A stretch of DNA of 54,971 nt from the NCBI GenBank assembly GCA_004298115.1, contig SCRJ01000158.1, forward strand, positions 1 through 54,971, read 5' to 3'. The first letter of the stretch is position 1. Each line of letters opens with the position of its first letter. The translations under genes and the position numbers were made by a program. Positions 1 through 54,971 of the stretch are shown in pieces. Source of the stretch: Acidobacteriota bacterium (GTDB lineage Bacteria > Acidobacteriota > Thermoanaerobaculia > Thermoanaerobaculales > Thermoanaerobaculaceae). Under the pieces are notes generated by a model. That model saw nothing but the letters and a program-made list of their open reading frames with translations, was not told where the DNA came from and ran no database searches.

Positions 1-519
1 CACGGCGCCGCGCTGCAACGCGATCCCCTCGGTGTCGAGACCGTTCACGCAGGCGAGGCCGCGCGTGTGGTCGGCGACCACCGCCCAGGCGGCGCCACGG
101 CGCTGGCAGGCGCGCGCCATCGCCTCGAGCGCGACGGCGCCGTCCGAGGCGCGCGTGTGCCAGTGCACGGCCCCCCGCAGCCGCGCGACGGCCGGGGTCC
201 CCGCGGACGCCAGCTCGACGTCGACCTCCGCGGCGGAGAGGAACCCTTCGCGGGCCGCGCTCCCGCGTAGCCGGTGCGGGCCGGCGAGCCGCTGCGCGGC
301 GGCCGCGAGCGCTTCGGGCGTCCGGCAGGCGCGCAGCATGGAAAGAGTCGGCAGCGCCTCGAGCGGCACGGTGTCGGGCAGCCGGCGCGCGCCGTCGAGC
401 TCCCGGGGATGGTCGAACACGGCGTACGCGGCCCGCAGGAACACGAGCCGCAGCTCGCCGGGAGGATGGCTCTCGGCGAGCTGGAAGAGGGCTTCCGCGA
501 GCTCGGCGTTGCGCACCAC
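1..519 (-). CDS. PHP-domain protein, PolX-like (3' end cut by window edge)
   Basis: An open minus-strand frame begins at GTG 519 (a second GTG is the next codon) and runs off the left edge after 173 residues. The N-terminus (VRNAELAEALFQLAE) resembles the first helix of the DNA polymerase X 8-kDa domain. About residue 120 a PHP domain begins, with the metal-binding motif HWHTRASDG followed by VVADHTRG and NGLD. These match the PHP part of bacterial PolX proteins, which are metal-dependent phosphoesterases. Only about 115 residues precede the PHP motif, too few for a full polymerase palm, so this is probably a PHP phosphoesterase that kept a remnant helical domain. It is divergent from polA. 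The C-terminus is not visible, so catalytic completeness cannot be judged. Confidence 0.72.
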   Translation of the reverse strand, partial: MVRNAELAEALFQLAESHPPGELRLVFLRAAYAVFDHPRELDGARRLPDTVPLEALPTLSMLRACRTPEALAAAAQRLAGPHRLRGSAAREGFLSAAEVDVELASAGTPAVARLRGAVHWHTRASDGAVALEAMARACQRRGAAWAVVADHTRGLACVNGLDTEGIALQRGAV

Positions 520-613
520 CCGACCAGGGTAACGCCGGCGGCCCCTGGGTCGCGGCGCGAGGGACGGCGCCGGCCGTCTCTCGCGGCGGTCGCCACCGTG
601 ATACCGTTTCGTC

Positions 614-3136
614 ATGCAGCGGCTGCTCCTGGTGGACGGACACTCCAACCTGTACCGCGCGTTCTTCGCCATCCGCGGCGGCCTGGCCGCGCCCGACGGC
701 ACGCCCACCAACGCGGCGTACGGCTTCCTGCGGATGCAGCACAAGATGCTGCGGGAGCTCTCGCCCAGCCACGTCGCGGTGGCCTTCGACACCGGCGGCG
801 AGACGTTCCGGACCCGCCTGGACGAGCGCTACAAGGCGCACCGTCCGCCGATGCCGGACGAGCTCCGGGTTCAGGTGCCGCTCACCCAGGAGGCGGTTGA
901 GCTGCTCGGCCTCGCCGTGCTCGCCCACCCCGACGTCGAAGCCGACGACGTCATCGGCACGCTGGCCGTGCGCGCCGCCCGGGCCGGCTTCGAGGTGGTG
1001 ATCGCGTCGGGCGACAAGGACCTGATGCAGCTCGTGGCGGACCCGCTGGTCACGATGTGGCACACGCGCCTCGAGCGGCGCCTCGACGAGCGCGGGGTCG
1101 AGGAGGTGTTCGGCGTCCCGCCGGGGCGGGTGGGCGAGGTCCTCGCCCTGATGGGGGACACCTCGGACAACGTCCCGGGGTGCAAGGGGATCGGCGAGAA
1201 GACGGCGAAGGAGCTGATCGCCGCGTGGGGATCGGTCGACGCCGTCTACGCCCACCTCGACGAGGTGACGCCGCCGCGGGCGCGCAAGGCGCTCGCCGAG
1301 CACCGCGCCGAGGTCGAGCTCTCGCGCGAGCTGGTCCGCATCCGCACCGACCTCGACCTCGGCGCGGACCTCGACGCCCTCGCGCGGCGGCCTGCGGACG
1401 TGCCGCGCCTGGCCGAGCTCTACCGCCGCCTCGGCTTCGCCTCGCTGCTCGCCGAAACCGAACCCCACGGCGCCGAACCGCCGGCCACGGCCTCGTTGGC
1501 TCGCACCGCCGCGGCCGGGGAGCTCGCCGCCCTGCTGGCGCAGCCCGGGGCCGCGGTCGCCTACTCCGGCGGGCGGTTCGCGGTCGCGACCGCGGCCGAG
1601 ACCGCCGTCGTCGAGGGGACCGCCGCGGAGCTCGCCGCGGCGGCGGCACCAGGCCTCGCCCAGGTCTGGTGTCACGACGCCAAGGCCCTGCTCGCGGCGT
1701 TGCGCGACGCCGGCGTCGCCGCGCCGCCGGTGCCGCGCGACGCCATGCTGGCGGGCTACCTGCTGGCGCCCGGGGAGAGCGCCGAGCTCGCCGCCATCTG
1801 CCGGCGCCTCGGCACCGAGCCCCCTGCGGGCGACGGCCCGGAGGAGCAGGCGCGGGCCGTCGCCCGGCTCGCCCCCGAGCTCGACCGCCGTCTGCGCGAG
1901 GAGAACCTCGAGGGCGTCTTCGCCACCCTCGAGCTCCCGCTGGTGCCGGTGCTCGAGGCGATGGAGAGACGCGGCATCCGCCTCGACCCCGGCGTCCTGG
2001 AGGAGTTGTCGCAACGGCTCGGGGCGTCGCTCGCCGACCTCGAGCGCGAGATCCACGCCGACGCCGGCGGGCCGTTCAACGTCAACTCGCCGCAGCAGCT
2101 GGCCGAGGTCCTGTTCGGGAGGCGCGGCCTGCCGGTGCTGCGGCGCACCGCGAAGACGAAGGTTCCGTCGACCGACGCCGACGTCCTCGCCGAGCTCGCG
2201 GCGCGCGGGCACCGGCTGCCGGCGCTGCTGCTCGAGTACCGCGAGCAGGCCAAGCTGAAGTCCACCTACGTCGACGCGCTCCCGAAGCAGGTGGGGCCGG
2301 ACGGCCGCGTCCACACCCGGTTCAACCAGGCGGTGGCGGCCACCGGGCGCCTCTCCTCCTCCGACCCGAACCTGCAGAACATCCCGGTCCGCACCGAGAT
2401 GGGCCGGGGGGTGCGGCGCGCGTTCGTCGCCGAGCCCGGGCAGCTCCTGATCGCCGTCGACTACTCCCAGATCGAGCTGCGCATCCTCGCGCACCTCTCG
2501 GGGGACCCGACGCTGGCCGACGCGTTCGCCCGCGGCGAGGACATCCACCGCGCGACCGCCGCGCTCGTCTTCGGCGTCGCGCCCGAGCTCGTCATCCCGG
2601 AGCAGCGGCGCGCCGCCAAGACGATCAACTTCGGGCTGATCTACGGCATGGGCGCCTACGCCCTGGCGCGCGAGCTAGGCGTCGGGAACGCCGAGGCGCA
2701 GCGCTTCATCGACGCCTACTTCGCGCGCCTGCCGCGGGTGCGCGCCTACCTCGACGCCACCAGGGAGGAGGCGCGGACCACCGGCAAGGTGTCCACCATG
2801 TTCGGGCGCATCCGTTGGATCGCGGGCCTCGACTCGAAGAACGCCCAGATCAGGGGAAACGCCGAACGCCAGGCGATCAACGCGCCGGTGCAGGGGACCG
2901 CCGCGGACCTGATGAAGCTCTCGATGATCCGGCTGGACGCGGCGCTCGGCGAGCACCGGGCGAACGGCCGCCTCCTCCTGCAGGTGCACGACGAGCTCAT
3001 CCTCGAGGCCGACGAGAGCTCGGCGCAACGCGTTGCGGCGCTCGCTCGCGAGGTGATGGAGGGCGCCGCGACGCTGGTGGTTCCGCTCAAGGCGGATATC
3101 GGAATTGGGCCGTCGTGGGCCGCGGCGAAAGGGTAA
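614..3136 (+). CDS. polA: DNA polymerase I
   Basis: A protein of 840 residues with the usual Pol I order. The N-terminal 5'-3' nuclease shows GDKDLMQLV near 132 and GDTSDNVPGCKGIGEKTA near 181. A middle 3'-5' exonuclease-like region lies at about 295-430. The C-terminal polymerase has motif A (VDYSQIELR, near 615), motif B (RRAAKTINFGLIYG, near 665) and motif C (QVHDELI, near 790). It fills gaps and removes primers in the cytoplasm. I see no acidic DxE-type metal site in the middle domain, which is Ala-rich, so proofreading is probably lost, as in Thermus Pol I. ATG 614 is well placed. The stop lies 6 bases before the next gene's first start. Confidence 0.97.
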   Translation: MQRLLLVDGHSNLYRAFFAIRGGLAAPDGTPTNAAYGFLRMQHKMLRELSPSHVAVAFDTGGETFRTRLDERYKAHRPPMPDELRVQVPLTQEAVELLGLAVLAHPDVEADDVIGTLAVRAARAGFEVVIASGDKDLMQLVADPLVTMWHTRLERRLDERGVEEVFGVPPGRVGEVLALMGDTSDNVPGCKGIGEKTAKELIAAWGSVDAVYAHLDEVTPPRARKALAEHRAEVELSRELVRIRTDLDLGADLDALARRPADVPRLAELYRRLGFASLLAETEPHGAEPPATASLARTAAAGELAALLAQPGAAVAYSGGRFAVATAAETAVVEGTAAELAAAAAPGLAQVWCHDAKALLAALRDAGVAAPPVPRDAMLAGYLLAPGESAELAAICRRLGTEPPAGDGPEEQARAVARLAPELDRRLREENLEGVFATLELPLVPVLEAMERRGIRLDPGVLEELSQRLGASLADLEREIHADAGGPFNVNSPQQLAEVLFGRRGLPVLRRTAKTKVPSTDADVLAELAARGHRLPALLLEYREQAKLKSTYVDALPKQVGPDGRVHTRFNQAVAATGRLSSSDPNLQNIPVRTEMGRGVRRAFVAEPGQLLIAVDYSQIELRILAHLSGDPTLADAFARGEDIHRATAALVFGVAPELVIPEQRRAAKTINFGLIYGMGAYALARELGVGNAEAQRFIDAYFARLPRVRAYLDATREEARTTGKVSTMFGRIRWIAGLDSKNAQIRGNAERQAINAPVQGTAADLMKLSMIRLDAALGEHRANGRLLLQVHDELILEADESSAQRVAALAREVMEGAATLVVPLKADIGIGPSWAAAKG

Positions 3137-3142
3137 GATGAC

Positions 3143-4018
3143 GTGATGCGCCGCCTCGTGCCGATGGTGATGGTGCTGGCGAGCGCGAGCGCGCTCGCTC
3201 AGAAGCCGTGGGAGCTGCGGGTGGACCTTCCGGTCCCCGTCCCGATCGAGCTCCCCGCCGTGCCGCCCACGAACCCGTTCGCAGCGCCGGTCGCGACCCC
3301 TCCCCTGCCGGTCGCAACCCCGCTGCGGGCGAAGTTCCCCGCCACGTTCGCCGTGCTCGCGTCGGCCTACATCGACGCCCAGGGCGTCTGTCGCGGGGTG
3401 GTGTTCACGCGCCTGCCGTGGCCCGGCGTTGCGGCCGCCCTGCGTCCGCTCCTCACCGCGACCAGGTTTTCCCCTGCCCGCGCGTCCGGCGCCGCGGTCC
3501 CGGTCTGGCTACCGCTCGGCATCGATCTCACCGGGCGGATCGACTCGGGACGGGTGGCGCGGGTGCAGGGCGCCGCGCCGGACGCGACCGTGCCGCCCGC
3601 CGTCGAGGCGACGCCGGCCCCCGCGGCGGACGCCAACGACGCCGGCTGGCCGGCCACGCCGATGGACCGCGTCGATCAGCTTCCCAACCCGAAGCGGTTC
3701 CGGGTGCGGATCGACGGCGGCCCCTGGCGCCAGCCGTTCCGCCTGCTCGCCGAGATCGGCACGGACGGCCGCTGCCGACGCGTCGTCTTCCTCGCCTGCC
3801 CGGAGGGGTTGCGCGGGTGGTTGCTCGCCTCGATGGCCGAGTGGACGTTCCGGCCGGCCGCCGGCGCGGCCGGACCGACCGCCGCCTGGGTCCTACTCGA
3901 CGGCGAGATCGAGGTGAAGATGGGAGACCTCGCCTCAGACGCGCTGAAGGTCATGCGCCAGGGGTGGTCCCCGGGCGCGGCCGCACCAACCGCCGCCGTT
4001 CCCCCTCCCGGCGCGTGA
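3143..4018 (+). CDS. Secreted hypothetical protein with two TonB-C-like halves
   Basis: A protein of 291 residues with a signal peptide: a short basic start, then a hydrophobic stretch ending ASALAQ at about residue 20. GTG 3143 and ATG 3146 are both possible starts. A Pro/Ala-rich segment follows. Two similar halves (about 60-130 and 180-260) each contain a pattern like 'ID..G.CR.VVF......G..L...L..W.F.PA', which recalls a TonB C-terminal-like fold of the kind found in many exported Acidobacteriota proteins. That assignment is only inference. The gene follows polA by 6 bases, so it is probably cotranscribed. Its last 68 bases overlap the end of selB tail to tail. No function is assigned. Confidence 0.7.
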   Translation: MMRRLVPMVMVLASASALAQKPWELRVDLPVPVPIELPAVPPTNPFAAPVATPPLPVATPLRAKFPATFAVLASAYIDAQGVCRGVVFTRLPWPGVAAALRPLLTATRFSPARASGAAVPVWLPLGIDLTGRIDSGRVARVQGAAPDATVPPAVEATPAPAADANDAGWPATPMDRVDQLPNPKRFRVRIDGGPWRQPFRLLAEIGTDGRCRRVVFLACPEGLRGWLLASMAEWTFRPAAGAAGPTAAWVLLDGEIEVKMGDLASDALKVMRQGWSPGAAAPTAAVPPPGA

Positions 4019-5849
4019 CGCGCTCGGAGTCCAGCCACTCCAGGATCGGGATCGCGAGCTTGCGCGTCAGGCCGAAGCGCTCCTTGAACGCCGCGACGTC
4101 GAACCCGTCGACGCCCCAGCCGCGCAGCGAGGCGACGATCTCGTCGAGGACCTGGCGGTGCAGGACCCACTTGCCGCCGACCCGGGCGAGTCGCTTGCCG
4201 TCCACCAGGAAGCGCACGATCCCCTCGACCACCTTCGGATCGGCGCCGAGCGCCGCCGCGGCCTCGCCCGGCGACGGGGCCGCCAGGCCGGCCCGGCGGT
4301 AGACCTCCGCCACCTGCGCGGCCAGGGCGTCCTCGAGCGGGGCGGCGCCGGCCGCGAATACCCTCCCCGCGCTCTCCCGCACCACCCCGGCACGCCTGAA
4401 ATCGGCGAGGAAGAACTCGCGCAGCCGCTCACCGGAGTCGGGCAGGGCGCGCGCCACGAACTCGGCGAGCGGCACCCCGGTGCCGGCCGCGACGCGCAAC
4501 ACCTCCGCCGCCCGCTCGCGCGCCGCGGCGGCCGCGCCGGCGTGCACGAGCAGCGGCGGGCGGGTCCGCGCCACCACGATCGCGCCGGCGGCGACGAGCC
4601 GTCCCAACGCCGCCTCGAGGCCGCCCTCGCGCAGGCCGAGGCGAGCGGCGAGCTCGGCGCCGGTCGCCCCGCGGGCCCCCGCGAGCCGGATCCAGGCGTC
4701 GAGCGTCGCCGGCAGGTCCCGCCACGGCCGCGGCAGCCGGGCGAGCTGCGCCGCGTCCCGGCGCCGCAGCCGTTCGGGCTGCGCGTCGAGAACCTCGCCG
4801 CCGCCCAGCGTGGCCGCCGGCGAGAGGCGCCGCAACACGACCCTGTCGCCGGGGACCGCGAACACCGGGCGGGCGAGGTGCACGATGACGCGGCCGGACT
4901 CCCCCGGCCCCAGCGCCGCCGGGTACGAGCGCTCGACGCGGGCGAGCGCCCGCGCGGCGAGGATGTGCACGAAGACGCGGTCGCCCTCGGCGAGGGCGCC
5001 CTCGTCCAGCAGCCGCACCTCGACCGCCAGCCGCCGGCTCGCGGACCACGCGCCCCCGGAGAGCAACTGTTCCCCCCGCGGCAGCTGGTCGACGCGCACG
5101 CCCGCCAGGCCGAGCGCCACCCGCTCGCCGGCGCCGGCGCGGTCGCGAACGTCGCCGTGCACCTGCACGCCCCGCACCCGGACGGAGGCGCCGCTCGGGA
5201 GGGCCGTCAACTCGTCCCCGGGGCGCACCTCCCCCCAGTGCGCCGTCCCGGTCACGACCGTTCCCGATCCCGCGATCGTGAACACCCGGTCGGCCGCGAT
5301 CCGGAACGGGCGGTGCGGGTCTTCGGTCCGCTCGACGCCGCGCGCGCACGCCAGCACCGCGTCGCGCACGGCAGCGACCCCGCTGCCCCCGAGCACCGAG
5401 CACGGGATCACCGGGGCGCCCGCCAGCGGCCCCCCTTCCAGGTAGCGCTCGACCTCGTGCCGGCGCACCTCGAGCAGCTCCCCCGCCACGAGATCCGCCT
5501 TCGTGAGCGCGACCACGCCGCCCCGCACCCCGAGCACCTCGAGCACGCTCAGGTGCTCGCGGGTCTGCGGCATCACGCCTTCGTCGGCGGCCACCACCAG
5601 CAACGCGCGGTCGATCCCCGCCGCCCCGGCGATCATGGTGTGCACCAGACGCTCGTGCCCGGGGACGTCGATGAACGAGAGCTCGACCTCGCCCAGGGGA
5701 TCGGCAAGCGGCGCGAACCCGAGCACGAGGGTGATCCCCCGCCGCTTCTCCTCGGGCAGGCGGTCGCAATCGACGCCGGTCAGGGCCTTGACCAGCGAGG
5801 TCTTGCCGTGGTCGATGTGACCGGCGGTGCCGAAGGCGACGGCGCGCAC
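3951..5849 (-). CDS. selB: Selenocysteine-specific elongation factor SelB
   Basis: A protein of 632 residues, the normal SelB length. The GTPase domain has the P-loop (GHIDHGKTS at 10-18), DVPGH at 61-65 and TKAD at 116-119. It is followed by EF-Tu-like barrels and a C-terminal string of winged-helix domains. SelB delivers Sec-tRNA to UGA codons by binding the SECIS element in selenoprotein mRNA, so the genome should encode selenoproteins. No selA, selD, tRNA-Sec or UGA-interrupted reading frame is visible here. The start ATG at 5849 lies back to back with the CYTH gene. The 3' end overlaps the secreted protein gene at 3143-4018 by 68 bases. Confidence 0.95.
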   Translation of the reverse strand: MRAVAFGTAGHIDHGKTSLVKALTGVDCDRLPEEKRRGITLVLGFAPLADPLGEVELSFIDVPGHERLVHTMIAGAAGIDRALLVVAADEGVMPQTREHLSVLEVLGVRGGVVALTKADLVAGELLEVRRHEVERYLEGGPLAGAPVIPCSVLGGSGVAAVRDAVLACARGVERTEDPHRPFRIAADRVFTIAGSGTVVTGTAHWGEVRPGDELTALPSGASVRVRGVQVHGDVRDRAGAGERVALGLAGVRVDQLPRGEQLLSGGAWSASRRLAVEVRLLDEGALAEGDRVFVHILAARALARVERSYPAALGPGESGRVIVHLARPVFAVPGDRVVLRRLSPAATLGGGEVLDAQPERLRRRDAAQLARLPRPWRDLPATLDAWIRLAGARGATGAELAARLGLREGGLEAALGRLVAAGAIVVARTRPPLLVHAGAAAAARERAAEVLRVAAGTGVPLAEFVARALPDSGERLREFFLADFRRAGVVRESAGRVFAAGAAPLEDALAAQVAEVYRRAGLAAPSPGEAAAALGADPKVVEGIVRFLVDGKRLARVGGKWVLHRQVLDEIVASLRGWGVDGFDVAAFKERFGLTRKLAIPILEWLDSERVTRREGERRRLVRPRPGTTPGA

Positions 5850-5878
5850 GCCCCTATACTAGCCGGGCGGAGGTGGTC

Positions 5879-6448
5879 GTGCTGGAGCAGGAGATGAAGA
5901 TCCCGGTCCCCACGTTGACGCCGATCCGGCAGCGGCTGGCCGAGGCCGGCGCCCGACGCCTCCACCCCCAGCTCCACGAGGGCAACTGGGTCCTCGACGA
6001 CCCCTCGCACACCCTCGCCGCCGCCGGCCGCCTGCTGCGGGTGCGGCGAGCCGGCGACACCGCCGCGCTCACGGTCAAAGAGCCCGGGACGTTCGCCGGC
6101 GGCATCAAGAGCCGGGTCGAGCTCGAGACCGCGGTGGGCAGCGCCGAGCAGGCGCTCGCGATCCTCGCCGCCCTCGGCTTCGTGCCCGTCCGCCGGTACG
6201 AGAAGCGCCGCGAGGGCTGGTCGCTCGGCGGCGTGACCGTCGCCCTCGACGAAACCCCGATGGGGGCGTTCGTGGAGCTCGAGGGGGAAAGCCCGCTCCT
6301 GGAACCGGCCGCGGTCGAGCTCGGTCTGGACCCGCGGGCGGCGGTGCGCGGCACCTATCTGGGCCTGTGGGCCGCGTTCCGCGCCGCCCACCCCGGGGCC
6401 CCCGAGGACATGGTGTTCGCGAGCGAGCCGGCCGTACGGCCGATATGA
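5879..6448 (+). CDS. CYTH-domain protein (CyaB/ThTPase-like)
   Basis: About 189 residues. The ExExK signature (EQEMK) lies at the extreme N-terminus, and alternating charged strands such as LLRVRR, ALTVKE, KSRVELE and VALDE line the CYTH tunnel. CYTH enzymes act on triphosphates, for example class IV adenylate cyclase, thiamine triphosphatase and inorganic triphosphatase. The substrate cannot be told from sequence. GTG 5879 is chosen over GTG 5873 because GGAGG at 5869-5873 lies 5 bases before it. A TATACT -10-like box lies at 5855-5860. The stop overlaps the ATG of the downstream nucleotidyltransferase (ATGA), which suggests translational coupling. Confidence 0.85.
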   Translation: MLEQEMKIPVPTLTPIRQRLAEAGARRLHPQLHEGNWVLDDPSHTLAAAGRLLRVRRAGDTAALTVKEPGTFAGGIKSRVELETAVGSAEQALAILAALGFVPVRRYEKRREGWSLGGVTVALDETPMGAFVELEGESPLLEPAAVELGLDPRAAVRGTYLGLWAAFRAAHPGAPEDMVFASEPAVRPI

Positions 6449-7380
6449 TGGCGCTGATGAACGGCATGCTCCTGGCGGCCGGCTGCGCCCGCCGCATGGA
6501 ACCCTTGAGCCGCACGATCCCGAAGCCCGCGCTCGAGGTCCTCGGCCGCCCGCTGCTCGCGAGCGCCCTCGCGACGATGCGGCGCGCGGGGTGCGCTCGG
6601 CCCGTGGTCAACCTCCACCGCCATCCCGAGCGCGTTGCCGCGGCGGCGCGCGAGGCCGGCTCGGGGGAGATCCTCTTCTCGTGGGAGCCCGAGCTTCTCG
6701 GCGGCGCCGGCGGCGTCGCCGCCGCCCGGCCGCTGTTCGGGCCCGGTCCGCTCCTCGTCGGCAACGCCGACACCTTTGGCGACCTCGACCTCGCCCCGCT
6801 GCTGGCGGCCGCCGACGAGAGCACGGCGACGCTCGCCCTCATCCCCCACCCCGACCCGACCCGCTGGGCCTCGGTCATTCTCGGGCCCGACGGGTCCGTC
6901 GCCGCGTTCCTCGAGGCCGGGGCCCGCCACCCCGGCGAGCGCTACCTGTTCACCGGCTTCCAGCGCTTCGGTGAGCGGGTGCTCGCCGCGCTGCCCGAGC
7001 CTCCCGCCGAGATGGCGGCGGTCTGGGAGCCGCTGCGGCGCCGCGGTCGCCTGCGCGGCGTCGTCGTGACCGGGAGCTGGCAGGAGGCCGGCTCCCCGTC
7101 GGCGTACCGCGACCTGGTCATCGGGCTGCTCGGCGAGCGTAGCTGGGTGCACCCGGGCGCGACGGTCGCAGACGACTCCGTCGTCGAGCGCAGCGCGGTG
7201 GGCGCCGGGTGCCGGGTGGAGGCCGGCGCGCGCGTCGAGGGCTGCGTCCTCACCGCCGGCGCGGTGGCCGGGCGGGGGTGCTCCCTGCGCGCCTGCGTCC
7301 TCGCCGGCGCGGTCGCGCCGGCCGGGGAGGCGCTCGCCGACACCCTGGTGCTCGCGGACGCGCGCGTCGCCCTGCTCTGA
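6445..7380 (+). CDS. Sugar-1-phosphate nucleotidyltransferase
   Basis: About 311 residues. The N-terminus has the nucleotidyltransferase signature GMLLAAGCARRMEPLS...PKPALEVLGRPLL, with the NTP-binding loop and the lysine that contacts substrate. GNADTFGDLDL is the metal-binding D region. The last 90 residues have hexapeptide-like character (VHPGATVADDSVVERSAVGAGCRVEAGA), typical of a left-handed beta helix. It resembles MurU and mannose- or glucose-1-phosphate nucleotidylyltransferases that supply activated sugars for envelope glycans. ATG 6445 overlaps the upstream stop. ATGs at 6448, 6457 and 6466 are alternative starts. The exact sugar is unknown. Confidence 0.85.
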   Translation: MMALMNGMLLAAGCARRMEPLSRTIPKPALEVLGRPLLASALATMRRAGCARPVVNLHRHPERVAAAAREAGSGEILFSWEPELLGGAGGVAAARPLFGPGPLLVGNADTFGDLDLAPLLAAADESTATLALIPHPDPTRWASVILGPDGSVAAFLEAGARHPGERYLFTGFQRFGERVLAALPEPPAEMAAVWEPLRRRGRLRGVVVTGSWQEAGSPSAYRDLVIGLLGERSWVHPGATVADDSVVERSAVGAGCRVEAGARVEGCVLTAGAVAGRGCSLRACVLAGAVAPAGEALADTLVLADARVALL

Positions 7381-7404
7381 CGGCGCACCGCGCGCCGTCA
7401 GAGC
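7374..7404. terminator. Bidirectional hairpin between convergent genes
   Basis: A perfect 13-base inverted repeat (7374-7386 with 7392-7404, 5-base loop) contains the stop codons of both convergent genes: TGA 7378-7380 on the plus strand, and the pseudopilin stop within 7398-7400. No U-tract follows, but position and symmetry fit a shared transcription terminator. Confidence 0.7.
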
Positions 7405-7991
7405 GGAACCTCGCGCCATTCCCCCCCGCCCTGGCGCCACACCAGCGCCCGCACGCGGCCGAGCCCGCCGTGCACCCGCACCGCGAGGACACGCTCGCGG
7501 CCGTCGTTGAAGTAGACGCTCGACGGCGTGGCGCCGCCGCTGTGCGCAAAACTCATGATGTTGCTGCTGCCGACCCGCACGCCGCGCTCGTCGAGCGTGC
7601 CGGCGCCGCCGGGGTCGGGCACCCCCCACCGGGACGGCACCCCCAGGTGCGTGCCGCCGCTCATGAAGTGCACCCAGACCTTCGGCCCCAACGGCTTGTC
7701 CACGCCGCGCGTGAAGTCCGCGCGCGAGACGCCGTCGTTGTCGCCGTCCGCGACCATCACGTAGTACGCCAGCCCGTCGAGCTCGCAGAACACGAGGCCC
7801 ACGTTGCGCCCGCTCGTGAGCGCCTCGATGCGGCAGCGCAGGGCATCGGCCGCGATCTGCCTGGCCAGCCGCACCAGGTCGCTCCTGCGGCGCACCTCGG
7901 TGAAGTCGGGCAGCACGAGGGCAGCCACCAGCGCGACGAGCCCGAGCGCCACCAGCGCCTCGAGCAGCGAGAACCCCCGTCGTGTCGTCAT
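7398..7991 (-). CDS. Type II pseudopilin, GspH/FimT-like
   Basis: A protein of 197 residues with a class III prepilin leader: MTTRRG followed by FSLLEALVALGLVALVAALVLP. Cleavage by prepilin peptidase is expected after Gly6, and Glu5 of the mature protein is present. The remainder is a beta-rich domain typical of GspH/FimT minor pilins. It would be assembled at the inner membrane into a type II secretion or type IV pilus system. No other pilus gene is nearby apart from the helix-hairpin-helix protein behind it. The upstream spacing (8091 to 7991) allows cotranscription with that gene. Confidence 0.88.
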   Translation of the reverse strand: MTTRRGFSLLEALVALGLVALVAALVLPDFTEVRRRSDLVRLARQIAADALRCRIEALTSGRNVGLVFCELDGLAYYVMVADGDNDGVSRADFTRGVDKPLGPKVWVHFMSGGTHLGVPSRWGVPDPGGAGTLDERGVRVGSSNIMSFAHSGGATPSSVYFNDGRERVLAVRVHGGLGRVRALVWRQGGGEWREVPL

Positions 7992-8090
7992 CGCCCCTCC
8001 CGTGAACCGGGGGCGGCGCGCGGCCGCCCCCGACCGTCCACGCCATCTCTGTTCGTGCGTCTCAGTTGGTCTTCACCTCACGTCCCCTCG

Positions 8091-8435
8091 TCAGCTCTGC
8101 GCCTTGACCGCCGGCTTGGCGGCCCGCGGCGAGCGCACCTTCTCGGTCAGGGTCGTGGCGCCGGTGGTGGTGAGGTACGGCTGCAAGCGGACAAAGCTCT
8201 TCTCGCCGACCCCCTTCACCCGGGCGATCTCTTCCGGCGCCTTGAACGGGCCGTTGGCGGTGCGAAACTCCACGATCCGCTGCGCCAGCGCCGGCCCGAC
8301 CCGCGGCAGGAGCTGGAGCTGCTGCACCGTCGCCGTGTTGATGTTCACCTGCGGCCCCGCAGGCGGAGCCGCCGCCATCACGCCGGTGGCGAGAGCGGCC
8401 GCCAGCGTCGTGCACAGTAGGGTCCTGGACGTCAT
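8091..8435 (-). CDS. Exported helix-hairpin-helix protein, ComEA-like
   Basis: A protein of 114 residues with an N-terminal signal peptide (basic MTSR, hydrophobic run, cleavage near VMAAA). One ComEA-type helix-hairpin-helix unit follows: VNINTATVQQLQLLPRVG, then FKAPEEIARVKGVGEKSF. ComEA-like proteins bind double-stranded DNA in the periplasm during uptake. This short form lacks a clear membrane anchor, so it may be soluble or have a structural role. It lies just upstream of the pseudopilin gene on the same strand, consistent with a pilus/DNA-uptake theme. An RBS (GGGAGA) precedes the ATG. The Lys/Ala-rich tail is low complexity. Confidence 0.85.
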   Translation of the reverse strand: MTSRTLLCTTLAAALATGVMAAAPPAGPQVNINTATVQQLQLLPRVGPALAQRIVEFRTANGPFKAPEEIARVKGVGEKSFVRLQPYLTTTGATTLTEKVRSPRAAKPAVKAQS

Positions 8436-8697
8436 CGTCGATCTCCCTTCTCGTTGATTCTGCCGGGCGGTCCGCCGCCCGTACGGGTTGTGGTGCGTGT
8501 CGGTTCCTGCGCCGCGCGATCGCTTAGGGGCCGTGGCTCATCGCTCACCTCCGGGTCCGGCCAACGCGAGCCCCGTGCCAGCTCCGCCGTCACGGCGTAA
8601 CTGACTCATTCATTGACGTTTGTGCCAGAACGGCCGGGGTCGGTGCGGAAACCCGGATGGTAAGCTTTGCTGTCAGTTGGAGCGGGAGTGCTGCGCC

Positions 8698-9195
8698 GTG
8701 GCGTGTCAAGACTCTTTCACACCTGCCGAAAACCCCGGCACCCGTCCGTGGCCGGAGCGACGTCTCGCCCGGCCCGGCGATCTGGCCGCGCTCGTCGCGC
8801 TCGACCGGATCTGCTTCGGGCGCCGGGCGTGGCCGGCGCGGGCGTGGCGGGAGGCGGTGACGGGGCCGGAGTGGACCACCGTGGTGGTCGAGCGCGGCGG
8901 GGCGATCGCCGCCGCCAGCGTGCTGCTCCTCGCCCGGCCGCGCGCCAGCCTCGCATCGCTCGCGGTCGCCCCCCTGTGGCGCCGGCAGGGCCTCGGGCGT
9001 GCCCTGCTGCGCGACGCGGTGGCGCGCGCACGCGCAGCCTCATTCCGCTGGCTCTCGCTCGAGGTGGACCGCGCCAACCGCGGCGCCGCTGCGCTGTACC
9101 GGCGGGAGGGTTTTGCGCCGCTGCGGCGTTTCCGGGAGGACGGCTGCTGGCGGCAGGAGATGATCCGCCGGCTCGGAGGTGCGCGTGGGGTGTGA
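8698..9195 (+). CDS. GNAT-family N-acetyltransferase, RimI-like
   Basis: About 165 residues from GTG 8698. The frame is open further upstream, to about 8620, but that stretch does not look like protein. A GNAT core is clear: LASLAVAPLWRRQGLGRALL contains the acetyl-CoA pyrophosphate loop (R/Q-x-x-G-x-G/A), and LEVDRANRGAAALYRREGF matches the C-terminal substrate half of RimI-type enzymes. These acetylate protein N-termini or small amines using acetyl-CoA. The stop overlaps the start of ubiX by 11 bases, the first of a chain of overlapping junctions in this operon. The precise substrate is unknown. Confidence 0.82.
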   Translation: MACQDSFTPAENPGTRPWPERRLARPGDLAALVALDRICFGRRAWPARAWREAVTGPEWTTVVVERGGAIAAASVLLLARPRASLASLAVAPLWRRQGLGRALLRDAVARARAASFRWLSLEVDRANRGAAALYRREGFAPLRRFREDGCWRQEMIRRLGGARGV

Positions 9196-9796
9196 GCTCG
9201 GACTCGTGGTCACCGGCGCGAGCGGTTCCCGCCTCGCGGCGGCGTTCGCGGAACTGGCCGCCGAGCATCCCGACGTCGGCGCGCTCCACGTCGTCCTCTC
9301 CGACGGGGCCCGGCTCGTCATCGCCCAGGAGCTCGGCAAGGACCGCGCGACGCCGCACGGTTTCGCCGCCGGCCTGGCGCTGAGCCCGGCCGGCCGGGAA
9401 AAGGTGAGGACCTGGGCGGAGGCCGACCTGACGGCGCCGGTGGCGTCGGGGTCGCACCTGCTGCGCGGCGTCGTGGTGCTGCCGTGCTCGGCGGCCACCG
9501 CCTGCTCGCTCGCCGCCGGGGTCTCGCGCGGTCTCGGCCAGCGCCTCGGCGACATCGCCCTCAAGCAGCGCTGGCCGCTCCTCCTCGGCTTTCGCGAGAG
9601 CCCGCTCTCGGCGATCCACCTCGAGGCGCTGCTCACCCTGACCCGCGCGGGCGCGATCGTGGTCCCGCCGATCCCCGCGTTCTACCTCGGCGGCGACGAG
9701 ATGGGCCGCTTCGTCGATCACTACTGCCTGCGTCTCTTCGACCTCCTCGGCCTCCCCGTGACCCGGCCGGAGCTGCGCTGGCGGGGCGTTCCGTGA
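9185..9796 (+). CDS. ubiX: Flavin prenyltransferase UbiX (or MqnM-like role)
   Basis: About 203 residues. The N-terminus has a Rossmann-like VVTGASGS motif. The family signatures VVVLPCSAATACSLAAG, ALKQRWPLLLGFRESPLS and GAIVVPPIPAFY are all present. UbiX attaches a dimethylallyl group to FMN to make prenylated FMN, the cofactor of UbiD decarboxylases used in ubiquinone or futalosine-route menaquinone synthesis. GTG 9185 is favoured over GTG 9179, because GGAGG at 9175-9179 then sits at a normal distance. The stop shares bases with the GTG of the next gene (GTGA), so the two are likely coupled. No ubiD is in this window. Confidence 0.93.
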   Translation: MGCELGLVVTGASGSRLAAAFAELAAEHPDVGALHVVLSDGARLVIAQELGKDRATPHGFAAGLALSPAGREKVRTWAEADLTAPVASGSHLLRGVVVLPCSAATACSLAAGVSRGLGQRLGDIALKQRWPLLLGFRESPLSAIHLEALLTLTRAGAIVVPPIPAFYLGGDEMGRFVDHYCLRLFDLLGLPVTRPELRWRGVP

Positions 9797-10653
9797 GGCC
9801 CGTCGCGGCCGTCCGCGAGGCGGCCGAGCTCGTCAAGTTCGCCCACACCGCCTTCGCCCTGCCGTTCGCGCTGATCGCCGCGATCGCGGCGGCGAACGGG
9901 CTGCCGTCGTGGCCGGTGCTGGGGTGGATCCTCCTTGCGATGGCCGGGGCGCGCACCGCGGCGATGGCGTTCAATCGCCTCGCCGACCATCGCCTCGACG
10001 CCGGCAACCCGCGCACCGCGCGGCGCGCCCTCCCGGCCGGGCGCGTCGGGCGCCCGTTCGCCTGGGCGCTGGTGGCGCTGGGCGCGGCCGCCCTCGGGCT
10101 CGCGGCGTGGCGGCTCAACCCTCTTTGCCTGGCGCTCGCGCCGCTCGCGTTCGCCTGGGTGCTCGCCTACTCCTACAGCAAGCGGTTCACGCAGCTCTCC
10201 CACCTCTGGCTCGGCCTCGGGCTCGGAATCGCGCCGGTCGGGGCGTGGCTCGCCGTGCGCGGTTCGTTCGCCCTCCCGCCGCTCGTGCTCGCCGTCGCGG
10301 TCACCGCCTGGGTCGCCGGCTTCGACGTGCTCTACTCCCTGGCGGACGAGCCGTTCGACCGCGCCGCCGGCATGCACTCCCTCCCGGCGCGCCTCGGCGC
10401 GGCGCGGGCCATCACCGTGGCGCGCGGCCTCCACGTGGTTGCGGCGGCGGGTTTCGCGGCGTTCGCCTGGAGCGTCGGAGGCTGGGGGCTGTGGGCCGGG
10501 ACCGCCGCCGCCGCCGCCCTGCTGGCGTGGCAGCACACGCTGATCGCTCCGGGCCGGCTGGAGCGTCTCGGCACCGCGTTCTTCACCGCCAACGGCGTTC
10601 TCGCGCTGCTGATGTTCGCGCTCTACCTCCTTGATATGATGGTCCGCGCATGA
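9793..10653 (+). CDS. ubiA: UbiA-family prenyltransferase (UbiA or MqnP)
   Basis: A protein of 286 residues with about eight or nine hydrophobic segments. It has both aspartate-rich motifs: NRLADHRLDAGNPRT (NxxxDxxxD) and a second one ending SLADEPFD. UbiA enzymes attach a polyprenyl chain to an aromatic ring in the inner membrane. With ubiX directly upstream, the role is probably quinone synthesis. In lineages using the futalosine route, this pair corresponds to MqnP and MqnM; which applies here cannot be decided. It starts at GTG 9793, inside the ubiX stop. It ends overlapping the ATG of the kinase gene. A TATGAT box at 10635-10640 may add an internal promoter. Confidence 0.9.
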   Translation: MRPVAAVREAAELVKFAHTAFALPFALIAAIAAANGLPSWPVLGWILLAMAGARTAAMAFNRLADHRLDAGNPRTARRALPAGRVGRPFAWALVALGAAALGLAAWRLNPLCLALAPLAFAWVLAYSYSKRFTQLSHLWLGLGLGIAPVGAWLAVRGSFALPPLVLAVAVTAWVAGFDVLYSLADEPFDRAAGMHSLPARLGAARAITVARGLHVVAAAGFAAFAWSVGGWGLWAGTAAAAALLAWQHTLIAPGRLERLGTAFFTANGVLALLMFALYLLDMMVRA

Positions 10654-11300
10654 CCGTCACGACCCTCGCCGCCAGACATATCGCCGTTGAAGGTCCGATC
10701 GGCGTCGGCAAGACCTCGCTCGTCGACTTGCTGGCGTCACGCTTCGAAGGCGTCAAGATCCTCGAGGACGTCGCCAACCCGTTCCTCGAACCGTTCTACC
10801 GCGGCAAGGAGGGGGCGGCGTTCCAGGTGCAGCTGTTCTTCCTCCTCTCCCGCCACCAGCAGCACCTCGAAGTCGCTCAGATGGACCTTTTCACCCGTCT
10901 GGTGGTGGCCGACTACACGATGCCGAAGGACCGGATCTTCGCGCGCATGAACCTCGACGACGAGGAGTTCCGGCTCTACGACCGGCTCTACCGCCTGCTC
11001 ACGGTTCGCCTGCCGAAGCCCGACCTCGTCATCTACCTGGAGGCCGGCGTGGAGACGTGCCTGCGCCGGATCCGGATCCGCGGCCGCGAGTTCGAGCGCA
11101 ACATGGACCCCGAATACATCGTGCGGCTCAAGGAGGCGTACAACGCGTTCTTCTACCGCTACTCCGAGACGCCGCTGCTGGTCGTGAACACCGACGAGAT
11201 CGACTTCGTCAACAAGGCGGAGGACTTCGAGAACCTCGTCGAACAGATCGCCCGCACCCGACAGGGGACGCAGGTGTACGTACCGCTCGGATCCGGCTAG
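10650..11300 (+). CDS. Deoxynucleoside kinase family protein
   Basis: A protein of 216 residues with a P-loop GPIGVGKTS at 15-23, the LID-type arginine cluster LRRIRIRGREFERN, and the dNK-family pattern of alternating helices. Deoxyadenosine/deoxyguanosine kinases phosphorylate salvaged deoxynucleosides with ATP in the cytoplasm. Many Acidobacteriota-like genomes place such a gene near folate or pantothenate genes, and here panBCD follows. The ATG overlaps the UbiA stop by four bases. The downstream gap to panB is 124 bases and holds only a small CCCGC/GCGGG hairpin (11366-11380). Confidence 0.88.
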   Translation: MTVTTLAARHIAVEGPIGVGKTSLVDLLASRFEGVKILEDVANPFLEPFYRGKEGAAFQVQLFFLLSRHQQHLEVAQMDLFTRLVVADYTMPKDRIFARMNLDDEEFRLYDRLYRLLTVRLPKPDLVIYLEAGVETCLRRIRIRGREFERNMDPEYIVRLKEAYNAFFYRYSETPLLVVNTDEIDFVNKAEDFENLVEQIARTRQGTQVYVPLGSG

Positions 11301-11424
11301 AGCACGAGGACCGAGACGGGCCACGCGGAAGCTTAGCCCGCCACGCACAGGGAGCAGGCGCCGATCCCGCGGCAGGCGGGACGGTGACCGCGCTCCATCC
11401 GGATCCGTCGGCCCGGAGGGACCG

Positions 11425-12339
11425 ATGGAGAGAAAGACAGGGCACCGGGCACCGGGCGCCGGGGTCCGTAAGCCCAAGCACTCACAATCCGAGGCAGCTG
11501 CCGAAGTCGTCACGGCGCCCGAGCTGCGCGCCGCCAAGGGGACGCGGCGCCTCGTCATGGTCACCGCCGTCGACGAGCCGTCGGCGCGCCTCGCCGACCA
11601 GGCCGGCGTGGACATCGTCCTCGTCGGGGACTCGCTGGCGATGGCCGCCCTCGGCCGGCCCGACACGCTCTCGGTCACGCTCGACGAGATGATCCACCAC
11701 ACCCGTGCGGCCGCCGCCGGGGCGCGGCGCGCCTTGCTGGCCGCGGACATGCCGTTCGGTTCGTACCAGGCGAGCGTGGCCGAAGCGGTGCGCAACGCCT
11801 GCCGTCTTGTCGCGCTCGGCGGCGCGCGGGCGGTCAAACTGGAAGGGCCGCGCGCGGAGGAGACCGCTGCGATCGTCGCCGCCGGCGTCCCCGTCATCGG
11901 CCACCTCGGCCTCACCCCGCAGTCGGTGCACCGCCTCGGCGGGTATCGCGTCCAGGGGCGTGATACCGAGGCGGCGTTCCGGCTCGTCGAGCAGGCGCGC
12001 TCGCTCGAGCGCGCCGGGGCGTTCCTGCTCGTCCTCGAGGCGATCCCGGCGCCCCTGGCGGCGGCGGTCACCCGCAGCGTCGGGATCCCGACGATCGGGA
12101 TCGGCGCGGGGCCCTCGTGCGACGGCCAGGTGCTGGTGTTCGCCGATCTCCTCGGCCTCTCCGACACGCCCGCGCCGCGCTTCGTCCGCCGCTACGGCGA
12201 TCTCGGCCGGGTGATCCGCGACGCGCTCGCGGCGTTCGCGGGTGACGTGCGGGCCGGCCGCTACCCGGCGCCGGAGGAGACCTACCCGACCCCGCCCGGA
12301 CTGGCGTCCGCGCTCGAGAAGCGCATGGAGGGCGAATGA
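11425..12339 (+). CDS. panB: 3-methyl-2-oxobutanoate hydroxymethyltransferase
   Basis: A protein of 304 residues. It has the PanB barrel signatures SARLADQAGVDIVLVGDSL (metal-binding D in GDS), HTRAAAAGARRALLAADMPFGSY, AVKLEG, PVIGHLGLTPQSVHRLGGY and PTIGIGAGPSCDGQVLV. It makes ketopantoate from 2-oxoisovalerate and methylene-tetrahydrofolate, the first pantothenate step. The first 25 residues are an extra low-complexity, basic segment compared with usual PanB, but the ATG has a strong RBS (GGAGGG at 11416-11421), so I keep it. The common 'TAYD' is replaced by 'TAVD'. panC begins one base after the stop. Confidence 0.95.
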   Translation: MERKTGHRAPGAGVRKPKHSQSEAAAEVVTAPELRAAKGTRRLVMVTAVDEPSARLADQAGVDIVLVGDSLAMAALGRPDTLSVTLDEMIHHTRAAAAGARRALLAADMPFGSYQASVAEAVRNACRLVALGGARAVKLEGPRAEETAAIVAAGVPVIGHLGLTPQSVHRLGGYRVQGRDTEAAFRLVEQARSLERAGAFLLVLEAIPAPLAAAVTRSVGIPTIGIGAGPSCDGQVLVFADLLGLSDTPAPRFVRRYGDLGRVIRDALAAFAGDVRAGRYPAPEETYPTPPGLASALEKRMEGE

Positions 12340-12340
12340 C

Positions 12341-13189
12341 ATGCTGACGGTCACCACGATCGCAGGCGTCCGCGCCCGGCGCGAGGAGGTCGGCCGCACC
12401 GGGGTTCGGATTGCGTTCGTGCCGACGATGGGCGCGCTCCACGACGGCCACCTCGCGCTCGTGCGCCGCGGCCGCGAGATCGCCGACGAGGTGTGGGCGA
12501 GCGTGTTCGTCAACCCGGCCCAGTTCGCGCCGGGCGAGGACTTCGCGCGCTACCCGCGCGATCTCGAAGGCGACCGCGAGATGCTCGCCGCGGCGGGTGC
12601 CAGCGTGTTGTTCGCCCCGGCGACGAAAGAGATCTTCCCGCGGCCCCCCGCGACGGTCATCGACCTGCCCGCGCTGACCGGCGGGCTCTGCGGCGCCCAA
12701 CGACCCGGTCACTTCCGCGGCGTCGCCCTCGTCGTCGCCAAGCTGCTCAACATCGTGCAGCCGCACGTGGCGGTATTCGGCGCCAAGGACTGGCAGCAGG
12801 GGGCGGTGATCCGCCGCATGGTTGCGGACCTCGACATGCCGGTGCGGATCGAGGTGCACCCCACCGTGCGCGAGGACGACGGCCTGGCGCGCTCGTCGCG
12901 CAACGCGTACCTCGACGTCGACCAGCGGCGCGCGGCCGTCGTGCTGCACCGGGCGCTGCAGCGCGGCGCGGGCGCGGCGGCGGCCGGGGAGCGGCGCGGC
13001 GCGGCGCTGGAGGCGCTGCTCGCGGACGAGGTGAGCGGAGAACCGCTGGCCCGCCTCGAGTACGCGGCCGCGGTGGACCCCGACACGCTGCAACCGCTCG
13101 AGAACGTCCGCGGCCGCCTGCTGCTGGCGCTCGCCGTCCGCGTCGGGGCGACGCGCTTGATCGACAACCTGCTCGTGGAGGTGTCCTGA
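12341..13189 (+). CDS. panC: Pantothenate synthetase
   Basis: A protein of 282 residues. The nucleotidylyltransferase signature is PTMGALHDGHLALV (HxGH variant DGH). It is followed by SVFVNPAQFAPGEDFARYPR, RPGHFRGVALVVAKLLNIV, FGAKDWQQ and ARSSRNAYL. It condenses pantoate with beta-alanine using ATP to form pantothenate in the cytoplasm. It lies between panB (one-base gap) and panD (ATG inside the TGATG overlap), giving a compact panBCD operon that covers all steps except ketopantoate reduction. No panE is seen. Confidence 0.96.
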   Translation: MLTVTTIAGVRARREEVGRTGVRIAFVPTMGALHDGHLALVRRGREIADEVWASVFVNPAQFAPGEDFARYPRDLEGDREMLAAAGASVLFAPATKEIFPRPPATVIDLPALTGGLCGAQRPGHFRGVALVVAKLLNIVQPHVAVFGAKDWQQGAVIRRMVADLDMPVRIEVHPTVREDDGLARSSRNAYLDVDQRRAAVVLHRALQRGAGAAAAGERRGAALEALLADEVSGEPLARLEYAAAVDPDTLQPLENVRGRLLLALAVRVGATRLIDNLLVEVS

Positions 13190-13572
13190 TGCTCCGCCCG
13201 TTCCTGCGCGCAAAGATCCACCGCGCCCGCGTCACCCGCAGCGACCCCGACTACGTCGGCTCGATCACAATCGACCGCGACCTTCTCGCCGCGGCCGACA
13301 TCCTTCCCCTGGAGCGGGTGGACGTGTACAACCTCACCCGCGGCACGCGCTTCGCCACGTACTGCATCGCCGGGGCGGCCGGAGGCGGCGAGGTCGGGAT
13401 CAACGGCGCCGCGGCGCACAAGGCCGCGGTCGGGGACCTCGTGATCGTCGCCGCCTACTGCGACCTCGACCGCGAGGATATCCCGCAGCACCGCGCCCGC
13501 GTGGTGCTCCTCGACGGGGACAACCGGGTCGCGGAGGTCCGGGTGCAGTCGCCGTTCGATCTGCCGGCGTGA
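13189..13572 (+). CDS. panD: Aspartate 1-decarboxylase
   Basis: A protein of 127 residues. It is a pyruvoyl-dependent enzyme that makes beta-alanine from aspartate for PanC. The self-cleavage site is Gly24-Ser25 within DYVGSITID, so Ser25 should become the pyruvoyl group. Conserved downstream parts YNLTRGTRFATYCI and NGAAAHKAAVGDLVII-type sequence are present. It begins within the panC stop. A strong hairpin at 13594-13614 follows and probably ends the operon. Confidence 0.97.
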   Translation: MLRPFLRAKIHRARVTRSDPDYVGSITIDRDLLAAADILPLERVDVYNLTRGTRFATYCIAGAAGGGEVGINGAAAHKAAVGDLVIVAAYCDLDREDIPQHRARVVLLDGDNRVAEVRVQSPFDLPA

Positions 13573-13593
13573 GCGCGCCGCCCACAACGACCA

Positions 13594-13614
13594 CGGCGGC
13601 CCGTCGGGCCGCCG
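13594..13614 (+). terminator. Hairpin after panD
   Basis: A perfect 9-base stem (CGGCGGCCC, loop GTC, GGGCCGCCG) lies 21 bases after the panD stop. There is no T-run, as is usual for this genome. It probably terminates the ubiX-panD transcript. Confidence 0.6.
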
Positions 13615-13625
13615 CTGATCGTGCC

Positions 13626-13646
13626 GCGCCGGTTCACGTCCGGCGC
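13626..13646 (-). terminator. Hairpin after the TPR gene
   Basis: A 7-base inverted repeat, GCGCCGG (13626-13632) and CCGGCGC (13640-13646), with a 7-base loop. It lies 27 bases beyond the stop of the minus-strand TPR gene and is a likely terminator for it. Confidence 0.5.
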
Positions 13647-13672
13647 GGGGAGCGCGCGCCGGAGCCGAGCGC

Positions 13673-14599
13673 CTACATGTACTTCAGCATCTCCTTGGCG
13701 GTCGGCGCTTCCTTGTGGTTGGGCGCGACGGCGATGAACTTCTCGAGCAGCTCCTTGGCCTTGGCCGTCTCGCCGCTCCTGAAGCACACCATTCCGAGCT
13801 GGAACATCGCGTCCGCGTACTTCGGGTCCGCCTCGAGCGCCTTCTCGAGCAGCGGCCGGGCCTTGGCGTCGTCGCCCTTGTTGAGGTAGGCCACCGCGTC
13901 GTTGTAGTACAGCGTCGGGTCCGAGGGGTTGGCGACCTGGTACCGCTTCGCGTACTTCTCGAACGCGGCCTTGTCGCCCTTCGCCTGTGCCGCATTCATC
14001 GCGAGGGCAAGGCACTGCGGGAACTCGGGCTTGTACGATAGGCACTTCTCCGCGGCGACGATGGCGTCGTCGTTCCTGCCGGCCTTCTGGTCGATGTCGC
14101 CCATCGCGAGCCACGCGAGGTACATGTCGGGCTTGGCCGCGACCGCCGCCGCGAACTTGGCGCGCGCCTCGACGGTCTTGCCCGCATCCAGCAACTCCTG
14201 ACCCTCCCGGGCTTCCTTGAGCCCCGGTTGGTCGAGGGCCTTCTGTTGCGCCTCGGCCTGGAGTTGCTGCACGCTCGCCAGAGTGAACGAGACATCGAGC
14301 GCCTGTCCGCCGATCAACGGCTTCTTCATCGCCTCCTGCGGCTGGAACCCCGGCGCCTCGACGTGGAAGAGATACTCCCGCGTCGCATCGACGATCAGGG
14401 TCGCAAAAGCACCCTTTTCATCGGTGGTCAGCTCGCGGTGGAAGTTGGTGATGTCGGGACAGGTGAGGATGATCTTGGCGCCGGGGATCGGCTTCCCCTG
14501 GGTATCGGTCACGACGCCCTTGATCCTTCCCTGCGCTTGCGCGAACAGAAACGTCGGGACGAGCAGGAGCGCACCGGCGAGAAGACGTGTGGCTTTCAT
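13673..14599 (-). CDS. Exported TPR protein with carboxypeptidase-regulatory-like domain
   Basis: A protein of 308 residues. A signal peptide (MKATRLLAGALLLVPTFLFAQAQG) precedes a CarboxypepD_reg-like beta sandwich (GVVTDTQGKPIPGAKIIL...GFQP) at about 25-110. The second half is a series of tetratricopeptide repeats, for example YLAWLAMGDIDQKAGRNDDA and ADAMFQLGMVCFRSGETAKA. Such proteins act outside the inner membrane as protein-protein scaffolds; no specific role is known here. ATG 14599 is preceded by GGAGGGTTACGCC. It stands alone between two terminator-like hairpins and cutA. Confidence 0.85.
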   Translation of the reverse strand: MKATRLLAGALLLVPTFLFAQAQGRIKGVVTDTQGKPIPGAKIILTCPDITNFHRELTTDEKGAFATLIVDATREYLFHVEAPGFQPQEAMKKPLIGGQALDVSFTLASVQQLQAEAQQKALDQPGLKEAREGQELLDAGKTVEARAKFAAAVAAKPDMYLAWLAMGDIDQKAGRNDDAIVAAEKCLSYKPEFPQCLALAMNAAQAKGDKAAFEKYAKRYQVANPSDPTLYYNDAVAYLNKGDDAKARPLLEKALEADPKYADAMFQLGMVCFRSGETAKAKELLEKFIAVAPNHKEAPTAKEMLKYM

Positions 14600-14748
14600 G
14601 GCGTAACCCTCCGGGTCGGGGCGACGAGCCCCACCTGTGAAAGTGTACGCTTTGGCGCAGGGGGAGGCAACCCGAAATCTTGCGCTGAAGGTGAGACCGT
14701 GACGCGGCGGACGCGCCCGCTCGGGCGCGGCCACCTTCCGGCGGAGCG

Positions 14749-15123
14749 TCAGTCGAACGAGGGTTCGGGCTCCGCTTCCGGCTCCGCTTCGGGCACGCCG
14801 GTGGCCATCTCCACCACCCACTGGTGGAAGTGCGGCTCCGCGGCGCCGACCGGGAACTCGAGGACCTCGGGCAGCTCGTACGAGTGGATCTCGCGGATCG
14901 CGTCGCTCACCGCCCCGAACAGGGAGTGCCGCGTCTTGATCATGAGCAGGTACTCCGTGTCCTCGCACACCTTCCCCTTCCAGCGGTAGATCGAGCGCAG
15001 GCAGGGGATGATGTTGATGCAGGTCGCGAGCCGCTTCGCGACCAGCTCTTCCGAGATCTCCACGGCTTGCTGTTCGGTTCCGACCGAGGTGACGACGACG
15101 CTGATCGGCTCAAGCTCCACCAT
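14749..15123 (-). CDS. cutA: Divalent-cation tolerance protein CutA
   Basis: A protein of 124 residues with the CutA core: VVVTSVGTEQQAVEISEELVAKRLATCINI, then SIYRWKGKVCEDTEYLLMIKT and HSYELPEVLEFPV. CutA forms very stable PII-like trimers; its link to copper tolerance is historical and its true role is unclear. The C-terminus ends in a run of Glu/Pro/Ala repeats (EAEPEAEPEP), an extension beyond the typical length of about 105. ATG 15123 lies on the opposite strand to, and upstream of, tmRNA, so the two promoters share the 15124-15199 region. Confidence 0.93.
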   Translation of the reverse strand: MVELEPISVVVTSVGTEQQAVEISEELVAKRLATCINIIPCLRSIYRWKGKVCEDTEYLLMIKTRHSLFGAVSDAIREIHSYELPEVLEFPVGAAEPHFHQWVVEMATGVPEAEPEAEPEPSFD

Positions 15124-15152
15124 GGCGCTCACGGTAGTCTCCGCCCTCGCGC

Positions 15153-15181
15153 TCGTCAAGCGGAGCCAATGAGCGTAAACT
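15153..15181 (+). promoter_or_regulatory. Probable tmRNA promoter
   Basis: TCGTCA (15153-15158) and TAAACT (15176-15181) are separated by 17 bases and match sigma-70 boxes at 4 of 6 and 4 of 6 positions. Transcription would begin about 10 bases before the mature tmRNA 5' end at 15200. Confidence 0.45.
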
Positions 15182-15199
15182 ATGGGCGATCCGTGACCT

Positions 15200-15552
15200 G
15201 GGGGCGTACCGGGTTCGACGGGGGACATGTTGGGTCGCCGGCAGCGTGCCGTGGTCCGCCGCCACGTAACAAGGGCGGAAACTCATAGCTGCCAACACTG
15301 AGCTAGCACTGGCTGCTTAAACGCAGTCACGTCGTGATCGCCGGCTCCCGCCTGCGAACCTGATCACGGCGACGCAAAAGCAGGCTGGAACGCCGCTTCG
15401 CCCGGCAGCGGCGGTCGAGATCTTTCGGGCTGGTCGCGACGGACGGGAGCCTACACCCAGCCACCGCGACGAGAAACAACAGTAGGCTGCGCACGGAGAC
15501 ACCTGCGGCCCAAGTCTTCCGGACGGGGGTTCGATTCCCCCCGCCTCCACCA
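15200..15552 (+). ncRNA. ssrA: tmRNA
   Basis: A one-piece tmRNA of 353 bases. The 5' end GGGGGCG (15200-15206) pairs with CGCCTCC (15542-15548), followed by A and an encoded CCA (15550-15552). The T-arm GGGTTCGATTCCCC is present. The tag frame starts at GCC 15291 and ends at TAA 15318-15320, giving the tag ANTELALAA, which ends in the Ala-Ala degron read by ClpXP. It rescues stalled ribosomes together with SmpB. The 3' end of ssrA is a classic integration site, and accessory genes follow it here, but I found no second copy of the 3' end. Confidence 0.96.
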
Positions 15553-15565
15553 AATACCCTTGTTT

Positions 15566-15583
15566 GGGGGCCCCGCGGCCCCC
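15566..15583 (+). terminator. tmRNA terminator hairpin
   Basis: GGGGGCC (15566-15572) and GGCCCCC (15577-15583) form a 7-base stem with a CCGC loop, 13 bases after the CCA end of ssrA. Confidence 0.6.
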
Positions 15584-15806
15584 GAACTGCCGGGCACCGG
15601 GGTCCGGCCACCGGAACGACGTGGTCCGCGATCCGAGAGAACCAGCCGGAGTGCGCCCGGCGCTCCCGTCCCGCCTCGCGGTCGCCAGTTGCCCGGGCGG
15701 CCGATCGGACCCTCGACGACCACCCTCCTCAACCGTTCAGCGGATCCGCTTGACTCCGCCCGGCCCGGGACTAGCATTGGCCCGCCCAGAAAAGGAGACT
15801 CGAACC

Positions 15807-16700
15807 ATGGTCCATGCGCCTCGAGGGGTCGTACCGCTACTGCTCGCCAACGTCGCTGCGCTGAGTCTCTGCTCGGGCCGGGCGACCGCGGCGGCACCAC
15901 CCTCCGCCGCCGCGACCGCAACGACCGTTCTTTCCGCGCGTGACGGCGTCCCCATCCGCGTCTGGAGTGCGGGCGAAGGCGCTCCGGCCGTCGTGCTCAT
16001 CCACTGTTGGATGTGCGACCACCACATCTGGGACAACGTCGTCCCCGAGCTGGCGAAGAGCTACCGCGTAGTGACCCTCGACCTGCCGGGGCACGGCGCC
16101 TCGGGGAGGGACCGCACGACGTGGACCATGGCAGCCCTCGGCGAGGACGTGGCGTCCGTCGTCCGGACCCTGCATCTCGGCAAGGTGATCCTGGTCGGCC
16201 ACTCGATGGGGGGCGCCGTCATGCTCGAGGCCGCGGGCCGCACGCCGGGCCACGTGGTCGGGATGATCGGCGTGGACACCCTCCTCGATGCCGACGAGAG
16301 GGACGACCCCAAGGCGACTGACGCCTGGCTCGCCGCGATGAAGGCCGACTTTCGCGGCCAGACCCAAGCGCTCGTGCACATGATCGCCGGCAAGTCCTCC
16401 GACCCCGCCGTGATCGGCCGCGTAGCCGAGCAGATGAGCTCCGGCGATCCGGCGATCGGACTCGCGCTGATGGACAGCCTGCAGCATTACGACGTCAAGA
16501 CGGGGATGCGGCGGGCGCATGCGCCGATGGTCGGGATCAACTCGACGATGCACGCCACGAACGTGGCCGCGAACCGAAAGTACCTGCCGCGCTACGAGCT
16601 CCTCCTCCTCCCCGAGGGTGTCGGCCATTTTCCGCAGGTCGAGGCACCGCAGGCGTTCAACGCGCTGCTCCTGCAGGCAATCGCGATGCTGACCCACTGA
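15807..16700 (+). CDS. Exported alpha/beta hydrolase
   Basis: A protein of 297 residues from ATG 15807, which has a good RBS (AAAGGAG 15790-15796). The frame is open upstream but non-coding there, since it runs through the tmRNA terminator. A signal peptide ends near ATAAAP. The hydrolase fold shows the nucleophile elbow GHSMGG, an oxyanion-type turn LIHCWMCDHHIWD, and the catalytic His in EGVGHFPQ. It resembles general esterases/peroxidases of the AB-hydrolase-1 family. The substrate is unknown. A TAGCAT -10-like box lies about 30 bases upstream. It sits between tmRNA and the toxin-antitoxin pair and may be part of the accessory block. Confidence 0.85.
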   Translation: MVHAPRGVVPLLLANVAALSLCSGRATAAAPPSAAATATTVLSARDGVPIRVWSAGEGAPAVVLIHCWMCDHHIWDNVVPELAKSYRVVTLDLPGHGASGRDRTTWTMAALGEDVASVVRTLHLGKVILVGHSMGGAVMLEAAGRTPGHVVGMIGVDTLLDADERDDPKATDAWLAAMKADFRGQTQALVHMIAGKSSDPAVIGRVAEQMSSGDPAIGLALMDSLQHYDVKTGMRRAHAPMVGINSTMHATNVAANRKYLPRYELLLLPEGVGHFPQVEAPQAFNALLLQAIAMLTH

Positions 16701-16727
16701 CAAATCAGGCGCTGCTCGTTCCCCCGA

Positions 16728-16756
16728 TTGACACGGCACGCCCACTCCTGTACAGT
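16728..16756 (+). promoter_or_regulatory. Toxin-antitoxin promoter
   Basis: A consensus TTGACA (16728-16733) and TACAGT (16751-16756) with exact 17-base spacing. Boxes this close to consensus are rare in this GC-rich window. It drives the antitoxin-toxin pair starting at 16781. Confidence 0.8.
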
Positions 16757-16767
16757 CTCCCTGTACA
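16749..16767 (+). promoter_or_regulatory. Two TGTACA palindromes, YefM-type operator
   Basis: TGTACA occurs at 16749-16754 (over the -10 box) and again at 16762-16767. The TGTACA core is the known recognition element of YefM-YoeB repressor complexes in E. coli, so these are probable autoregulatory operators. Confidence 0.75.
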
Positions 16768-16780
16768 TGTCGGAGGGGCC

Positions 16781-17065
16781 ATGGCGGCAGTCACAACGTA
16801 TACACAGGCGAGGGCGGAGCTGGCGCGGCTTTGCGACGAGGCGGTCGCCACGCGGGAGCCAATCATCATCCACCGCCGTTCTCGCGAGGACGTTGCGCTG
16901 GTCGCTGCGGACGAGCTGCGCAGCCTCATGGAAACCGCGCACCTCCTGCGCTCGCCTGTCAACGCCGAGCGGCTCCTGCGTGCCTTGGAGCGGGCACGCA
17001 GAACCAAGCTTCGCCCCTCCACGACGGCCGTTCTGCGGCGCGAGCTGGGTCTTGCCGAAGAGTAG
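16781..17065 (+). CDS. yefM: Type II antitoxin, YefM/Phd family
   Basis: A protein of 94 residues. The N-terminal Phd/YefM fold (YTQARAELARLCDEAVATREPIIIHRRSREDVALVAADEL) dimerises and binds DNA. The C-terminal, charged part (RALERARRTKLRP) would wrap around the toxin. ATG 16781 has a GGAGGGG ribosome site. The gene overlaps the toxin gene by 14 bases if the toxin starts at TTG 17052. The promoter and TGTACA operators just upstream fit the autoregulated family. Confidence 0.92.
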   Translation: MAAVTTYTQARAELARLCDEAVATREPIIIHRRSREDVALVAADELRSLMETAHLLRSPVNAERLLRALERARRTKLRPSTTAVLRRELGLAEE

Positions 17066-17348
17066 ACAACCCGCAGCCGGGCGGGAGCACCGGCGGCTCG
17101 CGGTGTTTCATTCCGAGTTCATCGACGACCTGCGCTACTGGGTCGAGACCGACCGCAAGACAGCGTTGCGAGCACTGGCGATCGTCGAAGCGGTCCTTCG
17201 GGATCCGTCCCAGGGGATCGGCAAGCCCGAGCCACTCAAGTACCTCGGTCCTGGCGTGTGGTCGCGTCGCCTGACCCAGGAGCACCGCATCGTGTATCTC
17301 GTCCGGGCCGACCGCGTCGACTTCTTGCAGGGCCGGTATCACTACTGA
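17052..17348 (+). CDS. yoeB: Type II toxin, YoeB family mRNA endoribonuclease
   Basis: About 98 residues from TTG 17052, or 81 from GTG 17103. The start is uncertain because the conserved N-terminus (RRLAVFHSEFIDDLRYWVETD) begins upstream of GTG 17103. YoeB signatures are intact: GKPEPLKYL, WSRRLTQEHRIVYLV and the C-terminal RYHY, with the catalytic Glu, Arg and His. YoeB cleaves mRNA at the ribosomal A site when YefM is lost. Its stop overlaps the end of the convergent HicB-like gene by 7 bases. The retained catalytic residues suggest an active pair. Confidence 0.9.
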   Translation: MPKSRQPAAGREHRRLAVFHSEFIDDLRYWVETDRKTALRALAIVEAVLRDPSQGIGKPEPLKYLGPGVWSRRLTQEHRIVYLVRADRVDFLQGRYHY

Positions 17349-17533
17349 CGGGGGACGCTGAACAGCACGTGACCCTTCAGCGCGGCGGCGAGATTTCGCC
17401 GGCACTCTTCGAGATTCTTGCCGGTGGCCCACACGCCCTTGACCTTTGGGATCTCGGCGTAATACGGCTCGTCATCCTCGATGATCTCGTAGCGAGCGCA
17501 TTCCCTCGCGGCATTGATGTCATCGAAAAGCAT
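17342..17533 (-). CDS. HicB-like (UPF0150) small protein, no toxin partner
   Basis: A protein of 63 residues. The body (ARYEIIEDDEPYYAEIPKVKGVWATGKNLEECRRNLAAALKGHVLFSV) matches the short HicB/UPF0150 form that adopts a partial RNase H fold. HicB normally neutralises the HicA toxin encoded beside it. No HicA-like frame is found on either side: the gene upstream on the same strand is the 182-residue membrane protein, and the 46 bases between them are non-coding. It may be a solitary remnant, or may act on a HicA elsewhere. Confidence 0.85.
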   Translation of the reverse strand: MLFDDINAARECARYEIIEDDEPYYAEIPKVKGVWATGKNLEECRRNLAAALKGHVLFSVPRQ

Positions 17534-17579
17534 ACGTATCGCTTCAAGTCACTGGGAGCTAATCACTATTGACGCTGGC

Positions 17580-18128
17580 CTACGTGCTGGGCTTTAGCCT
17601 GCCGATCTCGCGCTTGATCTCGTCCAGCTTCGCGGCAATGTCTTGGAGGGGGGAGGCAGAGGGTGCGGGCAAGTTTCGCAGCGGCGAAAAGTCGATGCGA
17701 AAAGTCTCGTCGAACGCGGCGTTCTCTCCACTGCGATAGGAGACGCGCAGATCAAACGGATTCTCCATTTTCGACTTGAAATCATCGAGAAGGCTCGTCA
17801 GGAAGAAGCGAATCCGCTGCCGTGGTGCGAGGTAAGGCAAGCCCGTCGTCATGAAACCAAGCTTCGAGAAGGGTGCGTCCTTTCGGCGCTCGAAGTCGCG
17901 ACTCGCTGTGAAGGTGATGCCATACGCGGGTCCAGCTCCCACGTTCTCGATTACCATTTCGATCCAGTGAACCTCACGCTCTTCGGGCCCGATCCAGATT
18001 GAGAGACGGGGGTCCGTTTGTGCCCGGCGCAAGAGTCGTGTCTCCTTGGCCAGAACCCAAGTGGTAACGGCTAGGGCGATTGATGCCGCAAGCAAAGCCG
18101 CCTGGTACGAGACCTCCCACCCAGTCAT
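17580..18128 (-). CDS. Membrane-anchored protein coupled to the restriction enzyme gene
   Basis: A protein of 182 residues, not recognised as a named family. A single N-terminal transmembrane segment (about 8-27, LLAASIALAVTTWVLA) is followed by a cytoplasmic-type domain with a beta-rich part (RLSIWIGPEEREVHWIEMVIENVGAGPAYGI resembles small immunoglobulin-like domains). A C-terminal helix (LQDIAAKLDEIKREIGRL) is probably coiled coil. Its ATG overlaps the stop of the type IIG gene (ATGA), so it is translated with it. A defence-associated or accessory role is inference from context only. Confidence 0.75.
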   Translation of the reverse strand: MTGWEVSYQAALLAASIALAVTTWVLAKETRLLRRAQTDPRLSIWIGPEEREVHWIEMVIENVGAGPAYGITFTASRDFERRKDAPFSKLGFMTTGLPYLAPRQRIRFFLTSLLDDFKSKMENPFDLRVSYRSGENAAFDETFRIDFSPLRNLPAPSASPLQDIAAKLDEIKREIGRLKPST

Positions 18129-21100
18129 TGGTCAGCTCCCTCGACGATCCGGATCTCCTCGTCGCTGAGGCCGTATAGCTCGTAGACCAGGGCGTCGATC
18201 TCGCGGTCGGTCGCGTCGATCTGACGCTGGAGGACGTTCTTCTCATGGTCGGTGCGCGCCGCCGCGAGCTTGGCGTGCAACGCGAGCATCCTATCCACAA
18301 GATCGACGATGCGGTCGTGGCAGCGTGTCTCGGCTGCATCGCCAGGGTTGATTTCGTGAATTGGAATCCTGCGGAGGTAGCGAGGTTCGTAGGCGAACCA
18401 GCCCCCCTGAAATCGTGAACTAATTTGTTGAAAACAGAAGGTCAACAGTCGCGAATTCAGCAGACCGAGGAGATATCCTGCAGCAACACCCGAGCGTGGG
18501 ACGAGGCCACATCCGCCTCCGGCGCCCTGAGGGAAGAGGTGGTCACTGATGTCAAGTGAGAAGGAGTTCTGTGGCGCGAGGGTCGGCGTAACGATCTTGG
18601 TCGACATAAACATCGCGAGGGATGAGGAGAAGCTCAACCCGTACCAGCTCGGCCCTCGCATCTTCCCGCGCTGACGGGCCTCCAACGCCGGCCTGTGTGC
18701 GGCAAGATATTCCCAGGCTTTGGGGAAACGCTCTCTCATCACAGCTGGAGCGAGTAGCGCGGTCGCGCTGCCCCTCTGTTCATAGGGGTAGAGTACGAGC
18801 AAGCCCGCACCTGAGGGCTGATAGTACCTTTTCAGCGACTCGGCACGCCACAGTGGCCGAAGGACACCTGCTTCCAGCTGGAGTGTTCCACTCGTTCCCT
18901 CAGGCCGAACAGTCATTAGCCCTTTCGCCCCAGCGACCTTTTCAAGGAAGAAGACATCGTTCGCACCGGTTTTCACTCCCGTAATAGCAAGAGTCAGGAA
19001 ACTGGTCAGCGGTACGCCGCGAGCCTGGGTAGTGGCGAGGATGTCGTTCTTGTGCCGGGAGGCAAGGACCCAGGGTCCTTCCCCAAGTTCGCGGATGGGG
19101 CGGGTCTCTCGTGCTGCGGATGCCAGAACCTGCTCGGCCGTGTACCCCTCAGCGTTGAAGGTGCACTCAAACGTCGTTGCGGTTGTTCCGCCAAGGAAAA
19201 CAAGACAGGTGTAGGTCGTGGCCCCAACAAAGACCTGGACAGAACCGAAATCGACAAGTTCACTTAGGAGCCCACGAGAGGAGATAAGGCGACGGAGCCC
19301 TACCCCGTAGTCCGCCTGCATGAACTTGTTCGGGACAATGAACCCAACCCGGCCGGCCTTACGTTTGAGCTGGAGCGCACGCTCAAGGAACGCGACGTAG
19401 ATGTCGACCTTGCCGAACCCTGCGGTCTCGTAATGTTCTTGGACGAACCTGGCCTGCTCCGGGTAAAACTCGACCAGGTTATGAATCCTTACGTACGGCG
19501 GATTCCCGACTACGGCGTCGAAGCCGGGGTTCCCGCGGGCGAAGATCTCAGGGAAGCCCTTGTCCCAGTCGAACGCGTTGACGCGCAGGGCTTCCTCGTC
19601 GTCGAACAGCTCGCCCTGCCTCCCCTGGTTGTAGTCGGTGCCGATCAAGCTGTTGCCGCACTTGATGTTGTTGGCGAGGTCGGGGAGAGCGCGCTCCTGG
19701 AAGAGCTTGAGGTTCTGGTTGACGCCCTGCTCGCTTTCGCCTTCGAGGACTTTGAGCAGGAGTGAGAGCTTGGTGACCTCGACCGCCTGCGGGTCGATGT
19801 CAACACCGAAGATCGAGTTCAAGAGGATGCGCTTGCGCTCGGCCGTGGTGAGCCGCCACTCGCCGCCGGCCGCCTGGTAGAGCGCGGGCTGGCTCCCCTT
19901 GCGCGCCTTCGTGTGCTTCTCGGCGCCGTCCGCCACGTACCAGTCGCGGTGCCAGTCGAGTAGCCTCTGGTACGCCCCGAGCAGGAATGAGCCAGAGCCG
20001 CACGCTGGATCGAGGATCTTGAGGTCCGCGGCCTGCTTCGGGGTCGTCTCCTTGAGCAGCTCGCCGACGGTGTGCTCGACGATGTAGTCGACGATGTAGG
20101 TGGGCGTGTAGTAGACGCCTCCAGCCTTCTTGACCTCGGGCTTGTCCTCGACCTTGGCGCGGTGGCCGTCCGTCAGCCGGATAACCTTGCCGAGGAACTG
20201 CTCGTAGACCTGGCCGAGGATGTCGGCGGGGAGCACCGAGAATTCGTACGGCGACTCCGGGTAATAGAGGTTGCCGATGATCTCCTTGAGCACCTTGTCG
20301 TCGATGGCGAGGGCCGGGGTCAGGGTGTCAGGGCTCTCGGCAAACCCGCCTTCGCGCTGGAAGTGGAACAGGCCGGAGTTGTAGCGCTCGTCGGCGCGCT
20401 GGAAGAGCTGAAACAGGCGTTGGTAGACGTTGGCGCCGTTCTCCAGGGCGCGGAGCTGCCACTGGCTCTCCGTCTCGATGCCGCGGTCCTCGCAGATGCG
20501 TAGGAAGATGATGCGGTCGATCGTGCGCTGTACCGCCTCGTTCAGCTCGCGGATGCTGAGGCGGGGGTTACGGATGGCGAAGTTGCGGGCGAGCGAGTCG
20601 CGCCAGCGCTCGATCTCGGCGAGGAACGCGGCGTCCACCGCTGCGGTGCCGCGCTTGCCCTTCGTCGCCGCGCCGAAACGGTCGAACGAGCCCTTGAGCA
20701 CTTCGTCCTTGGAGAAGATACCAGCGATCTCGTCCCAGCGCTCCGGGTACTGGTCGCAGGTGAGGTAGGTGAGCCGCGCGATTGCCGGCTTGTCGCTCTT
20801 CTCTGGCTTGACGCGGCAGTCGTAGACCGCCAGCTCTCCGAAGTCCGTGAGCAGCGAGAGCGGTAGCTTGGCCGACCAGGCGTAGCGGCGGAGCTGGTAC
20901 GCGGGGCTCGGCTGGTCCTTGATTGAGACGGAGGGTTTCTTCGCCTCGAGGAAGAACTTGCGGGTGCCGCCGATACGGAAGCAGTAGTCGGGTGCCTTGG
21001 TCGTCCCGCCGACCTGGATCGCGTCCTCGTGGATCACATCCTTGTAGGCCTCGGCGTGGCCTTGCCGGTTGTGCATGTCCCAGCCGAGCAGCTCGAACAT

Positions 21101-21214
21101 CGGGTCGATGAACTCGTCGCGCACCTGGGCCTCGTTGTACGCGTCGGACTCATACGACGCGAGGTTGCGGTCGAACCGCTCGACAAGCCTCTCGAGTTCC
21201 TTGGGAGCCGCCAT
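18125..21214 (-). CDS. Type IIG restriction enzyme / adenine-N6 methyltransferase
   Basis: A protein of 1029 residues from ATG 21214, chosen for its GGAGGAGAGG ribosome site; an in-frame ATG at 21253 lacks one. The N-terminal nuclease has a PD-(D/E)xK-like site: Asp76 in APDYCF and Glu90-Ala-Lys92 in FFLEAKK. The methyltransferase domain has motif I DPACGSGSF (402-410) and motif IV NPPY (571-574), typical of gamma-class N6-adenine methylases. The last 350 residues should be the target-recognition domain. Such single-chain enzymes both cut and protect DNA. The C-terminal half has lower GC and different codon choice from its neighbours, suggesting transfer. Confidence 0.9.
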   Translation of the reverse strand: MAAPKELERLVERFDRNLASYESDAYNEAQVRDEFIDPMFELLGWDMHNRQGHAEAYKDVIHEDAIQVGGTTKAPDYCFRIGGTRKFFLEAKKPSVSIKDQPSPAYQLRRYAWSAKLPLSLLTDFGELAVYDCRVKPEKSDKPAIARLTYLTCDQYPERWDEIAGIFSKDEVLKGSFDRFGAATKGKRGTAAVDAAFLAEIERWRDSLARNFAIRNPRLSIRELNEAVQRTIDRIIFLRICEDRGIETESQWQLRALENGANVYQRLFQLFQRADERYNSGLFHFQREGGFAESPDTLTPALAIDDKVLKEIIGNLYYPESPYEFSVLPADILGQVYEQFLGKVIRLTDGHRAKVEDKPEVKKAGGVYYTPTYIVDYIVEHTVGELLKETTPKQAADLKILDPACGSGSFLLGAYQRLLDWHRDWYVADGAEKHTKARKGSQPALYQAAGGEWRLTTAERKRILLNSIFGVDIDPQAVEVTKLSLLLKVLEGESEQGVNQNLKLFQERALPDLANNIKCGNSLIGTDYNQGRQGELFDDEEALRVNAFDWDKGFPEIFARGNPGFDAVVGNPPYVRIHNLVEFYPEQARFVQEHYETAGFGKVDIYVAFLERALQLKRKAGRVGFIVPNKFMQADYGVGLRRLISSRGLLSELVDFGSVQVFVGATTYTCLVFLGGTTATTFECTFNAEGYTAEQVLASAARETRPIRELGEGPWVLASRHKNDILATTQARGVPLTSFLTLAITGVKTGANDVFFLEKVAGAKGLMTVRPEGTSGTLQLEAGVLRPLWRAESLKRYYQPSGAGLLVLYPYEQRGSATALLAPAVMRERFPKAWEYLAAHRPALEARQRGKMRGPSWYGLSFSSSLAMFMSTKIVTPTLAPQNSFSLDISDHLFPQGAGGGCGLVPRSGVAAGYLLGLLNSRLLTFCFQQISSRFQGGWFAYEPRYLRRIPIHEINPGDAAETRCHDRIVDLVDRMLALHAKLAAARTDHEKNVLQRQIDATDREIDALVYELYGLSDEEIRIVEGADQ

Positions 21215-21571
21215 CCCGCCTCTCCTCCGGCTTTGACGGCCCTCATTATGCACTCGCTCGTCGTCGGAAACGCGCAGAACTCAGGCGTGGGCAGTGGTCC
21301 GTGCGGCTGCGCCGGCCGCACGCCGCGCAGCCTTGTGCACCCCCTCGGAGACGAAGGAGCGCGCCCGGCGGGCGCGCCCCCATTGGAACCAACCACGCCG
21401 ACCGTAGGGCCTCGCAACTTGCGGCGTGTAGCCGCGCCGCCGAGAGTGGGCCAGATGCTAGGAGGGCAAGGCGGTCGGACCGGAGCGTAGCCGGAGGCTA
21501 CGTGAGGATCCGAACCGCCGCAGCCCGACAACGCAGATGGTCCGCTATCGGCGGCGCCCGCCGGCGGCGCC
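21215..21571. other. Intergenic region with stacked hairpins
   Basis: This 357-base gap lies between the start of the restriction gene and the 3' end of the acyl-CoA dehydrogenase gene. No convincing gene is seen. It contains a GC hairpin at 21359-21377 (GCGCGCCC, loop GGC, GGGCGCGC) and the folded element at 21448-21543, described separately. Confidence 0.7.
21448..21543. repeat. Folded palindromic element (possible ncRNA or repeat)
   Basis: Nested pairing spans 96 bases. GGGCCA (21448-21453) pairs with TGGTCC (21538-21543, one G-U). GGGC (21464-21467) pairs with GCCC (21523-21526). GGCGGTCGGA (21470-21479) pairs with TCCGAACCGCC (21509-21519, one bulge). The apical stem is CGTAGCC/GGCTACG (21486-21492 and 21496-21502) with a GGA loop. 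A side hairpin GCGGC/GCCGC lies at 21421-21435. I see no second copy in the window. It lies at the 3' side of the acyl-CoA dehydrogenase gene. Confidence 0.6.
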
Positions 21572-22768
21572 CTACTTGGGGAAGTGCTCGACGTGGACCT
21601 GCAGCCCCGCCGTCATCGCCCCCGCCTCCCGCGTCAGCGACCGGCCGATGACGACCCGCTGGATCTGGTTCGTGCCCTCGTAGATCTGCGTGATCTTGGC
21701 GTCGCGCATGTACTTCTCGATCGGGTAGTCCTGGCAGTACCCGTAGCCGCCGAACAGCTGCACGGCGTCGGTCGTGACCCGCATCGCGGTGTCGGTCGCG
21801 AAGACCTTGCTCATCGCGGCGAGGCGGGAGACGTTGGGCAGGCCGGCGTCGATGGCGCGCGCCGCGGTGTAGACGAGCTGACGCGCCGCCTCGATCTGGA
21901 TCGCCATGTCGGCGAGCATGAACTGGATCGCCTGGAACGACATCACGCTCTGCCCGAACTGCTGCCGCTCCGAGGTGTAGCGGATCGCCCACTCGAGGGC
22001 GCCCTGCGCCAGGCCGACGGCCTGCGCCGCGACTCCGGGGCGGGCGCGGTCGAGCGTCATCATCGCGTTGGCGAAGCCGGCCCCCTCCTTGTCGCCGAGC
22101 AGCGCCGACGCCGGCACGCGGCAGTTCTTGAAGTGCAGCTCGTGCACCGGCACGCAGCGGATCCCCATGAGCTGCTCGCGCTTGCCGATCTCGAAGCCGG
22201 GCGTGTCCTTCTCGACGATGAACGCGGAGGCGCCGCGCGTGCCGCGGTCCGGGTTGGTCGAGGCGTACACGGTGTAGATCGTGGCGGCGTTGGCGTTGGT
22301 GGTCCACTTCTTGTCGCCGTCGACGACGTAGCCGTCGCCGTCCTTGACCGCCCGCGCGCGCAGCGACCCCGCGTCGGAGCCCGACGCCTTCTCCGACAGC
22401 CCGAACGCGATCAGCTTCTCGCCCGTGGTGATGGCGGGCAGGTAGCGGCGCTTTTGCTCCTCCGTCCCGCCGAGCACGATCGGGAAGCTGCCGAGGGCGT
22501 TGACCGCGTACGCCACACCCACCCCGCCGCAGGCGCGCGAGAGCTGCTCCACCACGATGCACATGTCGAGCACGCCGGCGCCGTGACCCCCGTACTCCTT
22601 GGGGACCCAGATCCCCATCAGGTCGTACTCCTTCAGCGCCGCGATCACGCTCCACGGGTACTCGCCGGTGCGGTCGAGCTCGGCGGCCACCGGCCGCACG
22701 TACTTCTCCGCGACCTCGCGGGCCTTGGCCTGGTACTCCTGGGTCTTCGCGCCAAGCAGCTCTTTCAT
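21572..22768 (-). CDS. Acyl-CoA dehydrogenase
   Basis: A protein of 398 residues from ATG 22768 (RBS GAGGGGGAAATC). The family order is complete: an N-terminal helical domain, FAD-contacting GLSEKASGSDAGSL, beta-domain KKWTTNANAATIYTVYAST, then RQQFGQSVMSFQAIQFMLADM. At the C-terminus QLFGGYGYCQDYPIEKYMRDAKITQIYEGTNQIQR carries the catalytic-base Glu of short/medium-chain enzymes. It oxidises acyl-CoA at the alpha-beta position and passes electrons to ETF. Similar sequences act on short-chain or branched acyl-CoAs; the chain length is not predictable. The gene stands alone, with a folded element after its stop. Confidence 0.94.
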   Translation of the reverse strand: MKELLGAKTQEYQAKAREVAEKYVRPVAAELDRTGEYPWSVIAALKEYDLMGIWVPKEYGGHGAGVLDMCIVVEQLSRACGGVGVAYAVNALGSFPIVLGGTEEQKRRYLPAITTGEKLIAFGLSEKASGSDAGSLRARAVKDGDGYVVDGDKKWTTNANAATIYTVYASTNPDRGTRGASAFIVEKDTPGFEIGKREQLMGIRCVPVHELHFKNCRVPASALLGDKEGAGFANAMMTLDRARPGVAAQAVGLAQGALEWAIRYTSERQQFGQSVMSFQAIQFMLADMAIQIEAARQLVYTAARAIDAGLPNVSRLAAMSKVFATDTAMRVTTDAVQLFGGYGYCQDYPIEKYMRDAKITQIYEGTNQIQRVVIGRSLTREAGAMTAGLQVHVEHFPK

Positions 22769-22854
22769 GATTTCCCCCTCGTGTCGGGCGGATTCTACAC
22801 CGCGCGCCGCGTGCGCCGGCCGCCGGGGCGTGCGAGAATCGCGCCGGAGCCAGC

Positions 22855-24018
22855 GTGTTCTCCCGTCGCGTCCCTGCCGACCTCGCCCCCAACCGGATCG
22901 CCGCCGCTCTGGCGGCGGCGGCGCCGCCATTCGACCTCACGGCCTCCAACCCCACCGCGTGCGGCATCCCATACCCCGACGGCCTGCTCGACGCGCTCGC
23001 CGACCGCGCCGGCCTGGCGTACCGGCCGGACCCGCGCGGCCTGGCTTCGGCGCGCCGCGCCGCCGCCGCGGAGTACCGCCGCTGGGGGGTCGAGGTGGAC
23101 CCGGAGCACGTGGTGTTGACCGCCTCGACGAGCGAGGCGTACGCGTTCCTCTTCAAGCTCCTGGCCGAGCCGGGCGCCGCCGTGCTCGTCCCGTCGCCGT
23201 CCTACCCGCTGTTCGAGCACCTGGCCCGGCTGGAGGGCGTGGACGCGATCCCGTACCACCTCAACGCCGAGCTCGGGTGGCGCCCGGACCTCGACGCCCT
23301 CGCCGCCGCGCCGGCGGCGGTGCGCGCCGTCGTCGTGGTGCACCCCAACAACCCGACCGGTTCGTTCGTGCACCCCGGCGACGCCGCGGAGCTCGAGCGC
23401 CTGGCCGCCGAGCGCGGCTGGGCGGTGATCGCGGACGAGGTCTTCCTCGATTACCCGCTGGCCGGGGGCGACGGCAGCGGGTGGAGCTTCGCCGCCGCCG
23501 AGGAGGCGCTCACGTTCGCGCTCGGCGGCCTCTCCAAGAGCGTCGGCTTGCCGCAGCTCAAGCTGGGGTGGATCGTGGCGGGCGGGCCGCGGCCGCTGGT
23601 CGAGGCGGCGCTCGCGCGCCTCGAGTTCATCGCCGACACGTTCCTCTCCGTCGGCACGCCGGTGCAGCTCGCGCTCCCCGCCCTCCTGCACGACGGGGCG
23701 CCGGTGCGGGCCGCGATCCTGGAGCGTTGCCGGGAGAACCTGGCCGAGCTGCAGCGCGCGGCCGCCGCCGTCCCCGAGGTGAGCGCGCGGTTACCCGGCG
23801 GCGGCTGGAGCGCGGCGCTGCGGGTGCCGGCGGTGGTCGGCGAAGAGGAACTTACGCTCGAGCTGCTCGAGAGGGACGGCGTCGCCGTGCACCCCGGCTA
23901 CTTCTTCGACTTCCCCGGCGCGGGGACGCTCGTGCTCAGCCTCCTGCCGGAACCGGCCACGTTCTCCGAGGGGGTGCGGCGCCTGCTCGCCCGGCTGCGC
24001 ACCCACCTGCAGCGCTGA
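22855..24018 (+). CDS. Class I/II PLP-dependent aminotransferase
   Basis: A protein of 387 residues beginning at GTG 22855. Fold-type I landmarks are LTASTSEAYAFLFKLL, PSPSYPLFEHLARL, VHPNNPTGSFV (substrate and PLP contacts), VIADEVFLDY, and ALGGLSKSVGLPQLKLGW, with the PLP-binding lysine in SKxxxLPxLKLGW. It probably transfers amino groups between an amino acid and 2-oxoacid in the cytoplasm. A single C-terminal HPGYFFDFPGAGTLVLSLL matches alanine/aspartate-type aminotransferases. The substrate is unknown. It is divergent from the acyl-CoA dehydrogenase with an 86-base shared control region. Confidence 0.9.
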   Translation: MFSRRVPADLAPNRIAAALAAAAPPFDLTASNPTACGIPYPDGLLDALADRAGLAYRPDPRGLASARRAAAAEYRRWGVEVDPEHVVLTASTSEAYAFLFKLLAEPGAAVLVPSPSYPLFEHLARLEGVDAIPYHLNAELGWRPDLDALAAAPAAVRAVVVVHPNNPTGSFVHPGDAAELERLAAERGWAVIADEVFLDYPLAGGDGSGWSFAAAEEALTFALGGLSKSVGLPQLKLGWIVAGGPRPLVEAALARLEFIADTFLSVGTPVQLALPALLHDGAPVRAAILERCRENLAELQRAAAAVPEVSARLPGGGWSAALRVPAVVGEEELTLELLERDGVAVHPGYFFDFPGAGTLVLSLLPEPATFSEGVRRLLARLRTHLQR

Positions 24019-24024
24019 GCGTGC

Positions 24025-24450
24025 TCAGTCCCGGTACAGCCAACCCGCGATCAGCGTCGCGACGATCGCGCCGACCCACAGCTGGAGCATCCACCCGAGC
24101 GTGAGGACGCGGGAGAACGGCGCCCACGCCGCCAGCAAGAACGCGAGCGGAAAGCCGCTGGCGAACCCGAGACCGGCCCCGATCTTGAGCGCCGTGGCCG
24201 GTCCGGCCCCGCGCGTTTCCCGCACCCCGGCGTACAACCAGGCGCCCAGGAGGGCGAGGAGGAACAGCGCGACGAACCACACCGGGACGAAGAAGGGATA
24301 GCGCGGCTGGGCGAGGAGCGCACCCTCCTTCACCGCCGCGCCGTAGCGCGGGACCAGGATCACCGTGTTGAAGGCCGCGCTCCACATGCACCACGCGACC
24401 CACCCCGCCGCCGCCCCGAGCCAGACCCGCCGCGTGTTGACCCTGGCCAT
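24025..24450 (-). CDS. Four-helix membrane protein, unknown
   Basis: A protein of 141 residues from ATG 24450, preceded by GGAGGTGGGACGTG. Four hydrophobic segments are visible at about 9-29, 52-72, 85-105 and 115-137. Small polar ends (MARVNTRR, WLYRD) suggest both termini are cytoplasmic. No catalytic motif is seen and no family is recognised. It is convergent with the aminotransferase gene, 6 bases apart, and separate from the GYD-domain gene. Confidence 0.7.
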   Translation of the reverse strand: MARVNTRRVWLGAAAGWVAWCMWSAAFNTVILVPRYGAAVKEGALLAQPRYPFFVPVWFVALFLLALLGAWLYAGVRETRGAGPATALKIGAGLGFASGFPLAFLLAAWAPFSRVLTLGWMLQLWVGAIVATLIAGWLYRD

Positions 24451-24542
24451 CACGTCCCACCTCCGCTTGAAGTCGGCCGAGCCTAGCACCCGGCGCCGTG
24501 CCGTCAACCCGCCGGGCGCGACGGGGGCGGGCGAGACGGGGG

Positions 24543-24851
24543 TTACGGTTGCGGCTGCACCTCGTCGAGCAGCTTCAGGTAGCGCTCGTACGGCAGCGCC
24601 TGCCAGCTCTCGGCGCTCACCGCCCCCGCGCTGCGCGAGATCAGGGAGACCTTGTGGGCGGTCTCGACGTCCGGCGCCTCGTAGAGGTCCATGAAGTCGT
24701 AGGGGCCGAGGATCGCGTAGTGCGCCAGCCACTTCACTTCCGGGCACTGCGTCTGGACCTTCTTGAGCCATCCCTTGCCGGTCTCGCGCCGGCCGTGGGC
24801 GTCGTGCAGGCTCTCGGAACGCAAGCGGGTCATGAGGACGAACGTCGGCAT
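24543..24851 (-). CDS. GYD-domain protein
   Basis: A protein of 102 residues. It contains the ferredoxin-like GYD pattern, YAILGPYDFMDLYEAPD, plus MPTFVLMTRLRSES at the start. GYD proteins are small, probably oligomeric, and their role is unknown. ATG 24851 has a GGGAGGTGGCCG ribosome site. It lies between two unrelated genes with spacing that suggests a single-gene transcript. Confidence 0.82.
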   Translation of the reverse strand: MPTFVLMTRLRSESLHDAHGRRETGKGWLKKVQTQCPEVKWLAHYAILGPYDFMDLYEAPDVETAHKVSLISRSAGAVSAESWQALPYERYLKLLDEVQPQP

Positions 24852-24949
24852 CGGCCACCTCCCCGGGTCTCGCTGCCAATCTCGCGCCACGACGGGTGTG
24901 GCGCAAGCCGCCGCGGCCCGGCTGCTAAGCTGGCCGCGGACCGACGACG

Positions 24950-25507
24950 ATGACCCGGGGCGCGGGGCCCGACCCCGACGGCGGCGGCGCGACGGAGTGC
25001 GCCAGCATCCACGTGGCGCTGGTGACCCCCGAGATCGCCTGGAACACCGGCAACGCCGGCCGCACCTGCCTGGCCGCCGGCGCGCAGCTCCACCTCGTGC
25101 GCCCGCTCGGGTTCTCCCTCGACGAGCGCGAGGTGCGCCGCGCCGGCGTCGACTACTGGCCGCGCGTCAACCCGGTGGTGTGGGACGACCTGCCGGCGTT
25201 CGAAGCCGCCCTCCCGGCGCTCGGCGAGCCCTACTTCTTCTCGGCCGAGGCGCCGCGGGAGCTGTGGGACGTCGCCTTCCCGCCCGGCGTCGTGTTGGTC
25301 TTCGGGCGCGAGAGCGGCGGCCTCCCCGACGACGTGCGCGCCCGCCACGCCGACCGGATGGTCTGCATCCCGATGGCGGACACCAAGATGCGCTCGCTCA
25401 ACGTGTCGACGGCCGTGGCGATCGTGCTGTACGAGGTGGTCCGGCAGCGGCGGACGGCGCGGCGCGCCGGCGATCTCAGCGGCCGGCGGCCGCCAGGTGG
25501 CGCCTGA
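24950..25507 (+). CDS. trmL: tRNA (cytidine/uridine-34 2'-O) methyltransferase TrmL
   Basis: A protein of 185 residues of the SPOUT superfamily. IHVALVTPEIAWNTGNAGRTCLAAGAQLHLV is the N-terminal Rossmann-like half. FGRESGGLPDDV and the trefoil-knot end MADTKMRSLNVSTAVAIVLYE are the AdoMet-binding signatures. TrmL methylates the wobble ribose of tRNA-Leu. The first 19 residues (MTRGAGPDPDGGGATECAS) and a basic C-terminal tail are extra. The 3' end overlaps the CocE-type hydrolase by 32 bases, tail to tail. Confidence 0.92.
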   Translation: MTRGAGPDPDGGGATECASIHVALVTPEIAWNTGNAGRTCLAAGAQLHLVRPLGFSLDEREVRRAGVDYWPRVNPVVWDDLPAFEAALPALGEPYFFSAEAPRELWDVAFPPGVVLVFGRESGGLPDDVRARHADRMVCIPMADTKMRSLNVSTAVAIVLYEVVRQRRTARRAGDLSGRRPPGGA

Positions 25508-27164
25508 CGCGGTGGAGCCCCACGGTCGGCACGACGAGCTCCGAGGTGAAGATCGAGTTGACCAGCACGCGCACCTGCGCCGTGGTGGCGCGCGCGCCGG
25601 GGTCGTCGGAGAGGGACGAGCCGTCCTGCATGTTCACGTCGAACCGGTCGTAGTTGGAGGACGCCACGTCGATGCGCAGGCGGTCGCCCGCCGGGATCGC
25701 CACCGCCACCGAGGGGAGGTCCACCTCCACCAGGTACGGCTGCCCCGCCTGGAGCAGCTCGCGCCGCGAGAACGAGTCGCGCAGCGAGGCCCGGCGGATC
25801 CCGTCCACGAGCAGGAGCGAGCGGCCGTCCGCGGTGACCTGGGTCATCCGCACCGCGAGGTCGGTGTCCGGCGCGCTGCACTCGATCCAGAGGCGCGCCA
25901 CGGGGCGCCCTTCGATCCGCAGCGGGGCCGCCAGCGGCGCGGTCGTGAACGTGACGACGTCGGGGCGCGCCTCGATCGGCGTCAGGTCGCCGGGGCCCTG
26001 GGTGGCCGGACCCTCGACCAGGATGGCGCCGAACAGCGTCGGCACCGGGTTCGCCGGGTCGCTCGTGTAGGCGACCGACGCGGTGGCCCAGACCGGCGGG
26101 AGCGGGCTCAGCTCGCCGCTCGCGGTGAGGTAGAACGGGAGTTGCGCGCTGCCGGCGGGCGGCCAGGCGTCGGAGTCGACCCAGAGGTCGTCGTTGATGC
26201 GGAAGTACCGGAACGGCGGCCGCGCCTCGTAGCCGTTGGCGACGGCGCGGAGGTAGACGTCGAAGAACTCCTTGGCGAGGACGGACGACGCCCCTTGCGC
26301 GGCCGGGTAGGCGAGCTCGCCCTGCTGCAGCTTGCCGATGTTGCTGTGGCTCCAGGGCCCGACCAGGACCTTCTGCCGGCCCCGCGCGTTCGGGCCGCCC
26401 CTCGCCTGCACCGCCGCCGCGACCGCGAGCGAGAGGTCGGTCTCGTGGTCGTACCAACCGGAGATGAACAGCATCGGCACGTCGATCTGCTCGGGCTGCA
26501 CGCCGCTCGCCGCCGCCGCGTCCCAGAAGACGTCGTCGAGAGGGTGCGCCTCGACGATCGCGCCGCCGCCGAAGCGGCCGGCCACGAAGCCGTTCTTGTT
26601 GCGCGCGTACACCCCGCCGGGGTAGTAGAGCCCGTAGCTGTCGTGGTCGTGGGCGACGATCGGGACGCAGCCCGCGAGGTGCGGCGGCCGCTGCGCCGCC
26701 GTCTGGAGCTGGATCACGCCCAGCGCCGAGGCGCCCCAGGTGCCGACACGGCCGTCGCACCACGGCTGCCGCGCGATCCACTCGACGGTGTCGTAGCCGT
26801 CGAGGCCGCGGTCGTAGCCGGGGACCGCGGCGCCGGCCGAGGCGAAGAACCCCCGCCAGTCGGTCACCACGAACGCGTAGTCCGGGTCCTTCAGGAGCGG
26901 GTCGTCGGACAGCTCGAGCGGGAACACGCCCCAGAACGCCCGCTTGTCGTACGGCGTCTGGATCAGCACCACCGGCCAGCGACCGGTGGTCGCCGGCAGG
27001 TACACGTCGGCCGCCAGCACGTTGCCGTCGCGCATCGGGATGCTGGCCGGAACCCGCAGGTGCTTGAAGGCGAACGCCGGCGCGGCCGCCAGGAGCAGCG
27101 CGCCGAGAACGGCCGCGACCCGCAACCCGTTCCGCCGCCTCACGCCGCACCCCGATCCCGTCAT
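25476..27164 (-). CDS. CocE/NonD family (X-Pro dipeptidyl-peptidase-like) hydrolase
   Basis: A protein of 562 residues from ATG 27164 (GGAGGCGTG before it). A signal peptide is followed by an alpha/beta-hydrolase domain with MRDGNVLAADVYLPA, nucleophile region GTWGASALGVIQLQ, FISGWYDHETDLSL and VGPWSHSN. These match the Ser-Asp-His triad places of CocE-type enzymes. A C-terminal jelly-roll domain (LRIEGRPVARLWIECSAPDTDLAVRMTQV) ends the protein. Family members cut peptides, beta-lactams or esters. This one is likely periplasmic or secreted, with an unknown substrate. Confidence 0.9.
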   Translation of the reverse strand: MTGSGCGVRRRNGLRVAAVLGALLLAAAPAFAFKHLRVPASIPMRDGNVLAADVYLPATTGRWPVVLIQTPYDKRAFWGVFPLELSDDPLLKDPDYAFVVTDWRGFFASAGAAVPGYDRGLDGYDTVEWIARQPWCDGRVGTWGASALGVIQLQTAAQRPPHLAGCVPIVAHDHDSYGLYYPGGVYARNKNGFVAGRFGGGAIVEAHPLDDVFWDAAAASGVQPEQIDVPMLFISGWYDHETDLSLAVAAAVQARGGPNARGRQKVLVGPWSHSNIGKLQQGELAYPAAQGASSVLAKEFFDVYLRAVANGYEARPPFRYFRINDDLWVDSDAWPPAGSAQLPFYLTASGELSPLPPVWATASVAYTSDPANPVPTLFGAILVEGPATQGPGDLTPIEARPDVVTFTTAPLAAPLRIEGRPVARLWIECSAPDTDLAVRMTQVTADGRSLLLVDGIRRASLRDSFSRRELLQAGQPYLVEVDLPSVAVAIPAGDRLRIDVASSNYDRFDVNMQDGSSLSDDPGARATTAQVRVLVNSIFTSELVVPTVGLHRVRRHLAAAGR

Positions 27165-27361
27165 CACGCCTCCGCGCTCCCGCCGGACCGACGGCTCAGG
27201 ATCGCACAACCACCGTGACGAGCGGCGCAGCCTGCGGTTGACCGGCGCGCGCAACCGCCGTCGTCGCGGCCGCGTATGATGCCGTGGCACCCCGTGCCCG
27301 GTGGAGACGCAGGTCGGGACCCGCAACCGGACAGGGCCAGGATCGCGCCAGGGAGGCTGCC

Positions 27362-28567
27362 GTGAGCCGCCGCTACGCTTCGATGAACCGCTCCCTCACC
27401 CTCGACCGCCGCGAGTTCGTGAAGACCGCCGGCGCCTGCTCGGCGGTGGTCTCCGGCCTCGTCCTCGGGGTGCCGGCGTTCGGCGAGCCGCAGGACAAGC
27501 CCGCCGAGGTCGAGACGAACATCGCCGATTTCATGAAGGTGCCGCGGACGGCGCACTCGCTCCCCGGTCCGTTCCCGGGCCGGGTGGTCAAGGTGACGGA
27601 CCCCAGGTCGCTGGCCGGCGATGCGGTCGACGCGAAGGTGGTCTGCGCCATGCTCGAGCGCGGCATCCGGAAGCTCACCGGTGTGAGCATGAAGAAGAGC
27701 TTCGCGCGGCTCTTCACCCCCGACGACGTGGTCGGGCTCAAGGTGAACCCGGTCGGGGCGCCGCTCATCTGCACCAAGCCGGAGCTCGTCGACGCCGTGA
27801 TCGGCTGGCTCGTCGACGGCGGCCTCCCCAAGGGCAACATCGTGATCTGGGACCGCTTCGACTTCATGCTCAAGGACGCCGGGTTCACTCCCGGCCGCTT
27901 CCCCGGCGTGCGCATCGAGGGGCTGCAGACGATGGACGAGGAGGGCAACGCCTGGCGCGACCCCTCCGGGCGCCACGTCTCGGCCGCCAACTTCGACACC
28001 GAGGCGTACTACTTCGCCAAGGGCGTCCTCGGCAAGGGCGTGCGCGGTTACAAGGACGACGAGTTCTACCTGAACCAGCACGTCTTCGCCGGCGAGTACT
28101 CGTACTTCGGCAAGCTCGTGACGCGCAGGCTCACCAAGATCGTGAACCTCGCCGCCTACAAGAACACCGGGAACGGCATCTCGATGGCGACGAAGAACCT
28201 CGGGTTCGGGGCGATCTGCAACACCGGCCGCCTGCACGCGCCGCTGTTCTTCCGCGTCAACACCGAGGTGCTCGCCTCGCCGTGGGTGCGCGACAAGCTG
28301 GTGCTGAACATCACCGACGGGCTGCGCGGCCAGTACGACGGCGGCCCGGACAAGAACGAGAAGTTCGTCTACCCGAACCACGCGCTCTACTTCGCGACCG
28401 ACCCGTTCGCCCTCGACATGGTCTGCCACCGCGAGCTCGTCGCCAAGCGCAAGGCGATGGGGATCGCGGTCAACGAGCACCCGAAGTTCACCGAGTACCT
28501 GTTCTACGCCGAGAAGCTCGGCCTCGGCGTCGCGACGCCGGAGAGGATCGCGCTGGTGCGGGCGTGA
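27362..28567 (+). CDS. DUF362-type protein with Tat-like leader (module copy 1)
   Basis: About 401 residues from GTG 27362 (GGGAGG 8 bases upstream; ATG 27383 is an alternative). A leader with LDRREFVK at residues 14-21 has the twin-arginine and Phe/Leu-Lys of Tat signals. The body shows DUF362 patterns: VVGLKVNPVGAPLICTKPELVDAVIGWLVDGG, NIVIWDR, TKIVNLAAYKNTGNGISMATKN, then LVLNITDGLRGQYDGGP. DUF362 proteins often carry ferredoxin sites; none is seen here. The function is unknown. GTG of the next gene overlaps its stop, so the DUF362 and DUF6599-like genes are coupled. A similar pair is at 51214-52754. Confidence 0.88.
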   Translation: MSRRYASMNRSLTLDRREFVKTAGACSAVVSGLVLGVPAFGEPQDKPAEVETNIADFMKVPRTAHSLPGPFPGRVVKVTDPRSLAGDAVDAKVVCAMLERGIRKLTGVSMKKSFARLFTPDDVVGLKVNPVGAPLICTKPELVDAVIGWLVDGGLPKGNIVIWDRFDFMLKDAGFTPGRFPGVRIEGLQTMDEEGNAWRDPSGRHVSAANFDTEAYYFAKGVLGKGVRGYKDDEFYLNQHVFAGEYSYFGKLVTRRLTKIVNLAAYKNTGNGISMATKNLGFGAICNTGRLHAPLFFRVNTEVLASPWVRDKLVLNITDGLRGQYDGGPDKNEKFVYPNHALYFATDPFALDMVCHRELVAKRKAMGIAVNEHPKFTEYLFYAEKLGLGVATPERIALVRA

Positions 28568-29436
28568 GGGCCGCGCTCCCGGCCGCCGTCGTCCTCCTCG
28601 TCGCGGCGAGCGTCGCCGCGGCGGGCGACGACGCCCTGCTGCCGGCGTCCGGCTTCGCCGGCGGCTGGACGAGGGCCGGCCAGGCGAAGGTCTTCCCCGC
28701 CGACGCTCTGTACAACCACATCGACGGCGGCGCCGAGATCTTCCTCGAGCTCGGCTTCGAGCTGGCCACGGTCCAGCGGTACGCGCGCGGCGCGAACGAG
28801 ATCGTGGTCGAGTGCTACCGGATGCGCGACGCGGACGCCGCGCTCGCGGTCTACCTCGACAAGTGCGGCGACGAGACCCCCTCGCCCGCGTTCGCCGAGC
28901 GCCACACCGCCGGCCGCTACCAGCTGCTGTTCGTGCGCGACCGCTTCTTCGTCATCGTCAACAACCCTCCGGGGACCCCCGCGGTCGCCCCAGCCCTGGT
29001 CGAGTTCGCCCGGGCGATCGCCGGACGGCTCCCGCCCGGCGCCGAGGTGCGGGCGTTCGACGCGCTGCCGCGAGTCGGGCTCGTCCCCGGTTCGCTGCGC
29101 CTGATCCGCGGCAGCGTCGGCCTGCAGGAGATCGCGACGCTCGGCGAGGGCGACATCCTGCGCCTCGGCGGCACGCTCACCGCGACCGCGGCCCGCTACA
29201 CGGGCGGGGCGGCCGGGGACCGGACGCTCGTCGTGGTCGTCTACCCGAGCGAGGTCGAGGCGGCGGGCGCGTTCCGAAACCTCGTCGATCATCTCGATCC
29301 CGAGATCCGTCCCCTGACCACCGGCGAGCGGCGTCTCGTCTTCGCGAGCTACGACGGCACGTTCGGCGTGGCGGCGCGTGCGGGGGCGCGCCTCGAGCTC
29401 ACCCTCCGCCTCAAGACCCGGCCGCTGCCGGAGTAG
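28564..29436 (+). CDS. DUF6599-like exported protein (module copy 1)
   Basis: A protein of 290 residues with a signal peptide (about residues 1-20). The first third holds the motif YNHIDGGAEIFLELGFE (50-66), followed by an alternating strand pattern VVECYRMRDADAALAVYLDKCG. The second domain repeats a similar strand-helix pattern (RTLVVVVYPSEVEAAGAFRNLVDHL). It has no recognised catalytic site. GTG 28564 overlaps the stop of the DUF362 gene. The DUF6599 assignment is from pattern memory; the shared motif with 52194-52754 is visible directly. Confidence 0.75.
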   Translation: MRAALPAAVVLLVAASVAAAGDDALLPASGFAGGWTRAGQAKVFPADALYNHIDGGAEIFLELGFELATVQRYARGANEIVVECYRMRDADAALAVYLDKCGDETPSPAFAERHTAGRYQLLFVRDRFFVIVNNPPGTPAVAPALVEFARAIAGRLPPGAEVRAFDALPRVGLVPGSLRLIRGSVGLQEIATLGEGDILRLGGTLTATAARYTGGAAGDRTLVVVVYPSEVEAAGAFRNLVDHLDPEIRPLTTGERRLVFASYDGTFGVAARAGARLELTLRLKTRPLPE

Positions 29437-29455
29437 GCGGGCTCGCCGCCGCGAC

Positions 29456-30817
29456 TCACGCCGCCGGCCGGAACATCGCCGGCCGCGCCAGGAACGTGTT
29501 CGCCGCGACCCTGCCGGCGAGAACGCCGGCGGCGCCCGCCACCGCCCCGACCAGGTCGAACGCCCCGACGCCAAGCGCCATCACCGCCACGATCCCCGTG
29601 ACCTCCACCGCGGTGGCCCAGGTGATCATCTCGGTCCTGCGGGCGTGGACGAGCAGCGCGCGCTGGAACGAGAGCAGCACCTCGAGCGCGGGCATCAGAC
29701 ACAGGATGCGCAGCGGCACGAGACCGAACCCGACCAGCTCGGGCGGAAGCCCCGAGACGGTGCCGAACCAGGCAGGCGCGAGCGGCGAGAACGCCACGAC
29801 CGCGAGCGCTCCGGCCGTTGCCGCCGCGAGGAGCTCGGCGAACCTCCCGAGAACGGCCACGTGGCGGCGGTCGTCGCCCAGCAGCGCGATCCCGACCTCC
29901 TGATAGGCGAACCCGGTGCTGCGGAACGCGAACACCAGGCTGGTCACCACCGGCCACACCGCCAGCGAGTCCAGCGCCGCGCGGCTGCGGCCGAGGAGGA
30001 ACGTCACCATCGGGTTGACGCCGAGCGTGAGGACCGATGTGAGCGCGAGCGGAACGTAGAAGCGCACGATCGCCGGCGTCGTCAACGGCGGACCCGGCAT
30101 CCGTGCGGCGCCCTCGCGCAGGAGCGCGAGAACGGCGGCCCGCGCCATGAACCGGCTCGCGACCGCTTCGGCGGTCACGCCGGCCGCGAGCGCAGCCGCG
30201 CCGACGAACGCCCCCGGCAGCGTGGTGAACAGATACAGGCCGAGGGCGGTGACGGCCATGGCGAGCACGCGCACGACCGTGCCGTACGCGACCCGCCTGG
30301 TGAGATGGCTGCGGATCAGGATCCCCTGGAAGAAGCGCCGGTAGCCGATCGCCGCCGGCCAGGGCAGCAGGATCGCGGTGGCGACGTGCGTGAGCTGCGC
30401 GACCTCGTGCGGGAGACCGATCAGGCGTTCGGCCACGAAGCGGAACACCGGCGGCAGCAGCAGCACGGCCATCGCCAGCGTGATCGCGGCGTTGAGCGCG
30501 TAGGCGAAACGCCGCAGGAGGAGGAACGAGTGGCGGTCGCCGACCAGGGCCACGGCCGCACTCATCATCATGATGATCGGCGACTCCATCAGCATGGCGA
30601 ACGAGAACGCGACCCCGAACGCGGCGAGGTTGAACGTGGCCTCGCCCAACCGCGCGATCACGGCCGCCAGGAAGGGCCCCTCGACCGACATCATCAGCCA
30701 GGTGGCCGCGAGCGGCGCCCAGAACCGCGCGATCCGGCGCAGCGTCAACGTCTCGCCCGTCTCCACCGCCTCCCCCGCGGCGCCGGAGCCGTTCCCCCGG
30801 CGCTGCCGCCGAAGCAT
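29456..30817 (-). CDS. Polytopic transporter, MATE/ANKH-like
   Basis: A protein of 453 residues with about 12 hydrophobic segments in two similar halves. The opening FWAPLAATWLMMSVEGPFLAAVIARLG recurs in the second half as FYVPLALTSVLTLGVNPMVTFLLGRSR, as expected for MATE-fold exporters. Some wording resembles the ANKH (progressive ankylosis) branch. It is probably an inner-membrane exporter of an unknown compound. The end is 20 bases from that of the DUF6599-like gene, tail to tail. It is divergent from the phosphoesterase gene. Confidence 0.75.
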   Translation of the reverse strand: MLRRQRRGNGSGAAGEAVETGETLTLRRIARFWAPLAATWLMMSVEGPFLAAVIARLGEATFNLAAFGVAFSFAMLMESPIIMMMSAAVALVGDRHSFLLLRRFAYALNAAITLAMAVLLLPPVFRFVAERLIGLPHEVAQLTHVATAILLPWPAAIGYRRFFQGILIRSHLTRRVAYGTVVRVLAMAVTALGLYLFTTLPGAFVGAAALAAGVTAEAVASRFMARAAVLALLREGAARMPGPPLTTPAIVRFYVPLALTSVLTLGVNPMVTFLLGRSRAALDSLAVWPVVTSLVFAFRSTGFAYQEVGIALLGDDRRHVAVLGRFAELLAAATAGALAVVAFSPLAPAWFGTVSGLPPELVGFGLVPLRILCLMPALEVLLSFQRALLVHARRTEMITWATAVEVTGIVAVMALGVGAFDLVGAVAGAAGVLAGRVAANTFLARPAMFRPAA

Positions 30818-30858
30818 ACCCGCTGGGCTGCTAGGATGCGCTCGTTGGAGGTCCAGAG

Positions 30859-31785
30859 ATGAGGATACGCACCGTCCGGTTGATCCTCGCGGTCCTGGCG
30901 GCGGCGGCCGGCGCTGGGTCCGTGCATGCCGCCGCGCCGCAACAGGCGGACAAGCTCTCGTTCTTCGTCGCCGCCGACATGCGCGAATACGGCGGGGGCA
31001 AGTACTCGGGACCCGATTACTTCCGTGGCGCCGCCGAGGCGATGCGGGCGACGGGGCCGGCCGCGTTCCTCGTGATCCCCGGCGATCTCGAGCCGCCGGA
31101 GCCGGTGGTCGAGGTCATCGGCGCCGTGTTCGGCGCCGGCTTCCCGTTCTACCCCGTGGTCGGCAACCACGACACCGACCGCAAGGAGTACATCGCGTAC
31201 CTGCGCGGGCTCAACTCCGGCGGGACCTCGCTCCTCCACGTCGTCCGCAAGGGCCCGCCCGGCGCGCTCGAGACGATGTACGCGTTCGAGATCGGCCCCG
31301 TGCACGTCGCCGTCATCAACGAGTACTACGACGGCGTCTCCGACACCGGCAGCGACGGAGACGTGGGCGCGGCGACGTACGCGTGGCTCGCTGCGGACCT
31401 GGCCGCCGCCGACAAACCGTACGTCTTCGTGGTCGGCCACGAACCGGCGTTCCCGCTGCCCGACATGACCACCGGGCGGATGCGCCACGAGAAGACCTCG
31501 CTCAACCGCCACATCGCCGACCGCGACCGCTTCTGGAAGCTGTTACGGGACCGCAAGGTCACCGCGTACCTCTGCGGTCACACGCACGACGCCTCCGCGA
31601 AGCGGATCGACGGCGTCTGGCAGCTCGACTGCGGCCACGCCCGCGGCAAGGGCGACCCCGGTGCGCCGAGCACGTTCCTGCGCATCACCGCCGGCGGCGG
31701 CGACTGTCGCTACGAGGTCTACCGCGCCGACGCGAACGGCCGCAACTACACCGTCCGCCTCGCCGGCTCGCTGCTCGGGGAGTGA
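30859..31785 (+). CDS. Exported metallophosphoesterase
   Basis: A protein of 308 residues with a signal peptide ending near VHAAAPQ. Calcineurin-like metal motifs occur in order: ADMRE (usually DxH), PGDLEPP, GNHDTD, VVGHEPAF and CGHTHD. The first motif has Met-Arg in place of the usual xHis, so one metal ligand may be missing. The other four are intact. It probably hydrolyses phosphate esters in the periplasm. The RBS is GGAGGTCCAGAG, 13 bases from ATG. The 167 bases downstream hold no gene I can support. Confidence 0.87.
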   Translation: MRIRTVRLILAVLAAAAGAGSVHAAAPQQADKLSFFVAADMREYGGGKYSGPDYFRGAAEAMRATGPAAFLVIPGDLEPPEPVVEVIGAVFGAGFPFYPVVGNHDTDRKEYIAYLRGLNSGGTSLLHVVRKGPPGALETMYAFEIGPVHVAVINEYYDGVSDTGSDGDVGAATYAWLAADLAAADKPYVFVVGHEPAFPLPDMTTGRMRHEKTSLNRHIADRDRFWKLLRDRKVTAYLCGHTHDASAKRIDGVWQLDCGHARGKGDPGAPSTFLRITAGGGDCRYEVYRADANGRNYTVRLAGSLLGE

Positions 31786-31952
31786 CGCAGCTCCGCGTCG
31801 AGACGGAGCGTCCCTGCAATCGCCGCGAACCCGCGGGCGCCGCAGGGCCGGTGTGGACGATCGCTCCCGCGGCCGGCCGCGCCGGACTCGCAGTACCGAC
31901 AATTCCCCGCTACGGACGACGGGTTGGGATCAGCACCGGCGCGCGCGTGTGG

Positions 31953-32387
31953 TCAGAAGCGGTGCCGCGGTTCCGCTCCGGGCTCCTGGTACCGGATCGC
32001 GACCGCGACGATTCGGCGCCCGTACACCGGGTATGCGCTGCGCGACCACCACGGGCCCTGGACCACGGTTCCGACCCGCTTGAACTTGTCGTACACGAGC
32101 ACCGCGGCGTTGGCGCCGAGCTTGCCCGCCTCGACGCGGAGCGCCTGCTCCATCATGGCCACCGACGGGTGTCCCGAGGGTTCGAGGAACACCTCGCCGA
32201 GGCGGATCACGTTTCGCCGCGGCTCGTGCCTCAGGATCTCCACCGTATTGGGATCGGTGGGCGCGAACTGCGGCACCCCGAGGTAGCGGGTAGAGGACAC
32301 GCCCACCGTCGTGCACGCGGTCATGGCCGCGACCGCAAGCAGCAGCGCCGTGCCAACCGTCGCTTTGCGCGTCAACTGGCTCATCAT
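31953..32387 (-). CDS. Small lipoprotein, unknown
   Basis: A protein of 144 residues from ATG 32387 (ATG 32384 is possible; GGAGGG before both). The lipobox AMTAC places Cys at about position 25. The mature part has a YbjQ-like or heavy-metal-binding-like alternation (VEILRHEPRRNVIRLGEVFLEP...EQALRVEAGKLGANAAVLVYDKF) of a type seen in many small periplasmic lipoproteins. No function is known. It lies last in the minus-strand block after the gamma-glutamyltransferase, 87 bases away. Confidence 0.75.
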   Translation of the reverse strand: MMSQLTRKATVGTALLLAVAAMTACTTVGVSSTRYLGVPQFAPTDPNTVEILRHEPRRNVIRLGEVFLEPSGHPSVAMMEQALRVEAGKLGANAAVLVYDKFKRVGTVVQGPWWSRSAYPVYGRRIVAVAIRYQEPGAEPRHRF

Positions 32388-32474
32388 CGCCGGGCCCTCC
32401 CCGAGCCATCGTACGCCCGTTCTTGGCAGACGAGCGCGGCGGGGCCAGGTTGACAACGGGCGGGCGGCGCCCCC

Positions 32475-34250
32475 CTACTCGCGCGGCCTGGGGGCGACGG
32501 CCACGCCCTGCCGGCGCGGGTCCCCGACGCCGACGAAGGTGTGGGTGGCGCTGTCGATTTGCACCGCGTTCGTGCCGCCGAACACCATCAGATCGATCCA
32601 CCGTGCCGGGAACCCCTGCCTGTACATGTCGAAGAACCCCTGCCGCTCGAGCGCGCCTGCCCGTTCCGGGGTGATCTCGCCGGCCAGCTCGAGGTAGCCC
32701 TTCGTCTCGCCCGCGTTGCCGAACCCGCACACCACCCGCGGCGTCGCCACCGCCCGGCCCAGGTCGTCGCCCCGGTCCGCGATCGCCGAGAGCACGACCG
32801 CCATCGAGGGCACGATCCGCTCGCTTCCCGCGCTCCCGAAGGCGAGTAGCGGCTTGCCGGCCTTGAGCACGATCGTCGGCGTCAGCGTGGTCATCGGCAC
32901 TTTGCTCGGCGCGAGGTAGAACGGGCTGCGGGGGTGGACGTAGTCGAACGCGTCGAGGTTCGAGTTGTAGGCGAAGCCGAGGCCCGGCGTGGCGACGCCG
33001 GAACCGAGCGAGGCGCCGACCGTCTGCGTCAGCGCCACGACGTTGCCGTCGCGATCGGCGACCGACACCTGCGTCGTCCCGATGACGAAGAAGGGGTCGG
33101 GCGTGGCCTCGCCGATCTCCTCCGCGCGCAGCGCGCGGTCGAAGCGGATGATGCTGGCGCGTTGCGCGCCGCGCCGCCTGTCGGCAAGCTCGTGGTCGTA
33201 CAGCGGCAGCGGTACGGTCGGGCTGAACGTGTCGTGCAACGTGATCCGCTCGGCTTCGAGCAGGAGGTGCAACCGGTCGAGCGAGTCACCGCGCAGCAGC
33301 TCGGGCGGGAACGACTCGAGGATGTTGAGCATCTCGAGCAGGCTGCCGCCGCCCCCGGGGTAAGGGAAGGTGATCACGTCCAGGCCGCGGTAGCGCCCGC
33401 GCAGCGGCGGACGCTCGATCGCCCGCACCTGCACGAGGTCGGCCTTGCGCACGTAACCGCCGTTCGCCGCCATGTCGGCGTCGATCTCGTCGGCGATGCG
33501 CCCGCGGTAGAACTCGCCGGGCCCCAGCCGGGCGATCCGCCGCAGCGTCGCGGCGAGGTCCCCCGAGCAGAAGACGTGCTCCGGCGGCCAGAGGCCCGTG
33601 AACTCCTTGAGGAACGTGTCGGCCAGGTACCCCCCGCGCTGGATCTTGGCGGCGTAGGTCTCGACGTTGGCGAGCTCGGTCGTGTTCATGTGGAAGCCGA
33701 ACTCGGCGATGTCGATCGCCGGCGCCAGGGCGTCGGCGAGGGTCATCGTGCCGTAGCGTTCGAGCGCGTACGCCAGCGCCGCCAGCGCTCCCGGGACCGC
33801 GATCGACTGGTAGCCGCGCACCGTGCCGACGTTGCGGATCGCCTGCAGCTCGGCAGGGTTCGCCAGAGCAGGCACGACGCACGAGCCGTCGATCGCCACC
33901 GAGCGCCCGTCCTTGAGGTAGATGAGGAGGAACGCCTGGCCGCCGATCCCCGAGGTCACCGGCTCCGAAGCGCCGAGCGCGAAGGCCGTGACGACCGCGG
34001 CGTCGATCGCGTTGCCGCCGGCCGCCAGCACCGCCGCGCCCGCCCTGGCCGCCTCCGGCGAGCCGCACGCCACCATCCCGTCGCTCGAGCGCACCTCGAC
34101 CGTCCGGATCTGCTCCGGGTCGGCGACATAGCCCGCCGGCGGCGGCGTCGGAGCGGGGGCGGCGCGGCGGGCGCCGAGCGGGGAGGCGCACGCCGTCGCC
34201 AACAGCGCGCCGACGGCGAGCGCGCCCAGCGCCGCCCGACCGGCGTCCAT
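32475..34250 (-). CDS. ggt: Gamma-glutamyltransferase
   Basis: A protein of 591 residues. A lipoprotein-type leader (LLATAC near residue 22) suggests periplasmic attachment. The large-subunit part has SPEAARAGAAVLAAGGNAIDAAVVTAFAL and SGIGGQAFLLIYL. The predicted autocleavage/catalytic threonine is in GTTQVSVADRDGNVVALTQTVG. LAFGSAGSERIVPSMAVVLS is in the small subunit. It cleaves or transfers gamma-glutamyl groups, for example from glutathione. It starts 24 bases after gatD on the same strand, so it may be cotranscribed with gatE-gatD. ATG 34250 is chosen; an in-frame ATG at 34298 would overlap gatD. Confidence 0.9.
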   Translation of the reverse strand: MDAGRAALGALAVGALLATACASPLGARRAAPAPTPPPAGYVADPEQIRTVEVRSSDGMVACGSPEAARAGAAVLAAGGNAIDAAVVTAFALGASEPVTSGIGGQAFLLIYLKDGRSVAIDGSCVVPALANPAELQAIRNVGTVRGYQSIAVPGALAALAYALERYGTMTLADALAPAIDIAEFGFHMNTTELANVETYAAKIQRGGYLADTFLKEFTGLWPPEHVFCSGDLAATLRRIARLGPGEFYRGRIADEIDADMAANGGYVRKADLVQVRAIERPPLRGRYRGLDVITFPYPGGGGSLLEMLNILESFPPELLRGDSLDRLHLLLEAERITLHDTFSPTVPLPLYDHELADRRRGAQRASIIRFDRALRAEEIGEATPDPFFVIGTTQVSVADRDGNVVALTQTVGASLGSGVATPGLGFAYNSNLDAFDYVHPRSPFYLAPSKVPMTTLTPTIVLKAGKPLLAFGSAGSERIVPSMAVVLSAIADRGDDLGRAVATPRVVCGFGNAGETKGYLELAGEITPERAGALERQGFFDMYRQGFPARWIDLMVFGGTNAVQIDSATHTFVGVGDPRRQGVAVAPRPRE

Positions 34251-34273
34251 CCGCCGACGACGATCGTCGGCGA

Positions 34274-35668
34274 TCACTTCCAGTGGCTCTTGATCCATTC
34301 TTCCGTCTCCGGCAGGCCGCCCTGCATGATGAGGTAGCCGTTGTGCGGCTCCCGGTCGGTGATCTCGTGCGACACCGGGGTGCGCATCAGGCGCGTGACC
34401 TCGGCGCGGTCGCGCGTGTGCCCGAGCACCCAGGACAGCTTCATGAGCGCCGTCTCCGGCAGCATGTTCTCGAGCGGCACGATGCCGAGGTCGAGGAGGT
34501 CGCGGCCGGTGTCGTAGACGTACATCTGCGCGTACCCCCACAGCGTCTGCACCGCCATCACCACGTGCACGCCCGCCGCGATCGCGCGCTCGAGCGGGGG
34601 GTAGAGCGGCTTGTTGACGTGGCCGAGGCCGGTGCCCGCGATGACGATGCCGTGGTACCCCTTCTCGACCAGGGCGTCGACGAGGTCGGGGTGCATCCCG
34701 GGGTAGTAGTACAGGATCGTGGTGCGGTCATCGTAGACGGGGTCGATCCTGACCTTGCGGCCCGCGTCGCGGCGGTTGTACTCCTTGTTCAGGTACGTGA
34801 AGCGGTCCCGGCTCACCGTGCCGAGCGGGACGTCGCCGATGGTGCGGAACGTGCTCCGGTACGAGGAGTGCATCTTGCGGCAGCGCGTGCCGCGGTGCAG
34901 CAGGCCGTAGCGGTCGGACGTCGGGCCGAACATGCAGATCATCACCTCGGCGATGTCGCCCCAGGCCGCCGCGCGCACGGAGTGGATGAGGTTGAGGGCG
35001 GCGTCCGAGGACGGCCGGTCGGACGAGCGCTGGCTCCCGACGAGGACGATCGGCACGGGGGAGTCCTGCACCATGAACGAGAGGATGGCGGCGGTGTGGC
35101 CCATCGTGTCGGTGCCGTGCCCGATCACGATGCCGTCCGCGCCCGCATCGATCTCCTCGCCGATCGCGACGGCGAGGGCGATGTACTGCTCCTTGGCCAT
35201 GTTCTCGGAGAACACCCCGAACAGCTTCTTCGTCGTCAGGTTGCAGATGTCGGCAAGCTCCGGGACGGCGCCGTACAGCTCGCCCGGCGTGAACGCCGGG
35301 ATCACCGCGCCGGTGCGGTAGTCGAGCCGCGACGCGATCGTCCCCCCGGTCCCCAGCAACGTCACCTTGGGGAGCTGCGGGCGGGCCGGGAACGCCTTCT
35401 CCGGGATCTTGTAGAACGCCTCCTTGTACCCCAGCTCGGTGATCTCGGCGACGCGCTCGACGTGGATGCCGATGTTGTAGCCGTTCTTCATCTTGATCAC
35501 GATGTGCAGGTCGTCGAACGTCTCGCTGCGCGGCAGGATCACGCCCTCGAAGACGCTCCCGGCGTCGTTGACGAGGCGCACCTCGCTCCACACCCGCACG
35601 CCGAAACCGGCGAGCGTGGCCCGCGCCCGGCCCTTGTACCCCTTGAGTTCGTCGCGCGCGGCGGTCAC
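34274..35668 (-). CDS. gatD: Glu-tRNA(Gln) amidotransferase subunit D (archaeal type)
   Basis: A protein of 464 residues. An N-terminal small domain (FEGVILPRSE...DDLHIVIKMKNGYNIGIHVE, about 36-72) is specific to GatD. The asparaginase domain follows, with TLLGTGGTIASRLDYRTGAV (Thr110), GHGTDTMGHTA (Thr186-Asp187-Thr188) and RKMHSS (Lys265). GatD supplies ammonia from glutamine or asparagine for GatE. GatDE is the archaeal enzyme; bacteria usually use GatCAB. GTG 35668 overlaps the gatE stop (GTGA). The N-terminal domain argues against plain asparaginase. Confidence 0.93.
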   Translation of the reverse strand: MTAARDELKGYKGRARATLAGFGVRVWSEVRLVNDAGSVFEGVILPRSETFDDLHIVIKMKNGYNIGIHVERVAEITELGYKEAFYKIPEKAFPARPQLPKVTLLGTGGTIASRLDYRTGAVIPAFTPGELYGAVPELADICNLTTKKLFGVFSENMAKEQYIALAVAIGEEIDAGADGIVIGHGTDTMGHTAAILSFMVQDSPVPIVLVGSQRSSDRPSSDAALNLIHSVRAAAWGDIAEVMICMFGPTSDRYGLLHRGTRCRKMHSSYRSTFRTIGDVPLGTVSRDRFTYLNKEYNRRDAGRKVRIDPVYDDRTTILYYYPGMHPDLVDALVEKGYHGIVIAGTGLGHVNKPLYPPLERAIAAGVHVVMAVQTLWGYAQMYVYDTGRDLLDLGIVPLENMLPETALMKLSWVLGHTRDRAEVTRLMRTPVSHEITDREPHNGYLIMQGGLPETEEWIKSHWK

Positions 35669-37629
35669 GGCCGGCCTCCGATCTCGGCGCGCACGGCGGC
35701 GGCGACCTCGGCGCCTGGCACCCGGCCGCGCAGCGACGGCATCGCGAGACCCATCGCCAACCGCAGGGCGCGCTCGCCATCGCCGGTGGCGAGCACGCCG
35801 GCGGCCTCCGCTGCGGCTGCGGCGGCCGTCTCCCGCCATCCCTGCGGCGCCGCGCCGAGCTGGCTGGACGCCAGCATCTCGGCGAGCGACCGCTCGGGCG
35901 CGCCGGCGAGCGCGCGCACGATCGGCTCCCATGCCTCCCACAGGACCGGCGTCGCGGCGAACGCCTGCAGCAGCTCGACCCAGAGCGAGGGGGCGATGCC
36001 GTCCACGTCCACGCCGGCGCGGCGCAGCCCCACCAGGCGCTCGCCGAACAGCAGGCACGCGCGCCGCAGGTCGGCGCCCGCTTCGGCCACGACCAGGTCC
36101 ACCAGGCGCGCGCCGCCCCGCCGGATCAGGTAGTGGATCGTCGGGGTGGGGACGCCGGCCGCCGCGTAGCGCGCCTCGCGCTCCCACGGGCGCGGTGCGA
36201 GCCCCGCCCTCAGGGCGGCGACCCGCTCCCTCCTCACCCGGGTCGGCGGCGAGTCGGTGTCGGGGTACATGCGGTCGGGACCGGGGAGGATGCGCTCGAA
36301 GTCGGTCGAGCCGTCGGCGAACGGCTGCCGGGTCTCGTTCGGGATCCCGTCCACCGCGTCGCGGTAGCGCAGCCGGATCTCGTCGGCCGCCGTGACGGTG
36401 TCGTCCTCAGGCCCCCACACGACCACGACCGCGTCGTCCGCCTCGCAGTGCAGGCGGGCGCGGACCCGCCGCAGCTCCTGCAGCGAGCCGCGGTAGTCGG
36501 GCCACTTCTCAGCGTGGAGCAGGATCGGGCGCTGGTCGAGGTCGGCGATCACCCGCACCCGGCCCGCGAGCTCGTGGGCGAACGTGAGGTCGGGCTGCGC
36601 CGGCCACGACAGGGTGCCGGCCAGGCGCGGCAGACGCACGGCGCGCACCACGAACGGCCCGCCGCCGAGCTCGAACCCGGGGCGCCTCTCCTCCTGCGCC
36701 ACCCAACGCTCCCAACCCTCCCGCCGCAGGAACCCCAGCTCGGAGCTCGCGAACACCTCGGTCACGTCGGCGCTTTCGGCCGCGACCGCGTCGGGGCCCG
36801 TGAAGCCGCGCCGGTGCAACTCGTCGCGCAGCGCCAGGAGGTTCACCTGCCGCACCGCCTCGCCGTGCACGAGGAGGCGCGCCCACCTCGCCTGCGGCAC
36901 CCCTTTGATCTCGACGCGGCGCCCCCCACGCACCGAGACGTTGACGTCCTGGCGGCTGGCGCCGATCCCGACGCGGACGTGGCCGGTGGAGCGGCACACC
37001 CGGCCGATCAGCAGGATCGCCTCCTCGACCTCCTCCGGCGTGCGCAGGTCGGGGCCGGTCACGGTCTCGATGAGCGGCATGCCGAGGCGGTCGGTGCGCC
37101 AGACGATCAGGTGGCCGCGGTCGGAGACCTCGCGGCAGGAGTCTTCCTCCACGCTCACCTGCGTGATCGTGATCTCGCGCCCGGCGAACGGCAGCCGCCC
37201 GTTGACCCCAACGATCGCGGTGCGCTGGAATCCCGTGGGGATCGAGCCGTCCAGGTACTGCTTGCGGGCGATGTGGACCTCGTCCACGATGTCGCAGCCG
37301 AGCATGAGGCACTGCTCGATCGCGACGTCCACCGCCTGCTGGTTCACGAGGAACGGGGGGGTGTCGTCCATCTCGTAGGTGCAGACGTTGTCCTCGTGCA
37401 GCAGATAGATGATGTTCTTCTTGGTCTTGAACTCCATCAAGGCGGTGCCGTCGTACTCGCCCAGCTCCGACAGCGTCGGCCGCATGTGCCGCAGCACCTC
37501 GCCGTCGTGCGTCGTCGTGTAGCACCGCGCCGGGCAACGACAGAACATCTTGCGTTCGGTGAGCAGCTGCTGGTGGACCTCGAGGCCGGCGATCAGGCCG
37601 ACCTGGGCGTAGTCGATGGATTGGGACAC
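35665..37629 (-). CDS. gatE: Glu-tRNA(Gln) amidotransferase subunit E (archaeal type)
   Basis: A protein of 654 residues, close to archaeal GatE length. The GatB-like catalytic half begins GLEVHQQLLTERKMFCRCP and continues TQVSVEEDSCREVSDRGHLIVWRTDRLGMPLIETVTGPDL, VGIGASRQDVNVSVRGGRRVEIKGV. An AspRS-like inserted domain follows at about 270-420 (SADVTEVFASSEL), then MYPDTDSPP, and a YqeY-type tail at about 530-654. It phosphorylates and amidates Glu on tRNA-Gln. GTG 37629 has GGAGGCGCGGC before it. The gene lies 88 bases after the receiver-LpxC gene on the same strand. Confidence 0.93.
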   Translation of the reverse strand: MSQSIDYAQVGLIAGLEVHQQLLTERKMFCRCPARCYTTTHDGEVLRHMRPTLSELGEYDGTALMEFKTKKNIIYLLHEDNVCTYEMDDTPPFLVNQQAVDVAIEQCLMLGCDIVDEVHIARKQYLDGSIPTGFQRTAIVGVNGRLPFAGREITITQVSVEEDSCREVSDRGHLIVWRTDRLGMPLIETVTGPDLRTPEEVEEAILLIGRVCRSTGHVRVGIGASRQDVNVSVRGGRRVEIKGVPQARWARLLVHGEAVRQVNLLALRDELHRRGFTGPDAVAAESADVTEVFASSELGFLRREGWERWVAQEERRPGFELGGGPFVVRAVRLPRLAGTLSWPAQPDLTFAHELAGRVRVIADLDQRPILLHAEKWPDYRGSLQELRRVRARLHCEADDAVVVVWGPEDDTVTAADEIRLRYRDAVDGIPNETRQPFADGSTDFERILPGPDRMYPDTDSPPTRVRRERVAALRAGLAPRPWEREARYAAAGVPTPTIHYLIRRGGARLVDLVVAEAGADLRRACLLFGERLVGLRRAGVDVDGIAPSLWVELLQAFAATPVLWEAWEPIVRALAGAPERSLAEMLASSQLGAAPQGWRETAAAAAAEAAGVLATGDGERALRLAMGLAMPSLRGRVPGAEVAAAVRAEIGGRP

Positions 37630-37695
37630 GCCGCGCCTCCAGGTGCGAGCGCGCGGGGCGCGCGCCAGGCCGGGCGATCATAGCATCGAGCCGGG

Positions 37696-37711
37696 GCCCG
37701 CGGCCGCGGGC
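37696..37711 (-). terminator. 16-base perfect palindrome after the LpxC gene
   Basis: GCCCGCGGCCGCGGGC lies 6 bases after the stop of the receiver-LpxC gene and before gatE. It may be a weak terminator or a processing site. It has no separate loop, so folding is less certain. Confidence 0.4.
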
Positions 37712-37717
37712 GCCGCC

Positions 37718-38995
37718 TCACGACGAGGCGCCGAGGATCGCGCGCTCGAGCGTGATGTTGTCGCGGTGGCCGGTGTATGCGGCGGTGACCTTGCCGCGCA
37801 CCGGGTAGCCGAGCAGGTAGAGGTCGCCGATGATGTCGAGGATCTTGTGGCGCACGAACTCGTCGGGGAAGCGCAGCTCCGTGTTGATGACGTTGTCCTC
37901 GCCGACCAGGATGAAGTTGTCGAGCCGCCCGCCGGAGCCGAGCCCGAGTTCGGCCATCATCGGCAGGTCGCGCATGAAGCCGAACGTGCGCGCCGGCGCG
38001 ATCTCGGCCTTGAACGCCGCGAAGTCCGTCATCGTGAAGTCGTAGAACTGTTCGCCGATCGGCGGCGGGTAGCGCAGCCGGTAGGAGACGGAGAACGTCT
38101 CGGCCGGCTCGATCACCAGGCTCTTGCCCGCCCCGCCCACTTCGTAGCGCCGATCGATGACGAGTTCCTTGCGGGGCACACCCTGATCCACGACCCCGAC
38201 CTCGTCCAACCGCTCGCAGAAGTCGAGCGCGGAGCCGTCGAGCACGGGGATCTCGCCGTGCACCTTGACGAGCAGGTTGGTGATGCCGCACGCGTGCAGC
38301 GCCGCGAGCAGGTGCTCGACGGTGCGGATGCTCTCCCCGTCGCGGGAGAGCGTGGTGGCGTACTCGGTCTCGGCCACCGAGCCGAGGTGCGCAGGGATCT
38401 GCGTCCCCTTCGGCAGCGTCACGAAGTGGATGCCGCTGTTCGGGGGCAGCGGCTGGATCGTCATCCCGGTGCGCCCGCCGGAGTGCAGGCCGATGCCGTA
38501 GATCACCGTGCCCGCGCCGACCGTGCGCTGCTCGGCGGCGCCCTCGCGCAGCAACGGCAGCCCCGGCGGCGGCAGGAACGTACGCTCGTGCTCCGGCTCG
38601 ACCGCGATCTCGAGCGGCGCGCCGCCCGCGCCCTTCGCCGCGAGCGCCCCCGTCAGCGCCTCGAGCACGCGATTGTAGGAGAGCGGCTTTTCCAGGTAGT
38701 CGTACGCTCCCATCTTGATCGCCTTCACCGCGGTGGGTGCCGTGCCGTGGCCGGAGATCATGATCACTGCGGCGTCGGGGTCGAGGCGGCGCAGCGCCTG
38801 CAGCGTCTCCAGGCCGTCGCGGTCGGGGAGCCAGATGTCGAGGAAGACCACGCCGGGCCGGCGGGCGCGGTACAGCTCCAGCGCCTGGGCGCCGCTGCCG
38901 GTGGTGACGGTGCGGAACCCCTCGTCCTCGAGGACGTGCGCCAGCTCGGTCCTGATCCCGGGCTCGTCGTCGACGATCAGCACGAGCGGCTTCAT
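37718..38995 (-). CDS. lpxC: Response-regulator receiver fused to LpxC deacetylase
   Basis: A protein of 425 residues. Residues 1-122 are a receiver domain of the NtrC type: D9-D10, phosphoacceptor D53 (FLDIWLPDRDG), Ser81 in MISGHG and Lys103 in EKPL are all present. Residues 155-425 are LpxC. GIGLHSG starts it; Glu227-His228 (TVEHLLAAL), VLDGSA (251-256), His383 and Asp387 (RHKILDIIGDL) and His410 (TGH) cover the Zn and catalytic positions. LpxC commits UDP-acyl-GlcNAc to lipid A. The frame is continuous. No sensor kinase is adjacent. Confidence 0.94.
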   Translation of the reverse strand: MKPLVLIVDDEPGIRTELAHVLEDEGFRTVTTGSGAQALELYRARRPGVVFLDIWLPDRDGLETLQALRRLDPDAAVIMISGHGTAPTAVKAIKMGAYDYLEKPLSYNRVLEALTGALAAKGAGGAPLEIAVEPEHERTFLPPPGLPLLREGAAEQRTVGAGTVIYGIGLHSGGRTGMTIQPLPPNSGIHFVTLPKGTQIPAHLGSVAETEYATTLSRDGESIRTVEHLLAALHACGITNLLVKVHGEIPVLDGSALDFCERLDEVGVVDQGVPRKELVIDRRYEVGGAGKSLVIEPAETFSVSYRLRYPPPIGEQFYDFTMTDFAAFKAEIAPARTFGFMRDLPMMAELGLGSGGRLDNFILVGEDNVINTELRFPDEFVRHKILDIIGDLYLLGYPVRGKVTAAYTGHRDNITLERAILGASS

Positions 38996-39208
38996 GGCCC
39001 GAGTGTGCGGCGTCGCCCGCTCCCGGTCAAGCCCGCCGGAGCCTGTCGCCGCCGGCCCCGCGGCCGCCCCGGCCCCGGTGCAGCCGGCGCCGCCCCGCGC
39101 CCCTCGTCACCGCCGTGGGAAACCGGCCGGAATGGCCGGGCGCCGGCGGCGGTTTCCCGTCCAAGGATTTCGTCGCACTCGAAGGCGGCTTCACTCGGGG
39201 GGTACACG

Positions 39209-40912
39209 ATGCGGATTTCGACCATGCTCATGGGAGGGTGCTGCGCCCTCGCGCTTCTCATTTCCGGCGGGTCGCTCCCGGTCCGTTCGGTGGGCGCCGC
39301 CGGGGTTCCCGGAGGCCCTCGAGCGTCCGTGACCGTCTCGTCCGCGCCGGCCGCCGTGCCGCTGGCGCTCCCTGGGCCGTCGTCGGTCACGGTCGTGCCG
39401 CACCTCGCCCAGCCCGGCGCGACGCTCCTCGCCTCGGGCACCGTGCCGTTCGCCGGGCAACCGTACTGCCTCTGCCTGGTTCCCAACGGCGCCTTCGCGG
39501 CTGCCGACACCCCGACGCCCACCCCGACGGACACCCCTTCGCCGACGCCGACCGCCACGGCGACCGACACCCCAACCCCGACGCCGACCGCCACCGCGAC
39601 CGACACCCCTTCACCGACGCCGACCGCCACCCAAACGCCGGTTCCGGGGGGACCCGACGTCGCGGTGACCGCGTCGTGCACGCTCGGGGCGGTCGGGTCG
39701 TTCACGATCACGAACAACGGCGGCGCCATGCCGAGCGCCGGCAGCTGGACGCTGACCCTCGACGGCACCCCGATCGCGACCAACAGCTTCCAGCTGGGTG
39801 CCGGGGCGAGCACCTCGATCAACACGTCGGGGCTCTTCGGCGTCCTCGAGCTGACCGCCAGCGGCGGCGGCATCCCCTCCCCGGTCACCGGCTCGGCCAC
39901 CTGCCCCACCCCGACGCCCACCCCAACACCTGTTCCCCCGGACATTGCGATCAACGCGTCCTGCACGCTCGGGGCGGTCGGGTCGTTCATCATCACGAAC
40001 AACGGCGGCGCCATGCCGAGCGCCGGCAGCTGGACGCTGACCCTCGACGGCACCCCGATCGCGACCAACACCTTCCAGCTCGCCGCCGGCGCCAGCACCT
40101 CGATCAACACGTCGGGGCTCTTCGGCGTCCTCGAGCTGACCGCCAGCGGCGGCGGCATCCCCTCCCCAGTCACCGGCTCGGCCACCTGCCCCACCCCGAC
40201 GCCCACCCCAACACCTGTTCCCCCGGACATTGCGATCAACGCGTCCTGCACGCTCGACGGGACCGGATCGTTCGTCATCACGAATAACGGCGGCGCCATG
40301 CCGAGCGCCGGCAGCTGGACGATGACCCTCGACGGCACCCCGATCGCGACCAACACCTTCCAGCTCGCCGCCGGCGCCAGCACCTCGATCAACACGTCGG
40401 GGATCTTCGGCGTCCTCGAGCTGACCGCAAGCGGCGGCGGCATCCCCTCCCCGGTCACCGGCTCGGCCACCTGCCCCACCCCGACGCCCACTCCGACCGC
40501 GACGAACACGCCCGCGGCCGCGCCGGCCGTTGCGCCGGCCGGCGCCCCGCTCAGGGCCACGGCCGTGCCCGCGCCTCCGCGACGGGAGATCCGGCAGGCG
40601 CCGGCCCGGATGGGCGCCCGCACCCTCGCCACGGGAATCGCGTGTGTCGCGTCCGTCGGGATCACCCCGGCCGACACCACGTTCTCGGGGGTCGCCCTCG
40701 TCGCACCCGCGGCGGGCTCGTACGACCTCCTCCTGCTCGACGGCCCGTGCGGCAGCTCGGACGCGGCGATCCTCGCGATCGACGCCCCCGGCGACGCCGC
40801 GGGTCTCGAGGTTTCCCCGCCGATCCCCGCCAGCGGGCGGGTCGGGCTCTTCCTCTTCGTCCTGGCGCTGGCCGCTACGGGCTGGTTCCTGGTCCGGGCG
40901 TCAAGGGGGTAG
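39209..40912 (+). CDS. Secreted TP-rich protein with three 95-residue repeats
   Basis: A protein of 567 residues from ATG 39209 (GGGGGGT 9 bases upstream). A signal peptide is followed by a Thr-Pro tract (about 100-145), then three nearly identical 95-residue units beginning PDVAV or PDIAI and containing ASCTLxxxGSFxITNNGGAMPSAGSW. Each ends in a TP spacer. The pattern is CARDB/immunoglobulin-like. The C-terminus (SPPIPASGRVGLFLFVLALAATGWFLVRASRG, about 535-567) has a short IP motif, one membrane segment and basic end, like IPTL/PEP-CTERM sorting signals. It probably sits on the surface. No function is known. Confidence 0.87.
   Translation: MRISTMLMGGCCALALLISGGSLPVRSVGAAGVPGGPRASVTVSSAPAAVPLALPGPSSVTVVPHLAQPGATLLASGTVPFAGQPYCLCLVPNGAFAAADTPTPTPTDTPSPTPTATATDTPTPTPTATATDTPSPTPTATQTPVPGGPDVAVTASCTLGAVGSFTITNNGGAMPSAGSWTLTLDGTPIATNSFQLGAGASTSINTSGLFGVLELTASGGGIPSPVTGSATCPTPTPTPTPVPPDIAINASCTLGAVGSFIITNNGGAMPSAGSWTLTLDGTPIATNTFQLAAGASTSINTSGLFGVLELTASGGGIPSPVTGSATCPTPTPTPTPVPPDIAINASCTLDGTGSFVITNNGGAMPSAGSWTMTLDGTPIATNTFQLAAGASTSINTSGIFGVLELTASGGGIPSPVTGSATCPTPTPTPTATNTPAAAPAVAPAGAPLRATAVPAPPRREIRQAPARMGARTLATGIACVASVGITPADTTFSGVALVAPAAGSYDLLLLDGPCGSSDAAILAIDAPGDAAGLEVSPPIPASGRVGLFLFVLALAATGWFLVRASRG
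39653..40496 (+). repeat. Three tandem 285-bp units
   Basis: Units start at 39653, 39938 and 40223, each 285 bases (95 codons); the last unit is slightly shorter before it diverges. The second and third share long runs of identical bases, which suggests recent duplication or gene conversion. The repeat keeps the reading frame. Confidence 0.9.
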
Positions 40913-40947
40913 CCGGCGGCGAGGTCGAGACGCGGGAACCGGCGGGC

Positions 40948-41502
40948 TCACGCCGGGCGGACCGCGAAGTGGCAGGTCCTGCCGCCGCGGCGCACGGTCT
41001 CGAGCACCTCCACGCGGCACGGGCGGCCGAGCGCCATCTCGCACACCGTCTGGTGCGTCGCCTTCGTGCACTCGCAGTGCAGGTCGTGCGGGCGCGCCGG
41101 GCGGTTGCGGGCGGCGGGGCAGTAGCAGCCCTTGGAGACCTTGCCGTAGCGAATGTGCAGCGCGCCGTCCTCGACCCATGACTCGAAGCTTTCCGCGTAC
41201 GCCCGCTGCAGGTTCGCGAGGCTTCCCCGGCCCTTCCTCGCGATCTCCGGCTTGAACGCATGGCGCCGGTAGCAGCCGCGGCCGCACGCTTCCAGCAGCC
41301 GCACCTGCGCCGGAGGGTCCACCTCGGCGTCGATCGCCGCGAACAGGTCGGTCAGCCAGGCGTTGACGAACGCGCTCTCCCGGTTGGCGTTCTCGAGTTC
41401 CTTGGCGCACGGCGCCTCCTCGGCGCCGGCCCGGAGGGAAGCCCCGGCGACGGACGCCGCGACGACGCCGAGCGAGGCCTTGAGGAACGTCTTCCGGTCC
41501 AT
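40948..41502 (-). CDS. Exported Cys-rich protein A (paralogue of 44621-45157)
   Basis: A protein of 184 residues from ATG 41502. The leader MDRKTFLKASLGVVAAS resembles Tat signals but has Arg-Lys in place of Arg-Arg. Mature Cys clusters are LEACGRGCYRR (73-77), CYCP (126-128), CECT (143-145), MALGRPCRVEVLE and RTCHF (177). The same order LExxGRxC, CxCP, CxC, GRPxR, RCxF occurs in the gene at 44621-45157, so they are paralogues. It recalls V4R- or L-2-amino-ATC-hydrolase-like metal domains, but I cannot assign a family. It is divergent from the repeat-membrane protein at 41737. Confidence 0.8.
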   Translation of the reverse strand: MDRKTFLKASLGVVAASVAGASLRAGAEEAPCAKELENANRESAFVNAWLTDLFAAIDAEVDPPAQVRLLEACGRGCYRRHAFKPEIARKGRGSLANLQRAYAESFESWVEDGALHIRYGKVSKGCYCPAARNRPARPHDLHCECTKATHQTVCEMALGRPCRVEVLETVRRGGRTCHFAVRPA

Positions 41503-41736
41503 GCCCGCCTCCGCGCGCCGCGCCCGGCGCGGCCGCTTCAACCGGTACGTCCCGCCGACCCGCAGGTTGCAGGCGCGGTCCGTGGATCGTGCCACCCGCG
41601 CAGGGCCGACGCAGGCAGAAGCGCCCCGCCACGTCGCCACCTGCCCCCAGATGGGCTTGGGGGAGACGAGGGTATTCTGACGTCGTGATCTCCGCAAACG
41701 CGGTGCCCAGCGCACCAACGATCTGAGGGTGCAGTC

Positions 41737-43740
41737 GTGCACGACGATCACAGCGCACCGGCCCGGCCGCCCTTGGCCGGTCCGACACGTGGCCACGCCG
41801 ATCGCGCCGACGGGACGAACGGCCGCCAGCCGCGCCCGACGACGCGCCGGGAGATTCGACCGTCCGCGACGCGGGACCCGGCGTTCGTCGCAGCCGGATG
41901 GGCCGTGATCGCCAACGGCCTAGTGGGGGTGCTCCTCGCCGAGGCCGGTCCGATGGCCGGCGGTGGCGTTGGGGTCGCGACCGCCGCCTCGTTGTGGGAC
42001 GTGCTCAACGGCGCCGGCCTCCTGCGAGCCCGCGGCCTGGCCGGAATCGCGCCGAACGTGTGGCGGATCCTGGCCATCATCCGCCTCGCTCTCCAGGCGC
42101 TGCTGCTCTACGGCGCGGGCGCAGGGACAGCCCACCACCTTCGAAACCTTCAGCTGCTGCAGGCCACCCCGGCGATGCTCGGGCTCGTCTGCTTGTTGGC
42201 TTTCCTTCCCCGGTCGCGAGCGCTCATCGGAGCGTGTGCGTTTGTCTGGGCCGCAACGCCGGCCGTGCTCGTGCTCCAGGTCGCCGGCTACCGGCCGATC
42301 CTCGTCATGAAGAGGGTGGCGCAGGTGCGCGACGCGGCCCTCGAGCGCCTCGAGTTTTCCGATCCCGAGAGTGGTCTGACGGTCAGCCTTCCTTCGGGGT
42401 GGTACCTCTTGCCGGCCGACAACCCGTTTTGGCCGGCGGGGCCGGGCACGGACGCGGTCATCGCCTGCCCGCGCGCCGAGCTGTTCGGGACGATTCGCAG
42501 GGAGTTCATGGCAGGGAGCAAGGTGCCATACGACGGCCAGCCGGTCAGCCGGTATCTCGACGGCGTCGTGGCCGACCGGACGCGGCAGTTTCCTGCCACC
42601 CGGGTGCTGACGCGAGAGCCACTGCCCGGCCTCGACGCCCCGGCCGAGCGGGTCGTCATGGCGACGACGGATGCGGGTGGCAGGAGCCTCATCGTCTTCG
42701 CCGCCGCTTTCGACGACGGCTACCGCTTCCATCTGATTTCGGCGTCGTGTCCCAAGGCGGAGCAGGACGAGGCGACCCGGGAGTTCGGGGCTCTCGAAGA
42801 TCGAGTGGACTTCACCAGGACAACCGAGGAGCGCGAGGGCGACGCCGTGACGCGGATGACGGCGGGCGGCTCGTCTCCTGCCGACGACGCGTTGCGGGCG
42901 TTCGCGCGGTACATCCTGAGGCACCGCCTCAGCGAGGAGGAGGCGCACGCGCTCGGCATGAGGTTGGGAGCGACGATGTACAGGCCCCTCTCCGCCGCGG
43001 AGGCGGTGGAACTCGCTCCGGCCTCGGGTCGAAGCCTGGTCGCGCTGCCGGAGCATGACCTCGGGCCCCTGAAGACCCAGGGCGCAGTGATGAGGGTCAC
43101 CGACCGCGAGACGGTCGCGAAGGCGGCGGTCGGGAGCATCGATCCGCGCGCCCGCGAAGGCGCGGCCTCGCTCATCGCCGACCAGGGCCTCCTCGCCAAG
43201 CTCGCGATCGAGGACCCGGATCCGCGCGTCCGCCTGGTCGCGGTCAGGCGGCTCACCGATCAGAGCGTGCTGCGCAGGTTGGCGATCGGGGAGACAAATT
43301 GGGGCCCCCGCCAGGCCGCCATCATGAAGCTTAAGGATCAGAGCGTTCTCGCACGACTGGCGACCCAGGATGCGGACTGGCGGGTCCGGTGCTACGCGAC
43401 CGGAGGGCTCACCGATCAGGAGCTGCTGGCAAAACTGGCGACCGGGGACAGGGAATGGAGTGTCCGGGCGGCCGCCGCGGCGAAGCTCACCGATCAGGCG
43501 GTCCTCGCCGGGATCTTGAACGACGAGAGGGAAGCGGTCGTACGGCGGGCCGCCGTTCGCAGGGTCACCGACCGCGCGCTGCTGGCCAAGCTGGCGACCG
43601 GGGACGCGGATGCGGACGTCCGGTACGGCGCCGTCGGCAGGCTCACCGATCCCGCGTTGCTCGCCAGGATCGCGGCCGCCGACAAGTCCGCGTGGATCCG
43701 CCAGGCCGCGCAGTACCGTCTCGACGAGCTTCCTCGCTAG
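41737..43740 (+). CDS. Membrane protein with eight 26-residue LRV/HEAT-like repeats
   Basis: A protein of 667 residues from GTG 41737 (GAGGGTG upstream; start uncertain). After a polar N-terminus come about four transmembrane segments (roughly 50-70, 72-92, 105-125 and 150-180). A globular domain follows (ESGLTVSLPSGWYLLPADNPFW; about 205-360). The C-terminal 210 residues consist of eight repeats of exactly 26 residues (43096-43719), for example LTDQELLAKLATGD plus a VR-AA helix. They resemble leucine-rich-variant or HEAT repeats that form binding superhelices. No enzyme motif is seen. The role is unknown. Confidence 0.8.
   Translation: MHDDHSAPARPPLAGPTRGHADRADGTNGRQPRPTTRREIRPSATRDPAFVAAGWAVIANGLVGVLLAEAGPMAGGGVGVATAASLWDVLNGAGLLRARGLAGIAPNVWRILAIIRLALQALLLYGAGAGTAHHLRNLQLLQATPAMLGLVCLLAFLPRSRALIGACAFVWAATPAVLVLQVAGYRPILVMKRVAQVRDAALERLEFSDPESGLTVSLPSGWYLLPADNPFWPAGPGTDAVIACPRAELFGTIRREFMAGSKVPYDGQPVSRYLDGVVADRTRQFPATRVLTREPLPGLDAPAERVVMATTDAGGRSLIVFAAAFDDGYRFHLISASCPKAEQDEATREFGALEDRVDFTRTTEEREGDAVTRMTAGGSSPADDALRAFARYILRHRLSEEEAHALGMRLGATMYRPLSAAEAVELAPASGRSLVALPEHDLGPLKTQGAVMRVTDRETVAKAAVGSIDPRAREGAASLIADQGLLAKLAIEDPDPRVRLVAVRRLTDQSVLRRLAIGETNWGPRQAAIMKLKDQSVLARLATQDADWRVRCYATGGLTDQELLAKLATGDREWSVRAAAAAKLTDQAVLAGILNDEREAVVRRAAVRRVTDRALLAKLATGDADADVRYGAVGRLTDPALLARIAAADKSAWIRQAAQYRLDELPR
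43096..43719 (+). repeat. Eight in-frame 78-bp repeats
   Basis: Each unit encodes 26 residues beginning [LVI][TKA]D[QRP]. The eight units run 43096-43719 without a gap, and six more codons (LDELPR) follow. DNA similarity between units is moderate, so they are older than the 285-bp repeats at 39653-40496. Confidence 0.85.
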
Positions 43741-44190
43741 GCGGGCCGCGAGCGGGCCCTGGGCCGGGCGGGCACGCCAGCGAATCATGGATACCCCGTG
43801 CAACGGTTTCACCTCCCCGGCCTCCCAGCCTCGCCGGGTGGCCGACGGGAGGCCCGAACCTTCCTTGGCGCGCGACGCAGCGGGCTGTACGACCCGCAGG
43901 CCCGGCGGCCCGCCCGCCGGGGAGGGACACCGAACGCGATGCGGCGGCCGCCGTCACCGCCCCGCGGTCCCCGACTTGGGTCAGCCGACACCGTTCGCCG
44001 CCGGCGTCGCCCCGTGCGTCCTCGCCAAGGGACAGGTGACCGGGCGCCGAGCGAACCCCGCCGAACCCCGCGCTTTTCACTATTTTATTGTGCTCACATG
44101 ACTTATACAGATATCGGCGGCTGGCACCATCCTTGCGGGTCTCCCCCGCAGGTGGCCGGCCCGCTGCGGCCACCGGAAGGGAGGCGACCC
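43741..44190. other. Intergenic, no convincing gene
   Basis: This 450-base stretch has no frame that looks like protein. It contains an 8-base inverted repeat, GGCCTCCC/GGGAGGCC (43819-43826 and 43847-43854), and an AT-rich patch at about 44074-44110, with TATACA (44104-44109), that may be the promoter of the small lipoprotein gene. Confidence 0.55.
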
Positions 44191-44448
44191 ATGCGCAGCA
44201 TGGAGCGGACACCATCTCGCACCGCCATCGTGGCGGTCACTGCACTCATGTTGGCCACGGGCCTCTCGTCTTGCATCGCGACGTTCGGCCCGCGCGGCCG
44301 GCTTCACGGTCGTGACCATGACCGCGACCGCGACCGCCAGCACTCGCAGTACGACCGCCGCGACGAGGATCACGGGCGCGGCCCCGGCCGGATCGATTGG
44401 CTGAGCGCCATCGTGAGGCCGCTGCCGCCCACTTCCACCTCGATGTAG
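44191..44448 (+). CDS. Small His/Asp/Arg-rich lipoprotein
   Basis: A protein of 85 residues from ATG 44191 (GGAAGGGAGGCGACCC upstream). A hydrophobic leader ends in the lipobox LSSC. The mature part is a low-complexity run (HGRDHDRDRDRQHS, then DRRDEDHGRG). His/Asp-rich tails often bind metals; that is inference. The frame upstream of this ATG is non-coding. A strong terminator follows at 44468-44513. No homologue is recognised. Confidence 0.65.
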   Translation: MRSMERTPSRTAIVAVTALMLATGLSSCIATFGPRGRLHGRDHDRDRDRQHSQYDRRDEDHGRGPGRIDWLSAIVRPLPPTSTSM

Positions 44449-44467
44449 GCCGTGACGGCACACCCCG

Positions 44468-44517
44468 GCGGGGCGGCGCCGCGCCGATCAACGTGGCGCC
44501 GGCGCCGCCCCGCTTTC
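44468..44517 (+). terminator. Intrinsic terminator after the small lipoprotein
   Basis: A perfect 14-base inverted repeat (GCGGGGCGGCGCCG, 44468-44481; CGGCGCCGCCCCGC, 44500-44513) with an 18-base loop, followed by TTT, a near-classical terminator. Confidence 0.7.
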
Positions 44518-44620
44518 CCGACCGGCGCCCGCTGCGGCCGCCGAACCTTCGCCGCAGTGCGACGTACACCCCAGCACGAACCGTGGGGCGGGTCGCATGG
44601 CCGCCGGGAAAGGGGACCAC

Positions 44621-45157
44621 ATGGATCGCAAGGAGTTCCTAAAGAGCGCGTGCGGCCTGGGCGTGTGCGGGTGCGCGCTGAGCGTTCTCGGTGCCGCGGG
44701 CCCGTTGGTTGCGGCCGAGGCGCCGGCCGAGGACCAGCGGTTGGCGTTCGCCAGGTATCAGCTCGCGAAGCTGCTCGGCTTCATGACGGAAGGCACACCG
44801 GCCCAGAGCTGCGCGAGCGTCCTCGAGAAGACCGGCCGCGAGTGCGCCAAGCTCGGGCAGGTCGGAGCCAGGTTCAAGGGCGACCCCGAAGGCTATTTCG
44901 CCGCCGCCAGGAAGAACTGGGGCACCGAGTTCGCCTGGGACAAGGCAAGGGGCGTCGTCACCGTAGCGGTTGCCGAAGGCGACTGCGGCTGCCCCCTGGT
45001 GGACCAGCGGCGGACGCCGGCGGTCTGGTGCAACTGCTCCGTCGGGTACCAGAAGGAAAGCTTCGAGGCGATCTTCGGCCGGCCGGTCCGGGCCCGCCTC
45101 AAGGAGTCCAAACTCGCCGGCGCCAAGCGCTGCGTCTTCGAGGTGTCGCTGGCATAG
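44621..45157 (+). CDS. Exported Cys-rich protein B (paralogue of 40948-41502)
   Basis: A protein of 178 residues from ATG 44621 (RBS GGAAAGGGGACCAC). The leader MDRKEFLKSACGLGVCGCALSV is Tat-like but has Arg-Lys. It keeps the same Cys order as the paralogue: LEKTGREC, CGCP (122-124), CNCS (137-139), FGRPVRARL and KRCVF (171). Four additional Cys lie in or near the leader. The two genes lie 3.1 kb apart in opposite directions, both next to proteins of unknown role. A metal- or disulfide-based function is inferred, not shown. Confidence 0.82.
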   Translation: MDRKEFLKSACGLGVCGCALSVLGAAGPLVAAEAPAEDQRLAFARYQLAKLLGFMTEGTPAQSCASVLEKTGRECAKLGQVGARFKGDPEGYFAAARKNWGTEFAWDKARGVVTVAVAEGDCGCPLVDQRRTPAVWCNCSVGYQKESFEAIFGRPVRARLKESKLAGAKRCVFEVSLA

Positions 45158-45265
45158 CTGGCGATTTCCGCCTGCATCCGCGCATCGGACATTGGCGGTC
45201 CAGGAGCGGCCGGACGTACCGCCCGCCGACGTCCGCACTCCCAAGGTGAGACGGTGATCCCCGAT

Positions 45266-45643
45266 CTAGGCGCTGCGGCGCGCGCGTGGCTTGGCGGACC
45301 GCCGCGCCGGAGAGTCGGGGAGGGCGATCCAGCGCTCGGCCCACCCGGCGATCGCCTCGATCGCCGCCGCCAACTCGCGGCCCTTCTTCGTGAGGGCGTA
45401 CTCGACGCGGACGGGCGTCTCGGGCACGACGGTGCGCTGCACGATTCCTTGCCCCTCGAGCTCCTGCAGCCGCTCGCTCAGCATCCGGTCGGTGATCCCC
45501 GGGACGGCGGCCCGCAGCGTGGCGAAGCGGCAGCGGGTCTTCAGCAGGACGTAGAGGATCGCGCCGGTCCAGCGCCGGCCGATCAGCTCGCTCGCCCGGT
45601 GGAACCGGGGGCACAACGTCGGGATGTCTCGCGGCTCTCGCAT
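45266..45643 (-). CDS. HxlR-family transcriptional regulator (YodB/CatR-like)
   Basis: A protein of 125 residues from ATG 45643 (GGAAGGGG upstream); ATG 45682 is in frame but lacks a site. The winged-helix core is CPRFHRASELIGRRWTGAILYVLL, then FATLRAAVPGITDRMLSERLQELEGQGIVQR and ETPVRVEYALTKKGREL. It keeps the N-terminal Cys (TLCPRF) found at the same place as redox-sensing Cys6 of Bacillus YodB, which responds to quinones. Divergent DoxX, pirin and dioxygenase genes, with palindromes between, fit a repressor of that operon. Confidence 0.92.
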   Translation of the reverse strand: MREPRDIPTLCPRFHRASELIGRRWTGAILYVLLKTRCRFATLRAAVPGITDRMLSERLQELEGQGIVQRTVVPETPVRVEYALTKKGRELAAAIEAIAGWAERWIALPDSPARRSAKPRARRSA

Positions 45644-45686
45644 AGCCCCTTCCGGATCGCACAGTACCGCCTTGTCAGGCATTTTG

Positions 45687-45713
45687 CAAGTAGCTACTTG
45701 ACAGGTAGCTACT
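45687..45713. promoter_or_regulatory. Tandem GTAGCTAC palindromes, HxlR operator
   Basis: CAAGTAGCTACTTG (45687-45700) is a perfect 14-base palindrome, and a second core GTAGCTAC lies at 45705-45712, 15 bases centre to centre. Both lie between the divergent regulator and DoxX genes and overlap the promoter. Confidence 0.85.
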
Positions 45714-45727
45714 ATGCAATATATAGT
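45698..45727 (+). promoter_or_regulatory. Promoter of doxX-pirin-dioxygenase operon
   Basis: TTGACA (45698-45703) and TATAGT (45722-45727), 18 bases apart. The -35 box overlaps the first palindrome, and the spacer contains the second, as for a repressible promoter. Confidence 0.8.
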
Positions 45728-45748
45728 CATCGGCGGAGGGTGACGAAT

Positions 45749-46255
45749 ATGAGCTCCGGATTACTCATCGCAAGGCTGGTGTTGGGGTTGCTGATGGCGG
45801 CCCACGGCACACAAAAGCTCCTCGGGTGGTTCGGCGGCTCCGGGCTCGCCGGCACGGCCGGGTTCTTCGAGTCGCTCGGCTTTCGGCCCGGGCGGCTGTT
45901 CGCGGTGCTGGCCTCGTCGGCGGAGCTGACGGGAGGCGTGCTGGTGGCCGTGGGCCTGCTGGGACCACTGGGACCGGCCGCGGTGGTCGCGGTGATGGTC
46001 GTGGCCGCCGGTTCCGTGCACTGGAATGGCGGTTTGTTTGCAATGACGAACGGGATCGAGGTCCCGCTGCTGTACGCGACCAGCGCGGCGGCGCTGGCGC
46101 TCACCGGGCCGGGGGCGTACTCGCTCGACCGGCTGCTGGGCCTGACGCCGTTGTGGACCCCGGCGATCGCGTGGGGAGCGCTCGCGCTCGGGCTTGCCGG
46201 CGGCGCCGCGAACCTCGCGTTGCGGCGCCCCGTCGCGGCCGCCCCGGCGGCGTGA
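45749..46255 (+). CDS. DoxX-family membrane protein (CatD-like)
   Basis: A protein of 168 residues from ATG 45749 (CGGAGGG upstream). Four hydrophobic segments are typical of DoxX: GLLIARLVLGLLMAAHGTQKLLGWFGG, AGFFESLGFRPGRLFAVLASSAELTGGVLVAVGLL, PAAVVAVMVVAAGSVHW, and a last one near 138-158. DoxX proteins are quinol-linked or act with thiol stress systems; CatD of Bacillus is one. It is the first gene of an operon with a pirin and a dioxygenase under the HxlR-type operator. Confidence 0.92.
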   Translation: MSSGLLIARLVLGLLMAAHGTQKLLGWFGGSGLAGTAGFFESLGFRPGRLFAVLASSAELTGGVLVAVGLLGPLGPAAVVAVMVVAAGSVHWNGGLFAMTNGIEVPLLYATSAAALALTGPGAYSLDRLLGLTPLWTPAIAWGALALGLAGGAANLALRRPVAAAPAA

Positions 46256-46278
46256 GGGGCCAAGAAAGGAGAACGGCG

Positions 46279-47187
46279 ATGTCCATCCGACCGATCAAAC
46301 GCATCCGCCAGACCAAACCCACGATTGAGGGCGCGGGCGTCAAACTACAGCGCGCCTTCGGCTTCGGAACCACGAGCGAGTTCGACCCGTTTCTGCTCCT
46401 CGACGACTTCCGCAACGAGGACCCCGCCGACTACCTCGCCGGCTTCCCGTGGCACCCCCATCGGGGGATCGAGACGATCACGTACGTGCTCGCCGGCTCG
46501 GTCGCCCACGGCGACAGCCTCGGCAACAAGGGCAACCTGGGCGCGGGGGACGTGCAGTGGATGACGGCTGGGCGCGGGATCATGCACCAGGAGATGCCGA
46601 AGGGCGACCCGAGCGGCCGCATGCACGGCTTTCAGCTGTGGGCGAACCTGCCCGCCTCGTTGAAGATGACCGCGCCGCGCTACCAGGACGTCAAGGCGGC
46701 CGACATCCCCGAGGTCGTCGAGGACGACGGCACGAGGGCGCGCGTGATCGTCGGCGAGTTCTGGGGCAAGACCGGCCCGGTCGAGGGCGTCGCGGCCGAC
46801 CCCAGTTACGTCGACCTGTCGGTGCCGCCGGGCGTGCGCCGGCGCATCGCCGTGGACCGGGAGCGCAACGTCTTTGCGTACGTCTTCGCGGGGTCCGGGA
46901 GGTTCCGCGACGCCTCCGAGCCGCGCCAGGTGCTCACCGAGAAGGTCACACCGACCGCCGCGAGCGACGCGGCGTACGACGCCGCCGGCAACCGCTCGCT
47001 GGTGCTGTTCGACCGCGGCGACGAGGTCGTCGTGCAGGCCGGCGACGAGGGGATCCGCTTCCTCCTCGTCTCGGGCAAGCCGCTCGAGGAGCCGGTCGCA
47101 TGGTACGGCCCGATCGTGATGAACACGCAGGCCCAGCTCGAGCAGGCGTTCAACGAGCTGCGCAGCGGCACATTCATCAAGAAGTGA
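46279..47187 (+). CDS. Pirin-family protein
   Basis: A protein of 302 residues from ATG 46279 (GAAAGGAG upstream). It is a two-domain cupin. The N-terminal cupin has the Fe ligands FPWHPHRGIETITYVLAG (HxH) and MHQEMP. The C-terminal domain holds the Pirin_C pattern and ends PLEEPVAWYGPIVMNTQAQLEQAFNEL. Pirins such as YhhW show quercetin 2,3-dioxygenase activity; others act in stress regulation. It lies 23 bases after doxX. Together with the next gene it fits detoxification of aromatic or quinone compounds. Confidence 0.93.
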   Translation: MSIRPIKRIRQTKPTIEGAGVKLQRAFGFGTTSEFDPFLLLDDFRNEDPADYLAGFPWHPHRGIETITYVLAGSVAHGDSLGNKGNLGAGDVQWMTAGRGIMHQEMPKGDPSGRMHGFQLWANLPASLKMTAPRYQDVKAADIPEVVEDDGTRARVIVGEFWGKTGPVEGVAADPSYVDLSVPPGVRRRIAVDRERNVFAYVFAGSGRFRDASEPRQVLTEKVTPTAASDAAYDAAGNRSLVLFDRGDEVVVQAGDEGIRFLLVSGKPLEEPVAWYGPIVMNTQAQLEQAFNELRSGTFIKK

Positions 47188-47287
47188 CGGCAGGGGCCGG
47201 AGACAAGCCGGCCGCGCCGGACGCGGGACGCCGGACGGGTTGATCCGTCGACGCGTCACGGAGGATCGGAATCACGGGAGGACGACC

Positions 47288-48106
47288 ATGGAACGGGAGA
47301 CGACGAGCCCGGCCGAATCCGAAAGACGCCCGGCGAGCGGGCGCATGCCGGTGATCTTCGCGGCGCACGGCGCGCCGGTGCTGCTCGACGACGCGGTGTG
47401 GATGGGGCAACTGGCCGCCTGGGCGGCCGCGATGCCGAAGCCGACGAGCGTCCTGATGGTCTCCGCGCACTGGGAGGAGCGGCCGGCCGCGCTCGGCGCC
47501 ACCCGGACGGTGCCGCTCGTGTACGACTTCTCCGGCTTCCCGGAGCGCTACTACCGGACGCGCTACCCGTCCCCGGGCGCGCCGGACCTTGCGGCCGGCG
47601 TGCGCGACTTGCTGCGCCGCAGCGACATCCCGTACACCGACGAGCCGGAGCGCGGCCTCGACCATGGGGCGTACGTGCCCCTCGTGGCGATGTATCCGGA
47701 CGCCGACGTGCCGGTGCTCCAGCTCTCGATGCCGCGCCTCGACCCGCAGGAACTCTTCGAGCTCGGGCGGGCGCTCGCGCCGCTGCGCGACGAGGGTGTG
47801 CTGGTGTTCGGCAGCGGCTTCCTTACGCACAACATGCGGTACGCGTTCCGCCCCGGCACGCCCGAATGGGCGAAGGAGTTCGACGCCTGGGCTGCAGCCG
47901 CGCTCTCGCGCTTCGACGTGGATGCGTTGCTCGATTTCCGGCGCCGCGCCCCGGCGGCGCAGACGGCGCTGCCGACGTGGGAGCACTACGCGCCCGTGCT
48001 CGTCGCGGCCGGAGCCGCCAGCGAAACGGCGGCCCCACCGACGTTCCCGATCACCGGGTACTGGATGGAGGGGGCGTTCACGAAGCGCTCAGTGCAGTTC
48101 GGTTGA
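47288..48106 (+). CDS. Class III extradiol (LigB/DODA-type) dioxygenase
   Basis: A protein of 272 residues from ATG 47288. The fold shows VIFAAHGAPVLLDD, MVSAHWEERPA (active-site His), GLDHGAYVPLVAMYPDADVPVLQLSM and FGSGFLTHNM, characteristic of the LigB-like YgiD/4,5-DOPA dioxygenase family. It probably opens catechol-type rings. Bacillus CatE, an unrelated-fold catechol 2,3-dioxygenase, occupies the same regulatory place under YodB/CatR, so this enzyme may be the functional equivalent. About 100 bases separate it from the pirin gene. Confidence 0.92.
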   Translation: MERETTSPAESERRPASGRMPVIFAAHGAPVLLDDAVWMGQLAAWAAAMPKPTSVLMVSAHWEERPAALGATRTVPLVYDFSGFPERYYRTRYPSPGAPDLAAGVRDLLRRSDIPYTDEPERGLDHGAYVPLVAMYPDADVPVLQLSMPRLDPQELFELGRALAPLRDEGVLVFGSGFLTHNMRYAFRPGTPEWAKEFDAWAAAALSRFDVDALLDFRRRAPAAQTALPTWEHYAPVLVAAGAASETAAPPTFPITGYWMEGAFTKRSVQFG

Positions 48107-48369
48107 CCGCCGCGCCCGCTGGACGCGTGTTCGGCGACGAGCCCGTGGCGATCATGGGCGCCAACCCGGGGATGGGGGAAACCGGACTTCCTCAGGTGGC
48201 ACGGCTGCCGGTCCTCCGCGCCCTCGGGACCCGCGTGTGGGTCGGCAGGCAGCTCTACGTCGCCGGTATGGCCAATGCGTTCCACAACGACGAGGGGAGA
48301 CGGCGATACCCGGTGCCGGAAGTGAAAGGTCATCGCGGCGCGTGCCACACGTTCGGGCGGTTCACCGGC

Positions 48370-48597
48370 TCAGACCGAGAGGGTCCCCGCCCCCCGCTGA
48401 TCGCCTTCCACGGGTGGATTGGCAACAGTACCCGTGGGGCGTACGGCACGAACGGCGATTTCCCGCCCGCACCGCGGACACCGGGGCGGGCCCCACGTCG
48501 GGCCCACCGGCCAGTCATTCACGTCCCACCCCCCACACTGCTGCGCCGCCGCCTTCTGCTCCAGGAAGCTGCGAAGCTCCGTGAGTTCGTCCGTCAT
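48370..48597 (-). CDS. Possible small zinc-ribbon-like protein
   Basis: A protein of 75 residues from ATG 48597, preceded by GGAGGTTACGGAG. The start MTDELTELRSFLEQKAAAQQC is helix-like, and CPRCG (near 40-44) looks like half of a zinc ribbon. The remainder is low complexity. Only weak evidence: no family and no partner gene. Confidence 0.35.
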   Translation of the reverse strand: MTDELTELRSFLEQKAAAQQCGGWDVNDWPVGPTWGPPRCPRCGREIAVRAVRPTGTVANPPVEGDQRGAGTLSV

Positions 48598-48958
48598 CTC
48601 CGTAACCTCCATCCCATTTCGCTTGGCCCGCACTGCGGACGGATCTGACAACAATGGGCGTCCTCTCTTCATTCTTCCCACGACCGACCGGGCCGCCGCG
48701 GCGGACCGCCTCGGAGCCGAGCGGGTCGGCACGAACGGGTTGCGGACCCCTCGTGCCCGCCACGCTCCCGTCAACTCTCGTTGGCCCATGAGGAGGACGC
48801 CCCCGCTGTCTCAATTCGACTATCGTCCGGACGGGGCGGACCATCGTCATCCATTTGCATGATGCTTTCGGCGACGATGTCGCAGCGGCCGATCCCTGTC
48901 GGGCGGCGAGCCGAGGCCAGCCGCGGGCAGGCGGCGGGAGGCGGTCTCACGTTCTGAG

Positions 48959-48987
48959 TTGACTCCGGCAAGGCGAATGGGTAGCAT
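48959..48987 (+). promoter_or_regulatory. Promoter of hydrolase-LuxR pair
   Basis: TTGACT (48959-48964) and TAGCAT (48982-48987) with 17-base spacing, 36 bases before the hydrolase ATG at 49023. Confidence 0.65.
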
Positions 48988-49022
48988 TTGTGTCATAGAT
49001 TTGTCCCAAACAAGGGGTGCCG

Positions 49023-49856
49023 ATGGGTGTCGTGCGCGGACTCCTGACCGAAACCGCAGGAAGCGGGCCGCCGGTGCTCGTCATGCACGGCGGCATGGGG
49101 ATGGATCATCGCTATTTTTGCCCCTGGCTCGACACCCTCGGCCGCGGTGCGACGTTGGTGTACTACGACCATCGCGGGAACGGGGGGTCGGACGACCCCG
49201 ACGATTGGCAGGCGCTCGGCCTCGCGCAGTGGGCCGCGGACGCGGACGCCGTGCGGGCCTCGGTTGGCGCCGACAGGATCGTCGTGCTCGGGCACTCGTG
49301 CGCGGTGTTCCTCGCGCTCGAGTACGCGCGGCGCTACCCGCAGCGCGTGGCGGGGCTGATCCTGTGCGCCGGCGCGCCGGTGATCGACTACGGGGAGACG
49401 ATCCTCGCGTTGGCGACCGCCAGGGGAACCGCGGCGCAGCTTGCCAGCCTCACCGCCCTATTCACCGCCGCGGAGCTCGACGACGAGAGCTTCAAGGCCC
49501 ATTACCTGGCGGCGCTGCCGCTGTACTTCCATCGCTACCGCCCTGAGTACGGGGAGCACATCGGCCGCAGCGTCAGGTTCGGCGCGAAGGCCTTCCTGCA
49601 CGGCCGGGTCAAGCTGTTCGCCGAATTCGACAGCCGGCCGTGGTTGCCGACGATCGGCGTTCCGGCCCTCGTCATCGGGGGGCGGGACGACATCATCGCG
49701 CCGGTGTCCGCCGGGGCCGAGCGCTTGGCGAACGGTCTCCCGCAGGCCGAGCTCGTGCTCTTCGAGGCCAGCGGGCACTTTCCGTTCGTCGAGGAGACCG
49801 AACGGTTTGCCGAGGTGGTGAGCGGTTGGCTCGCTCGCCAGGGTCAGGCGGGGTAG
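49023..49856 (+). CDS. Alpha/beta hydrolase (proline iminopeptidase-like)
   Basis: About 277 residues from ATG 49023 (AAGGGG 7 bases upstream; GTG 49017 is possible). Motifs: VLVMHGGMGMDHRYFCPWLD, YYDHRGNGGSDDP, nucleophile GHSCAV, and GGRDDIIAP plus SGHFPFVEE for the acid and His. It resembles peptidase S33-type enzymes. No signal peptide is evident, so it is cytoplasmic. It lies 4 bases before a LuxR-type regulator, with which it is cotranscribed. The substrate is unknown. Confidence 0.87.
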   Translation: MGVVRGLLTETAGSGPPVLVMHGGMGMDHRYFCPWLDTLGRGATLVYYDHRGNGGSDDPDDWQALGLAQWAADADAVRASVGADRIVVLGHSCAVFLALEYARRYPQRVAGLILCAGAPVIDYGETILALATARGTAAQLASLTALFTAAELDDESFKAHYLAALPLYFHRYRPEYGEHIGRSVRFGAKAFLHGRVKLFAEFDSRPWLPTIGVPALVIGGRDDIIAPVSAGAERLANGLPQAELVLFEASGHFPFVEETERFAEVVSGWLARQGQAG

Positions 49857-49860
49857 GCCC

Positions 49861-51042
49861 ATGGCCGACGCGCCCCTGCCGCTGCCGCGGTTTCTGCGGT
49901 CACCGCCGGCGGCGGTGCTGCAATCCGTCATGGGGGTCGTCGAGCGTCTGTATGACGCCGTCGGCGACGACGAGGCGCTCAAGGAGGCGTGCATCCTGTT
50001 CGGCAGCAGCGTCGGCGCCGAGATGATCGCGGTGCACCGCTACGACTACGACCGGCCGGCGGGGAGCGTGCTGGTTTCGATCCAGGGCTTCGGGGGAGAC
50101 ACCTGCGCCCTATACGCCGAACACTACTCCGCCGTGAACGTCTGGATGCTCCGAGGTCGCGGGGTGGTGCGGCCCGGCTCGGTCACGGTAAGCCACCTGC
50201 TGTGCCCTGATGCCGTGCTGGTCCGGAGCGAGTGGTACAACGACTTCCTCCGACCCCGGGGCATCTTCCACTCCCTGGGGTGTGTGGTCCAGGTCGCGGG
50301 CCGCGTCACCAAGACCGTCACCTTCCTGCGCCCTCGCCGCCTCGGGAACTACACGGAGGACGAGCAGCGCCGGCTGCAGGTGCTGGGTCCCCACCTGCAG
50401 AACGCCTTCCGCCTGCACGAACGACTGGCGGCGGCTCGCGTCTCCGACCAGATCGGCCTCGATCTGCTGGAACGGGTCCAGACCGGGGCGATCCTTCTCG
50501 GCCGTGGGGGTGAGGTCAAGGCCGTGAACGGTGCGGCCGCCCGGTTGCTCGAGGCCCGCGACGGGCTCGAGTTGGCGTTCGGACGACTCAACGCCACCGC
50601 GGCGGTGAGTGGCGCCATCCTCTGCAAGACCCTGCGTGCGGCGCTCGGCGAGGCGTGCGGCCAGCGTCCTCCCGAGACCGGCAGCGCTTTGGTGATGCGT
50701 CCGTCCGGCCGCCAGCCGTACCAGGTCACGGCCATCCCGCTGCGCCTGGGCGGCTCGTGCTTCAGCGAGCCGCAGGCGGCCGCCGTGGTGTTCGTGAGCG
50801 ATCCGGAGGCGACCGGCACGACCTCCGTTGTCGAGCTCGGAGCGGCCTACCACCTGACGTCGAGCGAAGCCAAGGTGGCCGCCCTCCTGGCCGAGGGGCT
50901 CGAGCTGCACGAAGCCGCCGATCGTATGGGGGTTTCCATCAACACGGCGCGCACGCACCTGGCGCACGCGTTTTCCAAGACCGGGACCAGCCGCCAGGCG
51001 GAGCTCGTCCGGCTGGTCCTGCTCGCGCAGCGAGCCCATTGA
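49861..51042 (+). CDS. LuxR-type HTH regulator with GAF/PAS-like sensor part
   Basis: A protein of 393 residues. Residues 1-220 resemble a GAF-like sensory region, and about 225-320 a PAS-like part (GLDLLERVQTGAILLGRGGEVKAVNGAAARLLE). The C-terminal 65 residues are a LuxR helix-turn-helix: LTSSEAKVAALLAEGLELHEAADRMGVSINTARTHLAHAFSKTGTSRQAEL. No receiver domain or phosphoacceptor is seen. It probably senses a small molecule, perhaps related to the upstream hydrolase. The ATG follows the hydrolase stop by 4 bases. Confidence 0.87.
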   Translation: MADAPLPLPRFLRSPPAAVLQSVMGVVERLYDAVGDDEALKEACILFGSSVGAEMIAVHRYDYDRPAGSVLVSIQGFGGDTCALYAEHYSAVNVWMLRGRGVVRPGSVTVSHLLCPDAVLVRSEWYNDFLRPRGIFHSLGCVVQVAGRVTKTVTFLRPRRLGNYTEDEQRRLQVLGPHLQNAFRLHERLAAARVSDQIGLDLLERVQTGAILLGRGGEVKAVNGAAARLLEARDGLELAFGRLNATAAVSGAILCKTLRAALGEACGQRPPETGSALVMRPSGRQPYQVTAIPLRLGGSCFSEPQAAAVVFVSDPEATGTTSVVELGAAYHLTSSEAKVAALLAEGLELHEAADRMGVSINTARTHLAHAFSKTGTSRQAELVRLVLLAQRAH

Positions 51043-51213
51043 CGTCTCCCACGAAAGATTTCGTCGAGCCAACCCTTGGGCCCAGGACGGTACGAATCGG
51101 TACCGGATCGGTATCCCGTTGAGATGATGGCGCTGCCTGCTTGCTTCACCACGCCCCAACAATGGACGCAATCGGATACGGAACCTTGGCTGGTACCTTT
51201 GACGAAGTGCGGT

Positions 51214-52197
51214 TCAGAGGTTGATTCGTACCAAGTCGATGGCCTCCGGCTTGGACGTCCCCAGCTTGTACTTGGATTCGGCGAGCTTCAGGGATTGCGG
51301 GAGGGGCAACGGGTCGATCTTCTCCGCGATCCGCTTCTCGTTCATCGCCGCGATGGCGGCGGCCTCGGCGGCCACGGGGTCCCGCGACACGATGATCCCC
51401 GCCCAGTACCAGGGCACGCCGCGGCGGTACGTGCCGCGCAGGCCGTCGAGCAGGTTGAGGACGGTCTTTCCCCGGATGCCGGGCCGGGCCGAGACCCCCG
51501 CCAGGAAATCGGGATCGTTGTGGCACTTCGACATGTCCTCCGGAATGAGCGAGCCGATGTGGTTCTTGAGGAACAGGCTCGCCACCATGTCGTTCCCGAT
51601 GAACAAGCTGGTCACCACGTTGTTCTCCACGCACTTCAGCGAGGCCAGGTTGACGATCTTGGTGGCGGTCCTGGTGATGATCCGGGTCAGGCGCTGCTCG
51701 GGATCGAATCCGCCTCCCTGGTCCGTGCCGAAACAGCGCACGCCCGGCCCTGCGGCGTTGATCGCGAAGCCGCTCTTCTTGAGCGCCTCGGTGTCGTTGT
51801 CGTAGAGGATGATCTGCTCGGCGGGGATGACGGTCTGCAGGCTCCGGCACATCGCGCCCACCAGCTCCCGGTGCGGGTTGAGGGCGATCGTCCAGTTGTT
51901 GCAGTTCATCTTCACCGCGACCACGTCGGCCGGGGTGAGCCCGAGCGACTTCCAGGACTCCGCGGGGGTCGCAGCCCCGGTCAAGGCCCGAAGCGCCCCG
52001 TCGAACAGGCGCGTCGTCTCGGCGGCGTCGCAAACGTTGCGGTCGTTGACGGCGCGCGGGTTGCGGGCAACCACCACCCGGACCTTCTCGGCCGCCGGCG
52101 GGGGCCCGGCCACACCCCCCACCGCGACAAGACAGAGACCGATTCCGGCCAGAACCCGGACCGAACACCAAGCAGGAGCTCTCCGCCGCCGATTCAT
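51214..52197 (-). CDS. DUF362-type protein (module copy 2)
   Basis: A protein of 327 residues from ATG 52197. A signal peptide is visible (VLAGIGLCLVAVGGVAG). The body keeps VVAVKMNCNNWTIALNPHRELVGAMCRSLQTVIPAEQIILYDND, TKIVNLASLKCVENNVVTSLFIGN and KTVLNLLDGLRGTYRRG, parallel to copy 1 (KIVNLA, LNITDGLRG). There is no ferredoxin-type Cys cluster. ATG overlaps the stop of the DUF6599-like gene (ATGA). Here the DUF6599-like gene comes first, the reverse of copy 1. Confidence 0.87.
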   Translation of the reverse strand: MNRRRRAPAWCSVRVLAGIGLCLVAVGGVAGPPPAAEKVRVVVARNPRAVNDRNVCDAAETTRLFDGALRALTGAATPAESWKSLGLTPADVVAVKMNCNNWTIALNPHRELVGAMCRSLQTVIPAEQIILYDNDTEALKKSGFAINAAGPGVRCFGTDQGGGFDPEQRLTRIITRTATKIVNLASLKCVENNVVTSLFIGNDMVASLFLKNHIGSLIPEDMSKCHNDPDFLAGVSARPGIRGKTVLNLLDGLRGTYRRGVPWYWAGIIVSRDPVAAEAAAIAAMNEKRIAEKIDPLPLPQSLKLAESKYKLGTSKPEAIDLVRINL

Positions 52198-52754
52198 GGT
52201 CCCTCCTTCTCGAGCACCGACTTCACCGTGACGCCGAACTGGGCCAGACGGGCCGACAGCCGATCGTCGCTGACGTGCAGATAGACGAGACGGCGGCCGT
52301 GGACGAAGTAGAAGAAGTAGTCGGGCGGGAAGCGGTACGACTTGCCGGACGGGTCGAGGTCGAGCGGGCCGGCGCCGGGAGGGCAGATCCTCTCGTCGGC
52401 CATCGCCTGCCGCGCCTGTTCCGGGGTCGCCATGCCGTAGACGTCCAGGGTGATCGTGTTCCCGCGACCGTCCCCGTACTCGGCGTGGAAGAGATCGGCA
52501 AACCCGTGCTCCAGGTACACCACGCCCCCGCCGTCGATGTACGTGAAGATGTCGCCGTCCTTGAGCGGGTGCTCGGCCGTCCCGAACAACAGCGGCGGCC
52601 CGGAGGACGCGAACCCTTCCGGCGCCAGGGCCGCCAGCGCGCCGGACGGCGGCGCGGGGACGCGCGCCGGCCGCGCGGAAGCCGCGACACAGCCGAGGAG
52701 CAGGAGCAGACCCACCGCGACGGGGAGCGATCGGGAAACCCTCTCGCGGACCAT
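52194..52754 (-). CDS. DUF6599-like lipoprotein (module copy 2)
   Basis: A protein of 186 residues with a lipobox LLGC near residue 22. TYIDGGGVVYLEHGF (71-85) matches YNHIDGGAEIFLELGFE in copy 1, and VYGMATPEQARQAMADE matches the following strand-helix unit. It is about 100 residues shorter than copy 1, which has a second domain. Its function is unknown. It is translationally coupled to DUF362 copy 2. Confidence 0.78.
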   Translation of the reverse strand: MVRERVSRSLPVAVGLLLLLGCVAASARPARVPAPPSGALAALAPEGFASSGPPLLFGTAEHPLKDGDIFTYIDGGGVVYLEHGFADLFHAEYGDGRGNTITLDVYGMATPEQARQAMADERICPPGAGPLDLDPSGKSYRFPPDYFFYFVHGRRLVYLHVSDDRLSARLAQFGVTVKSVLEKEGP

Positions 52755-52960
52755 ACGCCGAGCATACTCCCGAGTTGAGATCCGGCAACTGGAGTCGAGA
52801 TGAACACCTTGTCGCCCGCTGTCCGGTGGGTGCCGGCTTGCAGTGGATGCGCACCGGGATCCTCCACCGCGATCGTCGGATCGTGATACGCGGCACCAGT
52901 GCGCCAGGCCGCACGCGGAAGAAGCGGCCTGCGCATGCCGTCGGGCGCCTGTCGTCTCGG

Positions 52961-52989
52961 GTGACGGAGGCGGCTGATGCCTCTATGAT
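52961..52989 (+). promoter_or_regulatory. Promoter of MBL-fold gene, short leader
   Basis: GTGACG (52961-52966) and TATGAT (52984-52989), 17 bases apart; the ATG at 52996 is only 6 bases after the -10 box, so the mRNA may be leaderless. Confidence 0.5.
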
Positions 52990-52995
52990 CGCGGC

Positions 52996-53946
52996 ATGCG
53001 AGCCCCAAGCCTGCCGCCACTCGTCGCTTCCCTCGTGTCCTGCCTGACGCTGGCGAGCGCCCTCGCCGCCGCCGAGGCCAAGCCCTACTTCACCCTGCAC
53101 GAGGTCGGCCCCGGCGTCTTCGCCGCGATCTGCGTCCCCGGGAGCGCGGCGGGGAGCAACGCCGGCTTCGTCATCGGCGACGACGGCGTCGCGGTCGTCG
53201 ACACCTTCCAGGCGAGCGCCGCCGCCGAGCAGCTGCTCGCGGCCATCCGTGAGCGCACCAAGCTGCCGATCCGCTTCGTCGTCGACACCCACTATCACCT
53301 CGACCACGTAGCCGGGAACGGCGTCTTCCGCGACGCCGGCGCGACGATCGTGGCGCAGCGCAACGTGCGGGCGTGGGAGCGGACGGAGAACCTCAAGTGG
53401 TGGGCGCCGAACGTGCCTGCCGACAAGCGGGCCTGGGTCGAGTCGTTCGTCCTGCCGAGCCTGGTCTACGACGACGGGGTCGACCTCTACCTCGGCAACC
53501 GCCTCCTCGAGGTGCGGGCGATGCCCGGGCACACCGGCGGCGACTCGGTCGTGTTCGTTCCCGATGCCGACGTCGTCTTCACCGGCGACCTCTTCTGGAA
53601 CACCGCCCTTCCCAACACGACGGACGCCGACACGGCCGCCTGGATGACGTCGGACGATCGGCTGCTCGCGGGCCACCCTGCGGCGACCTTCGTCCCCGGC
53701 CACGGCGAGGTCGGCAGGGCCGCCGACGTGGCGGCGTTCCGCGGCTACCTTGAGGCGCTGCGCGGCGCGGTCGCCGCCGCCCGGCAGGCCGGCCTGAGTG
53801 GCGATGCGCTGGTCGCCGAGGTCCGCGGCCAGCTCGCCCCCCGCTTCGCGCGCTGGGGGTTCTACGACCACTTCATCGCGGAGAACATCACCCAGATGGA
53901 CAGCGAGCTCGTGGGCACCAAGCCCCGCCCCGTCCCGGTGCGGTGA
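52996..53946 (+). CDS. Exported metallo-beta-lactamase-fold hydrolase
   Basis: A protein of 316 residues with a signal peptide (cleavage near LAAAEA). MBL motifs are THYHLDHVAGN (HxHxDH), PGHTGGDSVVF, TGDLFWN and PGHGEV, so two zinc or iron ions can bind. The family includes lactonases, thioesterases and glyoxalase-like hydrolases. It is probably periplasmic. The substrate is unknown. No operon partner is seen. Confidence 0.9.
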   Translation: MRAPSLPPLVASLVSCLTLASALAAAEAKPYFTLHEVGPGVFAAICVPGSAAGSNAGFVIGDDGVAVVDTFQASAAAEQLLAAIRERTKLPIRFVVDTHYHLDHVAGNGVFRDAGATIVAQRNVRAWERTENLKWWAPNVPADKRAWVESFVLPSLVYDDGVDLYLGNRLLEVRAMPGHTGGDSVVFVPDADVVFTGDLFWNTALPNTTDADTAAWMTSDDRLLAGHPAATFVPGHGEVGRAADVAAFRGYLEALRGAVAAARQAGLSGDALVAEVRGQLAPRFARWGFYDHFIAENITQMDSELVGTKPRPVPVR

Positions 53947-54037
53947 GGTCGACGTCGTCCACAGCCGCCGGGGTCCCGCGGCGCGCGCGGGAGGGACGCC
54001 GTGACCTGCCGGCGAGCCCGGCGCCGAAGCGGCTTCG

Positions 54038-54880
54038 TCAGCTCGCGTCCGTGCCCCGCGCAGCGCGGGCGACGATCGCGTCGAGCCAGACGCGCCGGAT
54101 GATCGCGCTCCCGGGGTAGATGATCCGCCAGTAGCGAGCGAACGTTCGCTGCGCCGCGTCATCGTTGGCGAGCGAGCGTGTTTCGGTCGAGACCCGAACC
54201 ACGCCCCCGCCCTCATCGACCACGCGGAGGTTGAAGGCGACGCGGATACCGTCCGGCGCGGTGAATGCCACGAACTGCTCCGGGGTCGTCACCGGCGGGC
54301 GCGGCTTGTGGACGAAGCCGACCATGCCCAATACGAGCTCCGACGGGTCGCTGAGGTCGAGGGCGAGGAAGCCCGAGCCGGGCCCGAGCATCGTATCGAG
54401 GAGCGGGCGGGGGTCCGGCGGCGAGCCGCGGAACCGCCCGCCCGCCGCGGCGCGGATGCGCATCAGCAGCACCGCGGCCGGCATGTCGGCCAGGCTCACC
54501 TGCCGCACCGCCGCGACGACCGCCTCGACGGGGGCGCGCACCCGCGCCTCGTGGTACTCGACGAACTGATACTCCGCCAGGAACCGGTCGATGCGGCCAT
54601 GCGCCTGCGCCGGCCGCGTGACCCGCGCCGGCCAGAGCACGGCCGCCACGGCGAGGCCGACGCCGCCGAGCGCCACCGCCAGCGCGTGCCAGCGCGTGCG
54701 GACGCCGAGGAAGCGCAGCGGGCGGGCCAGCGAGACCAGCCCCGCAAGGGCCGCCGCGATGCCGACCCACGCCAGGTAGCTCGGCGCGTCGAAGGGGACG
54801 TAGTGGAGGGCGAACGCAAGGAACACGACGGCCGCCGCCACAGTGAGGGCCACAACGACGAGTCTGGTCGGGCGACGCAT
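54038..54880 (-). CDS. Membrane protein with SRPBCC-like domain, unknown
   Basis: A protein of 280 residues from ATG 54880. Three hydrophobic segments occur in the first 90 residues (LVVVALTVAAAVVFLAFAL, LAWVGIAAALAGLVSLA and LAVALGGVGLAVAAVLW). The soluble remainder starts FVEYHEARVRAPVEAVVAAVRQVSLADMPAAVLLMRIR and includes strands like IRVAFNLRVVDEGGGVVRVSTETRS, which recall SRPBCC-type domains. No catalytic motif is seen. It is convergent with the MBL gene, 91 bases apart. Confidence 0.72.
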   Translation of the reverse strand: MRRPTRLVVVALTVAAAVVFLAFALHYVPFDAPSYLAWVGIAAALAGLVSLARPLRFLGVRTRWHALAVALGGVGLAVAAVLWPARVTRPAQAHGRIDRFLAEYQFVEYHEARVRAPVEAVVAAVRQVSLADMPAAVLLMRIRAAAGGRFRGSPPDPRPLLDTMLGPGSGFLALDLSDPSELVLGMVGFVHKPRPPVTTPEQFVAFTAPDGIRVAFNLRVVDEGGGVVRVSTETRSLANDDAAQRTFARYWRIIYPGSAIIRRVWLDAIVARAARGTDAS

Positions 54881-54971
54881 TGCAGGCTCCGTTCATCGCC
54901 GAAGCGAACCAAGGTGAGATACGCAGCCGCCGGCGCTCGGTTGCAGCGAGAGGAGCGGGCTACAGGATGCC

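Follow-up and report, generated by a model that had tools for sequence, protein, structure and literature searches.

A receiver–LpxC frame in the window

The window, that is, the whole stretch of 54,971 nt analysed here (contig SCRJ01000158.1 of an Acidobacteriota bacterium of the family Thermoanaerobaculaceae), carries a gene in which a response-regulator receiver (REC) is followed, in the same frame, by the deacetylase LpxC (Table 1). LpxC commits the cell to lipid A, is the point at which outer-membrane synthesis is controlled, and serves as a target for antibiotics; to our knowledge, its regulation outside enterobacteria is largely open. The original prediction was that one continuous 425-residue frame joins a complete receiver to a complete LpxC, with functional-looking key residues on both sides, and the results bear this out on each point. 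The frame has no internal stop. Its N-terminal part matches Pfam Response_reg over residues 5-114 (106.9 bits, far over the cut-off), and its C-terminal part matches Pfam LpxC with 278.1 bits, against a cut-off of 27, and the NCBIfam lpxC equivalog TIGR00325 with 240 bits, over a cut-off of 187. Among NCBIfam receiver models, NtrX fits the fused REC best (110 bits), with FixJ, AtoC and NtrC scoring lower. The receiver residues D9, D10, D53, S81 and K103 are all present, as are the LpxC residues E227, H228, H383, K384, D387, D391 and H410, of which E227, H228, H383, D387, D391 and H410 correspond to E. coli E78, H79, H238, D242, D246 and H265.

Table 1. Features of the window, with the evidence for each
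Feature	Position (nt)	Strand	Basis or remark
rec-lpxC fusion gene	37718..38995	minus	425 aa; ATG at 38995, stop at 37718; continuous frame, both domains, same-architecture orthologues
Receiver (REC), residues 1-120	38636..38995	minus	Pfam PF00072; NtrX NCBIfam match; conserved sites
Phospho-acceptor D53 codon	38837-38839	minus	Inside REC domain
Flexible linker, residues 121-155	38531..38635	minus	AlphaFold2 confidence; dN/dS mostly above that of the domains
LpxC deacetylase domain, residues 156-421	37733..38530	minus	Pfam PF03331; superposition on Aquifex LpxC
GatE, archaeal-type Glu-tRNA(Gln) amidotransferase subunit	35665..37629	minus	NCBIfam above cut-off; downstream neighbour, outside the system
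GatD, archaeal-type	34274..35584	minus	NCBIfam GatD above cut-off; Pfam GatD_N and Asparaginase; start approximate (first residue matched by GatD profiles); downstream neighbour, outside the system
Secreted protein, divergent gene	39190-40912	plus	Tandem domains
Repeat protein	41737-43740	plus	HEAT/LRV-like repeats
tmRNA gene	15200-15552	plus	Tag ANTELALAA; only one in this genome

In the AlphaFold2 model of the fusion (pLDDT 85, pTM 0.79) REC and LpxC are both folded and are joined by a loose linker, with low confidence at residues 124-136; the modelled LpxC part superposes on Aquifex LpxC with a TM score of 0.96 (by target length). As part of the overall reading set out below, the fused LpxC is predicted to be a catalytically competent deacetylase. 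A Pfam scan of the window protein detects neither a sigma-54 AAA domain nor a Fis-type DNA-binding domain, leaving REC as its sole NtrX part. A scan for a sigma-70 promoter and a terminator was empty, a plasmid search returned no full-length match to the fusion protein, and none of the 60 best PDB chains listed has both domains.

The neighbouring genes have features of their own. The bacterium has archaeal-type GatD and GatE genes immediately behind the fusion, and only two close congeners (G552 and G557) share GatE on the 3' side. The divergent gene on the other side encodes a protein that is secreted and contains near-identical domains of ~95 aa in tandem ('ITNNGGAMPSAGSWTLTLDGTPIATN'), separated by TPTPTP linkers, and the C-terminal half of the repeat protein beyond it consists of repeats of ~24 residues (like 'DRALLAKLATGDADADVRYGAVGRLTD').

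The original prediction had named an assembly artefact at the junction as a point on which it might fail. The assembly is fragmented and the second LpxC of this genome sits on another contig, which would be compatible with a frame that arose by misassembly, from a contaminating contig or by chance. However, the REC–LpxC junction forms one frame in 9/9 members of the genus sampled and in dozens of separately assembled genomes from other genera and phyla, and the fusion is therefore no assembly artefact. The contig carries the only tmRNA of the genome, whose closest relative is the tmRNA of a genome of the same family (G294); ~10 kb of the contig is syntenic with that genome; and the k-mer composition of the contig fits the other contigs of the same genome. 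The contig thus belongs to this genome, contamination and chimerism are ruled out, and we regard this alternative as already refuted.

Distribution and conservation of the fusion

Full-length fusions occur in 8/297 genomes of an even sample of the phylum Acidobacteriota, and a scan of named genomes places carriers in Thermoanaerobaculales, Holophagae, Aminicenantes and unclassified acidobacterial MAGs. The architecture is also present in the phylum of Desulfomonile, taken by inference to be Desulfobacterota, in which at least 54 of the 247 sampled genomes encode a fused LpxC; in the at least 53 further carriers in that sample a receiver is detected in all, with the N-terminus broken in two. 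The search across genomes thus bears out the architecture as one that recurs in many Acidobacteriota and in a second phylum. No conserved neighbourhood surrounds the fusion across the Acidobacteriota carriers. By sequence inspection, a gene for an AcpS-like holo-ACP synthase follows the fusion by a few nucleotides in one Aminicenantes MAG (L040, ~8896-9270) and is itself followed by STAS, anti-sigma and SpoIIE-like genes.

Two Desulfomonile MAGs encode longer frames, of 707 and 764 aa, in which a degenerate sigma-54-type AAA module lies between receiver and LpxC. An AAA module with Walker A is kept in 13/69 fused proteins, the remainder being receiver–LpxC proteins like that of the window. GAFTGA is absent from all 13 AAA-bearing proteins among the 69 compared, so these proteins should not activate sigma-54. 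The frames at loci L037, L038, L169, L173 and L176-L179 have lengths of 707-820 aa and an NtrC-type AAA with Walker A, and some of them retain a Fis-like helix remnant before LpxC.

All seven catalytic residues are invariant in 69/69 fused LpxC domains, and the DD pair, D53 and K103 are invariant in 67/67 fused receivers with a whole N-terminus, with S or T at position 81. In the LpxC-domain tree a single branch (SH-aLRT 100) divides fused from canonical LpxCs; by this tree the fused LpxCs are one clade, of one origin. In the receiver tree, which is built on few columns, the fused receivers form one group (82) beside NtrX and NtrX-like receivers (86). Values of dN/dS within the genus of the window are 0.05-0.17 for REC and 0.10-0.22 for LpxC, with those of the linker mostly higher, and on these values both domains of the fusion are under purifying selection.

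These results bear on whether the receiver carries a signal at all. A receiver that is structural or a relic, aiding the folding or localisation of LpxC with no phosphorylation signal, would be compatible with the loose linker of the AlphaFold2 model, and some receivers do work without phosphorylation. However, invariant phosphorylation residues in 67/67 whole receivers, purifying selection on the domain, and the co-occurrence of the fusion with an NtrX-less NtrY (see below) make this the least likely of the three functional alternatives that we consider.

The fusion is the sole LpxC in 13/16 carriers examined. The remaining three are G304, in which the gene is split over contig ends, G298, which has a partial LpxC in addition, and the window genome (G000), which has an intact canonical LpxC in addition. 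LpxB is found in 19/20 and LpxK in 18/20 genomes compared. With no other LpxC in most carriers and with LpxB and LpxK in place, fusion-only carriers probably use the fused enzyme to make lipid A. Fused LpxCs end 14-23 residues past the catalytic His, versus 32-47 residues in most canonical LpxCs examined. That a lost C-terminal degron accounts for the receiver (PMC12444477) is only suggested, since some canonical LpxCs are also short at the C-terminus.

The genus of the window differs from this pattern, and here the first reading needs correction: the fusion is additional to another LpxC in this genus and is mostly the sole one elsewhere. Within the genus, each of the nine sampled genomes encodes a canonical LpxC together with a second one in a frame of 431-508 aa; a receiver is confirmed on the long-frame LpxC in all nine, and the long-frame proteins of the eight congeners share 76-92% identity with that of the window over the full length. 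The fusion coexists in this genus with an intact canonical lpxC-DUF4390-ntrY-ntrX operon. In genus g171, represented by G562 (the genome of L034/G298) and G564, an intact fusion stands beside a degraded second LpxC, and elsewhere in the family and order a genome has the fusion only or the canonical gene only. The second LpxC of G564 (L382, G564:C436) lacks, by inspection, the catalytic His motif as well as the equivalents of D242 and D246, and that of G562 (L381, G562:C194) breaks off; with catalytic motifs lost, these decayed copies are possible pseudoenzymes.

Kinase genes and the fate of NtrX

The original prediction found no kinase near the fusion and left its partner unknown. The first part stands, in that no kinase gene is adjacent in the window, and the second gives way, in that relatives point to NtrY, by adjacency in some and by orphaning of ntrY in others. 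In 17/53 Desulfobacterota carriers the gene immediately preceding the fusion, in the same orientation, codes for an NtrY kinase, with a gap of -29 to +92 nt in the 12 cases measured, ATGA overlap among them; three upstream NtrYs that were scanned have NtrY_N, HAMP, PAS, HisKA and HATPase_c domains. In 18 further Desulfobacterota the NtrY gene is away from the fusion and is followed by no regulator.

The canonical order in Thermoanaerobaculia is lpxC, a DUF4390-type gene, ntrY, ntrX (G000 contig C150, G294, G286, G078 and G029; DUF4390 identity checked by Pfam in two genomes). In five fusion-only relatives (G238, G015, G246, G299 and G297) ntrY is present in the matching locus, lpxC and ntrX are both absent there, and several of the five retain the DUF4390-type gene upstream of ntrY. 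No ntrX adjoins ntrY in six Aminicenantia, in Desulfomonile or in G304; in one of the Aminicenantia (G129) other genes separate ntrY from an NtrC-type regulator 2 kb away, and another (G280), with only 0.35 kb present downstream of ntrY, was left out of the count. Overall, ntrX follows ntrY in 0/48 fusion-only genomes versus 24/26 genomes without the fusion; the comparison set of Desulfobacterota without the fusion was drawn from 25 genomes taken in handle order. The Fisher values for this contrast, 2e-17 overall and 2e-13 for Desulfobacterota alone, are descriptive and overstate the evidence because species are not independent. The best score to a profile for true NtrX is 585-872 bits in canonical-lpxC genomes and G298, and 416-505 bits in fusion-only genomes; given this drop, NtrX in fusion-only genomes appears to have been lost rather than moved.

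The loss of NtrX also bears on a reversal of roles, according to which LpxC senses substrate or flux and alters receiver phosphorylation and NtrY, or the receiver serves as a phosphate sink. Such a role would suit the window genus, which retains an intact canonical LpxC for catalysis. However, NtrX, the onward output that such a signal would have, is gone in fusion-only carriers, and most carriers need the fused protein for catalysis, having no other LpxC. We judge a reversed role to be quite improbable, if by a hair less so than a receiver without a signal.

In the window genome, ntrY (contig C150, G000 C150:17676-19757) is followed by a true ntrX, and the fusion does not directly follow ntrY. 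The encoded NtrY has HAMP, HisKA and HATPase_c domains and is the best match to the NtrY profile in the genome; Pfam NtrY_N, detected in relatives, is undetected in this diverged protein, which is of a more distant type (408 bits, versus 569-590 bits in four fusion-only genomes). Because this NtrY keeps NtrX and is of the distant type, the kinase that serves the fusion in the window species may be shared or different.

The retention of NtrX by NtrY in the window species would also fit the alternative that the receiver takes its phosphate, and with it a different signal, from one or more kinases that are not NtrY (PilS-type, hybrid). In Aminicenantia genomes the fusion has a PilS/PilR-like pair at 1.5-4.5 kb on its upstream side; in one Desulfomonile it is preceded by a hybrid kinase and a CheA-like gene. 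These neighbours are, however, lineage-specific, and the PilS neighbour is already paired with its own PilR-type regulator, whereas NtrY adjacency or orphaning repeats across two phyla. Another kinase is thus unlikely, although it is the most credible of the alternatives, and NtrY is most likely the partner kinase of the fusion.

Proposed control of LpxC through the receiver

The reading that we favour, at a probability of about three in four, is that LpxC is switched, in activity, stability or placement, by phosphorylation of an NtrX-derived receiver, with NtrY as kinase and phosphatase. Phosphorylation control, as first proposed, is strongly favoured by comparison of sequences (invariant phospho-acceptor residues in two phyla, purifying selection on both domains, and a matching kinase that is adjacent or orphaned), and the original prediction as a whole is partly supported. 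According to this reading, the membrane sensor NtrY, probably with a DUF4390 protein as periplasmic partner, would phosphorylate D53 of the fused receiver, and dimerisation or packing of the receiver would alter the activity, stability or placement of LpxC. The sign of the effect is close to a coin toss: we lean slightly, as a guess, towards phosphorylation restraining LpxC, because alphaproteobacterial NtrYX represses lpxC.

The history of the fusion would have begun with NtrY–NtrX already tied to lpxC, as in the ancestral lpxC-DUF4390-ntrY-ntrX operon of Acidobacteriota. LpxC would then have joined an NtrX-type regulator, replacing its DNA-binding end or behind it; the AAA and DNA-binding parts would have degenerated and then been lost; and the earlier, separate lpxC and ntrX genes would have disappeared. 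The receiver–AAA–LpxC state survives in 13 genomes.

If this reading is true, a hard-wired link from kinase to LpxC would tune lipid A synthesis directly, a transcription-factor receiver would have been re-used on its former target enzyme, and what NtrY senses would become testable by a simple enzyme read-out. A membrane sensor kinase would then probably control outer-membrane synthesis directly, not through gene expression. We also consider it likely, with a little less assurance than the reading itself, that the fusion represents a new class of response regulator, in which the receiver of NtrX sits on its former transcriptional target and gives one-step control of lipid A, in two phyla and with receiver–AAA–LpxC intermediates. 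No description of a receiver–LpxC fusion was found in the open-access literature, which is weak evidence since the search covered open-access papers only; the words 'receiver' and 'fusion' are both absent from a 2025 review of lipid A regulation.

Response regulators with enzymatic output are known from the CheB, GGDEF, EAL and HD-GYP families, and those that we know of produce signals, clear them or modify receptors. The window protein resembles them in having a receiver fused to an enzyme and differs from them in that its output is a core biosynthetic enzyme. It resembles the LpxCs of known structure (PF03331; Aquifex, Pseudomonas and E. coli) in fold, in the completeness of the domain and in every catalytic and zinc residue, and differs from canonical LpxC in its N-terminal receiver, its separate clade and a C-terminal end shorter than in most canonical LpxCs examined. 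Its receiver is most like that of NtrX of the NtrYX system, and the fusion occupies the place of ntrX after ntrY in 17 genomes; unlike NtrX, the window protein is without the sigma-54 AAA and Fis-type DNA-binding domains, and its output is an enzyme.

The same kinase family and the same enzyme are connected in Rhodobacter and Caulobacter, there at the level of the lpxC transcript: Rhodobacter without NtrYX has ~ninefold more lpxC transcript and ~twofold more LPS, and NtrYX of Caulobacter represses lpxC too (PMC7240162, PMC12444477). In Bordetella, a DUF4390 protein of the periplasm joins an NtrYX-family system as its third component (PMC13001219). Desulfovibrio uses a different regulator, DVU2934, whose sole target is lpxC and which exerts two-component control of the same enzyme via the transcript (PMC3333781). 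In contrast to these systems of transcriptional control, the receiver of the protein described here, as read from its sequence, is part of the enzyme itself.
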